Program-made: the position numbers and the translations under genes
In this document: positions 1 to 64,000 of the stretch, one piece after another
Layout: each line of letters starts with the position of its first letter
Numbering within the stretch: position 1 is the first letter of the stretch
Notes under the pieces: model-generated
Database searches by the model: none
Told to the model about the DNA's origin: nothing
Seen by the model: only the letters and a program-made list of their open reading frames with translations
NCBI GenBank assembly: GCA_963556145.1
Contig: OY744468.1
Span: 1,116,001 to 1,180,000 of the forward strand
Length of the DNA stretch: 64,000 nt
Direction of reading: 5' to 3'
From: Hygrocybe punicea
Lineage: Eukaryota > Basidiomycota > Agaricomycetes > Agaricales > Hygrophoraceae

Positions 1-2
1 TA

Positions 3-761
3 GCGGAATGCTCGGGCATCGTCGATTCTAGGAGCCGTACCGTCTCTGCACCCGCAAGGGTGTCCAGTCCCGGTCCTGGGTCAGGGGAATTCGGACTCGG
101 ACTCGGACTCGGACTAGGGTCTGAATCTAACCCCGTGCACATGCACATGCCCATGCCCGTGGCTATGGGCGGTCCTGGGATGCCTGTCGGGACCACCGAC
201 GTCGGGGAGTGGAGTGCGTTTCTAGAGAGCTTGCTACTCGGCCCTTGCGTCACCGGGTCGTTCAATTCATCTGGCCTCACGAGGACCGCTGCTACTGCTA
301 CTGCTACTGCTACTGCTACTGCTACTGCTACTGCTACTGCTACCACTTCTACTTCTACAGCTGCTCTTACTGCCACTCCCACTACGGCTCCTACCACTCC
401 CACTCCCACTCCCACTCCTACTCCTACTACGGCTGCTACGACGGCTGCTCCTGCAGGGCTTGCCGGGAGTGACGGGAATGATATGGGAGAAGGGGACAAT
501 GCGGGAGGGATGCGGTGGTTCGAGTTGGTGCCGGGACCTGGGGTTGGGGGTACAGGGAACCCCCAGTCCACGATCGGAATGGGCATTGGGATGAGCATGG
601 GCATGGGTATGGACATGGGTATGAACATGAACATGGACATGGACATGGACATGGATATGGCGATGGGTCCAGGTCCAGGTCCAGGTCCGGGTCCGGGTCT
701 GGGTGTGGTGGGGGAGACGCAAACGCATACACCGAGTCCGTTGAGTTTCGCGTTGGGGTAA
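3..761 (+). CDS. 3' end of a low-complexity protein gene, open at the left edge
   Basis: The frame is open from the first bases to a TAA at 759-761, and I see no start that must be the true one, so this is the last exon of a gene entering from the left. The visible 250 or so residues are built from simple repeats: a Gly-Leu run, Met-His/Met-Pro pairs, long Thr-Ala and Thr-Pro tracts, then Met-Gly/Met-Asp runs and a Pro-Gly tail. One short stretch (GEWSAFLESLLLGP) is ordinary sequence and might belong to a regulatory protein. I recognise no domain and assign no function. Other frames stay open only because the repeats have unit lengths divisible by three. Confidence 0.5.
   Translation, partial: AECSGIVDSRSRTVSAPARVSSPGPGSGEFGLGLGLGLGSESNPVHMHMPMPVAMGGPGMPVGTTDVGEWSAFLESLLLGPCVTGSFNSSGLTRTAATATATATATATATATATTSTSTAALTATPTTAPTTPTPTPTPTPTTAATTAAPAGLAGSDGNDMGEGDNAGGMRWFELVPGPGVGGTGNPQSTIGMGIGMSMGMGMDMGMNMNMDMDMDMDMAMGPGPGPGPGPGLGVVGETQTHTPSPLSFALG
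287..344 (+). repeat. CTACTG/CTGCTA hexanucleotide microsatellite
   Basis: About nine perfect copies of a six-base unit inside the open frame, coding for Thr-Ala. Looser ACTCCC-type units follow to about 430. The unit length keeps the frame open whatever the copy number. Confidence 0.9.
577..662 (+). repeat. ATGGGC/ATGGAC minisatellite within the left-edge gene
   Basis: Imperfect six-base units encode alternating Met-Gly, Met-Asn and Met-Asp. They run into a GGTCCA repeat (662-700) that codes for Pro-Gly. Confidence 0.85.
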
Positions 762-1359
762 ATGAGAGAGAGAGAGAGAAGGAGAGAGAGAGAGAGAAGG
801 AGAGAGAGGAAAACGCTCTCTGCGTTCGTACGACCGCGGCAACGTTTACTGTGGCGGCGGGGGTGACTAGACTTGGGTCTTTCTTTGACCCTCGCTCGCG
901 GCATCATTTTTGCCCCCCCCCCCTCACCCCCACCCCGCCTCCTCAACCCGGTTATCTGCCTCCTGATCCGCCTCAGGGCCAGGGTGTGGGGTGGTTGTCC
1001 ACCGGACCACCGCTCCTAGTTGGTTTCTTTTTCTTTTTTTTCTTTTCTTTTCTTTCTTTTTCTTTTTCTTTCTTTCTGTATTTCGAATCCACTGCAATCT
1101 GGCATAACAACATACCTAATGATAATTTAGTTCTTGGTTTACAGTTAGTAACCCAACGAGATATCTAAGCCGAGGCAGAGGCCGTCTATATATCATTCTA
1201 AATATTCACGTCTCAGATCTCTGGGTGAAGAAACACTGAGGGCATCGATGAGATTTACGATTTACAGCCGTTTTCCAAATACTTGCAGTGCCTGATTCTC
1301 ACTGTCAGTCTGGAGCAAAGCATGACGCTCTCTCTCTCTTGTTCTGCGTCACTACCATA
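762..1359. other. Gene-free interval with simple repeats
   Basis: Just after the stop codon is a GA-rich microsatellite (about 764-812). A C-run lies near 912-923 and a long T/C-only tract at 1021-1078. I see no convincing coding frame or RNA gene. The pyrimidine tract could form an unusual DNA structure, but nothing else marks it as functional. Confidence 0.6.
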
Positions 1360-1640
1360 ATGCCTCCCCGTTCTAATCAAATTCAAGAAGGCCGGTGCGG
1401 CCTGCGCTAAACTTGTCCAATTCGAGGACCTTCCAAACTGGAGTGATCTTGCGTCAAAAATCGCTAAGGATTTCCTCATTTTACCGGAACATGTTGGTGT
1501 ACATGTGGCTTATGTCGACGAAGCCCCCTGAGGGATGAGTTTCATCTTAAAAATGAACAAGACCCAAGATTTGAAAACTCCAGTCTCTGCTGCGTCACGA
1601 TTCCCTTTAACGTGTCTGTCTACCGCTCACATTTCACGTT
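1360..1640 (+). pseudogene. Broken fragment of a PB1/ubiquitin-like N-terminal domain
   Basis: From an ATG at 1360 one base too many in a C-run (1364-1369) shifts the frame. The shifted frame then reads LIKFKKAG, NWSDLASKIAKDF and EHVGVHVAYVDEAP before a stop at 1529-1531. One more frame change gives DEFHLKNEQD. The order K-F near the start, L-P-x-W-x-x-L-A-x-K-I and V-G-V-x-Y-x-D is what I know from PB1-like N-terminal domains of repeated mushroom proteins. Two frameshifts and no continuation make this a remnant. It lies 60 bases upstream of the Crinkler-type gene and may be the relic of a neighbouring family member. Confidence 0.4.
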
Positions 1641-1700
1641 TAACGTCGATTCCCATTCTTTTATTCTATTGCTCTGCCCCAATCAGCCTCGATTCCTGCA

Positions 1701-4700
1701 ATGTGGTCCATGGATTCCAATCTTCCTGATCTATTGAAGAGCGGTGAGCACTCCTGAGTGGTCGGAACCATATATCACTCAATCTTGTGGCTTAAGAGGA
1801 CAATTTGAAGCTCTTTTGTTGTATTCTCGGGTCTAATTGTATCTTTCCGGTTGACATTACCAAGAGCGAGACTGTGGGCGACCTGAAGAAAGCGATCAAG
1901 AAAAAGAAGGAGCATGAACTTGGTCACGTTGGTGCTGATGCTCTCGACCTCTGGCAGGTAAGTGACTCCTTATCTTACTTGATTATATCTTCCCGCTGAC
2001 GCTCTCGACCCTCTGGCAGGTGAGTGAATCCTTTCCACCATCAGTGCCGACCATCAACGATTACAAGGTTTCCATCCCTGCCGACGCAACCCTCAAGGAC
2101 AAATTAAGTAAACTTTTCTTGAATGAGGACGAATCGCTGTTGCCTGCGAAGAAATTATTTAAGGTCTTCCTGGATCAACCCAAGGAGGAGCACCTTCACA
2201 TCATTGTGGGAGTTCCGCCAGCTGGTGAGTTCGCTTGCACCTTTTGCTCAACTATTTCTGACAATGTCATCTCCATCTACCACTGACACCTATATTGCTA
2301 CCCCCCCCCCGGCTGCTCTGACTCTTCGCTGCCATAAATCTCAACACCTGTGCAACGCCCAAACTCACTTCCACGTACTTCCACTGCATTGTTTCCCTCC
2401 GCCGTTTCCGACTCGTGTACTTTAACTGTGCCCTGCAACAGTCTCTGGTATCCTCCCCACTCGCATTACATCCGAAAGGTTATATCTCATTGCTGTCCCT
2501 ATTGATGGTGAAGAATTTCAACCGCCTCTCCACATCAATGTTGATTCGCGGAGCCTCGTTGTTGCCATGCACAGTCGCATTCGCGATGAATTTCGAGCAG
2601 CCGCGCTTGTTGGTGAATTCTTTCGGTCTAGCTTGGACATTCTGCCATTGCCAGAGACGCCGACTATCAGTGAGCTGGAGCGGGAAAATCTAGCTGACCT
2701 TCACGCAAAGGCTTGTCGAGTAAGGGAGGACCTCCCCCGTGATTGGGTCTCTACATTTTTCCACCGATTTGATGTCGAGGGACGGCAGGATGCGCGCCAG
2801 CAGTATGTTCATTTCCTTGTGTGGTTACCTCCTGCAAACCGTGAGTTTTTTTTAAAATTTCAATGCATTCCAACACTGACATTCTTGCTGCCCGACGGTT
2901 CTTGATCCATAACCGCGTGGCACCCCCACAGGGACCCCGAAAAAAGGAGCTCCTTGTAGACTGGGCTATAGGCCTACTTCCACACATACCCCCTTATCAC
3001 CCAAAAATCTTTCCAAATCACACATAAAACAAATACCACAAAATGAGTATGAATTCGTGGCAATGGGCAACCACCTGCGAAGGCCCCAAAAGCAAACACA
3101 CCAGGCAGACCCAAGCCACAACCTCGACCCCACCTGAAACTAGAGCCTCACGACTCACCGCTACTCGACAGGCAGAAACTGACCTAGAACAAGAATTGGA
3201 ACCGGAATCGGCACAACAGGCGCTAGACTTCCTCATAGCTAAGTCCCTCCTACCCCCCAACCCAGATCTCGATATCCCTGCCCTCTCCGGCATATTAACA
3301 CAGATATTCACCACGGACGACAACAACAATATGATCGCTACCGTCGCCAACGTCGTATGATCCGTAGCAATCTTACTCAACTCACTAGACTTCAACACCA
3401 AAATCAATACCCTGGCCGACGCAGTCGCTAACGAGCTCAAACAGCAAACCAACACAATCCAAGAGAACATAGACCACGCAATCGAGCCCATCATCGAAAG
3501 CATCTCTACCCGCTTAGTGGAGCGCATTGAAACCATCTTCTCAAACACCAGTGCTCAACTCCAGCAGACCGCGGCACACCTAGCCAAAACCTCCACCACC
3601 TTCGAAACCACAACCTCCACGTACAAAGATGCAGTACTCAACCAAAACACAAGACCCCCCACAACTGACACCAGAGACCCCCGCATCACGGCAAAGGAAC
3701 AGCTACGCGCCCGCCAACTCCTCCTCGACGTCACGGACTCCCTGGAAACAAAGAAAGCACTAGACATCAGTCTAGCGAGAATTACTGAAAAAGCTAACTC
3801 GGCACTCAAAGCCACCAATCCCCCACCAACCTCCAAATTCCTAGGAGTAACGAGACTACGCAACGGAGGCATACTGCTAGAGGCCAACATGACTATGACT
3901 ACCTAATGGATCCGTGACGACGAAGCACGTCTAACCACCTTCCTAAAAGAGTTCGGACACGGAGCAGCCGTCAAGCGCCGCACCTACCCCGCCGTCGCTT
4001 ACTTCATCCCACTCTCCTTCGACCCAGACTCATCTACCCACATCAGAGAAATCGAAGAGGTCAACGACCTCCCAGAAAACTCTATCGCACGAGCCAATTG
4101 GATCAAACCCAAGGATCGCCGCTCACCCAACCAAACCTGTGGCCACGCGATATTCTCGTTCAGCAACCCCGAGACCGCCAATCAGATCCTCGCCAAGGGC
4201 TTCTTTATATGCCACAAAAGGATAAACACCAGCAAATGCAAGAAGGAACCCATACGCTGCTTACACTGCCACCAGTGGAACCATACTGCAGCCCACTGCC
4301 CGGCAGACAATGACATCTGCGGAACTTGTGGCGGCCAGCACAGGACCCCATTGTGCGACAACCCCAACCAACCCTTCTGCACCCCCTGCAGACGACACGG
4401 ACACACCAGCTGGGATCACAACTGCCCCACTTTTGCCCAGAAGTGCAAAGACATAGATACATGCAACCCCGAGAACCTACTCCCCTACTACCCCACAGCG
4501 GAACCCTGGACTCAGTCCCAATACCCCGGCAAAGACGCAGCTCATACCCACACTGACAGTCATCACCCCTTGCACCACCGACCCGAGATGACAGAGAGAC
4601 AGCGATCCCCATACCCGCTCCCGCCACTCTCTCCCCCATCTCGGCACTACTCCCCACCTCGCTCAATATTCGACCAACCTTTACCCCCTCCTCCCCACAA

Positions 4701-7700
4701 CTGACCATCAACCAACAGACAAACAAGGCAAACTACCATATCATTCGAAAGACAAACCCCCCGCCACACCACCCGCATCCCAACGCCCATTGGTTGGGGC
4801 GACGAGCCTCCGCCACCTATCACCTCCCACCCCCCCCTTGCGATCGCTAGCACGTCCGGCAGTATCCCCGCTCCAGCGCCATTGACCAATGCCTGAACAT
4901 CCGAACCTCCAGCCGACGCAATTAAACATATGGCAAATTAATCTCAACAAATCCGCCAAAGCACACTGGGATCTTATTAACTCACTGATTCACACTAACT
5001 GCGACGTCCTCTTACTACAGGAACCCTATTTCGACTTTTATGGTAACACTAAAGCAACACACAATTGGAGGGTAGTCTACCCCTCTGACCGCTTCACATC
5101 CAATTCAACAGTCCGCTCAGTCATCCTAGTAAACTCCAAGCTCGGCACTAATAATTGGGAGCAAATCAAGGTTCACGGCTCTAACGACCTCACCGCCATC
5201 ACGATAAAAAGCCCCACAGACAACTTCTCTATCTTTAACATCTATAACGACTGCCACCACTCCGACTCTCTAAATGTCCTCCAAAACTACGCCCAAAGCA
5301 ACGAAGTAGACCTATACTCACTAGAAACCGACCACATGCTCTGGTGCGGCGACTTCAACAGACACCACCCCCTTTGGGACGAAGAACGCAATCACCACCT
5401 CTTCACCACCAACGCCCTAGTGCAGGCAACCAAACTAATAGAAGCAACGGCAGACTGCAACATGGTCATGGCTTTGCCCAAAAACATCCCCACTCTAGAA
5501 TCCATGGCGACGAAAAACTGGACCAGAACCGATAATGTATTCTGTACGGCCAAGACCTTTGACCTCATCCAAACTTGCGACACCAAACCAGACCAACGCC
5601 CAACTGGCACCGACCACCTCCCAATACTAACCTCAATCACATTCTCAACCAGAATACGACCCGGAAATCCCTTGCGAAACTTCCGCAACGTTGACTGGGA
5701 CGCCTTCCGAGCCCACCTAGACACCCGGCTGAAACTACTACCACCCCCAACACCTATACTATCTCAACAACAACTCGATGAAACCATTATCACGCTAACC
5801 CGCACGCTACAGTCCACGATTGACACAGTGGTTCCCCTCTTTACCCCATGTCCGCACTCCAAACGATGGTGGACCCCTCAACTAAACGAATTGAAGCGAA
5901 CGAAAAACAGGCTAAGTCGCCTCTCACACCGTCATCGCATGGACGCCACTCACCCCAGCCACAACGAACACAGGACAGCACGCAACCACTACGGTGATGA
6001 AATACTCAAGGCAAAGGAAAGACACTGGTCCACCTTCCTAGACAAAGCGAGCGACCACGACATATGGTCAATCAACAAATGCGCCTCCAATCCCATAAGT
6101 GACAACCCAAGAGGGGACGGGGGCAAAACCTCCATCCCCACTCTAGAAATCACTCACCCGGATGGCAGCAAAACCTACGCTACCTCAAACGACGCCAAAA
6201 GTCTAGCTATAGCCAAATCCTTCTTCCCGCCCCCACCCGATCACTCCACGGTCCCCCCAAACTTCATATACCCAGCACACGTGCCCTACATAGCGAGCAT
6301 TCCCAAAGACGTCATCATCAAACACATCGCTAAGATCCACCCCCACAAAGCCCCTGGCCCTGACGGAATACCGAACCTCGTACTCAAGGAGTCCTCGGAA
6401 CTCATAATCGACCACATCCATGCCGTCTTCAACGCCATACTGACGCTCAACATCTACCACGACCCCTGGAAACTTTCCACCACATGCGCCCTCCGAAAAC
6501 CAGACAAGCCAAGATACGACATACCTAAGGCCTACCGCCCCATAGTTCTACTAAACACCCTCCCAAAGCTACTCACATCCATTATCTCAGAGACTATCAC
6601 CCACATGGCAGACGAGCACCAGCTTCTCCCCCCACATCACTTCGGAGGACGGCCAGGACGCACCACCACAGACTCCATGCACATACTCGTACACTGCATA
6701 AAGCACGCTTGGCGAAACAAATGAGTCGCAGCCATTCTATTCTCAGACATCGAAGGCGCCTTCCCAAACGCTGTCACTGACCAGCTACTTCACAACATGC
6801 GGAAACGAAGGGTACCCAAACCCCTAGTCCTACTACTGAACAACAGAACTACGCGGCTCACCTTCAACGACTTCACTTCGGACCTGATCCATCTGGAAAA
6901 CGGCATAGGACAGGGCGACCCCATCTCCATGATCGTATATCTCTTCTACAATGCTGACCTCCTTGAAATACCAACAGGCCGAAAAGAATTAGCCGTGGCC
7001 TTCGTAGATGATGCGGCCATATACGTCGAGGGCATAAACTTCGCTGAAACCAACGACCGTATCAAGAACCTCATGACCAAGCACGAGGGAGCCTATGACT
7101 GGTCGAAGAACCACAACTCCAAATTCGAGACTACCAAATTTGCCCTAATAAACTTCACACAGCGCAACAACATGGACAGACCCCCCCTAGTCCTAAATAA
7201 CACCACCATCACACCCACCAAATCGCACCGCTTCCTAGGAATCATCATGGACCAACACTTACGATGGCACGAACAAAGAGAGAACACGATCGCCAGGGCC
7301 ACAAAATGGATCCACCTATTCCGCAGACTAGCTCGTCCAAAATCGGGAATACCCAAGAACCTAATGCGACAGCTCTACACAGCAGTGGCGATACCGAAGA
7401 TGACCTACGCCGCCGACGTCTGGTACACCCCGACACACAAACCAGCCGACAGTAACCACAGAAGAGGATCAGTAAGGGCGATGCACGAACTAACTAGACT
7501 ACAACGCACTGCACTAATCCCCATCACGGGGGCTCTAAGGACAGCCCCGAACGACCTGCTCGAACTCCATGCTGGAATCCTTCCAGTTGACCTCCTGATG
7601 CACAAAGTCTGCCATAGATCGATCGTCAGAATGGCGTCCCTGCCGGCGATGCACCCCCTCCACAAGCCATTGAGAACTTGCGCTAAGCACCTCGTTGCCA

Positions 7701-9902
7701 GACACAAATCCCCTTTACATACTCTCACTCACCTCTACAACATTGACCCTAACACCATAGAGCCCATCCTCCCTAGCCTAGCAACCGTCAACTCACACCT
7801 CCTGTTCCGCACCAACATCCCAGGAACAAGAGAAGACTCCATCAAACAACACGAGGCTGACGACGCCGAAATAAAGATCTACTCCGACGGCTCCACTCTG
7901 GACGGCGGAGTCAGAGCGGCAGCTGTCCTCTACCGACGGGGACGCATTCAACCCAAGATACTGCGCTTCCACCTAGGTCCCAGCGAGGACCACCACAATG
8001 TTGAGGCAGAAAACATAGCGGGCGTCCTAGCTCTGCATCTACTGAGCCGCGAATCAACGCTATGTAACGTCTCCCTTTACATAGACTGCCAATCTACTAT
8101 CCAGGCCATTACCTCACACAGAACCCGATCAGGACAACACACGATAAACACTTTCCACAAGGCGGCACAGCGACTCACTGACACCAACCCCCTCCTTGCT
8201 CTTTCCATCAGCTGGATATCAGGACACAGCAAAGTCGATGGAAACGAAAGGGCTGACGCTGAAGCCAAGCGGGCAGCGAGAGGACTCAACAGCCCATGGC
8301 GAACCCTACCACCATCACTACGCACACGCTCTTTACCACTCAATATCTCGGCTCTGAAATCAACATACGACAAACAACTAATTCTACAATGGAAGAAAAA
8401 TTGGCTGCGCTCACCACGTTACATACGCTTCACGCGCATGGACCCAAATTTTCCTATTACTAAATTCCTAAAAACAACAACTAAGCTAACGCGTCCTCAG
8501 ACCAGCCTCATCACACAGATCCGCACCGCTCACCTCCCTCTCAATGCATATCTATACAGAATCAAGAGATCGGACACCAATGTCTGCCCCAAATGCGAAC
8601 ATGCGACAGAGACCATCCACCACTTTCTCTTCGACTGCCCAGCCTACCGTGACCTGCGCCACACACTCGTCAACACACTCCGGACAAACGCCAATTCCAT
8701 CTCCCACCTACTCAATGACCTAAAAGGAATCTCGGAACTAATCAAATACGTGTGGCGCACAGGCAGACTAAAAGAACTATTCGGTGACCTTCATCACCCA
8801 CACCACACATAGCTAACCACTCCCATAATACAGCGCTACCACCAAACCACACATACACACATCCGCTCGCACACGTCGAGATTCTGCCGCCCTTCGTCCC
8901 GAATGCATACATTCCACCACCACCACCTTCACTCACACCCACACCAATGCACATACACCAACAACATGACAACTCGACTCACGACCACTCGGAACCCTCT
9001 CCCCCCCCGCGGCCTTATCCCCTTGTGCATGTCTGCCCCAGCAGCCAAGCACTTATCTGGTCCAGACCAACCGTACCCAAACCCACCAACAGCACCCAGG
9101 AGGCCCCCTCGCAGGCAAGGTGACTAAAACAGCATAGGATATGCTGGGGCCCCGGGGGACTTACTCCGTCGTGGCTGCATTCACAAGCCGATGCCAATAT
9201 ATAGTCAAACGCTTTCACGATTCACTTCATAACTACACGTAGCCTTACATGTAATGTCCAACATAGGGTCTAGCCCTGCGGGACAATAAAATTGACTTAA
9301 AAATAAAAATAAAAAAAATAAAAAAAATTCTTGCTGCCGAAGAGCGACATCCAGAGGACCCTATCCCCCCTCTCATCTGGTTTGTCAGTTTGACTTTGAG
9401 GAACATGCTCAACTTCGACGACGCTACTGTTGCTTCAGTGGAGCGAGAGACGGCACGGGCCGAGTTCAAGGAAACCCTGAAGAGCGGTTATGCCCAGCCA
9501 GACGTAGGTGACCTGTTTGACATGGCCACTGGAGAATGTCTTCCCCACAGCATGGTTATAGCATCACATATTTTCCAGCACAAGTGGCGGAATAAAATGT
9601 CACGGTTTACAACATTAAACGACATCAACGACGTGCGCAATGGCCTCCTTCTTTATAAGCCAGTTGAATGGGCATTCAATCGCGCAAAAATATGCATTGA
9701 AGTCAACCCTGCGGGGAGCATGACATTTTGTCTTCTCAACGAAGATCTCCGCTCTGTCTGCCTCACTCGCCATGCTTGTGAGTTACAAAGCACAGGCGGA
9801 CATGGCGACCGGCCTTCGAAGGAAGAAGAAAAGCTTTTTTGGACAACATTCGGCGATCTCGATGGACAGGCGATGCACTTTCCTAAGGATGCTGACACGT
9901 GA
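1701..9902 (+). CDS. Crinkler-type protein with C-terminal HNH-like nuclease domain, five exons, LINE in intron 4
   Basis: My exon model is 1701-1743, 1797-1957, 2020-2224, 2442-2840 and 9343-9902 (TGA). All junctions are GT-AG and all phases match, giving about 455 aa; an acceptor at 9354 would also keep frame. Residues 17-135 carry the Crinkler N-terminal ubiquitin-like module: KLFCCILG, FPVDITKSETVGDLKKAIK, DALDLWQ, then KLFKVFLDQP and HLHIIV. The last exon holds an HNH-like core known from mushroom genes: ATGECLPHS at about 330, ASHIF with His345, and RNGLLL with Asn369. Crinkler proteins pair this N-terminus with nuclease or kinase domains; a cell-internal DNA-acting role is inferred, not shown. 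Exons carry no stop or frameshift. Intron 4 (about 56 or 68 nt originally) contains a whole LINE. The 3' edges of exon 2 and intron 2 are near-duplicates (1940-1965 and 2001-2028). Confidence 0.7.
2881..2892 (+). repeat. Left target-site duplication of LINE 1
   Basis: ATTCTTGCTGCC occurs here and again, exactly, at 9327-9338 directly after the A-rich tail. It marks the left insertion boundary inside intron 4 of the Crinkler-HNH gene. Confidence 0.9.
3043..4704 (+). pseudogene. LINE 1 ORF1: Gag-like nucleic-acid-binding protein with two nonsense codons
   Basis: The frame runs from ATG 3043 to TGA 4702-4704, 553 codons, interrupted by TGA at 3358-3360 and TAA at 3904-3906 with the same frame continuing after each. 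The C-terminal third carries clustered zinc knuckles: CLHCHQWNHTAAHC, CGTCGGQHRTPLC and CTPCRRHGHTSWDHNC. It ends in a Ser/Pro/Tyr-rich tail. Such proteins coat the element RNA and help deliver it to the target. Both stops can be explained by C-to-T changes (CGA to TGA, CAA to TAA). Confidence 0.85.
4889..8812 (+). pseudogene. LINE 1 ORF2: endonuclease, reverse transcriptase and RNase H, one nonsense codon
   Basis: The 1307-codon frame is interrupted only by TGA at 6722-6724, just before the reverse transcriptase motif LFSDIEGAF. Domains in order: an exonuclease/endonuclease/phosphatase-type domain (WQINLN at about 12, LLLQEPYFDF with Glu45, TDHLPI with Asp242); reverse transcriptase (FGGRPGRTTTD, GQGDPIS, FVDDAAIY with the Asp pair at 707-708); RNase H (YSDGS with Asp1000, VEAEN, YIDCQS, GHSKVDGNERAD); and a C-terminal CPKCEHATETIHHFLFDC zinc motif. 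An RNase H domain after the RT fits the I/Tad-like group. The enzyme nicks target DNA and primes reverse transcription there. Confidence 0.9.
8813..9326 (+). other. LINE 1 3' UTR and A-rich tail
   Basis: No coding frame continues past 8812. The region is AC-rich, then ends with GACAATAAAATTGAC and an A-rich tail directly followed by the right target duplication. Confidence 0.8.
9327..9338 (+). repeat. Right target-site duplication of LINE 1
   Basis: Exact second copy of the 12 bases at 2881-2892, directly after the A-rich tail. Confidence 0.9.
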
Positions 9903-11918
9903 CCCTCAAAACGACTGCTGGGCCTGCATGCGGTGATGGCACATTTGGAAGCCGAGCAGAGGAAGCCACATCACAAAATACCCAAAGTTGCATTCAATAC
10001 ATCAGACAATGAAATTTGTGAGCCCGTTAAGAATGTGATGATCATGAACTGGAGAGAGGGCATAATTGTAAGTTGTATCATACCAATCTTGTGGACATGT
10101 ATGCTGACATGGCAGCTCTGGAGTTTGACTAAGATACATTTGAAATGAGTTGGTTGTTGACTGCTGTTTTGGTAATTGTTGGTGCTTTATGTATTTTTTT
10201 GTAGCTAAAATGTAGGCTTGTGGAATCTCAAATGATTCTCACCCTGGGCAGTGCTTATCAGGTTGAACAGAAGGGCTTCTTATGTAGTGGTCTTGCAGAT
10301 CAAGCTTCCATGCAAACAATCTGACAAAGTATCTTGAAATGTTCTTATGAAGTTCTGAAATATTTCTGACAGTGATACCAGCTCTGAGTTTGGTTCAGTC
10401 CAGTTTTTTGTCTTTGTTGGCTGAACCCTGAACTGAATTTCCAGTTTGATTCCAGTTTTGCAGCAAACCAGACTGAAACAGATTGAAACAGATTGTTTGA
10501 AACTGCTTGAAACTGTTGTAGAGGCTCCAGATTGTGTGGATCCATTTCCTCTTTATTTTCCACTCCATTCCCATCTATTTCTAGTCCAATATCATTGATT
10601 CCACCCGATTCTGGTCCTCTCTAACAATTCCAGTCCAGATTCCAACTCTGGAATTGTTCCTACTCATGATGCAATGTTCCTAACAACCCGGAATTAGTGT
10701 GTTTCTATTGGTATATCATATATCTTTGTTTCCCGTTCCCTAGTACATAGCACCCACCTCCTATCCTCCTCTCCACTTGTCCCCTATCACTTACAGCCTT
10801 GGCTTGTAGCACATAGTTACTATAGCACTAGGGTTGACCAAGGGTTTAGCCCCTATATATTGTGGCTGAAATTTGGAACCTTTCTTGTGAAGTGAGTTTT
10901 GAAATAAGTGCCAATGTTTTTGCATCCCAGGTTGGCCATACTATCTCCCTACATGGTGTCAAATTTTGCTTGAGGGTTGGAAAACCCTTAAAAACCCCTT
11001 TGCATGACTTCAGCAGAAGTCCAACTTCTATGCATCTTCTGGCTACAACACATCTCCTGTAGCACCAAAAGCCAGGCACTTGACTCAAACACAATATAGG
11101 CTTTTGCTTAGTACTCCTGGAATTAATTTTAGATTTTTCAGACATGTATTCACAAAGTTGGGCATTCAACAGTCCAATTTTGGCAGAGCAATGGAATGCA
11201 TGGTGAATATCCCCCCATGTAAAACCACATAAAATACAGAAATTTATTTCACAGTAGCTGTAACATGCTTACATCTCTGCAGGGTCTTGCCCTGGCCCTT
11301 GAGGTGTTGTAGTGATTATAATAATACTAAGAAAATCCAGCCATCCTCCCCTATATGGCAACTCAACCCTGTTTGGGAAATCAGCAAATTCTGGTTGAAT
11401 TTCCCATGCAAGTTCACAACCAATGAGGCATCGTTTTCAACCACGACAAGACAACAGGTGCAGAAGAGCACCCAAGGTAAGTTTTTCTTTTTCATTTATT
11501 CTACTAACTAGTTTACGACTTCTCTAGGTGTTTTTTTCCACAACAAACAGCAACTGCATCAAACCAACAGCCCCAGCGGTCACTTCAAAAACCCCACAAT
11601 GACATGAGGGTGTGCGACTACATTGAACAAGGACAATGAAGATATAGACAGCGACAAGGACTGCCAGCAAGGCGTAAGGCACAGCATGGGTATGGGTTTA
11701 CCTGCGGTTATTCCAAAATGGGTAATGTGGGTTCGGGTACAGTGTTTCAGTTTGCACACCATGTCAAAACTGTACTCGTTATCCATGGGTGATGGGTTTT
11801 CATGGGTCTGTTGCAGGTAGGTTTTTTTCTTTTTGCTATTTACTTATTTTCAACATTAATTTCTTACTTCAGCTAAGTTCTGATATTTTCTAACACCACA
11901 ACCATGACAAGCGCAAAC

Positions 11919-11949
<31 letters not shown>

Positions 11950-12308
11950 CCCTTTATAATTTCCGGTGGAACAAGATGGCAATTGGTTTCATCACTGAAA
12001 CCTTCCTTGAAAACGTCCAATGGGGTGATTATCCTCCTATGGTGAAATATGATCAGAAGACAATCACAATATCTTTGATCATCCAATTTGTTCAGATAAA
12101 GCTCACTCCAGTTTCCACCAGAGCATATTGAGAATGTGTAGCATCAGAAACAATTGACGAAGCATTGCTTGCTCATATCCAACAGATGCCAATATGAGAC
12201 TTGACGTGCAAGCGAAGATATGGTCAGAGGAAAGGAGTCGGTCTTATTTTTACTATACAATTTCTGCAACGCTAATGTTGTCTACAGACATATGAGTGAT
12301 GCTCACAG
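9903..12308. other. Intergenic DNA without a supported gene
   Basis: Only short frames lie here. 9933-10148 encodes 71 residues without a recognisable motif. Around 10370-10530 short words (CAGTCCAGT, TTGAAACTG, CAGATTG) recur. Between 11400 and 12130 several exon-like stretches with GTAAGT and CTAG borders may be upstream exons of the decayed gene whose last exon starts at 12309, but I cannot join them with confidence. Confidence 0.5.
11915..11951 (+). repeat. (AAC)n microsatellite
   Basis: About eleven CAA/AAC triplets in a row; a coding role as poly-Thr or poly-Gln is not supported. Confidence 0.9.
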
Positions 12309-12809
12309 ATCATCAAACTCAACCAGGACAGAGATCCTGAAACCTGGTCCCATATCGGCAACATTCTCCATCACCTTGATATCGCAGGGATGAGCTCCAA
12401 TGAGAGTGAACCAGAGATGCCAAGGCCAAGGAGATGGAATGATTGGGATTGCAAGAAGGTCCAACATGTTTCAATCAAGTGGATGAACCCAATGATCTTG
12501 ATACTCTGGACTGTGGTCAAGACATATGAAAATGTCCCCTTTGATGCCATCCTTCAATGTCATGGTAATGCTGCACTCAGTCATGAACATGTTGCAGGAA
12601 GGATAGGCAAAAGCAGAGTGCCAGTATTTGGCCTACCGCACAATTGGTACAATGAAGATTGGTATCACAATCTTGAAAGTTATGAACAGAAACAACTTGC
12701 CATGAAACCCGACAAACCTATTCCAAAGCTGGTACATCATCGATTGCTGGTGTGTTCACCTGCTTACATTTTGAAATCCAGGCTGCAGTGGTTTGTTGTG
12801 GATAGCTGA
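12309..12809 (+). pseudogene. Last exon of a mushroom-restricted repeated family (GMSSxESE type)
   Basis: An AG acceptor at 12307-12308 opens a frame running to TGA 12807-12809. It contains DPETWSHI, HHLDIAGMSSNESEPE, a basic segment, VSIKWMNP, KSRVPVFGLP, WYNEDWY and ELxMKPDKPIPKL-like sequence. I know this order (Gly-Met-Ser-Ser-acidic, then Gly-Leu-Pro-x-x-x-Tyr/Trp) from a multi-copy mushroom family of unknown function. The minus-strand gene at 27761-30074 is a second member (GMSSEDSA, CELPACFYNENWL). Upstream exons are not clear, so I treat it as partial. Confidence 0.5.
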
Positions 12810-15800
12810 CACAAAAGTTTGTATGGTACCTGATAGTAAACAACGCTGTAGTTTTTTTATTTTCTGTGTGAGCACCACAAGAAAAGCAGCAGCAGCAGCA
12901 GTGGCAATGGCAATGGATAAAAGCTGGCTACAGGTGTGGTTATCTTTGATCATCTACTAGTCTTCCAGCCTTACTAAGTTTACACAGAACCAGTGGCCAG
13001 CGGACCAGATTTGGTAGAATAGTTACACACTCTTGGCAATATACACTCCTTCCCTCCTTCACAGAATGCTGCATTCAATGTTTTTTTCTCTTGCCAATTC
13101 AACCATTTTGCACGTCTGTTCTTGTCATCGACACTCCCATCTTACATCATGTTTCTACCATGTTCGGGTAAGCAACTTCATACAGATGGTTCATTGATGC
13201 TCTTACCAGCTTTCAAAACAAAATGAGTGTTCTGTTCACTGTCATTTGGGGGGGATTTTTACAGCAAGAAGCATGGCAAGCATCCACATGGTGACTGACA
13301 AATTATCCGGCATTTCCACTTAAAAGCCCTCTGGATTGACAAAATTGGGAGTGCGATTGTTAGGTACGTTCTTTTTTTGCTCTTCTTGAACTGAAACAGG
13401 AAGGTGACACCTGACAGGTCTAGTTGGCATGGTGAAAGTGGGAATGACTGGCTCAGAAGAGGTCATCTCACTGTCAATTTCAAGCAGATGGATGGTTCAC
13501 ACATGACAACAGTGCACATATATTATTGCGATGAAGCATACTTTGAAATGTAAGGAGGTCCTATCTATACAAATACATGTATATACTGCCCTTACAATGA
13601 AGTATGAAAAGGTGCAGGGCGTGGGATGGATGGTGAAGAGGATGCAGTGGTGCTGAGAGGGTCCAAGGAGGGTGAAGTGTGGGAGTATGGAAATCCACTG
13701 CTATATCAGCGGCAGAAGCGGGCCTCTGAGTGCTCAGTGGGCCGCTGAATATCTGGAAGCCAGATAATATAAAATTCTGGCTGGGTATCTGGAAGTCAGA
13801 AACTGAAGCAAATAATTTATATTTCCTGATTGATATCTTCTGTCCTAATAGTTAATGTATTTTGTAGACAAATAGGATTAATTTTTACAGAATATCAGGT
13901 TGGTATCTATGGCTCAGATAGTCTAAACAATTGAGTTGATTTCTGTTACGGATTGCTTCTGCAGCGGGCTCCAGCAACAATCAACTTAACTAGGGATTGG
14001 ATTCCAGAGGAGATAACAGCAGTTTTCATTGTTGCTTACAACTAACACAACACTGCTAAGAGGGGGGGTCATGGTCTAATGTCATTGCAAGCTGTGGGGG
14101 TTACCCAAGACAAGGGGGTCTGCCCCAAGAACCAGACTAAACGTAAGGAAAAGAAAGAAGAAAAAGTCTGAACTAACAACAAGAACAGTATATATAGTTA
14201 CTGGTCTTGAGGGGAGGTAAATAGAAATGCAACCATGAAGCTACAACATGTCCAACTATACCATGTGTTCACCATGAGACAGACATGCATAGGCGTCCTC
14301 ATGTCGATGTTCTCATGATCCAACTGGAGGCCCGGGTGTCATTGAGGATAGAAGAGGTCCGGATGACTCGGATGATTTGTCATCGGATCATGTGACATGC
14401 AGAATTGCCAATTCGGGGTCTATACTTGCTGTAACGGGCAAGTGTGCAGTCTGGCAAGTGCAATGCACGGTCTGGTTGAAGAAGGGTATCGTCCAGTGTG
14501 GGATTGGTGAAGGGAGTGTCTTGAGGTAGTGTGGATATAGCGGCAAGGTTGGTATGAAAGAAAACAAAGGAATGTATGGAGGAAAAACCAACTAGGACAG
14601 TGGGCTAGTCGGACATGCAAACAGCATAAGCTGTACCGGATGATGATGTCTGTGTCGATGACATATCGAGGGGTGATGTCTTGTCCTGTATGTGGAACAA
14701 TGTGGTCCACCTGATGTTGGTATTTGTCCAAGAAAGGGTATTGTTGTAAATGAGTGTGGGAGGTATCAAGGTTATAGATGGAAAAGGATAAATGAATGTG
14801 GGTCCATGTTTCGAGTCATGGCACAAGTGATAAGCTGTGGGAATAAGATGTCGGGTGCTGCATTGAAGCGATGTCATGTGAACAATACACAATAGGGGTC
14901 GGTTCACTATATTTGGAAGTCATATGGTCTGTGGTCGAAGTCTGAAGGTATGTGCTTCAGCGATGGTCGGATTGGAGGGAACAGTGAGATGTCTTGTGAT
15001 CGAGGATTGTTCAAGGCATGCATGCAGGTGAGGAATGTCATCGGATAATCAGGGAGGATAATGGTAGGCATGGAATACGAAAGTGGAACCATATATCTGA
15101 GAATGGCAATTGTCAATTATGTGGTGAGATATTGTTGAGGTGGAAGTTGGATGGATCGATGGCAGAAGGGTTTCGGTGCCGATGCCAAGGATAGATCATA
15201 ACAAGGTAAAAACCGATAAGGAAAGTGATGGCAATGCTGCCAATGATGATTATGGTAATTAGCTGTGTCAGGAGTACAGCCATTGTGTATCGGTTTGTCA
15301 TGGGATGAAGTAAACAATATGTCAGGGTGAGGGAAAAGACAATAGTGATGATGTCCATCGGCAGGGAGACTATTCGGGTACAGCAAGGTCATGTGGGATA
15401 TGTCCATGGTCGGTCTGGATTGTTCTAGAAGAAAGGATAAAAAGGGAACAAGAACAAGGATAAACAACATGTCCAAAAGAAGACAAAAGGCAAAGGGGAA
15501 CGAAAAAGGAAGGTGTGGTAAAGTGGAATTGTCATGGTGGGGCAACAGAGTCGGAATTGGAGTTGCGGAGTTGTAAAATGTAACAATTTCCACGTTATGG
15601 ATATCAGTGAGAATATTTTAAGAATTTGACTAGTTTTCTGTATTGCAAATACCACTACAAAATAAGGACAACAATAAAAGCGAGAATAATTATACTTTCG
15701 GGAAGCACTATTTTGTCTCTAGAAATTGTTTCCACAAATGTTTATTTTCTGTATAATATCCATATTGGAGATAACGATGAAAATAATTTCAATTTATAAG

Positions 15801-15856
15801 TCATTATCTAGACATTATTTGAAGTGGAGATATCTTCCCATGTCTCATGTGTAGTG
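12810..15856. other. Long non-coding interval
   Basis: I find no supported gene. Between 13740 and 13960 the words TATCTGGAAG and TCAGAAACTG recur in an AT-rich setting. From 14380 to 15600 the plus strand is rich in G and A, which leaves several long minus-strand frames (14605-14907, 15113-15593) full of Thr, Leu, Ile, Pro and His. They share no motif with anything I know and look like composition artefacts. 15600-15856 is very AT-rich. Confidence 0.5.
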
Positions 15857-16312
15857 ACACATCAGGAGTTTCAACATTTAGTCAGGATCTAAAGTTATTT
15901 CTAAAGTTAGTGGCAAAATATAATCTTTAGATTTTCATTTAGGCCAAGTCTAAATATTGAATTTAAGTCACGGATAAAGGATTGTCTAAATTAATAATAA
16001 AAATTCATCTTTAGATTAGTCCTGCAATCAAAATAATTATCAGTGCTAAATTGTGAAGGGAAGGTGTATTTTAGTTTCGAGTTTAATAACATTTGCTAGT
16101 CCAAATTTAGGCATCACTTAAAGGTAGGCCGGAATTAGAACTTTTGGTAGGGCTTTGGTAGGGTCAAAATAATAAATTTAATGGATATCAAAATATATGA
16201 TTTCGGCAGTTATCAAAATTCAAAATTTTCTGTCAGAACTAAAGTTATTGCATGCTCATCGCCTGCCCATCGCCCGCCCATCACCCAGCCATTGCCCAAC
16301 CGTCGCCCACTC
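15857..16312 (-). repeat. Dispersed repeat, copy A (inverted relative to copy B at 53706-54552)
   Basis: This AT-rich block ends in ATTGCCC/ATCGCCC units. Its reverse complement reappears almost unchanged at 53706-54552, for example the segments around AATTTAGCACTGATAATTA and CCTACCAAAAGTTCTAA. Copy B holds 406 extra bases in the middle. No coding capacity is visible in copy A, which may be an internally deleted, non-autonomous element. Confidence 0.8.
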
Positions 16313-16760
16313 TCATCCAGTTCTCACTGGCTGAGCTGTAGAGAACTTTCCTGGCACCCATCCATTTCCTCACCGTCGCCGTGTTGTACAGAACTGTAAT
16401 ACCTGGTGCTCCCATCTCCTTATCAGAACCCTCTCCTCTCAACGGCTGAGCCATAGAGAACTCTGGTCGTGGACGCCTCATTGTCACCCTCCGGACAGCT
16501 GAGCCACAGAGTACTTACCTGGCACTCCCGTACTCTCAACGACGCTTCCATCTCCTCATCAGCACTCTCTGTGGCTCAGCCGCTGAGAGCTTACCTGGCG
16601 CTTCCATCTCGGCACCCTTTCCCCTCATCATCGGCACAGCACTGCACTTCAGCGCTGCTTTCATATTCTCGCCGCCGTTGTGGCCTGACATTGGACTTCT
16701 CAAATGGCTGAGCACCCGAGAACTTTACCGTCATCCCAGTGACTCAGCTGCAGAGGCTCC
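16313..16760 (-). repeat. Cluster of palindromic AGTTCTCT...GGCTCAGCC...GAGA repeats
   Basis: At least five units share the near-palindrome TTCTCTAYGGCTCAGCCGYTGAGA in one or other degenerate form, separated by ACTTACCTGGCRCTCCC-type spacers and ATCTCCTCATC. The same units occur at 27455-27650, 33985-34490 and 52960-53175, always beside dispersed repeats or inverted arms. In reverse orientation each unit reads CCAGGTAAGTTCTCT, a perfect 5' splice consensus. Confidence 0.8.
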
Positions 16761-17678
16761 GTTGTCAATACATTCATTGTTTTGAATTATTATACACAAT
16801 AGTTATTCAACCTTCAATTCCATGCAACCTAGTACTGTCTGGAGGTTAGTACATTGTTGGCTGTTATTGCTCCAGTGTGGACCTTAGGGAGTGAGAGGAC
16901 AACAACATGTCCAGCGTTCCATTTCCTGCAGGCGAAGTGACAGAAAATTGAATCAGGATCCACAAGTTCCAATTCATCTCTCATCTCAGAAGACCAGAGC
17001 TGCGCCGGAAAATCGGGGTAAGAGCTGAAGGGATCAATAACGTTGGGTTGTTTTCGGAGATATCTCCTCATAGCGAACATAGTTTTACCCTCCCTTTCAA
17101 ATATGTGTTGGATACTCCCAGGTACCGGTGCCGAAGATTTGCTGACCCCTGGGTAGTACATGATCAGACTATCTCCCAGATGAGTAGATGATCGTGCATA
17201 AACAACTCCCAGATGCTTGAATCGTGCACGCAAAACCACGTTTTTACTTTTAACAACAGTCTGGAGGGTGGTAGGTGTTGAGACTTCTTGTTTCTCCTCG
17301 AGATCATCCTCGTCGTTACCCCCATCAATGGATTGGTGCGGATCAGAACCATATGCCTTTCGGAAAAGTACCTTGCATTCCTGGATTGCAGGAGGGCTAT
17401 CCAATCTTCCAATCCAACGTCTGAGCCTTGCTCCTTGCATGAAGGCTTTTGTCAATCTACTCTCTAGTTGACCTAGCCATAAATTGAGATTACTTAAAGC
17501 TGGACCAGTAATCATAAACAGTGGCTCACCAAACTTATGATTGTGGGGTAAATGCTGCAGCAGACCAATAAGACGTTCAAATGGGAAACACCACCAGGAT
17601 TGTACTGGTCCAAAGAGGAGGAGGAAATCGTAGATGTGAACAGCCAGATGGTGATATGTGTGATGGTTGGCATGGGGG

Positions 17679-17689
17679 TGGAGTTTCTT
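17679..17689 (+). repeat. Target-site duplication of LINE 2 (3' side of the element)
   Basis: TGGAGTTTCTT here is repeated exactly at 23992-24002. It abuts the T-rich (minus-strand A-rich) tail. Confidence 0.88.
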
Positions 17690-17952
17690 TTTTATTTTTA
17701 TTTTTATTATTCCTAGTTTATTCTCCTTTACGGTACATCGTATGTAGAGATTACTGTGAAATATGCTACTTGTTACAGCAAAGAATGCGTGTGAGGCTGG
17801 GGCAACGTGTGGGCACAGCAGTGCCGTTCCCAGTGGGAGTATGTCTCCCGTAATAATTGAACCTGGGTGTGGTTAGATCGTAAGGTAGGGGGACAAGGGG
17901 GGGGCAAAGGCCGGGGGCCAGGGGATGTGCGGACCAGGGTGGGGCTGTTGCT

Positions 17953-20900
17953 CTATTCGTGTGCGATGTCGGGAATGTTTCCAAATGCTTGCCGGAGTCG
18001 TTGTGTGTCATTGATGTAGCGGAAAAGCAGTGGGAGGTGCTTCAGGGTGCATAGCAGCTTCTTCACGTATCCCGCGTTACGCCCTGCTATCCGATGTAGT
18101 CTCCGGTGTGCGTGGTCATGAGCCGGGCAGAACAGGAGGAAGTGGGTGACCGTCTCATGGTGATGATGACAGCATGGGCAGGTGGGGGTGTCAGCGTGGT
18201 TGATCTTGTGCAGGTGGTGGTTGAGCCCTATGTGGCCTGTTCACAGTTGCGTGAGGATCGCGAGGTGTTTCTTGGGCAGGGATGGGGTCATTTTCTGATA
18301 TGCGGACTGCGTGAAGCTCAGGTCGATCTCCAGGAGTCGCCGGTACCTTGGGGACTGGCGCCATTCCCTATCCGCTTGCTTCTTTAGTTTGCTCAAGAAC
18401 ATCCTCGCCACTGCCACCTTGCTGCGCAGTAGAGTGTGCCGTAGTGGGGCAGGGATTCCTGTGACTGCTGTGCTATTCCCTTGCGCCTCTTTCTTCGCAT
18501 GGTCATCTGCTACCTCATTGCCATTGATGCCCTGGTGTCCCAGTGTCCATTTAATCGTAAGGTCCATTCTTCTGTGCTGCCTCGTAACCATATCTAGCCT
18601 CTTGTGGAGCAAATCAAAAACGTGGCATGATGGGCCTGCTTCGAGAGATTTGGTCGCCCGAATCACTGCTTGTCCATCCACGAACATCGAGACGTCTCGA
18701 ACCCTCTTTTCTCCTCTCAGCAGCTCTAGTCCCAATATCATCCCTATCCCCTCCCCTTCATGTACCGTGTGATGCTCCTGTTTCCCTAGCTTGTACCTTC
18801 TAACTCTCCTTCTCCTTCGTCCTGCTCTCATCAGTACCGCCGCTGCACCTATCATCCCATCCAGCCCTGATCCATCGGTGTATATCTTTATATCGTTGTT
18901 GTCTTGTTCGTGTGCTTCCTTGGCCTTTTCTCTCGACGGCTGTATCTGTGTTTTGATCTCGGGTTCCCATTTTGTGTCATATCTACATGTGGTGATCTTT
19001 TCCATCTGCTCCGTTTTTATGTTGTAGTCCCATATCAGATCGTGTATGGGGGTGGGGTGTCTCTTTACCTGGTGTACCCGTGCATTCTTGATGGCTTTAC
19101 TTAGTGGGTGCGTCGGCGGGAGCGTTGCAAGGCGTAGAGCCGCCCAGTGTCATATCCTATCTACTAAAAAGTGAAATGGTAGCAGGTCTGCGTGGGCATC
19201 TAGGATGTCAGTGGCCGTGGTCGACAATGCGCCGGTGATCATCAGAGCCGCCTTGCGTTGTATGCCCGCCAGTTTCCGTGTCATCACCGTACTCCCTCCA
19301 CATCGTCTATCCCCTGTTCCTTCTTTCTTCTGCGTCAAGCCCACGAAGACCTCTGCAGCATACAGCATTCTCGGGACTGTGATGGACAGGTAAAGCCATC
19401 TCATGATCTTCGCTGGTATTCCACCTGATGTTTTGGAAAGTCTCCGGAACTCCAATAGCCAGTCCTGGCCTTTCTTGAGTGCCGCCGCTCCCTGTTCCTT
19501 CCATCGGAGCTCGCGGTCGATGTGCACGCCCAGGAACTTGATCGATGTCTTGGGGTGTATAAGCCTTCTGGCAATGTTGAGCGGCGGTCCCGTCGTCGTG
19601 GTTCTTTTTCTTGGGTTGTCTGGGTCCACCCTCCGTCGCCATGTCAGGTCGATCAGTTGGAATTTGTCGATGCCGAATTCGCAGTTGTGCTCCCTCGCCC
19701 ACTCCAGAATACTGCCTGGCCTCACCATTATGGACTCAAGCTTCGCATGTGTTTCTTCAAAGCTCCGGCCCACTGCAAGCACATTCGAGTCATCGAGGTA
19801 CAGTATGCCGTGTTCCCCGTTGCGTGGGATGGGGATGTCGAGTTGGTCTGAGTTGTAGAACAGGTAGCATGTCGGCAAGACTGGGCTTCCCTGGTCGAGT
19901 CCGTTATCTACATCAAAGGGGTCTGAAGTGAATTCGTCAAAGGTCAGCGTGGTACGACATGCGGTGAGCGCTCTCTCCAGCCACTCAGTGATCTCTACTG
20001 GTATGCCGCGTTTTCGCATGTTATGCACCATGTGATCGATGGCCATGCTCAGGAAGGCCCCCTTAACATCTAGTGAGAGGAGCGATACTACATTACCTTT
20101 ACGCCATTCATCTTTGATTATCTTGCTCATGAATAGGATTGCATCAGTCATGCTGCGGCTGGCTCTCCCTCCGAAGTGGTTGTTGGGTAAAATCCTGGCC
20201 CTCTCGCTCATAACCGTGATGTCTTCGTTGACGCATGAATTCATCAGCCTCGCATATCCATCCGACAGTACTATAGGCCGCCATGCCCCAGGAATCGTGT
20301 AGTCCGGCTTTTTCAGTATGATCGTCTCCGTGACAGCCCAATGCCCTGGGTACGTCCCCAGCGCGAAGGTCGCTCTGAATATCGGGCCGAGGAAGGGGAC
20401 CAGCATGTCTCCGGCATTCTTGAATATTGCGTTCGGTGGGGTATTGTGCTTGGTGCCCTTATACGGCTGCATGCGTTGTATGGCTCTGTGAATCTGTGCG
20501 TCGGTGATGGGTTGGAATTGCCATGCTGGTGGTGGGTATTCGTGATCTTCGGGGACTGATGAGGTGGCAGGTTTGCTGGGGAAGAAGCATTTGTAAAAGG
20601 CTTCGCTCTTGTCAGCGTTGGTTGTCAGTTCACGTCTCGCGTTCGTTGCAGCGTCTGTGACATGGAGTGTGGGCACCCTCGCCCTCCCTCCGTCTGATGC
20701 GGGGCCTGTTACCAGTCGGCTCACCAACCATTGACTCAATGTGTCGATGCTCTCCAACCATTCCACCCAATGTGCTGCCTTAGCCGCCTGTATGTGTGTC
20801 GCATATCCGTATTTGGCTTTTCTGTACATCTTGTGAATAGGGTGTCCCTCCACGTGTCTATGCCAGTATGATTTGTTGACAAGGTTGCGGATTTTCTTCC

Positions 20901-21993
20901 GTTCTGCCCTCAGGTCCTGATTCCACCATCGTTTGCTGTAGGGCGTTAGTTTGGTTATAGGGATGCATTTCATTACCATGTTCCAGACTGCTCCTTCCAG
21001 TTCTCCTAGCGCCCGGTGAAAAGAGTCACTTGACGTGAGTTCCGCTGGAGCCGGCAGGGCATCTAGGTTGACCTTGAGCGAGTCTCTAAACTCTTTCCAG
21101 TCCACCACACGAAAGTTTGGGCGTTGTGATTGCGAGCTGGACGGGGCGGTTAGGTCGAGTGCTGTAACTACCGGGAAGTGGTCGGTTTTGGCGGGTCTGT
21201 CGCCTGGCCTTGTGTCGCATAGTGCTATGTGATCAATTATGGTGCTAGAACAGAACACGTTGTTGACTTGAGTCATGTTGCTCGTCGACATGGATTGCAG
21301 GGTTGGTATGCCTTCTGGTAGCGCCATTCTCATGTCATACCGGGCCAGGAGGTCTAGCAGAGGTCCTGCTGCATCGAGGTTAGCGTTAGTGAAGAGATGA
21401 TTATTACGTTCTTCGTCCCAGAGTGGGTGGTGGCGATTGAAGTCCCCTGCCAGGATGTAGTGGACAGGGGTCTGGGCTGGGGCTCGAGCTGTTGTGCTGC
21501 TGAGGTATCGTCGCAGTGTTGATATGTTGTTGTTGTTGTTGCAGTCATTGTACATGTTGACGATTCTGATGATTCCAAAATCACCTTTTATCTCCGCCGC
21601 CGTGATATCCGGTGAGTCAATCAGTATCGGGGACCACAAGTCAGATCGTAGCTGTCTGTTGACTAGCATTATTGATCGAGTGTGGCGGGTCGCATGCATG
21701 TCATGGTGTCGCGGGGGATATATCACTGTGTAGTAAGCATTGGCTCTCGAGAGCCCCTTGAAATCAAAGTATGGTTCCTGTATAAGAATAAAGTCGTAGT
21801 TAGTTTTGATTGAATCTAGCATGTCGTGCTGGGCTATGAGCAATTTGTTGACGTTCTGCTGCCATAGGGTCAGTGGTTTCGGTAAGTTGGGAGTGGGGGT
21901 GGAGGTCATGCATAAAGTTCCTCCGTCGAGGGTGAGTGGATGGGGTGTTGTTGTTGTTGGTGTTGGTGATGACGTTGAGGTTGGGATGGGCAC
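17953..21993 (-). pseudogene. LINE 2 ORF2: endonuclease, reverse transcriptase and RNase H, two nonsense codons
   Basis: 1346 codons from ATG 21993 to TAG 17953-17955, broken by TGA at 19150-19152 and 18241-18243 with the frame unchanged. Domains: endonuclease (LWQQNVNK, LIQEPYFDF, KTDHFPVV), reverse transcriptase (FGGRASRSMTD, SLDVKGAF, GLDQGSPV, YLDDSN with the Asp pair near 734-735), RNase H (YTDGSG, DGQAVI, GHQGINGNEVADDHA) and a terminal CPCCHHHHETVTHFLLFC zinc motif. Both stops sit where family members I know have Arg (HWAALRLATLP and L-TGHIGLN contexts), so CGA to TGA is the likely change. The ORF start overlaps the end of ORF1 by 88 bases. Confidence 0.9.
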
Positions 21994-23837
21994 GGTGTGA
22001 TTGTTCGCGGGGCAGTAGTCATCGTGTCTGGGTGGGTGGACGTCTGTGTCATGATGTGGGTGGGGCCTTCCAGCGGTTCATCAGCCCACCATTCTCCGGA
22101 GGTGGGTGGCACCGGTCTATCTGTCCAGTAGGTGTGTGGCGTTTGTTGGGCAGACTGTAGGACTGCCCTTTGGTTGCGTCGGTCATTAGCTGGTGCTGGC
22201 GCCGTTCGTTGCTGTCCGGCTCCTGTGTAGCCTGTGTAGCCTGTGTAGCCTCCGCTGCGGGGCCCCTGATTGTCCCATCCTTCTTTGCTCTGCTCGTACC
22301 GTTCGTCCGTGTGTGGTGCATTGTTCGTGGGCGCGTCGTTTCTCCATGCTGTGTCGAAAGTGTTCCGCATGGGGTCTATATCTAATCTGCCCCACGTGCT
22401 GGGGTCATTGGTTGGGAAAAGTCTGTACTTAGTGTCCGGGTCTCAATCGCGCGCCCGTTGGAGGCATTCCCTGAAAACCCGGCATTGCCAATCTGCAGCA
22501 CCGTGCCCGCATTCTTGACAGTTGGCGCATTTCATCTCCCCAGTGCCGCAAAGTTGGTCTGCTGCACGGTGGAACCCTGCACAGTGGGCGCATACGTCAT
22601 GGATGGATTTGCACTCCTTTGCGATGTGGCCAAATTTCTGGCACTTCATGCACCTCCGTGGGTCCATCAGTGCTTTCTTCGTCCTGCATTGCTTGCCCTC
22701 TATGAAAATGCCATATTTCAATGCGTGGTTCGCAGCCTCTCTCGTGCTGAAACCCACTGTCAAAAATGCGAAGCGCTGCCCCTCTCGACGAAGGTGGGTC
22801 GGCTTGATCCAACGTGCCTCGTATATCGACATCCTGGCTTGCTCCACCCGTTCGATTGCCGCTTGGTCATTTGGGTCGAAGGAGGTAGGGACGTGCTCGG
22901 CTATTACTTGGTACATTCTCGAGCTCCCTGTCGATGTGCCTCCGAATTGCGCCATAAACGCGTGCATTACATCCTTGGCTCTTAGATAGTTCGCCGCCTG
23001 CGTGGAATTGAATGTGTATATTATCGTTCCGTATTGAGTTCTGCACGCTCCTGCGAAGGCCATGCTGTGGGGTTTGTTTGCCACCCTCACACCCATCAGG
23101 TCAAGGGCCAGGGTCGCCTTCTCCACCAGCTCTTTCTCGGAGAGGCTTGCCAGCGCGTCATCTTGTGCGTCGGGGAGTTTCCGTACCACGATCTGTCTGT
23201 CCAACGCGTTCCCCTTTGCTATTGGCGCTGCATGTTCCAGTGGGATCTGTGTGGCGGTTCTTGCAACCGACGTGAAAGTGGGTATGCCGTTATCACTGGG
23301 GCATTCCCGGTTGGAGGTCGCTTCTGCCGCCTCGAGCGCGCTCTTAGTGCGGGTTGTAAGTTCGTTCAAATTAGCGCGGAGGTCATCCAATGTGTTCGTC
23401 ATTAGGGTTGTTGCCCCCCGTAGCGCCTCCTCCTGCTTTTCACTAGCTTGTGTTGCTGCCGTGATCGTTTCAGCTGCCATAATCAGCTTGGGGTGTACGA
23501 GCTTGTCTATCTTCTTGTCCATTTTCACTACCGTCTCGTTGGCCATCGTGTCCAGGTCTATCTCTTCTAGGATGAACGCTAAGGCCCTGAGGGTGTTGAC
23601 TGCAGGCCTCGGCAGCTTGGCTATACCTGCTGCCGCCTGTAGCAACACATATGCCAGTCTCTGCGTGGTGACCTTTTCTCCTTGTGTGATGTACGCGTCT
23701 CGTATCAGGGCTGCCCTGGCATCTTTCACATTGAGCACGTCAGTGAGGACACCTGTGGCATCAGCCAACTCATCCCTGGTTAGTCTGGTCATGTGTTTGT
23801 CTAGATTACCTCCCGAAGCCCGGTTTTTCGAAGTCAT
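21906..23837 (-). pseudogene. LINE 2 ORF1: Gag-like protein with coiled N-terminus and zinc knuckles, one nonsense codon
   Basis: The frame runs from ATG 23837 to a stop at 21906-21908 (643 codons), with TGA at 22443-22445 just after the last knuckle. The N-terminal half is Ala/Glu/Lys-rich and probably helical. Knuckles: CMKCQKFGHIAKEC, CAHCAGFHRAADQLC and CANCQECGHGAADWQC. The tail after the TGA has a YTG tandem repeat (GTAGCCTGT units near 22225-22250) and a Gln/His run. RNA binding is the expected role. Confidence 0.82.
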
Positions 23838-23991
23838 AGTTTATAAAGTGTCTTAAAGGTCTATCAGATATAGACTAAGCTATTGTAGTGCTCGTTTTAT
23901 TGTATATGGGAGGAGTGGAGCCGCCGCTCAGGTTGCCTTTGTTGGGGTCCTGGTCGGGGTGCCACGCGGTGTGTTGCCAAGAGAGTCCCCA

Positions 23992-24002
23992 TGGAGTTTC
24001 TT
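23992..24002 (+). repeat. Target-site duplication of LINE 2 (5' side of the element)
   Basis: Exact second copy of the 11 bases at 17679-17689. Confidence 0.88.
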
Positions 24003-26924
24003 GAGATCGTTTATCCATGCAACAATATGAGAGCGGAATGATGTGGCCCGTATCGGTGTCATTGTCCGCAAACACGAAATAGTGATAGCAGAGACGAGAG
24101 CCATGGTGTGATCTAGTATTGCACGCATTTGTCGTGCAGCATTGGTGGATGGATGCAGCTTGTCAACCCCCCACAAACTAATAAGAGCAATTGGAAGATA
24201 TATCGTGTACATGGTTCGCCATTCATCAGCCTTTAGAGTTCCTGCCGCCGCATCTCCAAAGTTGTACAGAACTGACCTCACCCAGGATGGTGTGATTGTA
24301 TCTTTGATGACATCCCGAATGCGTTGGAGAACTTGAGGTTTCACGACTTTGATGGGCTGATTTGGCGCTTCGAAAGGTTTCTCCTGCCACTGTAAATTGT
24401 TAGTTGATTAACACTATCAGGTGCGAGTGTTGCATACCCAATTCACAAGAGACTTAACGAAATCCCTTTTCCTAACAATTGCCCGTGTATCTGAGGGATC
24501 AGGCTCAACAGTAAGGCCAAGGTCATCCACAACAAATTGTATTGTGGGCATTTTCTTTTTCTGCAGTTGCTCTGAGAGTTTCTCTAAAGTTTGTTCAGGC
24601 GTAATAGGAGCAGTAAGAAGAGAATGGATTTCGTGAACATGTTGGGAGCAGTGTTCATTCATTGCATCTGAGGTAGGATTAGAGAATTTGTAGGAGAAAG
24701 GTCAGACAATTGGTAGTTTTTCAGCGGCAGCAGCAGCTGATAGACCAAGTACATCTCGGGAATGGTATGAAGAAATACACTCAAGTATGCAGTGCATGCT
24801 ATCGATGACAAGCTGCTGAGTTGGATTCCAGTATGGTAAATGCCAGAGTTCTGACCACCGAATACCGCAAGCCTGGAAAATCTTGGTTTGGTGGACAGAA
24901 GTCGGAGCATCCCTCCAGGATTCTGCAAGTCTCCTCATTTCTTTATGATTGCGAACTCGCCAGTCCTTGAAATTTGTCGAGCCACGAGTATCTAGGTGAT
25001 GGCACTGGCACACGGAGCAGTAAAAGTGGCTGTTGTGAGATGCCAATGATGCAATTTTGCGAGCAGCAGGAAGGTTGTTGACAGCAAGGGCAATAGCGCT
25101 ACAAGTTTGGCAACCTTTCTGGTATCTGGGGGTTTGAGAAATATATATTCCATCATCCCAAGCAACTACCATATCACTGACCAAAGGACGAATGTAATGA
25201 TTGAGTTCCGTGAGGTGTGGTTCGGTTGGACCAGGTATTAATGAAAGGTATATATTTTCAGGTTTATAGCGAATTTTGGGAGGTAAATTCAGGCAGGCTA
25301 AAGATATAATTCTACACGAAGTAGCGGAAACCCATGTTCGCAACCCCTCGACGTTGAAGAAATCAACATTTAGGGCAAAAAGATAACGACCTTCATCACC
25401 TGGGCGCTGGATGAACAAGTGGCCAGGAACAGGCCCCTCAAAACTCCGAATGAATTTGGCATCAAATACGCCTCTGATTGGATTGGGGTTTGAGGATTGC
25501 TGAACAGATTTGAAGCAGTCATCGCATGACTTGTCCATCACAGCCTCATATTGTGATAGCAGTCCTGCCAGGTAGTCAGCGAAATGGTGATAGACAAATG
25601 GTTTGATTGGTTTTTGTTGACCATCCCCCGATGCATCCTGAAGTAATGGCGTGTCGCAAGGGCCGTTTTCAGGGATAGGTCAGTTTGTGCAACGCTCTGG
25701 ATAAGCAGCATTATCCGGCTTTGCAAGAGGTGGATAGGTGGCGTGGCATGCAGGACATACTGCATATATGGTACTTCAACTAACTAGGTTGAACTTCGCG
25801 AGGGCTTCCTTGATAGATCGAGGGACTTGCCGCATAGTACGGGCTTGTAGTGGATCCATGCTTCCATCAGGTTTTGCAGAAAGAAGGCGAATAACCAGAC
25901 GTAAAAGGCCCATGATGAGATCCCCTGCGCACTGGCTGACTCCCATGATGACGCAACAGACAACACCAAGAAACATTGAAACCTGGGCAGCAGTAGTGCA
26001 TTCATCGACAAGACACTCATAATGATGACCTGTAGTGCCATGAATACATATTCCAAGGGAAATTTGATGAATTTTCATACTAGAATCAAAGATCATGGGA
26101 GTATGGGGTCGAGGAAAAGAGCATCGTAGTTCGCTGGCCCACGTCGTTAATGTCTCAAGCTTTGCGGAAAGTTCCTATTTCGACTGTACCACCAGTGGGT
26201 GGCGACAATTGACTTTCTCCAGGGCTTCATGGAGGATATCGATTTCCGATTCGGCTTTGCAGAGGATCTGGTGAGATGGCGCAGACAAACTCTTCAGAGT
26301 AAGGGATAGGCGTGTACGTATGTTCTGCAATATGTCGAGGGATTTTGTGGTCTTGCGATCGGTGTGGCAAAGAAGAAGTGGGTAAATCCGGTAATGCAGG
26401 GGTTGCGGTCAGTGGGGGAGCCGATATGTTTAGATGAGTGAAAGCATTTATCAGCTGAGAGGATTCTGTAGGAAGCTGCAAATTAGCTGAGGGGGAGACA
26501 GAAAGGGATGCAGGAGGTTGGACACTAGTCGTCAAGTTGAGACGGCGCACACCATCAATAATGTCATCGATATGAAGATTGGGTGTAACCTGATTGCTCT
26601 ATGCCTGGAAAGCCATGCGGGACGTCCAAAGTTTTGAAGGCTGGTTAAATGGATCAGGTGCCGGATCCAAAAGGGTCGAAGTGAGAACCTGCGCAGCGTA
26701 AATTTCGGGATCCAGGGTTGTCTGGTCCTGACAGGGCTGCATCAGCGTCGAGTTCCAATCTGATACGAGCCAGATGTGCAGTCCTCTCAACTGAAGAGGA
26801 GAATGGAAGGCCATTCACATTGATGTGGTGGCACTCCAAACAGGTGCAGTATACAATGGCTGATCGACGGGGCATGTATAACGAGAGAAGACCTAGGAGA
26901 TGGCTCGTATGGGTGAATGGTGAA

Positions 26925-27420
26925 GGACCATGACTAGGAGGTCGATGGGGATGGCAGATGGGAGATCAGGAAGGTAGGGGACCAACAGGACCAAAAGGTA
27001 AGCTCGCTCATACTTTGTACAGGCGAACGATGGCGGAGACCAGAGGCAGACAAGGCGGACAATGAAGGCGGAAGAGATCGATGGGATTAAGGGGTTGATG
27101 GGGATGGCAGATGGGTGATCACGAAGGTAGGGGACCAGGAGGACCAAAAGGTAAGCTCGCTCGTACTTTGTACGGGCGAACGATGGCAGAGACCAGATGC
27201 GATGGGAGTGACCTGAACCAGTACCATGAGGGAACCAGGAAGGGGACCAGGTAGGCGACCACGAGGAAGACCAAAGGTAAGCTTGCTAGTACTATGTACG
27301 GGCGAATGAGGGGACCTAGGAAGGGTAGTTGCTTGCTGGTACTTTGTACTGGCGAACGTTGAAGAAAAAAACACGACTAAGTCAGAAAACAATACGACTA
27401 AACTGACGCGTCAACAGGGA
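26925..27420. repeat. Tandem-like repeat with GTACTTTGTAC palindromes
   Basis: Units of roughly 100-160 bases repeat the string GGTAAGCTCGCTCGTACTTTG and its variants, followed by GGCGAACGATGG and GACCAGGAGGACC. At least four GTAC-AT-rich-GTAC palindromes are visible. The reverse complement of most of this block is present at 34500-34874. Confidence 0.75.
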
Positions 27421-27925
27421 CAAACATCCCAGCTCTTCACAACTGAGTCGTCAAAGAGCTCTCATCCAGTTCTCAATGGCTGAGCCGTAGAGAACTTACC
27501 TGGCACCCGCCCATCTCCTCACCATCGTTGTGTCGTACCTGGTGCTCCCATCTCCTCATCGGCACTCTCAGCAGCCGAGCCATAGAGAACTTATCTGGCA
27601 CTCCTGTCTCCTCATCAGCCTCTCAACAGCCATGCCGCGCTGCGTTTCCGTCAGTTCAGCTTAATCACGCCCTTTTCAATTTCATGACCATGACCGTCCT
27701 GCGGAATACATTATTCCACCACACTATGTACAGTATTATTCGACCACATTATGTACAGTATTATTCGACCATCAGTTCCCTCCATACAAATTTCATCCTT
27801 GCTGGTTTCAGCATGCGTATAATATACTTGTCTGTCTGCCGGACAAGCCAGTTCTCATTGTAAAAGCAAGCGGGTAGCTCACAAACGGGATCACGAACAC
27901 TGACAGTGTTCCTACCATCCCTTAT
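27050..27925 (-). repeat. Left arm of a large inverted repeat
   Basis: The reverse complement matches 33706-34874 with small differences and one block of extra palindromic units in the right arm. The arm covers the last codons of the minus-strand gene at 27761-30074, a CATTATGTACAGTATTATTCGAC repeat near 27730-27770, palindromic repeats and the GTAC repeats. Confidence 0.85.
27455..27650 (-). repeat. Palindromic repeat cluster inside the left arm
   Basis: Three units of the AGTTCTC...GGCTGAGCC...GAGAACTTACCTGGC type described at 16313-16760. Confidence 0.75.
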
Positions 27926-30074
27926 CCTGCGACACGGTTTAGCACCCCTGTGGGATTGCGTTCTTGCAATCCTTTGGTACTCGTCATCAATGATCTTCAT
28001 CTTGAGGTCCATGTTGCGTCGCCAATGCATGGTCATTGGGCGATACGCAATCTCGAGTTCGTCATTGTCGGCGGCGCTGTCTTCTGAACTCATCCCGTCT
28101 TCTCCCAAATTTTCCATCACTGACTTTAACCACTCCCAATTGTCGACATCTGGTGCCTCCTCCTGTTCTTTGCAACTGATGGTCTCCTTTATGATAGTTA
28201 GCCGACGATTGAATTTCTGGGGGTGATTGTTTAGCTTGTTTTTTGTTGAAGATTTCCGCAGACGCACCGCAACACGTCGTTCTCTCCTCCTAGCAAACTT
28301 CAACTGCTTATCCTTGTGTGCGATTATTCAATCTTCCACTTGTGCTGGAGTTTCCAGTGTATCCGTATCTGTCAGTTTTGGCTGACCGAGCCTCCAGGTG
28401 GCCCTCACCCGCTTGTATCTACCTTGCAGAATGTTGTGAAAGTAGGCCATTGACCTTTCCGGCAACCGAAGTCCTGATTTCCTACAAGCTTTTCTCATCT
28501 TCTTCACCAAGATGTCCAAGATGGCAGCGTTCCATTCGCTGTTGGGACCAGCCCTCATGTCGAAATGGAGGTCCTTCAAATCAGGCTCTGCTCTTCCTTC
28601 CTTGTGCGCGTGAACAATTGCAGGGGTCACAGACCTTTGTCCCATAAAGTCATCATCGTCATCGTCGCCATCGACTTTGAAAACTTCCTTGAAAACTTGG
28701 CGGGATATATCCTGTTCAGAGGTCCATCAATCAATAGCGCAGAATGCGACACACATGCACTCACCAAAAAAATTGACCGGATTTCAGCGGTCTCCGCCTC
28801 CTTTATCGCCAGGACATCCTGATCAACGTTCGATTTTCGTCCTCGGCGCCTGGTAGTCTGTTTCGGTGGCCCGCAGGCAGCTTGCTGCAGTATTAATCGC
28901 AGCATGTCGAGGGCTTCTTCTCCTGTATGCTTCTGTCATCTAGACGCCTTTGACCTATGGGGATACTTTCCTTTGCCCATTGTGTGTCCATTATCCTCAC
29001 TCGATTCACCTTCTGTTTCCTCACTAGTTGAAGACGCAGTAGTATCCGACTTGGCGTTGCTCTCGCTTCCTGTGTCTGACGATTCGAGTCCATTGTCTAG
29101 CATGCCATAAACTTTCTTGCATCGACAGGCAAATATCCAGCCGACGCACCTGTTCACGATTTCTTAGCACAGGAGTCCCTGAGCGGTTCTTGTGTTTTGA
29201 TCGCAGTTCTGCCATAAATTTGCTGGTGGATGGAGTTGCTGCTCTGGATTTCGGTTTCTTGCTCACGTATGCTGGTCCCTTCAGTGTTTTCTTTGATCCA
29301 CTTGCCTCTGGTGGATCACAGACGGGTTGCTGCATCTTGTTGGACCATCGGGCTTCCATAGCTGCGATTTCTTGCTCTTTCTCAGCCTGAGGGGTGTCAT
29401 TCTAAATATGATGACTTATCACAATAATACACACCAGCGAGCGTCTCAACATCATGTCAACTTCTTTCTGGTGCGCTTCCTCCCTTGCTTGGACTCTCGC
29501 ATTCAACTCCATCATAAGAGCTTCAAATCGTATTTCATATTCGTGGCGAGTTGGTTCTTCCTTTTCTTGCACAAATTTCTCTAATTCCTTCAATCTCGTC
29601 TCCAGTTTTGCCTCCATGTGTTGGACAGTGGTTTGATTCTTTAAACGAGTGAGTAAATTACACTTAGGACTTGTCAGGGATGAACCTTCTGTCTCAGTTT
29701 CCAGATTCTATACTGAGAGAACTCTAGCTGCTCTCAGAGATACTTCTCATCACGTGAGTATCTATCATCCTGTTTTTCCACGATTTGACGTTTATGCTGA
29801 ATGCTATGATTAGTTTTGATGCTCCTTGAGATATTTGCCGCCAACGTACAGGACTGACAGTCTGATCATTCATCCGTACCAGCGTGAAGTCGTTGTCGTT
29901 CATCTCCTCATCCTCGTCATCAAAGCAGTCTTCTACTCCCAGGACCGGAGCATTTGTTGTCACCGAAACGTCCATCTCCACACCTGAAGCAGCCAGCGCT
30001 TCTTGACCAGAGGGAACTGAGTGAGGATAGAAAGATGTGCCATGAAGTTCTCCTGGACTCAGTCCATGAGACAT
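27761..30074 (-). pseudogene. Mushroom-restricted repeated family gene (GMSSEDSA type), two nonsense codons
   Basis: Likely start ATG 30074 (MSHGLSPGELHGTSF). Exon-like blocks follow through short introns: an acidic segment (DCFDDEDEEMNDNDF), a coiled-coil (29617-29420, KELEKFVQEKEE), a Ser/Thr-rich linker with KSRAATPSTSKF, LQQAACGPPKQTTRRRGR, then FDMRAGPNSEWNAAILDILVK, GRYKRVRATW, GEDGMSSEDSA and CELPACFYNENWL to the stop at 27761. TGA codons interrupt the frame after HRSKASR (about 28936) and after TPAQVED (about 28325). The last exon resembles 12309-12809. Function unknown; the C-terminal part is copied into the right inverted arm (33706-33868). Confidence 0.6.
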
Positions 30075-30205
30075 GGTGTTGGGGTGTGGGATGGAGAAAG
30101 AAGATGATTGTTGGTCGGAAGGCTTTTAAGACTAATGTAATTCTTGTTGAAAACAATAATTATTGAGGCATCTTCGACAATGACTCACTGATGCTCCGGT
30201 TGTGG

Positions 30206-30420
30206 AATAGAAATTATATTTATTGTTTTAATTCTCTGGCTCGGCGGTCTACGTGATAGTGCGCTTTTCCTAAATGCTTCCGGTCATTTATTGTCCCAAC
30301 TCTGACCCTGAAAAATAGAAATTATATTTATTGTTTTAATTCTCTGGCTCGGCGGTCTACATGATAGCGTGCTTTTCCTAAATTCTTCCAGTCATTTATT
30401 GTTCCAACTCTGACTCTGAA
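30206..30420 (+). repeat. Direct tandem repeat, unit about 108 bp, two copies
   Basis: AATAGAAATTATATTTATTG starts copies at 30206 and 30314, both continuing through CTCTGGCTCGGCGGTCTAC to CCAACTCTGACYCTGAA. A shorter third echo and a doubled TTATATATTATGATGA follow to about 30495. Confidence 0.85.
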
Positions 30421-30661
30421 GGCAGCCTATCTCGAACGATCGCGCCCTTCCTAAATTCCAGTTATATATTATGATGAGTTATATATTATGATGACGATGC
30501 CTGACAATTAGTATGGCTACTATCCAACTCTGGCCTATTGTATGACGATGCCTGACATCTCCCAATTGGCCACTCCTATCGCCTGGATGTTTTTTATTCA
30601 TATCGTGTGGTCGCGCGCATTTATTTCCAACAATACAGTTAAATTGTTGAAATACACCTGC

Positions 30662-30760
30662 AATTGCCTCACATTGCCCGCTCTCATTGCCCACTCCCAT
30701 TGCCCGCTCCCATTGCCCGCTCCCATTGCCCTCTCCCATTGCCCTCTCCCATTGCCCCAT
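30662..30760 (+). repeat. CATTGCCCGCTCC tandem minisatellite
   Basis: Seven to eight imperfect copies of a 12-base CATTGCCCGCTC unit lie just before the ATG of the gene at 30763. Related ATTGCCC words are found in the dispersed repeats at 16260-16312 and 53706-53770. Confidence 0.8.
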
Positions 30761-30762
30761 TC

Positions 30763-31616
30763 ATGGTTTCAGAATCAATCCCCCCTTTCTCTGAGGCTGG
30801 GCCTCCGCCACCTTCATATCCCCTCCTTACCATCCAGGCCGACCTCACCTATGTGTCCACTCCTGCTGTCCCTACGATAACAGCTATGGAGGAACTCAGC
30901 CTGCGTAGAGGTCCGACTCCAACCAGTCGTGCTCCCAGTCGTGCTCCCAGTCGTGCTCCCAGTCGTGCAGCCAGTCGTGCTCCCAGCTCTGGCCCGAGTC
31001 GCACAGTCAAACGCTTACCGCCCCGCTCCTCATCTCCCTACGTCGTACTGGCGCCTAAGGTTAAACCAAAGGTCGCTTTCACTAATGCGGATCTAGCATC
31101 CGAATCGGCCGAGTCATCGTGCCTTTCCGATATTGATGAGTCGTCTGAGTCAAGCGATGAATTGGAAGATGGCCTCATATGAAAGCCCGCTGGTCAGGTT
31201 GGTCGGCCCAACAGAGGTGGATACAATCTTGAGGATGCCATGAATTGGCCACCAAAGACGTTTAAGAAATTCCAGGTGGGTGGAGAACTTTCTGCTGTGT
31301 TGTGCCTGCTGACAGTGAATACAGAGATATGTGCACAAGCTCATTAACACTCACCTCAATACCACGCAAAGTTACCAACCACAGAAGGAGAATCTTCGCC
31401 AGGCTGTGCGAGATACGGTCAGCTTTTTTTTTCTGATCGTGAAAATAACTCTAAACATACAAACAGGCAATGGCAGCCTTTCCTGAACTTGCAAAATACG
31501 AAGGCTGTTGGCCAGTGAATGACGTTATGATGTTACGTTTAAAGAATACATCACGACGTGAGAAATTGACGATACAGAAGTTGGCTGCAGGGACAAAAGG
31601 GAAGGGTCGGGAGTAA
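30763..31616 (+). pseudogene. Mushroom-restricted gene with RAPS repeats, one nonsense codon
   Basis: ATG 30763 opens MVSESIPPFSEAGPPPP. A Ser-Arg-Ala-Pro repeat (SRAPSRAPSRAPSRAASRAP) and an acidic Ser-rich stretch follow, then TGA at 31180-31182. The same frame continues with KPAGQVGRPNRGGYNLEDAM, a phase-0 intron 31276-31339, an exon 31340-31417 and a last exon 31467-31616 (FPELAKYEGCWPVNDVMMLRLK, stop TAA). I know the GRPxRGGYNL, FPELxKYExxWP and DVLxLxLK order from a repeated mushroom family of unknown role. The TGA is the only defect seen and fits CGA to TGA. Confidence 0.6.
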
Positions 31617-31830
31617 ATGCATCGTTGCAATTGTCGTCGTAAATAATCAGTCGTCGCAGTGAATTGAGAAATTGACGATATGGAGACAAAAGGAAAGGGT
31701 CGGGAGTAATGCGTCATTGCAATTGTCATTGTGAATAATCGGTCGTCGCAGTGAATTGAGAAATTGACGGTTGCGGAGACAAAAGGAAAGGGTCGGGAGT
31801 AATGCGTCATTGCAATTGTCGTTGTAAATA
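31555..31830 (+). repeat. Tandem repeat derived from the 3' end of the preceding gene
   Basis: Three copies of a unit starting GAGAAATTGACG, including GGGTCGGGAGTAA and TGCAATTGTCGT, and ending GTCGTCGCAGTGAATT lie at about 31558, 31665 and 31757. The first copy contains the stop codon of the gene at 30763-31616, so the repeat arose from the gene tail. Confidence 0.85.
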
Positions 31831-32046
31831 ATGAGAGTCAGGTGGCCATGCAGGCGACAGGAGCATCAGTCGTGCTCTCTCGTCGCCTACTCTCATCACC
31901 TAGAAACAAAATAGGTAGAACAATTAGCAGGAACAGAGACTTGCACCTACATAAAGGGTGGGTGTCTCTTGTTTCGCCACCCATAAAATCACTTGTTCGT
32001 GCAGGTCGCCCACTCCATCGTACTCGCTCACACTCCCTATCTAACC

Positions 32047-33694
32047 ATGTATCAATTGTTCCAATCGATCACATCGTCGTACACGCTTGTCGCACGTCTC
32101 AAAGGTCATACCGATGCTGTCTACTGGCTTGCAGTATCACCAAACGGCGACTTACTCGCCAGCGCCGGTGAGTAGTCATTAACGACTTCCTAGTAAGTAT
32201 ATTTAATCTATGTGATGATAGGAGGAGACGGTGTAAGGATATGGGACTTACAAAAGCACCAACACACCTTGGTTTCCCAAAGCCACATCCTGCGAGGACC
32301 TACCACTTGCATTGGGTGGGTCAGTGGTACAGATGATTCGTCTGCAAAGGTATGTTACGGATCAGCATTGGGCTACCTCGTCGTCTGCCAAGTTCTTCCT
32401 GAGGTGTGTGCCGTGCCGTTCAAAATGTAGAAAAGAAACTCAGGCCCTCTAGACCCGGGAACTTTGCGCCAAGCGAATTGCAACCAGCCAGGAGATTATC
32501 TGTACGGCTGTAGGCGACATGTGCCATGATGGGTCTGCGCATATCGCCCTTGGCACCCGTGACAGGGTAGTCCAAGTCCTCAAGACTGACTCCAAGGGCG
32601 AACTTCATTCCGTGTTCAGCATCCGACTGGACACCACAGTTCCAATTACTGTTGGCTTCGTTGATAACACTGCTAAAGATATTCTGATATTCAGCCTTTA
32701 CGACGGCAAGATGTAAGTGATTTCTTACTCCTCTATTTTGATGGTAGATTTGAGTTTGTCATACAGGCACACATTAAGAGGCGACAACGGGAAAGAAATT
32801 TCAACCATAGATCTTGACGGTATGATGTGGGTACTCGCTCACCTCTTTTTGAAAATATCTCATCCAGGAACAGAGGTAGCGCTGCAGTCAGCTATGGTTG
32901 AAATCAATTTGTCGTCGACAGCGTTACAAATGGTTTCAATTTATATCAGCTCGACAATGAGCACTGGAAGCGCAATTTTCCAACTGGCACACCTACCCGT
33001 AAACTTCCCAAATGTGTTGCCTTCGCAGAGGACACTGGGGTTGTCGTGGGTGGGAGCGATCACGGCGCCGTCTATGTGTTCGATAAGAGGACTGGTTCGC
33101 CGCTCCACATCCTGCGTCACCAAGAGCATGGGATGGTGCAAACAATCACGGTAAGCATATGAATATTCAGCAGGATGACTTACGATAACGTTGGTACAGA
33201 CACACGACCGAAAAGACTGGAGCATGATTGCCAGCGCATCGTCCACCAGGTGCGGGGAAACCTCTATCTGCGTCTGGGTGCAGAAGAATCGTCAGGCAAA
33301 ACGTACGAAGCCAATGGAAGTCTCGACGGGTAATCACTTAATGCAATTGGTAATGCTGGTGGCGACCATGCTATTCCTTTATCAAAATTTCATTGGACAT
33401 GATTTTCACCTCGGCAAGAGCATCCGCCGCAACGTCATAGACCCCTGGGCTCACAACGCCAAATGGCAGGTCCAGCAACCTGAGATGGTCCATGGGAGTG
33501 ATGAAAACTTGGGTGAGGCCATGGTTCCATCGATGGCTGCGAAGGTCCACAGGAACGGTGAGACTTTTAGCGAGGAACAGGTCGTTGTGATTATCAAGGG
33601 AATGTGGCAGGCTATCGCAAGAAAAGAGAAAGAGAAGAGGGATGATGAGCCAGTGACCTCCCTGATGGTACCTAAGGATGTGATTTACGTTTGA
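32047..33694 (+). pseudogene. WD40-repeat protein of a repeated mushroom family, with C-terminal membrane segment
   Basis: ATG 32047 starts MYQLFQSITSSYTLVARLKG. Exon 1 ends at 32167 and exon 2 starts at 32222, in phase. WD-type blocks follow: HTDAVYWLAVSPNGDLLASA, DGVRIWDL, HIALGTRDRVVQVL, VFSIRLDTTVPITVGF, GGSDHGAVYVFDKRTGSPLH, and TRCGETSICVWVQKN. The last exon carries a hydrophobic stretch (LMQLVMLVATMLFLYQNFI) and a charged tail ending at TGA 33692-33694. One internal TGA (32899-32901) lies between GSAAVSYG and NQFVVDSVTNGF. The architecture matches a recurrent mushroom WD40 family; its role is unknown, and a beta-propeller scaffold anchored to a membrane is inferred. Confidence 0.7.
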
Positions 33695-33705
33695 CTCGGA
33701 TGAAT

Positions 33706-34874
33706 GATAAGGGATGGTAGGAATACCGTCAGTGTTCACGATCCCATTTGTGAGCTACCCACTTGCTTTTACAATGAGAACTGGCTCGTCCAGCAGACAG
33801 ACAAGTATATTATACGCGTGCTGAAACCAGCAAGGATGAAATTTGTATGGAGGGAACTGATGGTCAAATAATACTGTACATAATGTGGTCGAATAATACT
33901 GTACATAGTGTGGTGGAATAATGTATTCCGCAGGACAGAAATGGTCATGAAATTGAAAAGGGCGCGATTAAGCTGAACTGACGGAAACGCGGCGCGGCAC
34001 AGCTGTTGAGAGGCCGATGAGGAGACAGGAGTGCCAGATAAGTTCTCTATGGCTCAGCTGCTGAGAGTGCCGATGAGGAGATGGGAGCGCCAGGACAGTG
34101 GAACCGAAGTGCTGCCATTAAGGTCGAGATGGAAGCACCAGGTAAGCTCTCTACGGCTCAGCCATGGAGAGGTGACGATGAAGAAGGAGGGGTGCCAGGT
34201 GGGGTATTGAGCGAGTGCCTGCCAATGAGGAAATGGGAGCGCCGGGTAGACAAGGTGCCAGGTAAGTTCTCTGCAGCTCAGCCGTTGAGAGGGCGACGAT
34301 GAGGAGTCCACGATGGTGAGGAGACGGGAGCGCCCAGAGTTCTCTACGGCTCAGCCGCTGAGAGTGCCGATAATGAGATGGGAGCACCAGGTACGACACG
34401 ACAATGGTGAGGAGATGGGCAGGTGCCAGGTAAGTTCTCTATGGCTCAGCCATTGAGAACTGGATGAGAGCTCTTTGACGACTCAGTTGTGAAGAGCTGG
34501 GATGTTTGTCCCTGTTGACGTGTCAGTTTAGTCGTATTGTTTTCTGACTTAGTCGTGTTTTTTTCTTCAACGTTCGCCAGTACAAAGTACCAGCGAGCAA
34601 CTACCCTTCCTAGGTCCCCTCATTCGCCCGTACATAGTACTAGCAAGCTTACCTTTGGTCTTCCTCGTGGTCGCCTACCTGGTCCCCTTCCTGGTTCCCT
34701 CATGGTACTGGTTCAGGTCACTCCCATTGCATCTGGTCTCTGCCATCATTCGCCCGTACAAAGTACGAGTGAGCTTACCTTTTGGTCCTCCTGGTCCCCT
34801 ACCTTCGTGATTACCCATCTGCCATCCCCATCGACCCCTTAATCCCATCGATCTCTTCCGCCTTCATTGTCCGC
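33706..34874 (+). repeat. Right arm of the large inverted repeat
   Basis: Inverted copy of 27050-27925, enlarged by additional palindromic units (about 34080-34390). It begins just after the WD40 stop codon and contains a 55-codon copy of the tail of the minus-strand gene at 27761-30074, ending at about 33868. The arm is cut at 34874 by the LTR element and its last bases resume at 50079. Confidence 0.85.
33985..34490 (+). repeat. Palindromic repeat cluster inside the right arm
   Basis: Six or more units of CCAGGTAAGTTCTCTAYGGC plus CAGCCGYTGAGAG, alternating with GATGAGGAGAYGGGAGYGCC. Confidence 0.8.
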
Positions 34875-36281
34875 TGTCATGACCCCAAGTGTTTTTGGGT
34901 GTAATGTCATGGGTTTACCATCGGACCACGGACTTAGATATTTAAGTGCAACACTATGGATGCACACCTACACTCATTAGTACCCATTCTATGCCTTTCC
35001 ACATTACGCATGCTAGTGAACAGACACAAATAGCATATATGCTTACCTTTATATCATTTATTATGGCTTCACTAGTAATGCCCAGACCTAGCCGTTTATG
35101 TATGGTGCACAGAGGCACATCCCCCACTCATTAGTATTTATTATATATTTCTCTGTATTGCGCGTGCAAGGAGACAAGCCCAACTAGCATTGTTACCTAT
35201 ATTAGCAGTAATGGATTGATTACAAATCTTGTTTACTTGTATTGATCAAAAGCGGCTCAGCTAGATAATGGGAAATGTTTAGATAAGATGTGAACAAGAG
35301 GATGATAAGATAATGATAAGATAGGATGCATCAGAGAGTGATTGTGATATTCTGCTTACATAAAGACAATGGTCTATTGTTCTGAGCAGTCTATTGTTCT
35401 AAACAGTCCAAATGGAGATAGAGCCCATTGTTCACAGCCTCTTTGATGCCATCCATTGTTCTCATGACCCAGTCCTATTGTTCTCACTTTCCCATTGTTC
35501 TCAGTCCCCCATTGTTCTCCAACAGTATAAATAGGGCCCCCAAATTCCAGTAGTCAGTAGGATTTCCCCCCTCACCACTCAGTAGTCACTCTCAGTTGGG
35601 TTCACACAGTGTGATCCCTCATTCTCTTAGTACTAGTAGTTACTCATTGTAGTAGCTAGTGCTTGCAATCCAGTCTAGTTCACTCTTATTCTATCATTCC
35701 CTGAGTTCCCCTTGTCATCAAGGAGAATTCACCCAGTTCACTCAGTTCAATCAATTCATTAGTCAGCATTAGTCAGCTAGATACATTTCTAAGGTTAAGG
35801 TTTCATCCTAAATAGATACACTTCTAAGGTTAAGGTTTCATCCTAAACAAAAACAGAGTATTCAAAAGGTATTAAAGATATCCCTGAACTAGTAGCCAAT
35901 GTGTGTTTGAAGCTTTGGATTTAAATCAGATATTATAATACCCAGAGATACTCTTGATTGAATAGGCCCTGTAGCCAAAACTGTCCATATTCAACTGGTG
36001 AATATTGTTATCAGTATTCATTAGTTCATATTTTTATATTCCAGTAGTGAATATTAGTATTTTCAGTACATCACACACCCAATTGCTATTCATACCTACT
36101 CAAAGTCTCAATTCTTAATTGAAGAGACCTCACTATTACATTCTATTGATTCATATAGTACATATACCCACAAACCCCTTCCTGATAGGTTATTTAGATA
36201 TTAAAAACCCACGAACAACAAGAAGGTACCTGAACAAAGTCAACTCTGGTAATTCTTGGTGAAACAAACATTCACATAACA
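34875..36281 (+). repeat. 5' LTR of LTR element 1
   Basis: 1407 bp, TG...CA ends. It has seven ATTGTT motifs, a TATAAATA box at 35526-35533 and a 35-base internal tandem duplication (TCTAAGGTTAAGGTTTCATC at about 35788 and 35822). Confidence 0.93.
35376..35533 (+). promoter_or_regulatory. LTR promoter: seven ATTGTTCTC motifs before a TATA box
   Basis: ATTGTT occurs at 35376, 35393, 35427, 35455, 35477, 35494 and 35511, most followed by CTC or CT. TATAAATA follows at 35526. ATTGTT (AACAAT on the other strand) is the core recognised by HMG-box factors of the Sox/MATA type. Activation of the element by such a factor is an inference. Confidence 0.55.
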
Positions 36282-36285
36282 AAAT

Positions 36286-36303
36286 TGGAGCCCACCGCGA
36301 GGG
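36286..36303 (+). other. Primer-binding site of LTR element 1
   Basis: TGGAGCCCACCGCGAGGG begins four bases after the LTR end and is complementary to a CCA-ended 3' terminus, as expected for tRNA priming. The tRNA is not identified. The nested element carries the same first 17 bases. Confidence 0.8.
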
Positions 36304-36348
36304 TTTTAAATCCAAATAACCCAAGTATTTCTATACCTCTAATACACA

Positions 36349-39300
36349 ATGTCCACAAGCACCAGTACTCGTACCCCAGACATGATGCCCCTGCTAGGGC
36401 AGAAGTCTGCCCCAGCTAAATTCAAAGGAAGCTATGAAGAAGTCAAGAGATTCTTAAGGCATTACAATCAAATGTGCAAATCCTATGCTGTTTCTGATAA
36501 AGAAAAGTGTGAAAGGATTGTAGATTACTGCTCTACCAAAGTAGTCAAGCTCATTGAAGCCCTGGAGAGTTACATATCCCAGGACTGGAATACTCTTGAG
36601 AAAGATATTACTCGCTACTTTGATGCTGCCCTAAAGGAAACAAGATACATTGTTAGAGATCTCATGACCCTTGCACGCATTTGGAAACTTAAGCAGATCA
36701 GAACTCTCACCAAATGGAAGCAATATGAACGCAGGTTCATTACTATTGCAGGATGGTTAGAGAGCAAGAAGAAGATCTCTGCAGATGAAAAGGCTGCATA
36801 CTTCTGGCATGGAATCAACAAGAACCTCAGACATATCATTGAGACACGTCTCAACACTGGATCAACACCTTTAGATGTCACATCTCCATTCCCTATGAAA
36901 GATGTCATTAAGGTTGCAGAAACTCTATTTGAAAGGAATCGGTTTGACATGAACCTAGCAGATTCAGATTCAGATATACCAGGAAGACTAGACAACTCTG
37001 TTTCAGAAGACTCTGATACAGATGATTCATCAGAGTATGATACAGATAGTGACTATGAAGCCTGCATCAAGAGAAAGAAAGCTAGCAAGAAGAAGAAGGC
37101 ATTCAAATCCAAGGCATATGATTCAGATGATGAACTATTTAAGAAGACAGTAAGGAAAGAAGCTGAGAAGAAAGATAATGGCAGGAAGGGGACAGACAAG
37201 AAGTCTACCTCCACATCATCATCACACCAGAATGAAGTAGAGTCTTTAATCAAACAAATGGGAAAGCTTTCTTTGGATGATATTAAGTATGGACTAGCAT
37301 ACTATAGAGCCTTGAAGCTAGACCCAGACATTGCTCACTGTATTAGCCCACCTGAGTTGAAACAACCTCAGCAAAAGCAAGCACTGTCACAGCAAACACA
37401 AAGACCTCCCTTCAAAATCTCAGCTGCCAATAGTGTTGGCCTTCCACCAAACCCTTCTACTAGTTCGTTTACTCCTACCAATTCATTTACTCCTTCCAAT
37501 GAACAAAGAGGACCCATGACCTGCTATGGTTGTGGAGGACATGGACATGGAATGCAAACATGTTTCCAAATAAATGAATTACTCAAGACAGGCAAGATAA
37601 CCAAGGATGGTCTTGGAAGGATTGTTTATCCAGATGGCTCAATAATTCGCAGAAATATGGGTGAGACATTTGTACAAGCAATTGATAGACATGTAGCTGA
37701 GAAGGCCAGCAATGTCCAATCACACTTCTATGTATTACAAGATCAATTCTCTGATTACTATCAATCTGATGCTGAAGAAGATTTTGAAGCATATACTATA
37801 CCTACAATCAAGGAAGAAGAAATACAAATCCTGCCTGCAGTCAGAGAACCACAGAAAATTGGTGCAGCAAGGAAGGAAGTATTAGATGGAGTATATCCTC
37901 CCACAGGTATTAAAGCCAAAGGAAAAGAGAATATAAGGCCCAATACAGTACTGCCACCCATTCCTAAAGGCCCAGTCAAACCCGGCCCTCTTTCAGCACA
38001 GAAGCAAGCTCAAGCACATATACCAGCACCATTACCCTTTGCTCTCAAGAAGACAAACCCATTCCATCCTACAGAAGAACTGCATGCAAAGCAACCTGTT
38101 CCAATGGATATAAGAACCCCAATACATATTCCTTCAGACACAGATTCAGATGTAGAAATGATAGATACTTCTCCAGCAAAGCCAGCAAAGACTCATATAC
38201 AAGGACACAAGGCACACATAGATAAGAACAAGATTATGGCTGAGAGACATGATGCTATAACTCGTCCAAAGCCTACACCTAGACAATCTGAAATTTCAGT
38301 CAATATTGGAGAAACTCAAGTTGTCAATCAAATCCTTGACACACCAGTCACCATGCATGTTCGTGAAGTATTAACCTCTTCCAAGGAGCTATCTGAGCAA
38401 TTAACAGACATGATCAAGAGAAAAAATGCAAAAGTATCTGCCATTGCAAGCTCATTTGCAACCAAGGATCGTGGAGTGTTAATCAAGCTTCAGATGAAAT
38501 GTGATAAGAGACCTATTGAAGCCATCATTGACACTGGATCTCAACTAAATGTGATTAGTAAAAGAGTCTGGAAAGAAATTATTCAAAGACCTATGGATGT
38601 AGGAAAAATTCTCACAATGAATGATGCTAATGGAGGTGAAGGAACATTAAAAGGATTAGTTTCAGAAGTCCCATTGACTTGTGGTGGTGTTCTCACCTAT
38701 GCCAATCTTTACATAGGAGAGACAGTGCCATTCGATTTATTACTTGGAAGACCATGGCAAAGAGGCAACTATGTTTCTATTGATGAAAGAATAGATGGCA
38801 CATATTTAGTATTCAAGAATCCTGAAGATTTGACAAACAGATTTGAACTAATGGTCACACCAAACCATTCTGGAGTTCATCACATCAAAGGAGCTACTAC
38901 TGCTCATACCTCAGTCTCCTATGCATGTACCACCTTCATTGAGCCAGAAGATACATCTATAATTGCTCCAACACCAGGACATTCACTCACAGACCATGTT
39001 AACATTTCTTCCTTCACAATTGATAACCATCCTCTTCCTCTCCATGTGAAAGAGATGTATACTCAAGATCATCCTGCTACACAAAGTAATGTCACTGCTA
39101 TGCTGGAAGATAACATTCTTGCTACTTCTGGATTTATTTGTTCTCCTCAGACTGAACATGATAAAGTTCCTTTGGAAGATCCTCCTGTTGAAGTTTATAT
39201 TCCACCTTCACCTGTTGAATTATACCACATTTCAGTTGATCAGAAGGTTAACTTGGATACATCTGAACCATTATCTAATGTTTCAAATCAATCACCTGCT

Positions 39301-40806
39301 ACCTCTAGCATAGAAAGCATTTTGTTTCCAGATACTACCTATCCAGATACTCCCCCCTCTTCTCCTTCAGTTAGCAGCAATAGTTCTTTGTTCTCAGCTT
39401 TGAGTTCTTCAACATCTTCTTTTAATTTATCATATGATGATTTTGAACACTTACATACTACATTCATGAATGATGAATTTTTGCTGGACCCAAACTGTGG
39501 TGGTTATAAATGTATACATATAAATGAACACTTGGATAGTCACCCTACTTATTCAGACATTAGGGTTGATGAACATAATCCTTCACCAGTTTGTCCTACC
39601 ATTTCTATTCAGCAAAATGAATCTAAAGTGATAATGTCTGAGAGTTCACTTTTACACCACCAACAATTACAAGATTCTGGATTTATAGTAGAACCTATCA
39701 ATGCATCGTCCCATACAGAAATCAGCTCTTTATCAAATGAAGCAGATTCAGATGATGAATTAGAGTGGTCTGCATATATAAATCCCAACAATCCATCTCC
39801 AGATGATATTGCATCATTAATTTCATTTCTCAGCAATACCATTGAGGAAGTCCAGCCACCATCTATTGATCAAGTTTCGGATTCACCTCCAGGACTTATA
39901 TCACTTTCACCCACGCCACCCTCACTTGAACATATGCCTTTATTACACTTGGACCCTGTCCCAGACAGTACATATACTCCACCAGAGAGAGAACACATTT
40001 TGCCTGTACTTGTTGCTAAAGACTCCAGATCACCATCAAGTATCAAATCAGAACACTTATATCCTAAATCAAATTCACACACTCAATGTCCTATCCCCAT
40101 GCAATCACCCATTCAAGTATTTTGTATTACTGCTTCACATTCTGGCCCGTCTCAGCAGGACCTAGCCACCACCAGAATTCTCACCACTGAACCAGACCAT
40201 GTGTCCACATATGATGTCCTCATTCACTCCCTCAAGGCTTTTGGAGGAGCATTGATGGAAGGTGTTCACAAACTTTCCTGCAAGTTAGCTATGCCTGACT
40301 GGAGGACCTTCATCAATGGCAAACCTCCAAATGATTCAATTTGTCATCACTCCAATCATAAATGCTCCCTATTCCAGTTTCTAGAGGAAGAAATTTCTGA
40401 TGGTTTACCTGAACCAGAACCAGAGCATTTCAGGACTCATCACCCAACAGATTCAAAGCCTCTCCTTCATGAAGAAGGAATCCAGTCTCCTAAAAGCTCA
40501 TCTATCATTTTTCACTCAAATCATCATCTCTCACTGTCAGATGCCATTAACACCATACTTGATAAAGCAGCAGCTTTACTCAAGCAGGTTTATCTCAAAT
40601 CAAAGCTGCAATTTTATCAAATATTTCACAGAAGATTACAAAAACGTGATTATCAGCCAGGAGAATTAGTTCTAGTATATAATAGCCGTTTGGAGATGAC
40701 TAAAGGAAAATTCAAGACAGATCCTCGTTACCTTGGCCCATATGAGGTTGTTAGACAAACAAGAAGAGGAACTTATGTCTTAAAAGAATTAAATGGCACA
40801 GTGTAG
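36349..40806 (+). CDS. Gag-protease-integrase-tail polyprotein, truncated by the nested LTR element
   Basis: One 1485-aa frame from ATG 36349. Residues about 20-215 form a retrotransposon Gag-like helical domain (IVRDLMTLARIWKLKQI, EKAAYFWHGINKNLR). An acidic-basic linker and a CCHC knuckle CYGCGGHGHGMQTC at 392-405 follow. An aspartic protease has DTGS at 728-731 and LLLGRPWQRGNYV near 800. After about 600 residues of Ser/Pro-rich spacer the frame ends in an integrase C-terminal (GPY/F-type) block: RDYQPGELVLVYNSRLEMTK, YLGPYEVVRQT and GTYVLKELNG. Reverse transcriptase, RNase H and the integrase catalytic core are absent. The stop TAG (40804-40806) is supplied by the LTR of the nested insertion; the frame originally continued at 46226 into the ASCH-like region. 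Confidence 0.85.
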   Translation: MSTSTSTRTPDMMPLLGQKSAPAKFKGSYEEVKRFLRHYNQMCKSYAVSDKEKCERIVDYCSTKVVKLIEALESYISQDWNTLEKDITRYFDAALKETRYIVRDLMTLARIWKLKQIRTLTKWKQYERRFITIAGWLESKKKISADEKAAYFWHGINKNLRHIIETRLNTGSTPLDVTSPFPMKDVIKVAETLFERNRFDMNLADSDSDIPGRLDNSVSEDSDTDDSSEYDTDSDYEACIKRKKASKKKKAFKSKAYDSDDELFKKTVRKEAEKKDNGRKGTDKKSTSTSSSHQNEVESLIKQMGKLSLDDIKYGLAYYRALKLDPDIAHCISPPELKQPQQKQALSQQTQRPPFKISAANSVGLPPNPSTSSFTPTNSFTPSNEQRGPMTCYGCGGHGHGMQTCFQINELLKTGKITKDGLGRIVYPDGSIIRRNMGETFVQAIDRHVAEKASNVQSHFYVLQDQFSDYYQSDAEEDFEAYTIPTIKEEEIQILPAVREPQKIGAARKEVLDGVYPPTGIKAKGKENIRPNTVLPPIPKGPVKPGPLSAQKQAQAHIPAPLPFALKKTNPFHPTEELHAKQPVPMDIRTPIHIPSDTDSDVEMIDTSPAKPAKTHIQGHKAHIDKNKIMAERHDAITRPKPTPRQSEISVNIGETQVVNQILDTPVTMHVREVLTSSKELSEQLTDMIKRKNAKVSAIASSFATKDRGVLIKLQMKCDKRPIEAIIDTGSQLNVISKRVWKEIIQRPMDVGKILTMNDANGGEGTLKGLVSEVPLTCGGVLTYANLYIGETVPFDLLLGRPWQRGNYVSIDERIDGTYLVFKNPEDLTNRFELMVTPNHSGVHHIKGATTAHTSVSYACTTFIEPEDTSIIAPTPGHSLTDHVNISSFTIDNHPLPLHVKEMYTQDHPATQSNVTAMLEDNILATSGFICSPQTEHDKVPLEDPPVEVYIPPSPVELYHISVDQKVNLDTSEPLSNVSNQSPATSSIESILFPDTTYPDTPPSSPSVSSNSSLFSALSSSTSSFNLSYDDFEHLHTTFMNDEFLLDPNCGGYKCIHINEHLDSHPTYSDIRVDEHNPSPVCPTISIQQNESKVIMSESSLLHHQQLQDSGFIVEPINASSHTEISSLSNEADSDDELEWSAYINPNNPSPDDIASLISFLSNTIEEVQPPSIDQVSDSPPGLISLSPTPPSLEHMPLLHLDPVPDSTYTPPEREHILPVLVAKDSRSPSSIKSEHLYPKSNSHTQCPIPMQSPIQVFCITASHSGPSQQDLATTRILTTEPDHVSTYDVLIHSLKAFGGALMEGVHKLSCKLAMPDWRTFINGKPPNDSICHHSNHKCSLFQFLEEEISDGLPEPEPEHFRTHHPTDSKPLLHEEGIQSPKSSSIIFHSNHHLSLSDAINTILDKAAALLKQVYLKSKLQFYQIFHRRLQKRDYQPGELVLVYNSRLEMTKGKFKTDPRYLGPYEVVRQTRRGTYVLKELNGTV

Positions 40807-41708
40807 ATGCGGGTTCTTGGTGTGGCTTCGGAACTATATAAAGAAATAATATAAAGATCCTAACCTGTGGGTGTCAGCGTAGAAGTGACTGGATAAATCA
40901 GTGTCGGGAATTGAAGTAAAAAGAAGGGAATGTTAGTAAAAGTAAGCCGCCGCGTAAAACTGGACTAATAACGACGAAGCCGGCGATGAACGGAGTGAAA
41001 ACGGACAAATAATAAAGAACCCGACGATGCCGACGATGTCAGGTACGGCGGGTCGGGTCGGGTCGGGTCGGAAACGATGAACGAATATACGGAAACAACG
41101 ATGAAGACGACGAAGAGGACTATAAAAGCTAAGGGTCTACATGGACGAGCATTTGAAGGGATTAAAACAATTCTGACTATGAGGGAAACGGGGACTAAGG
41201 GTATCTTTTTTTGTACGGTCGTCGGGGACCGTTTTTATAGTACATGAGTGTGTAGCTACTTTCGGACATGTCTACTTCGGCCGATAGAAACTACAAAGAA
41301 ACACTGGAATGGGGAAGTGGAAAGGGGGGTTGCAAAGCAACGAAGACAGGAAATGGAGGGGAAAAACGAATATGCAAGGAAAAGATCTAGAAAGTCCTAC
41401 ATATCTCCGAAAGGACGATGGGATGCATAAATAAAGTAAATCCGAAGTCGGGGATTGAGTCCGAAGAGATCCATCTCCTGGAATTGGAACTCCGAGGCGT
41501 TTGAGGCTGCCGGATTTGGTCTGAGAGCGGCTGTGACGAAGCGGCATACGTCGGGTTATGTCGGTCACGTCGGGTCACGTCACGTCACGTCACGTCGGGT
41601 TGCGTCGGGTTACGTCGGGTTCGAATGCAAGTCGAATGGCGGCATCGGGTTGGTCCGGATTCGTGATATATCGATGATACGGACTCAGAGGGACGTCGAC
41701 CCTCTACA
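40802..41708 (-). repeat. LTR of element 2 (3' LTR in its own orientation)
   Basis: Contains a GGGTC pentamer run (41047-41070), an ACGTC run (41573-41600) and, on the minus strand, TATAAAAA at 41232-41239. Confidence 0.92.
41232..41239 (-). promoter_or_regulatory. TATA box in LTR of element 2
   Basis: TATAAAAACGGTCCCC on the minus strand. The same string with one change occurs in the LTR at the right window edge (63909). The second LTR copy has it at 45749-45756. Confidence 0.6.
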
Positions 41709-43889
41709 TCTCCAGGGTACTTTAAATAAAGACCATCCCTGGTCTATACTATGTGGACTCGGGACTCGGATGCGTGAGATGAGGCCGACGTGGTGGTCAT
41801 GGAATCGGGCTCGACGGGACGAGGCGGGTTGTGGACCATGCAAAGGGGGAGAGCGGATGGTGACTAGCGGAACTCGATGGACGGTCGGAGGCTGAGAGCG
41901 GCGAATGGGGAACAAAATGGGTGAAGCCGGTGTCGAGGAAAGGGAAACAAAATACATAGAACCGGGGAAAAGGGAACTGAGCGGAAATGAAAGAAGAGAT
42001 GGAAAGCTACAAAAACGGGACAAACGGGGAGTGGAAACGCAAAATAGATGAGAAAATAAATAAATGTTGGGTATCGGAAAGAGGGGACACGATAGAAATC
42101 AAGTCGGGATAAAACTAAACGTGAAATGGGATCGAGGGTGGGTGACAGAAATAACAAAGGCATGAGCGGAAACTCGTAGGGCATAAGCGGAAACAACATA
42201 AAGCGAAAGCGGATGACAAAAACGGTTGTAGTCGGGTCGGGTTAGGGTCGGCCGCTTCGGTGGCTGTGTCAACGGGTGGCGGAAACGGTGGCATCGGCTG
42301 TGGAAAGGCTTGGTGACATGGGCATAGAAATACGATGACGACGGTGAACATGATATGACGACGGCGGAGGTTCGATACGATGGCGGCGGAGGTTCGATAG
42401 ACGATGGCGGAGGTTCGATATGTCAATACTAATATGGGGGCGATAATCAACGGATGTGAAATCAGCCTCATACTAGGCGGTTCAGCACCGGCTTGGACCC
42501 GTGGGGAAGCATTCTCCCCCATGGAACTGAAATATAAAGTCGGGTGGGTCGGGAATCGAAGCCGAGACAGGGAACATTGTGTCTGGGTCGAAATGGTGGC
42601 GGAAACGGTGGGTCATGGAAAGCGGAGAGCGATGTCAACAGGTGGAATGCGGGTGCGTGAGCGGATGAGTCGGGTGCGTGGGGAATGGGTGAAGCGGTGC
42701 GTCGGGTTCGTAAGCGGGTGCGGCGGGTTCGTAAACGGGTTTGCTGAGTGCGACGGATTCATAAGCGGGTGTGTCGGGTACGTCGGGTGTATTATGCGGG
42801 TGTCGGGTGTGTCAGGAACAAGTGTATTTCTTTTTATCTTTCTTTTATCTTGACGTTTTTCTTTCTTTTTATTTATTTAATCTATCTATGTATATATTTC
42901 TTATGCCGATGGACGGTGACGGGTTTTCGTAGGGTCGGGTTCGGTGGGTATGGGGTGTGAAACCGGAACCGGAACCAGATGCTCGAATCGAGCACTGGTG
43001 CTCGAATTGAGCCGGAACCGGAACCGGATGCCGCGGAATCGTTGGGAACGAGTCCGGGTTCGTAGTCGGGTGCTGTGATGCAGGTCGCGGATCCGGATCC
43101 GGAACCCGGTGCAGCGGGTAGGTTGAAAACGGGTTGTCGGGTGTGGCGGTATGGCATAGGGCGACGTAGGGAGACGGGGGCGGACGACGTGAGCGGATAA
43201 GACGGAACGTGGTTGCGAGGCGTGGATCATGGTTGCGTGGGGTTGTTCGAAGCTGCGGGTTATCGAGGGAAGCGGGTAACGGGTGGTCGAGGTTGGCGGT
43301 ACGGGATAGGGCGATGTTGGGAAACGGAGGCGGATGACGTGGGCGGTTGAGACGACGTGGACTGGGTGATGGATTGGGGTGATACGGGTGGCGTTTTCGT
43401 GATACTTTCGTGGCGGATCGTGGGGATTTGACAAGGGTGCGTCGGGTCGTGGTACGGGTTTGGGCGGCCGGTGGTCACGGTTTCGCGGGCGTAACCCAAC
43501 GGGGGCTTTGTTTGGGCTCGCGAAGGGACTTGAGGGACGTCGTGGGGTTGGTCGAGGGCGTAGGTGGTCGAAGGGGAGTGGACGAGGACGGGGACGGCTG
43601 GGAAGTCGGGGTCGACGGGGAGTGACGTGGCAGCTTGCGTGGGACCACGAGGGACGGGGGCGGACGTGTTTGGGACAGTAGGGAGCCATGTCGAGGTGCG
43701 GAGGCGTGAACGTGGGTGTGGAAGGTGGTTGTACGCGGTGGTCGTTGGCGCTAGGTTGGCGAACGCGGCGGCACGAGGCGAGGTGGCATGATATGTCGTT
43801 GGGGGCTTGAACACAACGGGGACGGCTTGTACGGACTTGCGAGGGGCGATGTAGGATGCTGGGAACTGGTACGAGGCGGCGGTGGGTCC

Positions 43890-44640
43890 TACGAAGACGT
43901 GAGCGGCCGGGGACGTCGAGTAGGCGAGGGCACGACGTGGCGACGCGTGGGGCGTCGATAATGGCGAGGACGGCCTGTACTGGCTTTACGAACGACGGTG
44001 TGGGGCTCTGGGAGGCTGTACGAAGCGGCGGATGGTCCAACGAGGACGTGAGCGGCCGGGGATGTCGAGTACGGGGGCACGAGGAAGTATGACGTGGCAA
44101 CGCGTGAGGCATCGATGACGGCGAGAATGGCTCGTGAGGGCTCGCGAGTGGTGTCGTGGGGCTGTAGGAAGCGGTACGAGGCGACGGGGAGGTCCAACGA
44201 GGGCGTGGGCGGCCGGAGATGTCGACTTCGCGGGGGCTTGAGGTTGGTTGACGTGGCACGCGTGTGGGGCATTGATGACGGCGAAGACGACTCGTGAGAG
44301 CTCGCGAGGGGCGTTGTGGGGACTTGGGAACTAGTGCAAAGCGGAGGGTGGTCCAACGAGGACTTGAGCGGCCGGTGATGTCGAGTACGAGGAAGGATGA
44401 CGTGGCAACGCGTGAGGGGTCGATGACGGCGAGGACGGCTCGTGAGGGCTTGCGAAGGGCGATGTGGGACTCTGGGAAGCGGTGCGAGGTGACGGGGTGT
44501 CCATCGAGGGCGTGAGCGGCCGGAGATGACGACTAGGCGGGGGCACGAGGAGGGATGACGTGGCGACGCGTTGGGGGCTCGATAATGGCGAGGACGGCTC
44601 GTGAGGGCTCGGGACTGGTGTCGTGGGGCTATAGCACGGT
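43890..44640 (+). repeat. Tandem repeat of about 150 bp, five degenerate units
   Basis: The block GACGTGAGCGGCCGGGGATG recurs in variants at about 43898, 44047, 44195, 44358 and 44508, with GATGACGTGGCAACGCGTGA and TCGATGACGGCGAGGACGG in each unit. Confidence 0.8.
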
Positions 44641-45300
44641 GTTGAGGGCTCGAACGCGGCGGGGCTGCTCGTACGGACTCGTGGAGGGCGGTGACGTGGT
44701 TTGCTGGTAACTTCGCGGGCTCAGACGACGGGGGCATGTCAAGGCTTGTTTCCGGTGACAAGTGCGAGTTCGTAGAAGTAAACGGCTGGGTGTGCACAGG
44801 CTAAACCCGTTGCACGGCGCTCCGTCTGTTCCGAGTCGTCAGTGCTGTTGGGCGCGTCGTTGAGGCTTTCCGGTCGCGGTTCTTCGACGGGTATCGGTGG
44901 GGAGTGAGATTCCGAGCGTGTTGGGGGTCTATAAACGAGTGTGGATAGTGGATGTGACGGAGTTCGAGACTTCGAGTCGACAAACGAGGGTGTTGGATCG
45001 TGGCTGTGCAAGTTTCCTAAAGCGGAGGCGGCCGTTGGGTCGGCCGCACAAGAGCGGATTCGAAGTTGTACGTGGAACTAGACAGTTGCAGTCGTAAAAG
45101 AAGAGAGGATAGTAATAAAATCAAACCCTAATGATGGTGCGATAGTTGGAGATCAGATTGTCGAGGGATCGGATGTCGGATGTAAAGGGGTCGGTAACGG
45201 CACTAACGGGTGTCGGATGTGTAGAGTGCGGCGGCAGGGCTTGTTTCGAAATGACGAAAGGAAATATAGGGCGGAATGAATGTGTCTTGGCACTGAATTA

Positions 45301-45318
45301 TCCTCGCGGTGGGCTCCA
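45301..45318 (-). other. Primer-binding site of LTR element 2
   Basis: Read on the minus strand: LTR end CATCTACA, two bases, then TGGAGCCCACCGCGAGGA. The first 17 bases equal the site of element 1. Confidence 0.8.
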
Positions 45319-45320
45319 GA

Positions 45321-46225
45321 TGTAGATGCGGGTTCTGTGTGGCTTCGGAACTATATAAAGAAATAATATAAAGATCCTAACCTGTGGGTGTCAGCGTAGA
45401 AGTGACTGGATAAATCAGTGTCGGGAATTGAAGTAAAAAGAAGGGAATGTTAGTAAAAGTAAGCCGCCGCGTAAAACTGGACTAATAACGACGAAGCCGG
45501 CGATGAACGGAGTGAAAACGGACAAATAATAAAGAACCCGACGATGCCGACGATGTCAGGTACGGCGGGTCGGGTCGGGTCGGGTCGGAAACGATGAACG
45601 AATATACGGAAACAACGATGAAGACGACGAAGAGGACTATAAAAGCTAAGGGTCTACATGGACGAGCATTTGAAGGGATTAAAACAATTCTGACTATGAG
45701 GGAAACGGGGACTAAGGGTATCTTTTTTTGTACGGTCGTCGGGGACCGTTTTTATAGTACATGAGTGTGTAGCTACTTTCGGACATGTCTACTTCGGCCG
45801 ATAGAAACTACAAAGAAACACTGGAATGGGGAAGTGGAAAGGGGGGTTGCAAAGCAACGAAGACAGGAAATGGAGGGGAAAAACGAATATGCAAGGAAAA
45901 GATCTAGAAAGTCCTACATATCTCCGAAAGGACGATGGGATGCATAAATAAAGTAAATCCGAAGTCGGGGATTGAGTCCGAAGAGATCCATCTCCTGGAA
46001 TTGGAACTCCGAGGCGTTTGAGGCTGCCGGATTTGGTCTGAGAGCGGCTGTGACGAAGCGGCATACGTCGGGTTATGTCGGTCACGTCGGGTCACGTCAC
46101 GTCACGTCACGTCGGGTTGCGTCGGGTTACGTCGGGTTCGAATGCAAGTCGAATGGCGGCATCGGGTTGGTCCGGATTCGTGATATATCGATGATACGGA
46201 CTCAGAGGGACGTCGACCCTCTACA
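45321..46225 (-). repeat. LTR of element 2 (5' LTR in its own orientation)
   Basis: 905 bp, virtually identical to 40802-41708; carries the TATA box at 45749-45756. Confidence 0.92.
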
Positions 46226-46745
46226 ACAGTACATGCAGATCATTATTCACCTCTTCAAATGTTACCCTATCTATCTCATGTGGCTCCCACCCTCTATGGA
46301 ATGGTAGATAACAGAAACAGGAATTATTCAATCATTCCAGAAAATCCCACAGATATCATTCTTGCCATCAAGCCAGAATTTGCTGCACACATTGCATCAT
46401 GCACAAAGAATTTTGAATTTAGAAAATATCAAGTTCCAGCCACTGTCTGTCACATGTGGCTTTATGAAACAATGCCAGTCAGTTCCATTACAGGCGTCAT
46501 TACAGTTGGTTCAGTAAAAATACCAGGAGAAGTCAATGACCCCTCTTGGCAATGATGACTTTGATGCAGGTTTAAAGTTGTCAAAATATGGTTATCCTAT
46601 ATATCATCTTCATCAGTTACCAGTGCCACTATCTGCAGATTTACTCCAGAAAAGATACAATACCATTATTCCTCACCGCTATTGTATAGCCCCACACTCA
46701 TTCATTCAAGATTTTCCTTTTTCTGCATTGATTCCAATATTCTAG
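46226..46745 (+). pseudogene. ASCH-like domain, C-terminal end of the element 1 polyprotein
   Basis: This continues the polyprotein frame across the nested insertion: PYLSHVAPTLYGMVDN, then IILAIKPEFAAHIASCTKNF, EFRKYQVPATVCHMWLYETM and ITVGSVKIPGEV. The order Ile-Lys-Pro, a helix, Lys-x-x-Glu-x-Arg-Lys, then Val-x-x-x-Trp-x-Tyr and Pro-Val is typical of ASCH domains of the PUA-like fold, which bind RNA. The frame stops at 46553-46555, but a one-base shift at about 46540 lets the domain continue (GNDDFDAGLKLSKYGYPIYH) to about 46700. Either the domain is newly frameshifted or the tail is a separate exon. Its being fused after an integrase tail is unusual. Confidence 0.55.
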
Positions 46746-48011
46746 CACCTTTGGTGACTGAATATTCAGTTATATCCAAGACCCCTATCCCTCATGTGAT
46801 TTCCCGTTGCACACCCTCTTTTTCTATGCCCCATGCATTTTTATTGGCCGCTATTTTTACCTATGCACGTGATTTCCCGTCACGCACCCTTTTTTTTATG
46901 CTATCTAAACTAATTAGATAAATTTCATTTGTTTTATGATTTGCTGGTCATTTTTTTTTAAGTCAGACACGCAAAGAAAATATATATAATGCTACAAAGT
47001 GATAATACAACCCCTCTCATCTAATAGTTGACGGACCCATTATATGAATACAATGATAATATATATAAAAGACATAACGAAACATAACGAAACATAACGA
47101 AACGAAACGAAATGAAATGAAATGACAAGACATAATGAAATAGAAAATAGACCAAAGGGAGATACAACTGGTGTATGAATAGAAAGATAAAGAAATGGAC
47201 GAACAACCGGTGACCCTCCACTCCCAGTAGTCCAGCAACTGAGTCCCGCCCGAAAAATATAGCGCTCGCCCCGGTTGAAATGGAGTGATGCTCGGCATCA
47301 CTCCTGGCCCGTCCATCCTCCAGACGAATCCGTTGTCGATCGATTGTAAATGTACGGTAGTACGGAATGGCTAGTATAAGCCGTTTTCTACATGCAAATA
47401 CTTCAGTACAGGCAAATAATGAATATAAAAATGAAGTGTTACTTAGCGGGTTTTTTCTTGAAGGGAGGATGGAGTGACCATTCATAGCGTCGGATAGAAT
47501 TTTTTTTACGATTTATTGCATAGTGGCATAGCAAGAAAAAGGAGTGGAGCACTACAGAACCATAGTGGCAGACTAGAGGAAAGAAAAGACGGATCGTGCA
47601 AATGTACAGCTATGACCCTGGAAAACACGTGACCGGCACATGTTTTCTCATGTGACCTGAGTAAACGGTCTAGACCGAATAAGCATTGGTACTATTGCAG
47701 ATCTGTACCCGATACAGCTTCAAGACCCTGAAGAACCAAGGGAATGGTAAAATCCCGATTTGATCGATCATACAACCTTAAATCGAATTTGAAATACATC
47801 ATCCCAATATAGCAAGGCCAGGGCTAGTTTAGTTCTGGACCCACAGGGACCTATTGTGACACAGCGTCCCACATTAGTATTGCTTGACCCACCATTCCGG
47901 TTCCCCCACAAATATTTTCCCTTAACGTCTCCTGTTACATCAACTGCACCGCTGTTCCGCTCAGCGCTTCAGCACTACCAGACACCCACATACCGTAATC
48001 CATATCATACT
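46746..48011. other. Non-coding spacer inside LTR element 1
   Basis: AT-rich, with T-runs at 46890 and 46952. ATTTCCCGTTGCACACCC and a near copy lie about 70 bases apart (46800 and 46870). A minus-strand frame (47021-47485, 154 aa) begins like ordinary protein but ends in codons made from the minisatellite, and I do not support it as a gene. Confidence 0.5.
47073..47140 (+). repeat. AACGAAACAT / GAAAT minisatellite
   Basis: Three ACATAACGAA units run into ACGAA and then ATGAA pentamers. Confidence 0.85.
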
Positions 48012-48584
48012 ATGACATCATACTCCAGTCCTTCACCTTCTCCATCTATGGATATTCCTCTACGCCGTCTCGATTTATCATGCTTATTCGATACTCCCAC
48101 CGAATACGATACGGACTTCTTTACCAAACCAACTAGTCCTGCTCAGACACCACCGCTACCCCCTTCGGAATCTGACGAATACATCGATTTCGAATCTGTG
48201 AACGTACGAGGTGTTGACTGTCCGCCGCCGGACGATTTCGACTTTTTCATGGATAGTCTTCCCAACTTTCCTATGCCACCCACCACTGTCCCTTCGCAAT
48301 CCATACCCTTAGACCCGGAGTTTAGAGAATGGCTCGAATCACCTCCTTCATTTTCCACAAATCGTAATCACCCAACTTCCTCTCGCCGCAATCGTTTCGA
48401 ACGCCCTGCAATTCCGGCATTACTTCCTAAGCCGCTACAAAAGAAGCGCACTCGCCCTAAGTACCACCTCAAGGCGCTATTAAATGCTACGAAGAAGAAC
48501 ATGGATCGGTTAAAGGCAGAAGGAGTTGATGTACAAGATTGGGAGGAATTCTTTGGAAAGATGAAGAAGAAGTTAAAAGAATAG
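48012..48584 (+). CDS. Accessory ORF of unknown function before the 3' LTR
   Basis: Open frame of 190 codons from ATG 48012 to TAG 48582-48584; the frame stays open upstream without an ATG. It is rich in Ser and Pro at the start (SYSSPSPSPSMD), acidic with Phe/Asp pairs in the middle (DDFDFFMDSLPNF), and Lys/Arg-rich at the end (KKRTRPKYHLKALL, FFGKMKKKLKE). An acidic-Pro-rich then basic layout would suit a nucleic-acid or chromatin-binding protein, but I recognise no family. It lies on the element's coding strand, 1.3 kb after the ASCH-like region, so it is either element-encoded or captured. No defect is visible. Confidence 0.5.
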   Translation: MTSYSSPSPSPSMDIPLRRLDLSCLFDTPTEYDTDFFTKPTSPAQTPPLPPSESDEYIDFESVNVRGVDCPPPDDFDFFMDSLPNFPMPPTTVPSQSIPLDPEFREWLESPPSFSTNRNHPTSSRRNRFERPAIPALLPKPLQKKRTRPKYHLKALLNATKKNMDRLKAEGVDVQDWEEFFGKMKKKLKE

Positions 48585-48671
48585 TAATAATGTAAAAGCT
48601 TCTTCTCAGATTAAAAAGTTGTTTTCTTTTGGTTTCAACTGGGGACAGTTGATTTAATTGTGTTGTGCGGA

Positions 48672-50078
48672 TGTCATGACCCCAAGTGTTTTTGGGTGTA
48701 ATGTCATGGGTTTACCATCGGACCACGGACTTAGATATTTAAGTGCAACACTATGGATGCACACCTACACTCATTAGTACCCATTCTATGCCTTTCCACA
48801 TTACGCATGCTAGTGAACAGACACAAATAGCATATATGCTTACCTTTATATCATTTATTATGGCTTCACTAGTAATGCCCAGACCTAGCCGTTTATGTAT
48901 GGTGCACAGAGGCACATCCCCCACTCATTAGTATTTATTATATATTTCTCTGTATTGCGCGTGCAAGGAGACAAGCCCAACTAGCATTGTTACCTATATT
49001 AGCAGTAATGGATTGATTACAAATCTTGTTTACTTGTATTGATCAAAAGCGGCTCAGCTAGATAATGGGAAATGTTTAGATAAGATGTGAACAAGAGGAT
49101 GATAAGATAATGATAAGATAGGATGCATCAGAGAGTGATTGTGATATTCTGCTTACATAAAGACAATGGTCTATTGTTCTGAGCAGTCTATTGTTCTAAA
49201 CAGTCCAAATGGAGATAGAGCCCATTGTTCACAGCCTCTTTGATGCCATCCATTGTTCTCATGACCCAGTCCTATTGTTCTCACTTTCCCATTGTTCTCA
49301 GTCCCCCATTGTTCTCCAACAGTATAAATAGGGCCCCCAAATTCCAGTAGTCAGTAGGATTTCCCCCCTCACCACTCAGTAGTCACTCTCAGTTGGGTTC
49401 ACACAGTGTGATCCCTCATTCTCTTAGTACTAGTAGTTACTCATTGTAGTAGCTAGTGCTTGCAATCCAGTCTAGTTCACTCTTATTCTATCATTCCCTG
49501 AGTTCCCCTTGTCATCAAGGAGAATTCACCCAGTTCACTCAGTTCAATCAATTCATTAGTCAGCATTAGTCAGCTAGATACATTTCTAAGGTTAAGGTTT
49601 CATCCTAAATAGATACACTTCTAAGGTTAAGGTTTCATCCTAAACAAAAACAGAGTATTCAAAAGGTATTAAAGATATCCCTGAACTAGTAGCCAATGTG
49701 TGTTTGAAGCTTTGGATTTAAATCAGATATTATAATACCCAGAGATACTCTTGATTGAATAGGCCCTGTAGCCAAAACTGTCCATATTCAACTGGTGAAT
49801 ATTGTTATCAGTATTCATTAGTTCATATTTTTATATTCCAGTAGTGAATATTAGTATTTTCAGTACATCACACACCCAATTGCTATTCATACCTACTCAA
49901 AGTCTCAATTCTTAATTGAAGAGACCTCACTATTACATTCTATTGATTCATATAGTACATATACCCACAAACCCCTTCCTGATAGGTTATTTAGATATTA
50001 AAAACCCACGAACAACAAGAAGGTACCTGAATAAAGTCAACTCCGGTAATTCTTGGTGAAACAAACATTCACATAACA
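48672..50078 (+). repeat. 3' LTR of LTR element 1
   Basis: 1407 bp, aligned base for base with 34875-36281 apart from two substitutions seen near the 3' end; TATA box at 49323-49330 with the same seven ATTGTT motifs before it. Confidence 0.93.
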
Positions 50079-50190
50079 CCGCCTTGTCCGCCTTGTCCGC
50101 CTTCCCCTCCCCCGTTTGCTTGGCCCGTAAAGAGGTCAGTAGTTTTTCTGGCCGTACTGCAAGACTCCATCTAACTCACAAGCTTTCCAG

Positions 50191-52826
50191 ATGAATTCCC
50201 CACTTACCAGTTTCCTCATTGACAATTATGTCATTACTTCTCCGAATGCCGGACCGTTAACGAACTTCCCCAACCACCAATTCTTCGAATGCGATGATCC
50301 CAACCCAAAGTGGTGCTTCCAGTTGAATTGGGCTCGCAATGACTTCCCGCAACTGGCATTTGCACCTCGCTCAATACGATTCAATCACCCGTTACTACAG
50401 CGCCTAGTCTACGACTACAAATCAATTCCTCTCGAACGTGTTCGTAATGAGTTCCAACTGGCAGCTGTAGTTCGTGAGAAGTGGAGCGACCTAGAGAACT
50501 CCTTGCATCTGGTTGCCCGGGAACTAATGAGCACAGCACCTGGTGGGTTTTACCCTCTCGACTTCAAGCATTTCCCCATACCTCGCACATACGGCTATTC
50601 CCGCTCCCATAAATGCGAACACACTGCCAGAAAGTGTGCTATGCTATCTTGCGACGCTTTCATCCCTCTCATGGCGTTATGCTCGATGGCCATCTCGCAC
50701 CACACCTTTGAGGATGTTCCATATGGAGATGATCCCTCATGGGTGAAAATACTCATCAAAGATACCAAAATCCACCCCTAGTGGGTTCGGCAACTGCAGG
50801 ACTCACCAATTGCTCTGTTCGATGAGGCCAATCCAAGAGTTGGCACGGTCATACACATACAGACGTGCAAATGGCTAATCCATTTGCCAAGACTCATAAG
50901 GGTCGGCATCCCAGTATGGATCGTCTGGAGCACCCTTGACAAGCCCTTACGTGAATCACCCCAACCCGAGGCACTGAAATATTTACCGAACAACGCGCAG
51001 GTCCAGGCTGCAATCCAGCAGCAGCGGGAAGAGCGACTAGCGTCGACTGCTGTGCCCTTTACTGAAGGGAGCCCTCAGCTGCCCTCAGGTCCTAACAATA
51101 CGACGCCTCCACTGGCTCAACAACTTCCCCAGCCAAGCCCAGGTTCCCGCCAAAAGCGTGGGGAAACGTGGCAGGAGTTTGTCGTTCGGCAAACGGCCCG
51201 CCACGAGAAGTTGCCGCCTTGGAGACTGAACAAGAAAGGGCATCTTGCCTAGCTTGGCAGAAGGAAAGCGAGCACTTCCGTGCACCAGGCAAGAGAGGGG
51301 CCGCCGTCTTCCATTGGTTGGATGTGGATGGCTTTCGCATGAGAACGAGAGTCAACTACCGAGAGATAGAGGATCTGTGGGAAGACAGGTCAACGGAGCA
51401 TATGCGGTACAACGCCTTCGAGAGGGAATGGGACATCTGCACCGAATTCACCCCTGATGCGGTGGATTATGAGGACCCGTTCGGTAATGATGAATACAAC
51501 GATCCTTTGGAAGAAGGAGAGCTGATGCAACCTACTGGTCCCATGGACACTGAGCACTTGGAGAGTCAAACGATACCTGTGGCCGCGGCTTCGCTTCCCG
51601 CTGCACACTGGCATCGAGATATCTTCTCCATCCATGGCGTCGGCGACCGCCACACCCCTACGGCAGCTCCAAATTTTGGAAACTCCCTCGACGCCAATCT
51701 TTATGAGCGCACTGGATTTCATTGGGAAGCTGGCACCATCCCCTTCGAGGGTCCTCTGGCATCGGTTGCTGAGTGGGAGTGAACCCTCAATGTTTTACAG
51801 GATGCTCACTCTCAGGTAGCTGATGCATACAAAGGCCCGATAGCTTCCTTTGTCGCACGTTTGATCAGTAATGACCCAGTGGATGTGCCCCCGCCCTTGC
51901 CATGGGACCTGAGCTTGTCGAGTCTCTATCCGCTACATGAAAGACTAGACCATTACGTCGCAATTGAGTCACACGAAATAAGCAACTCACAGAGAATATA
52001 TTTCCTTCATGCTGCAAACGGTGCCAAAGGTGCCGAAAGTATCGACTGGCTGCTCGCAGTGGACAGTCCAGTCACTGCGCTGCAGTGCGCTTGCTCGTGC
52101 ATGATGGGTATCATAGATGTTGTCCGTTTTCTTTCAGCACAAGGCATCCCCTTCAACACCCTCCTCCCTTGCCCCCCACACTCAGCAATTCATGACCCTC
52201 CGCTCCCTCCTGTCTCTCTCGGTGTGCACGCAATAGGCTATCAGCCTGATGCTGCTGATTATGCGGCTTACGAAGTGGCTCGAGACACTTTCCTCCGTTC
52301 TTCCCATGCACGCGCGGCCATTCTCAAGGGCGGTATTATCTGGCGCCTCGCGATGGAGTTCATCAGCCCCGGGTGCATCCTCACTGGTCCCTCTGATGCA
52401 GCCCTCGCACGGGGACAAGTGTTCCGTTTTCGTTCTTCGGACAATATCTTCATTGACGACTGCCTCGATGAGGATGAGCTTGATCTCATCTGTGGCATAT
52501 ACAGGGTGTATACTGGTAGTTATTCTTTCTAACTCAGTCTGCCATATACTAACTATGACATAGGATCGGGCAAGCAGGTCTCCCATCTCTCTTGGTGGCC
52601 AAAACACTCAACGTGGCAGAAGAGCCTTTTCAACGTTGGCTACTGGTGTCCTGCTGCCGAAGACTGGTTCCAGACACATCTCGAACTCATCCGACTGAAC
52701 AAAGCATTGTGTAGGATTGCCGCAAAGTGGTACGAGACGCTTCCGAGGCATGGAAGATCACTTCAATTGGCCAAGAAACTTGAGGATGCAACGAGCCGAT
52801 TTCTCAAAGGGCATGTTTTTCCTTAG
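50191..52826 (+). pseudogene. Mushroom-restricted repeated family gene (WWPKxSTW type), decayed
   Basis: ATG 50191 opens MNSPLTSFLIDNYVITSPNA, then WCFQLNWARNDFPQLAF, RKCAMLSCDAFIPLMALCSM, WLIHLPRLIRVGIPVWIVW, a Gln/Pro-rich linker, RASCLAWQKESEHFRAPGK, VFHWLDVDGFRMRTRV and RYNAFEREWDICTEFTPDAV. The last part has HYVAIESHEISNSQRIYFLH and, after an intron at about 52511-52563, SWWPKHSTWQKS and GYWCPAAEDWFQTHL, ending at TAG 52824. This order belongs to a large family I know from mushroom genomes, function unknown. Defects: TAG at 50779-50781, a frameshift at about 51190-51250, TGA at 51780-51782. Confidence 0.65.
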
Positions 52827-52959
52827 TGTGTGTCTCGATGGCCGCTCTTCATCATTGTCATTGCAATGCTGACCCCGCCCCCCCTTTATGTATATATTAT
52901 GAATAATATTACAAAACATTCCGCCCGACATGTATATCTGCAAACAACAATGGAGTAAA

Positions 52960-53175
52960 GGTACCGACAGTGAGTTCTCTACAGCTGAGCCATTGATCAG
53001 AGGGTGCCGATGGAGAAAGAAGGGATGTCAGGTGACCGTTGAGAGAGCCGATGAGAAAACGGGGTGCCAGGTAAGTTCTCTGCGGCTCAGCTGTTGAGAG
53101 GGTGATGAGTAGGTGTCCACGACTGTGACTCAACCGTTGAGAACCAGAAGAGAGGCTCTTTGACGACTCGGTTGC
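52960..53175 (+). repeat. Palindromic repeat cluster
   Basis: Three units of the CCAGGTAAGTTCTCTGCGGC plus CAGCTGTTGAGAG type, followed by GAGGCTCTTTGACGACTCGG, which also ends the right-arm cluster at about 34475. Confidence 0.75.
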
Positions 53176-53705
53176 CCCCGATCGTGATCCCCATCGTTCG
53201 CCTGATCTCGTGGGTCAGGTCACTCCCATTGTCACCGTCTGCTCTCCTTCCTCACCTGTGCCGTTAAGCAGATCCCCCTGAGTCTTCTGCCTGACGTCAC
53301 TCTGAAAGGCCTGGCAAAATCTACCGTTGTAAATCATGCATGGCATGACAGCCCAGGCCATGGTAATAGCGTAACACTTGGGCTTCCAGAGGAGATGCTC
53401 AGCATTGGTCAGCCGGCGCTCCCTCCTCCACCCATTGCTATATTGAGATACACGCTAATCACTCTTCCGTCGCATCCGGGTACGCTAAAAGCTACCTGTA
53501 AAGGGAGGTGTGTTGCTCGGGAGGAGCAGGGCAAGGGGATCAAGCTCATGGGCAGAAGGTCTGCCATCCTCATCACTTCTAACCCTGAACAGCGATCCCA
53601 CCACTTTAGCGTGTACCTGACTCTGTTCTGGCGTCAGATCCGCCGCCTCATCCCTAACAACCTGTAATCCTACCCACAGGCATTTGTGGCCCCATATTGG
53701 CAATA
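53176..53705. other. Gene-free interval
   Basis: A short frame (53395-53667, 90 aa) shows no motif I recognise. GTTCGCC and GGTCAGGTCACTCCCATTG echo the inverted-arm sequence near 34715. Confidence 0.5.
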
Positions 53706-53903
53706 GTGAGTGGGCGATGGTTGGGCAATGGCTGGGTGATGGGTGGGCAATGGGCGGGCAATGGGTGGGCGACGAGCATGCAATAACTTTAGTTCTGACA
53801 GAAAATTTTGAATTTTGATATCCATTAAATTTATTATTTTGACCCTACCAAAGCCCTACCAAAAGTTCTAATCTACACCCGATATGTCTTTTCACAATGT
53901 CAA

Positions 53904-53940
<37 letters not shown>

Positions 53941-54552
53941 GATTCCGCCAAGCCCGTTCCCTTGGCTGTGGTTTCGTGTCCTTGCACAGTTCCACTGGGA
54001 TGGGATTGTCTGAGGATCAGTTTCTTGGTCTTTTTGTGAAGTGTCATGTTTGTCACATGTATATGACAAAGGGGGCAGCAGAGGGGCATGAGTGCCAGGG
54101 CCATCACAGAGAATCAGCTCCAGCTGAAGTAGTGATTGATCTTACTGGTGGTGGTGATTGATTGAGGTCCCTGAAATCATGTTCAATGTTTCCCAGTCAG
54201 TTTCTTTCTTCGTCATTTTGTCTTGGTCCATTCTACCTCCAATTCTGCCAAGACAAGTCAATTATATCTATCCTTTCTGGCCTACCTTTAAGTGATGCCT
54301 AAATTTGGACTAGCAAATGTTATTAAACTCGAAACTAAAATACACCTTCCCTTCACAATTTAGCACTGATAATTATTTTGATTGCAGGACTAATCTAAAG
54401 ATGAATTTTTATTATTAATTTAGGCAATCCTTTATCAGTGACTTAAATTCAATATTTAGACTTGGCCTAAATGAAAATCTAAAGATTATATTTTGCCGCT
54501 AACTTTAGAAATAACTTTAGATCCTGACTAAATGTTGAAACTCCTGATGTGT
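53706..54552 (+). repeat. Dispersed repeat, copy B (inverted relative to copy A)
   Basis: Reverse complement of 15857-16312 over both its ends, with 406 bases (53873-54278) that copy A lacks. The two copies lie 37 kb apart, each next to a palindromic repeat cluster, in mirror order. Confidence 0.85.
53976..54161 (+). pseudogene. Exon-like fragment with a Cys/His motif and a SUMO-interaction-like motif
   Basis: Inside the 406-base insert of copy B, a frame without an ATG reads [20 protein letters not shown], then H-E-C, and ends AEVVIDLTGGGD. CxxC...HxC could bind zinc, and VVIDLT fits the SUMO-interaction consensus. I know similar C-terminal ends from repeated mushroom genes. Upstream exons are missing, so this is a fragment carried by the repeat. 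Confidence 0.4.
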
Positions 54553-54618
54553 GACTGCCTTCGGTAACTTTCCCACAAATGCCAAATCTATACTTCTGTC
54601 TCATTCCACCACTGTACT

Positions 54619-56202
54619 ATGAAACGCAGCCTTGATCTCGATGTTGACGACCTCCTTGCCTCGATGAACCTGGATAGAGGACTGTGTGTTGCAGTCCTGG
54701 AACTTACTCAGGACGAACTTGCCGCCCTGTTGGGCGATCTTGCTAATAATGGCAATCTCCCTACTTCTGCCATCAAAAAGGCCAGAGTTGATCTTCCATC
54801 ATTCTCTACTGCGAAATGGTCTGATTTTGCCCTGGAATATGGTCTACCGAGAGTCGCCTCATCTCTCAGTCTCGGGACTTTCACGACCCCTAAGTATCGC
54901 CTCCCGCCATCATTGCATGAGACTATGCTTGAAAATGCTTGGTGTTGGCAAGACGTTTATCGCGAGAGGTTATTTCAAGAAAGGGAAGCGGGAAGAGTGA
55001 GACTTTTGGAGCTGGTACGTCAGCCAAACAGCGACTAAGTGCATCGTACTCATTCGTGGTAAATGATGCAGTACATTGTTCCCCTATTGGCGTTATTTCA
55101 AGGTCGAATCTTCGACAAGCCTGAGCAGGCAATGTATGGGACCCAATATTCAACTGGAGGCGAAGTTGAACATGAAGTCAGTATGAATTTTCCTTATGCG
55201 GGCTCCTTGTTGATATTCAGTAGATCTTCATGATTGGTGGAATCCTCTTCTTCATGATTGAAAGTAAGCTTGACACTCCAGACGATAACAATTTGGCTCA
55301 GCTTTTCCTTGAGCTTCTATGTGCGTACTTCCCATTGCAATAAACTCACACGGCATTGAGCCGTCATTTAGCCGCCGCCGAAATGAACAAGACACTCGAC
55401 TTTGCAGGTTTGCGCATTTACGGCCTTTTAAGCGATCTCGCACAGTTTAAATTCTACTCTTATGATCCCTCTACCAAACAATTTTTTTTTCACGAGTTAA
55501 TGGTGGTCGCCAACAAGAGAATCCCGGCTTCCAGCGACATGATCGACGGTCTCTGCATTTCTCCCTTATATTCGCATAGACCTGACTTTTTTCAGTTGTT
55601 AATAAGATTTTCTGTCTTGTTCTAACGGGATATATGGATGGTTTGCGCGAAATTGTAAAATGGAAGGGGGAACGCAATGACGTCAGTCCGTTCCAAGTAT
55701 ATTTGATCACGATATTACCCTTGCATTTCTAGTTTTCATCTGGAAGTTCTGCACCTGGAGTGTCCAAAGGACCTTCCTCCCAGGAGGTAAATCATTGAAA
55801 TGAAATGATCGACTATAGTTGACTCTATCCATAGCAACTCACTAGTGGGGAGGAGGGAGGTGGCGGCCGCAAATCGACTCATCAGTGGGATGCTGCGCTA
55901 TGGTTTGCCAACTTTTGTGTGGAGAAGTTTCAAGAACCCGTCACCAGTTTTGAAGACGTCGAAAAGAGGGCAAATAGTGCATTGGAATGGTTGACCAAAA
56001 GGTAGGCTCCACTATGGCTGTTTTCCAGTCTGCGAAATGCTCAACCCATCATCCATTCCTTGCCAGTGTTCGTTCTATTCCTCACGCATCCCCTTTCACG
56101 GGACAATGCGACGGCCCCTCAACGCTGATTGAACTCAAGACACTGGCTGCTAAGATTGTTAAAGAAGAGAATGAGCTTTACCTGTTGCAGATTAGCCAGT
56201 GA
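54619..56202 (+). CDS. PD-(D/E)XK nuclease-like protein of a Crinkler-associated mushroom family, eight exons
   Basis: Exons by eye: 54619-55014, 55072-55176, 55224-55320, 55372-55548, 55596-55681, 55733-55786, 55853-56001 and 56067-56202 (TGA). All introns begin GT and end AG, all phases agree, total 399 aa without defects. The central part has YIVPLLALFQGRIFDKPEQA, GGEVEHE, then GGILFFMIESKLD and NLAQLFLELL, with RIYGLLSDLAQFKFYSYD after it. A Glu in GGEVEHE followed by a strand and Glu-x-Lys fits the PD-(D/E)XK restriction-endonuclease-like core, and this family occurs as the C-terminal part of fungal Crinkler-type proteins. No Crinkler N-terminus is seen here. Nuclease activity is inferred. 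Confidence 0.65.
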
Positions 56203-56258
56203 ATGTATTTGTAAGCGAGGTTGTCCGCATTTATGATCGTGCTTGCTTTGGTTGCAAT

Positions 56259-56616
56259 CTTATTGTTATTGTCACGTGACTTGGCAGCATGACCAAAACA
56301 CTTCATTTTACTCGCGCAGAATGCAATTGCCATATCTCCCTCAAATCACATCCTATTGACTAGCGGTTGAAAATATGGGCTTCTACAGTCATTGTCGCGG
56401 TGTAAGCCACTTTCCAGACTCTAATTCGCTATTTTTATAAATCAACTTTTTCGCAGGTTACACCATCGTGCAGCGGTTCTATGATGAGCAAGCATCATCC
56501 TAGCCATTGGAAACTGGTGAGAATCTGTTCCATGCTTCACTATCTTGGTGCTCATAGCATTCCAGGCTCAGTATACCTCTCCGAAGCATCATTTTCTGAC
56601 CGGCATCATTTCAGTT
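56259..56616 (+). repeat. Left inverted repeat of the 56-63 kb unit
   Basis: Reverse complement of 62696-63054, roughly nine in ten bases alike. It starts CTTATTGTTATTGTCACGTGAC (part) and ends CATCATTTCAGTT. It contains splice-like borders (TTCGCAG/GTTACACC, GAAACTG/GTGAGAAT) around a short exon-like piece (TIVQRFYDEQASS), so the repeat itself seems to derive from a spliced gene. Confidence 0.88.
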
Positions 56617-56898
56617 GGTATTATGAACTTTGACATTGCCCAGCATCATAAATGGGTGTCGTAGGTAGTGTGTACATTCCATTATCTAGTATTACAATGT
56701 ACATTCATTGAGCCTTGGTCTCAGAACTCAATTTTTTATCACCAGTGGAATGTATTAGTGTAGCATAATAAAAAAAAGCGTGTTGAACACATCAAACCAT
56801 CGAGAAGAGAATCAGGTGTGTTGAAACACCTTCGGACAATAAAGAACACTCGATACATGAATATGTGAAGGGGGAGGCTAAGACTGTTGATAGCGAGA

Positions 56899-59057
56899 CT
56901 AAATTTCCTCTGCTGCCGCGACCAACCCACGCGGCAATTCCATCCTGAAAGTACCTGTTGCGATCAGTTTACAATCCTCCTCTGCATAGCTGATGATTAA
57001 ATCAGCTGTCCCAGGGCCAACCGAGAGCCAGTCTGAGAGCTTTTCGATGGTGACACGACTGCCAGTGAGTTGATTTATGTAGCGGAAGCCTTGGTCCTGG
57101 AATTTTGGAATGACAGAACTGAGATTGCCGCCAACATGATTGGGATGTCGGTCGCAATATTCAATCCACTCAGAGATGAGGGGATAATTCAATGGTTGCG
57201 AAAGAACAGGAGGAGGAACTGTGGGTGGTCCCGGAGGTGGCAAAAAACCTGACGGCGGTACAGTGAATCCAGGAGCTGGCGGGAAAAATCCCACCGGCAT
57301 CTGAGGAGCTACCATAGATGAATAATACATTGCCGGCAACATCAATGGTGGCAGATAGCAGCCGTAAGGGAATGTGACTTGGTCATTGGGATTTGCAGAC
57401 GGTTTAGCTGCCAGTCGTCCTTGTGCAGTATTTCCCAGCACATTGACCTCAGCCGGCTTCTCATTGACAGGATTGGCATGAGGATCCTTGACCTGGCAAA
57501 AAATTAGCATCATAGATATGAATAGAAAAATACATACATGAAGCGCTGCCCAAAGGTTCAGATTATTCTCCGTGATTGGATGACATAAGCCCATTGACGG
57601 ATTCTTGAAGCACAACGATGCCTTGTTGGGTAGACTGTGTATCTCACAGGTCCAGTGCTCTGTAATGGCAAGGCGGGCCGTAACGCGTTGTTCATGGAAA
57701 GTATCCGCTGCAGTCTTCACCTGCTCTTTGAGAGCAGCAGCTGCTTTGGACTTCGCAGACCCACCGCCCTGCGAAAAATATTTAACTCAACGTGATAGGA
57801 ATCCAACAGAATTATACGTACCTTTGTATCCATGGACCCCACATAGGGGGAATCACTTTTGTTAGAGACTTGCAATGTAAATGCCTTCATCTTCCGAGTC
57901 GAATGCCGACCATTGGCCAACTTGGCTGGAACGGATCGTTCGTGGAGAAGTCGGAGAAGTGTGTTGAAGTGGCCGTGAGTTAAAAGATCGCAAGAGAGAG
58001 AGTCCTTCGAATCGGTACTAAAGCGATATTGTGCTTGTAAGGATTCAGGATAGATGTTCAAAGAACTTGCTATCTTCTGTTGGAGAGAATAGAGTGAGAT
58101 CGATGATGAGATGACATCAATATTGCGGGACTGTTTCGAGGCACTAAGCACTTCCATAGTAAATGTGAAAGCGACTGTGAAGGAAATGGCATGAGATGAG
58201 GCCTGAGTACGGTCAGAACAAAGCATACCGTCTTCATCAGACGACTCCTCACTGCTAATCTCATCCACTGCGATCGTCTTGTCCTTTTTGGTTGTCGGAT
58301 TTGCCTTCGCAGTTGATTTCTCCTTCGCAGTTGATTTCGCCTTCGCAGTTGATTTCGCCTTCGCAGTTAATTTTGCCTTCACAGCTGGCCTCACTGGTGT
58401 GAAAGAGTGAGACGAGGCCCCAAGTGTGGTTGGAAATGCATACCGTCTTCATCAAATGACTCGCTGCTAATCTCATCTGCCGTGACAGTCGGCAAGGCTT
58501 TCTTGCCCTTTTCGGCCATCGGGTTTGCCTTTGCAGCTGGCTTTGCTTCGTCTGATTCCTCCAAGTCCGAGTTCTCCTTGTCGCCAATTTCGTCATAGTC
58601 GTCCTCGTCTTGATCATCCTCATCCGCATCAGCATATCCTGGTTCATCTTGAGACTCTTCCAATCCAGGTCCATTGTCCTCTTCCTCTTCGATCTCACTT
58701 GCCTGAATCTCCCTCAACAGTGCCTTGACAGCTTTTGCAGATTGGCGGACAGGTCGTTTAGTGGTAACTTCATGATCTCCAGAGGACTTCATACTCCTCG
58801 AAGAACGGGGATTAGATACAGCTGAAGCACGGCTGCTTGGACGGACAGGGATGGGAGGAGCAAGTCCAGTGAGTTCTGTAGCATTGCTATCGTCTTTTCC
58901 ACCTGTTTTGGCTGTAGCAATAAATCAGCGTCGTTTAGGGAGAGGCAATGCATCCAATTGCACCTTTGAGAGCAGCATCGGCCTGGCGTTTGGCCTTTGC
59001 CGCCTGCTGTCGTGCTTTTACTGCTCCTTGTCCCATAGGCACTGGCAACTGGGTCAT
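56899..59057 (-). CDS. Mushroom-restricted family protein, 634 aa, six exons, intact
   Basis: Exons: 59057-58964, 58911-58444, 58393-58229, 58174-57822, 57768-57538 and 57492-56899, phases consistent. The start MTQLPVPMGQGAVKARQQAA is followed by a basic helix, an acidic region (EIEEEEDNGPG, DADEDDQDEDDYDE) and a TAKAKS repeat. A middle domain has SLNIYPESLQAQYRFSTDSK and HFNTLLRLLHERSVPAKLAN, then FHEQRVTARLAITEHWTCEI with CxxH-like spacing. A Pro-rich stretch leads to a C-terminal helical domain (EWIEYCDRHPNHVGGNL, IEKLSDWLSVGPGTADLIIS), resembling the small helical domain found at the end of related mushroom proteins. Exons 2 and 3 both end ...DE(D)G/GTATGC after a near-identical ADEISSE / VDEISSEE segment, suggesting an exon duplication. 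Function unknown; DNA or chromatin binding is a guess from composition. Confidence 0.6.
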
Positions 59058-59377
59058 ATGGGGGGAAATTTGCCCGAGAACGTGCCTGTATTTTCAGTTT
59101 AGCTATGGAACATTGCACACGCTTCTAGTGTATTTGTCGGAGTCTATCTCTAGTCCATGGTCCCCCTATTTAGTTTGGCAGTAAGCTTTTCGGTGACATA
59201 TATGAAGCATGAGAAGGTTCATAAATTGTGATTCAAATGTCTATGAAATGTATGTCGAACGTAGGTGTACTGAGGAGCTCCATCTTGCTACCTTGCTCGA
59301 CTCGATGGCGAGATCAAAACGCATGTTATTATCTTGGACGAAATGCAGGGCAATCTGCCACCAGAGTCAAATAAATC

Positions 59378-60849
59378 TCACACTAGAAGGCAGGTATTCC
59401 TCACCTCTGGGAATCCTTTTTGCTGCAAGTAAGCAATTATACTCTGGCCAAGAAGGGTTGACGTCTGAATGATATGTAGCATCTCCTCGTGATTATTACG
59501 CAGCAGTGCGAGCTTGAAGCGATATTCCGTTGGATCAAAGGTGATAGTATGTGGGCGTGCCGAGCGATCGAGGCAATGTATCGTTTTGCCTTTGATTCGG
59601 GTCAAGTAGACGGGGTTATCGAGAGTGCAGATGACACCATGATCGCTAAATACAAATTCAGATTACGAAGAGTCGCGACGCCAGGCGGCATGCTAACGTA
59701 CCCTTGTGATAGACAATATTTGACGTGGTTGAGTGTGGAAAATATAAACACGCCTGTGTCGTCCCATGCGCCTGACTTGATTCGGATGGTTTCATGAATG
59801 AGACAATGCTGGGAGAAATTCTTGTTTGAAATGGTAATAGCTAAGAGGGAAAGTAGAACACCAAAACAGAATAAGACCACGATAAGGGTTGGAAAGCCAG
59901 ACGTACTGTGCTTGCTCATCAAAGCCACCAATGATCCGTCCCCACTCCATATGGCATATTTCACAGGTGGACTGTTTACCTCTGCAATGGTCTTCTGTTG
60001 TTGAATATCATAAAGCACAACAGAAGAGGTGGAGCTCAAGATGAGACTGGCAGTGCCTCCGTAGAAAATCTCATTAGTCTGCAAGGGCGGTTTGATGGTT
60101 TTGACGACGGAATTTGAGAGGTCCCGAACCTCAATGAGCTGTTGTGCGCATGTCAGATGAAGACCTACGGTCTGATCCATGGAGGCTGAAACAACAAGAT
60201 CGTCTTTTGGGTGAAATTGGGCCGACATGACGAAGTGAGAATGACCGGTAAGAATAGCAATGCAGTTGCAAGACGTGCTATTCCATATGCGGATGGTTTG
60301 GTCATCAGAGGCAGACATCTTTTGCTCGAAAATAAGCAATTGTTACACCATGAAAAGGACAACTCACAATCCAGGGCATTTCGTGGTGGAATTGGACGGA
60401 GCAAACATAATCCAAATGTCCGTGCAATGTGAAGAGACACCGCCTACTTTGAGGCTTGAGGTCTGAATCAAGTCAGACCTTGGTGTGAAGCAAATCAAGA
60501 CAAGGCTCACCCCAGACCTTGATCTTATAGTCGTCGCCTCCAGTAGCCAATAGAGCCCTGGTGGGATGAATAGCAACACCTCGCACTGGACCTATGTGAA
60601 TCAATCAGGATGGAGTGAATTCCCCATCATATATGTTGCGACATGCCTTCATGTTCCTCAAATTGGTCTACGAGTACGCCCATATGATAATTCCACAACT
60701 GAACGCTTCCGTTGTGTAAGCTAGCCGCGAGGAGAGGTTGGGTAGGATGGAATGCCAATCCTGCAATGGGTATTGGTCACGCTGAAGACTGCGCAGATCG
60801 TAAACATACCCTTTACGCGGTGACTCTTCGACTCGAACTTTGTAAGCAC
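59378..60849 (-). pseudogene. Truncated, internally deleted copy of the coatomer alpha-subunit gene
   Basis: Minus-strand exons encode blocks unmistakable for COPI alpha: [81 protein letters not shown], then QLIEVRDLSNSVVKTIKPP, FYGGTASLILSSTSSVVLYD, VNSPPVKYAIWS, IHETIRIKSGAWDDTGVFIF, IKGKTIHCLDRSARPHTITF and AYLQQKGFPE. The initiator is GTG (60849-60847) where ATG is expected. A jump from SMDQTVG to the QLIEVRDL block removes roughly a quarter of the N-terminal half including several WD repeats, and everything after about residue 600 of a roughly 1200-residue protein is missing. Introns are retained, so it was copied from DNA. The functional gene must lie elsewhere. Confidence 0.88.
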
Positions 60850-61014
60850 GCAGTCTGTAGTCCAGAAGTCATCAAGCAGTTGAAATCGAATGCGCGGACG
60901 TATTTGTCTTGGGTGTAGTACAGTGTGTCTTGGTGAACAGCAAATGCAGGCCTCTCGCGTTCCAATTTGAACACGTTAGCTCAGCTGTGAAACGAAGGAA
61001 GGAAAAGCAAACAT

Positions 61015-61066
61015 GCCTGTGTCATCCCATGCGCCTGAGACTGTGCTGGGAGAAATTATCGTCCTT
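61015..61066 (-). repeat. Second small copy of a coatomer alpha exon piece
   Basis: GCCTGTGTCATCCCATGCGCC and GTGCTGGGAGAAATT repeat the sequence at about 59752-59822 (SGAWDDTG coding block) with the part between them deleted. Confidence 0.7.
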
Positions 61067-61207
61067 TTAGCCAGCTCCCACACTTGAACCATTGTCCTAG
61101 ATGAAATAGTGAACTCGAGTGTTATTGAAAATGAGTCATGGTGGGAAAGCATGCGAAAATGGTAAGCAAGTTCAACTTCGCAACTTTCCACTCACCTTGT
61201 ATCACTG

Positions 61208-62410
61208 ATGGTTCAAGGCAAAGCCATCCCTGAGCTAGTGCAATGGATTGTCGTCCGTCTATCAACATCGATGTCTATGGATGATGTCTGCATGTACACA
61301 GATGTCAGCAAGCGCTCAGTGGAAAGGATAATGGCACACTTTGGGCAGACAGGCGCTGTCATGGTGCCAGCATCAAAAGTAAAACATCAACTCCAGCGGG
61401 CACTCTGTGATTATGACGTTGAAGTACATGGGGCTTTTGTGTCATTTATGTCGCTGATCAATTATCACAGCATTTGCTCGCCACCATGACCAGAGTACCT
61501 GACCTCTATCTCGATGAGCTACGTTTGGACTTACAAGCAAAGTGTGGAGTATCAGTGTCCCTAAATACGGTGTGGCGGACACTGCGGAAAGGGGGATTCA
61601 TGATGAAGAGGGTATGTGCTCGTTTCCAATTCTATAGCAATGATATTTATACTACAGTTATCCCAGCTGACTCGGGAAGCAATTGAACGAAGTGCAGAGC
61701 TACGAACAGACTTTGCGGCTCGGATTGGGACCTACGAAGCTAATCAGCTTGTCTTTGTTGACGAGAGTGCAGTTGATCGCTGCACAACATATCGGGGGAG
61801 AGCCTGGGCCATCCGTGGGAGGCCAGCTACTCGGAAAGCATTTTTCTGCCGTGGGCGACGGTAATTCTCTCTTTTATTATCATGGGCAGTACTGCTGAGC
61901 CTTTTTCTTGTAGCTATTCAGTACTACCGGCACTGTCTCTCGATGATGGCATCCTTCATTGTGATATCATCGAAGGCTCATTCGATTCAGATCTTTTCCA
62001 TGACTTCATCTCTCGTTTGTTAGATCAGATGTCCCCATTTCCAGAACCAAACTCCGTGATAGTGATGGATAATTGCCGAATTCACAAAAATCCTGTGATT
62101 TTGGATCTTATTACTTCTCGGTGAGTGCTCAATGTCAGTATGCTTATAACTTGAAGGCTGCGGCTCATGCTGTTCTCTTTATGCTAGAGGCATGCGATAC
62201 GAATTTTTACCGCCGTACTCTCCTGACTACAACCCGATCGAACTTGCGTTTTCTGCCATGAAGTATCACCTTCGCCGCAATGGGGAATATGCCCGCCTTG
62301 CCATGTCTGAACTCTCATCAATGGAGGTTGTTTGTGTCTTGCTTGAAGCGTTATATGAGAGTACTAGTGATGATATCTTTGGGTGGTTCAGGCACTGCGG
62401 ATACGTGTAG
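61208..62410 (+). CDS. Tc1/mariner-type DDE transposase, five exons, apparently intact
   Basis: Exons 61208-61423, 61471-61611, 61658-61860, 61914-62120 and 62188-62410 join in phase to 329 aa, close to the usual Tc1 length. The N-terminus has a helix-turn-helix-like part (LVQWIVVRLSTSMSMDDVCM, VSKRSVERIMAHFGQTG) and a second one (VSLNTVWRTLRKGGF). Catalytic core: VFVDESAVD (first Asp), SVIVMDNCRIHK (second Asp), PPYSPDYNPIELAFSAMK (Glu as third acid), so a DDE triad is present. No stop or frameshift. Four spliceosomal introns in a transposase are unusual outside mushroom families. It starts about 360 bases from the coatomer fragment and ends about 290 bases before the right inverted repeat. 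Confidence 0.82.
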
Positions 62411-62695
62411 GCAACATCTCGGTCTTCTACTTTGATTTTTTCCCCTTTCCAATCATTCTTTTCTTGTTAGTATTGTGGAAAATAGCTGGGATCTGGTATC
62501 CAATTGATATGCTGTAGCGTGTAGAACATTTGTTTGAATATTCTGCCATGTTTTGCTATGTAATTCACAAGAGTCAGACAAAGGCTGGATGAGCAAACAT
62601 ATAATAGACAATAGGCTGTATATACATGATTGATCAACCTATGACACTGATTTATGAAGCTGGGTCACCAGCGCCGCTGGCGGTACTGCTGATGC

Positions 62696-63054
62696 GAACT
62701 GAAATGATGCAGGTTGAAAAATGAAGCTTTGGAGAGGTATACTGAGTCTTAAATGCTATGAGCACCAAGATAGTATAGCATAGAATAAATTCTCACCAGT
62801 TTCCCATGACTAGGATAATGCTTGCTCATTATAGAACTGCTGCACGATGGTGTAACCTGCGAAAAAGTTGATTTATAAAAAAAGTTAATTAGTGTCTGGA
62901 AAGTGGCTTACACCGAGACAATGACTGTAGAAGCCCATATTTTCAACCGCTAGTCAATAGGATGTGATTTGAGGGAGATATGGCAATTGCATTCTGCGCG
63001 AGTAAAATGAAGTGTTTTGGTCACGCCGCCAAGTCACGTGACAATAACAATAAG
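62696..63054 (-). repeat. Right inverted repeat of the 56-63 kb unit
   Basis: Inverted partner of 56259-56616; the outer end reads GTCACGTGACAATAACAATA and the inner end AACTGAAATGATG. Confidence 0.88.
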
Positions 63055-63266
63055 ACAAAGCGAGGTATGAGTGTGACATAAGAAATGGTCTTTGAGCGAG
63101 TGACAGGTGTGACATGGAGTCAGCACTCTGTGTCCTGCTGCCATCGTCGTTGTGGCTTGTTTTCTTCAGTCTCTACCCACTCTAGAATACATTTCTCTTG
63201 CTACTTGCCCTTTTCCCCCTTAAAAAGCCACCATTAAGCCTTCTCCTCTTCCAAATTCCCCTAAAA

Positions 63267-63484
63267 ATGCCACGGATTGAATCTGACCCCAATCTCCAGA
63301 TATGCCCCGACTTTGGCTCAGATGACTTCCTCAACATCCGCGATACCATTGCCGCAGCCACGCATATCACCCCTGAACAAGCTGCCCTCAACCTCGTGGC
63401 CTCCTGGTCAGCACAAAACAACACACAAAAGGCGGCTTGGGCAGCCCAAGTTGAGGCCGACCAGCTCCTCAAGGACATAGCCGC
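63267..63484 (+). pseudogene. 5' part of a mushroom-family gene cut by an LTR element
   Basis: ATG 63267 begins MPRIESDPNLQICPDFGSDD and continues NIRDTIAAATHITPEQAALN, LVASWSAQNNTQKAAW and EADQLLKDIAA, where the LTR starts at 63485. The Gln/Ala-rich helical sequence is like the start of a repeated mushroom family of unknown function. The remainder should lie beyond the element, outside the window. Confidence 0.5.
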
Positions 63485-64000
63485 TGTAGAGGGTCCTCGA
63501 CCCTCTGAGGCCGTAACATCGATATCTAGCGAATCCACTCGAACCCGACGTCTCTAGCAATCTACGTTCGAACCCGACGCAACCCGACGCAACCCGATGC
63601 ATACCGACTAGCACGGCCGCTCACGTACCTGGTCGGTCTATCTCATAAACTCACGGAACTTCAAATAGCAAAGATAGATCTCATCGGACTGGGATCCCGA
63701 TATCGGACTTGCCCTATTCACGCCTAGCGTCTCCCTTATGGGGATATAGTAAAGTATATTGCATCTTTTACGGTTTTTTATATCTTCCACCCATTTTCCC
63801 TGTCATCGTCGCCTCGCAACGCTCTTCCTACTTCCCCATTTTTATTCTCCTTTGTCTCCTCTCATCGGCCGAGGACTCTCGTCCGAATCTAGGTACACAA
63901 ATTTGTAGTATAAAAACGGTGCCCAAGCGCCGTCTCAGAATAAGAAACCAGTTCCCCCATTTCCTCTCTCTGAGAATTAAGTCTCTCAGTAAATTCCATC
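63485..64000 (+). mobile_element. Start of a third LTR element, related to element 2, running off the right edge
   Basis: TGTAGAGGGTCCTCGACCCT starts like the reverse complement of the element 2 LTR. The match continues through CTCTGAG-CCGTA-CATCGATAT, CGAATCC, TTCGAACCCGACG and CAACCCGACGCAACCCGA. A TATA box with the same context follows at 63909. Only LTR sequence is visible. Confidence 0.7.
63909..63916 (+). promoter_or_regulatory. TATA box of the third LTR
   Basis: TATAAAAACGGTGCCC, matching TATAAAAACGGTCCCC in the element 2 LTR; transcription would run to the right, out of the window. Confidence 0.6.

Follow-up and report, generated by a model that had tools for sequence, protein, structure and literature searches.

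A Ty3/gypsy element of Hygrocybe punicea without reverse transcriptase that joins Gag-protease to an integrase tail, and its probable complete partner with a near-identical LTR

In a stretch of 64,000 nt from a Hygrocybe punicea genome of 92 Mb (hereafter the window) we found an LTR retrotransposon, element A, in which one frame joins Gag, protease and a spacer directly to the C-terminal tail of an integrase. We consider it quite probable that this element is a semi-autonomous, coding Ty3/gypsy parasite lacking reverse transcriptase (RT), which is moved by a complete partner with a near-identical LTR. The same fused structure is present in three insertions, two of which keep the frame open, the LTR and the primer-binding site (PBS) are shared with the partner, and the identity to the partner along the element is mosaic. 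We use the term semi-autonomous because the element has Gag and protease without RT and integrase core and because its PBS and LTR termini are those of an autonomous family. The suggestion of the earlier note, that a protein-coding parasite of Ty3/gypsy elements lacking RT is present here, was thus supported in part: further insertions with the same fusion and a complete partner exist, whereas the borders of the element differ from those given.

Element A and its fused frame

Element A spans positions 34875–50078 of the window and its two LTRs differ at 2 of 1407 bases (Table 1). The near identity of the LTRs had been noticed before, although the true LTRs of A lie outside the region 36349..46745 to which the earlier note referred. 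Among the best 40 of 528 candidates scored, 38 further places match the LTR with 98–99% over at least 1374 of the 1407 bases, and a pattern count gave 197 exact LTR starts of this family genome-wide. In ORF3, which A and the partner have in common, 11 synonymous and 6 nonsynonymous differences separate the two (S 183, N 600). The window also contains inverted copies, 94.9–96% identical, at 27055–27926 and 33706–34874, the latter adjoining the left end of A. Viral contigs, Rfam and ARAGORN gave no match.

Table 1. Features of element A and of the element nested in it (positions in the window)
Feature	Position	Strand	Evidence or remark
Left target site duplication (TSD), CCGC	34871..34874	.	Sequence identical to 50079-50082
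5' LTR, TG..CA, 1407 bp	34875..36281	+	blastn, 99.86% to 48672-50078
Putative PBS, TGGAGCCCACCGCGAGG	36286..36302	+	Directly after LTR; identical sequence 3' of partner 5' LTRs
Gag, CCHC knuckle, DUF4100, protease, spacer and integrase tail, fused	36349..40801	+	Frame up to nested insertion
CCHC zinc knuckle, CYGCGGHGHGMQTC	37522..37563	+	Sequence
Aspartic protease	38491..38757	+	Pfam Asp_protease_2 E 2.5e-4, gag-asp_proteas E 1.1e-3, both below curated cut-off
Spacer, 527 aa, 26% Ser+Pro	38968..40548	+	Sequence
Integrase C-terminal tail (GPY/F, SH3_Tf2-1), first part	40559..40801	+	Pfam E 0.0049, below cut-off
LTR element B, nested	40802..46225	-	LTRs 40802-41708 and 45321-46225; TSD ACAG
Remainder of fused frame: end of integrase tail and ASCH-like domain (from 46352)	46226..46742	+	Frameshifted in window copy
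ORF3, 263 codons	47793..48584	+	Common to A and partner; without Pfam match
3' LTR of A	48672..50078	+	blastn
Right TSD, CCGC	50079..50082	.	Sequence

The fused frame is open from 36349 to 40806, i.e. over 1485 codons, a length with a chance probability of about 1e-41 at its own base composition. All Pfam families reported for it score below the curated cut-offs, including DUF4100 between the knuckle and the protease. The DTGS motif of the protease begins at 38530 (motif 38530–38559), and the GPY-type SH3_Tf2-1 tail corresponds to residues 1438–1479. That the N-terminal part is a Gag is suggested by its place, by the knuckle and by its relatives; protein relatives of the fused frame occur in Rhodofomes, Postia, Pleurotus, Mycena and others. 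Pfam reported no RT, RNase H or integrase core in the fused frame of the window, which agrees with the earlier reading, as does the succession of Gag, knuckle, protease, spacer and GPY/F block in one frame; only the spacer is shorter than the 600 residues first assigned to it. Compared with the spacers of partner ORF1, the spacer of A has about 36–41% amino acid identity in residues 78–344 and 56–59% in residues 342–527.

The stop of this open frame is not its natural end, since the stop codon at 40804–40806 belongs to the nested element B, whose LTRs (907 and 905 bp) show no mismatch and 2 gap positions. Past B the frame resumes at 46226 and runs, frameshifted in the window copy, into the ASCH-like domain. 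The earlier note mistook the border of the nested element for the protein's end and overlooked both B and this domain. With a stop supplied by B and a frameshift beyond it, the window copy is unable to make the whole product. Element B has the same PBS sequence as A (on the minus strand) and a different LTR, its TSD is without CG, and it contains internal repeats with a spacing of about 150 bp; its longest listed frame, the one scanned, gave no Pfam match.

Fused copies, the complete partner and target sites

Using positions 39900–40800 across the fusion as query, we obtained a match over the whole query in 3 of 40 scored places (from 141 candidates), namely in the window, at C2:7558635 and at C40:2207243, while the remaining 37 match the integrase tail only, with 88–91%. 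The search for further copies with the same fusion, which the earlier note had proposed, thus yielded two. A search with the spacer protein gave three full-length matches, whose frames comprise 1487, 1659 and 1668 codons, and in addition a decayed fragment on C41. Element B is absent from the C2 and C40 copies, and their frames, of 1659 and 1668 codons from stop to stop, pass through the fusion into the ASCH-like domain without a break, the base-by-base reading being confined to parts other than Gag. Each of these copies has two LTRs, with the TSDs GCAC (C2) and GCGG (C40), and the LTR pairs are 99.2% identical in C2 and 100% in C40 (1406/1406), compared with 99.86% in A. The three fused copies contain none of the RT matches listed, for which the best 150 of 670 candidates were scored. 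At C40:519366-520382 the first 133 spacer residues are of the fused type (97%) and the C-terminus is of the partner type (59%), and a partner RT with 99% follows about 1 kb downstream; judged from these sequences, this mosaic is probably a recombinant. To call the parasite 'successful' is generous: three full fused copies plus fragments do exist, but the amplification is modest.

A complete partner with the same LTR and PBS, as the earlier note had anticipated, was found, and it shares the tail and the CG-centred targets as well. In the copy at C41:4003891-4018944 the two LTRs are identical to each other; ORF1 (1995 codons) encodes Gag, DUF4100, protease and spacer, and ORF2, in the +1 frame and overlapping ORF1 by about 365 nt, has Pfam matches to RVT_1, RNase H, Integrase_H2C2 and, weakly, SH3_Tf2-1 and ends in the ASCH-like domain. 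ORF3 is also present. For the rve core, Pfam gave no match in the C41 copy and one below the cut-off in its database relative P0121. With LTRs, PBS, TSD and the pol order RT–RNase H–integrase, the partner is a Ty3/gypsy element. With the best 150 of 670 candidates scored, a count by eye gave 52 RT matches that reach 92% identity or more along most of the query; 22 of these lie in frames of 1491 codons. In the same way we counted 25 spacer matches in frames of 1993–1996 codons.

We also considered whether an RT-less architecture is typical of the whole protein family. The four RT-less relatives scanned (1778–2376 aa) look like ORF1 of two-ORF elements, a reading that follows from the layout of the genome's own partner, and we rejected this possibility. 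One of 120 listed relatives (197 found), P0005, matches the integrase tail. Another short candidate element with this LTR, L071 (C8:934535-943822; region G000:C8:934400-943950), was likewise rejected: its two LTRs agree in their flanking sequence on either side, and we therefore take them for solo LTRs that belong to a tandem duplication and enclose a chromovirus.

In a comparison at 34 loci, 36 of 38 outer flanks of the LTR family have CG as the central two of their 4 bp; the other two flanks are both sides of the fused C2 copy (GCAC). Furthermore, CGN precedes 120 of the 149 LTR starts that were not recognized as 3' LTRs (197 exact starts minus 48); the CG frequency of the window is 4.2%. 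Two of the three fused copies show the CG-centred preference, which insertion by the partner's integrase would lead one to expect. Unequal flanks (CCGC, CCGA) were seen in one element on C39. In the oppositely oriented copies C3:504071-530381 and C3:531377-546287 (G000) the TSDs GCGG and CCGA occur in a crossed arrangement, such as would be left if the two copies had recombined and so inverted the DNA.

Mosaic identity, selection and competing explanations

The identity between A and the C41 partner copy changes markedly along the element. It amounts to 99.3% in the LTR, 97.6% in the Gag part (36349–38400), 91.6% at 38401–38967, 88.7% in the DNA of the tail (compared with partner ORF2) and 95.2% at 46348–48671, while the spacer shows no match or 69% (58–63% with laxer scoring), its C-terminal part having a dS of about 1.1 from that of the partner. 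The fusion joint sits at a short stretch common to ORF1 and ORF2. On the basis of these comparisons, the fused lineage may be old with renewed ends, or its spacer may come from a divergent sister. Among the scored matches for the tail and the ASCH-like domain, the fused C2 and C40 copies come nearest to one another (93%), compared with 82–83% and 85–87% for partner copies. The LTRs of fused copies, in a comparison of 31 LTR loci, are 98.9–99.3% identical to some partner LTR, versus 98.4–98.65% to that of another fused copy. LTRs nearer to the partner combined with tail and ASCH-like domain nearer to another fused copy is the pattern that template switching in mixed particles would give.

We then compared the fused copies in pairs. 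Between C2 and C40, 2919 coding bases contain 95 substitutions and no indel, and 791 aligned non-coding bases downstream contain 144 substitutions and 14 indels (Fisher p 0.0013 for the contrast). The corresponding values are 73 substitutions and no indel in 2403 coding bases, and 133 and 12 in 692 non-coding bases, for A and C40, and 15 and none in 2403, and 15 and 3 in 947, for A and C2; these counts leave the frameshift of A beyond the insert outside the coding part, and the non-coding part is partly of low complexity, which inflates the indels. The nonsynonymous share between C2 and C40 is 49 of 95 in the whole frame (neutral 0.78, p 2e-8), 10 of 29 in the integrase tail (p 6e-7) and 11 of 23 in the part beyond the insert (p 0.002), and in the spacer, with 25 of 37 (p 0.10), it does not fall significantly below neutral; a second spacer value, p 0.16, is likewise not significant. 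By branch, the tail and ASCH-like domain have 23 synonymous and 18 nonsynonymous changes in C40 and 8 and 0 in C2 (3 ambiguous), and the C-terminal part of the spacer has 5 and 13 in C40 and 2 and 9 in C2 (3 ambiguous). The tail differences between A and C40 cluster in 40633–40779, where the C40 tract is at most 86% identical to any partner tail compared; this tract may come from an unsampled donor, so that the low dN/dS would perhaps be that of another lineage. The ASCH part of C2 is near that of the partner (3 synonymous and 8 nonsynonymous differences). For these two reasons constraint may have come partly via autonomous donors, and recombination with the partner confounds the low nonsynonymous share in tail and ASCH-like domain. 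Selection on this part is therefore suggested, not proven. For the purifying selection that the earlier note had wanted assessed across the fusion, the outcome is divided: the frame is kept between C2 and C40 and the share is low in tail and ASCH-like domain, whereas the spacer gives no significant signal and the window copy is frameshifted.

These data bear on a rather unlikely alternative, in which the element is a purely cis-acting passenger whose LTRs, PBS and packaging signal suffice and whose fused protein is an incidental leftover that is still open. It would fit the youth of the copies (LTR pairs 99.2–100%), the spacer without significant purifying selection, the broken window copy and the few differences between A and C2, which are little informative on selection. 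However, between C2 and C40 the coding bases are free of indels and stops next to non-coding sequence with 14 indels, and the whole-frame nonsynonymous share lies below neutral, a signal that recombination with the partner could also have imported. That the fusion is a one-time deletion in one copy which was dead from the start might be considered in view of the 37 scored related places without the fusion and the disruption of the window copy, and the earlier note had named a full pol gene in all other copies as the finding that would establish it. Instead, three insertions with different TSDs, both LTRs each and the same junction carry the fusion; it is thus not a one-off deletion, an explanation which we rejected and to which we give very little probability, and the element multiplied after the loss of RT. 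The different TSDs also argue against DNA duplication as the origin of the three loci. Host domestication of a Gag-derived gene could account for the long open frame kept in two copies, yet the element is multi-copy and flanked by LTRs and TSDs, and the LTR of each copy tracks the partner, so that we regard domestication as scarcely credible.

The semi-autonomous parasite remains our preferred reading. Against it stand, besides the spacer result and the tail tract described above, that only three full copies exist, that the window copy is broken twice, and that one TSD (GCAC) is without a CG centre. The LTR ages of fused and partner copies are alike (100% identity within the pairs of the fused C40 copy and of the C41 partner), and the target is of the CG type in two of the three fused copies. 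In the proposed course of events a two-ORF ancestor, with Gag-protease-spacer in ORF1 and RT-RNase H-integrase-ASCH in ORF2, would have lost the whole segment that separated the end of ORF1 from the integrase tail, which left both parts in one frame. The fused element would be transcribed from an LTR near-identical to that of the partner and would produce a Gag-protease polyprotein of its own, to which the integrase tail and the ASCH-like domain are attached; the partner's RT would copy it from the same PBS, the partner's integrase, preferring NCGN sites, would insert it, and template switching in mixed particles would keep renewing its ends from the partner. Transcription, co-packaging, the supply of protein and any role of the tail we infer from this arrangement.

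Tail and ASCH-like domain lie in a single Gag-level frame in the fused copies and in the overlapping ORF2, in the +1 frame, in the partner. They might be kept because they act in trans, tethering the partner's integrase or cDNA to the parasite's particles or steering integration, with the ASCH-like domain reading CpG, possibly modified, and with two gypsy lineages of this genome having adopted it as the end of their Pol. We regard this as a doubtful extension of the preferred reading, and the reading of CpG as a guess; if true, Gag itself would carry a targeting module.

Relation to known systems and the ASCH-like domain

RT-less coding elements of this kind are known from wheat. According to the part of the source available (PMC9744471), RLG_Sabrina_SA, which has Gag plus protease, and RLG_WHAM, paired with RLG_Wilma, are 'semi-autonomous' gypsy elements with Gag and without RT and integrase; their mobilization is proposed to depend on an autonomous family whose PBS and LTR termini resemble theirs, and the families share hardly any sequence homology with each other. 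In contrast, the fungal element is 99.3% (LTR) and 97.6% (Gag part) identical to its partner, and adds an integrase tail and an ASCH-like domain to Gag-protease; it is rare. A second pair, at wheat centromeres, is RLG_Quinta with RLG_Cereba, for which the accessible portion of PMC11302176 describes an element lacking RT and integrase, with Gag and an extra domain (DUF1), PBS and LTR termini identical to those of RLG_Cereba, and a proposed recombination by template switching. The extra domain of Quinta is given there as one of unknown function, whereas that of the fungal element is the recognizable C-terminus of the partner's Pol. As a gypsy element without RT that has Gag and shares PBS and LTR ends with a partner, the fungal element belongs, as far as these portions of the sources go, to the Sabrina_SA and Quinta kind.

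The database protein P0005 (tag lgn) appears to have its parts in the same succession, with a Gag-like region, DUF4100, protease and integrase tail (44%) and no RT; it differs in its joint and in giving no significant ASCH-like match. Chromoviruses likewise carry an extra module after the GPY/F block, their integrase having a C-terminal chromodomain, whereas partner and fused element have the ASCH-like domain at this place and Pfam reports no chromodomain in partner ORF2. TR-GAG elements are LTR elements with a gag domain only; unlike these, the fused element has protease, integrase tail and ASCH-like domain besides Gag. No fungal semi-autonomous element with this fusion was found in the literature, judged by titles and the beginnings of abstracts; the same kind of search gave nothing on DUF4100, and its matches for ASCH domain and retrotransposon look unrelated by their listing. 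Within the searches made, the fusion of Gag-protease with integrase tail and ASCH-like domain in a fungus appears to be new. Compared with the wheat parasites, the fungal pair offers near-identical ends in a much smaller genome and thus a simpler system for asking whether the proteins of a parasite help or hurt its partner. The retained tail and ASCH-like domain make it testable why part of an integrase is kept without its core, and the CG-centred target sites are a measurable readout of targeting.

For the ASCH-like domain, PF04266 scores 13.2–14.5 bits in partner and fused copies, below the Pfam cut-off of 21.2, and Pfam reported no ASCH match in P0121 or in the pieces of P0002 and of L076, a chromovirus Pol of this genome; a sequence search of PDB with the ASCH part of P0002 gave no match. 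With a model of moderate confidence (pLDDT 63.5), the first eight Foldseek rows are Z. mobilis ASCH structures, and YTH domains appear lower among the rows. The domain stands at the end of the database Pol P0121 (65%), inside the ORF1 protein P0002 and, with 40%, after the chromodomain of L076. The protein P0122 (811 aa), without Pfam match, gave a weak further ASCH-like match. Many further matches are about 36–42% identical to the domain, one of which was read. Two gypsy lineages of this genome thus have a Pol that ends in an ASCH-like domain (PUA superfamily), at L069:3580-4017 (-) and L076:115-546 (-).
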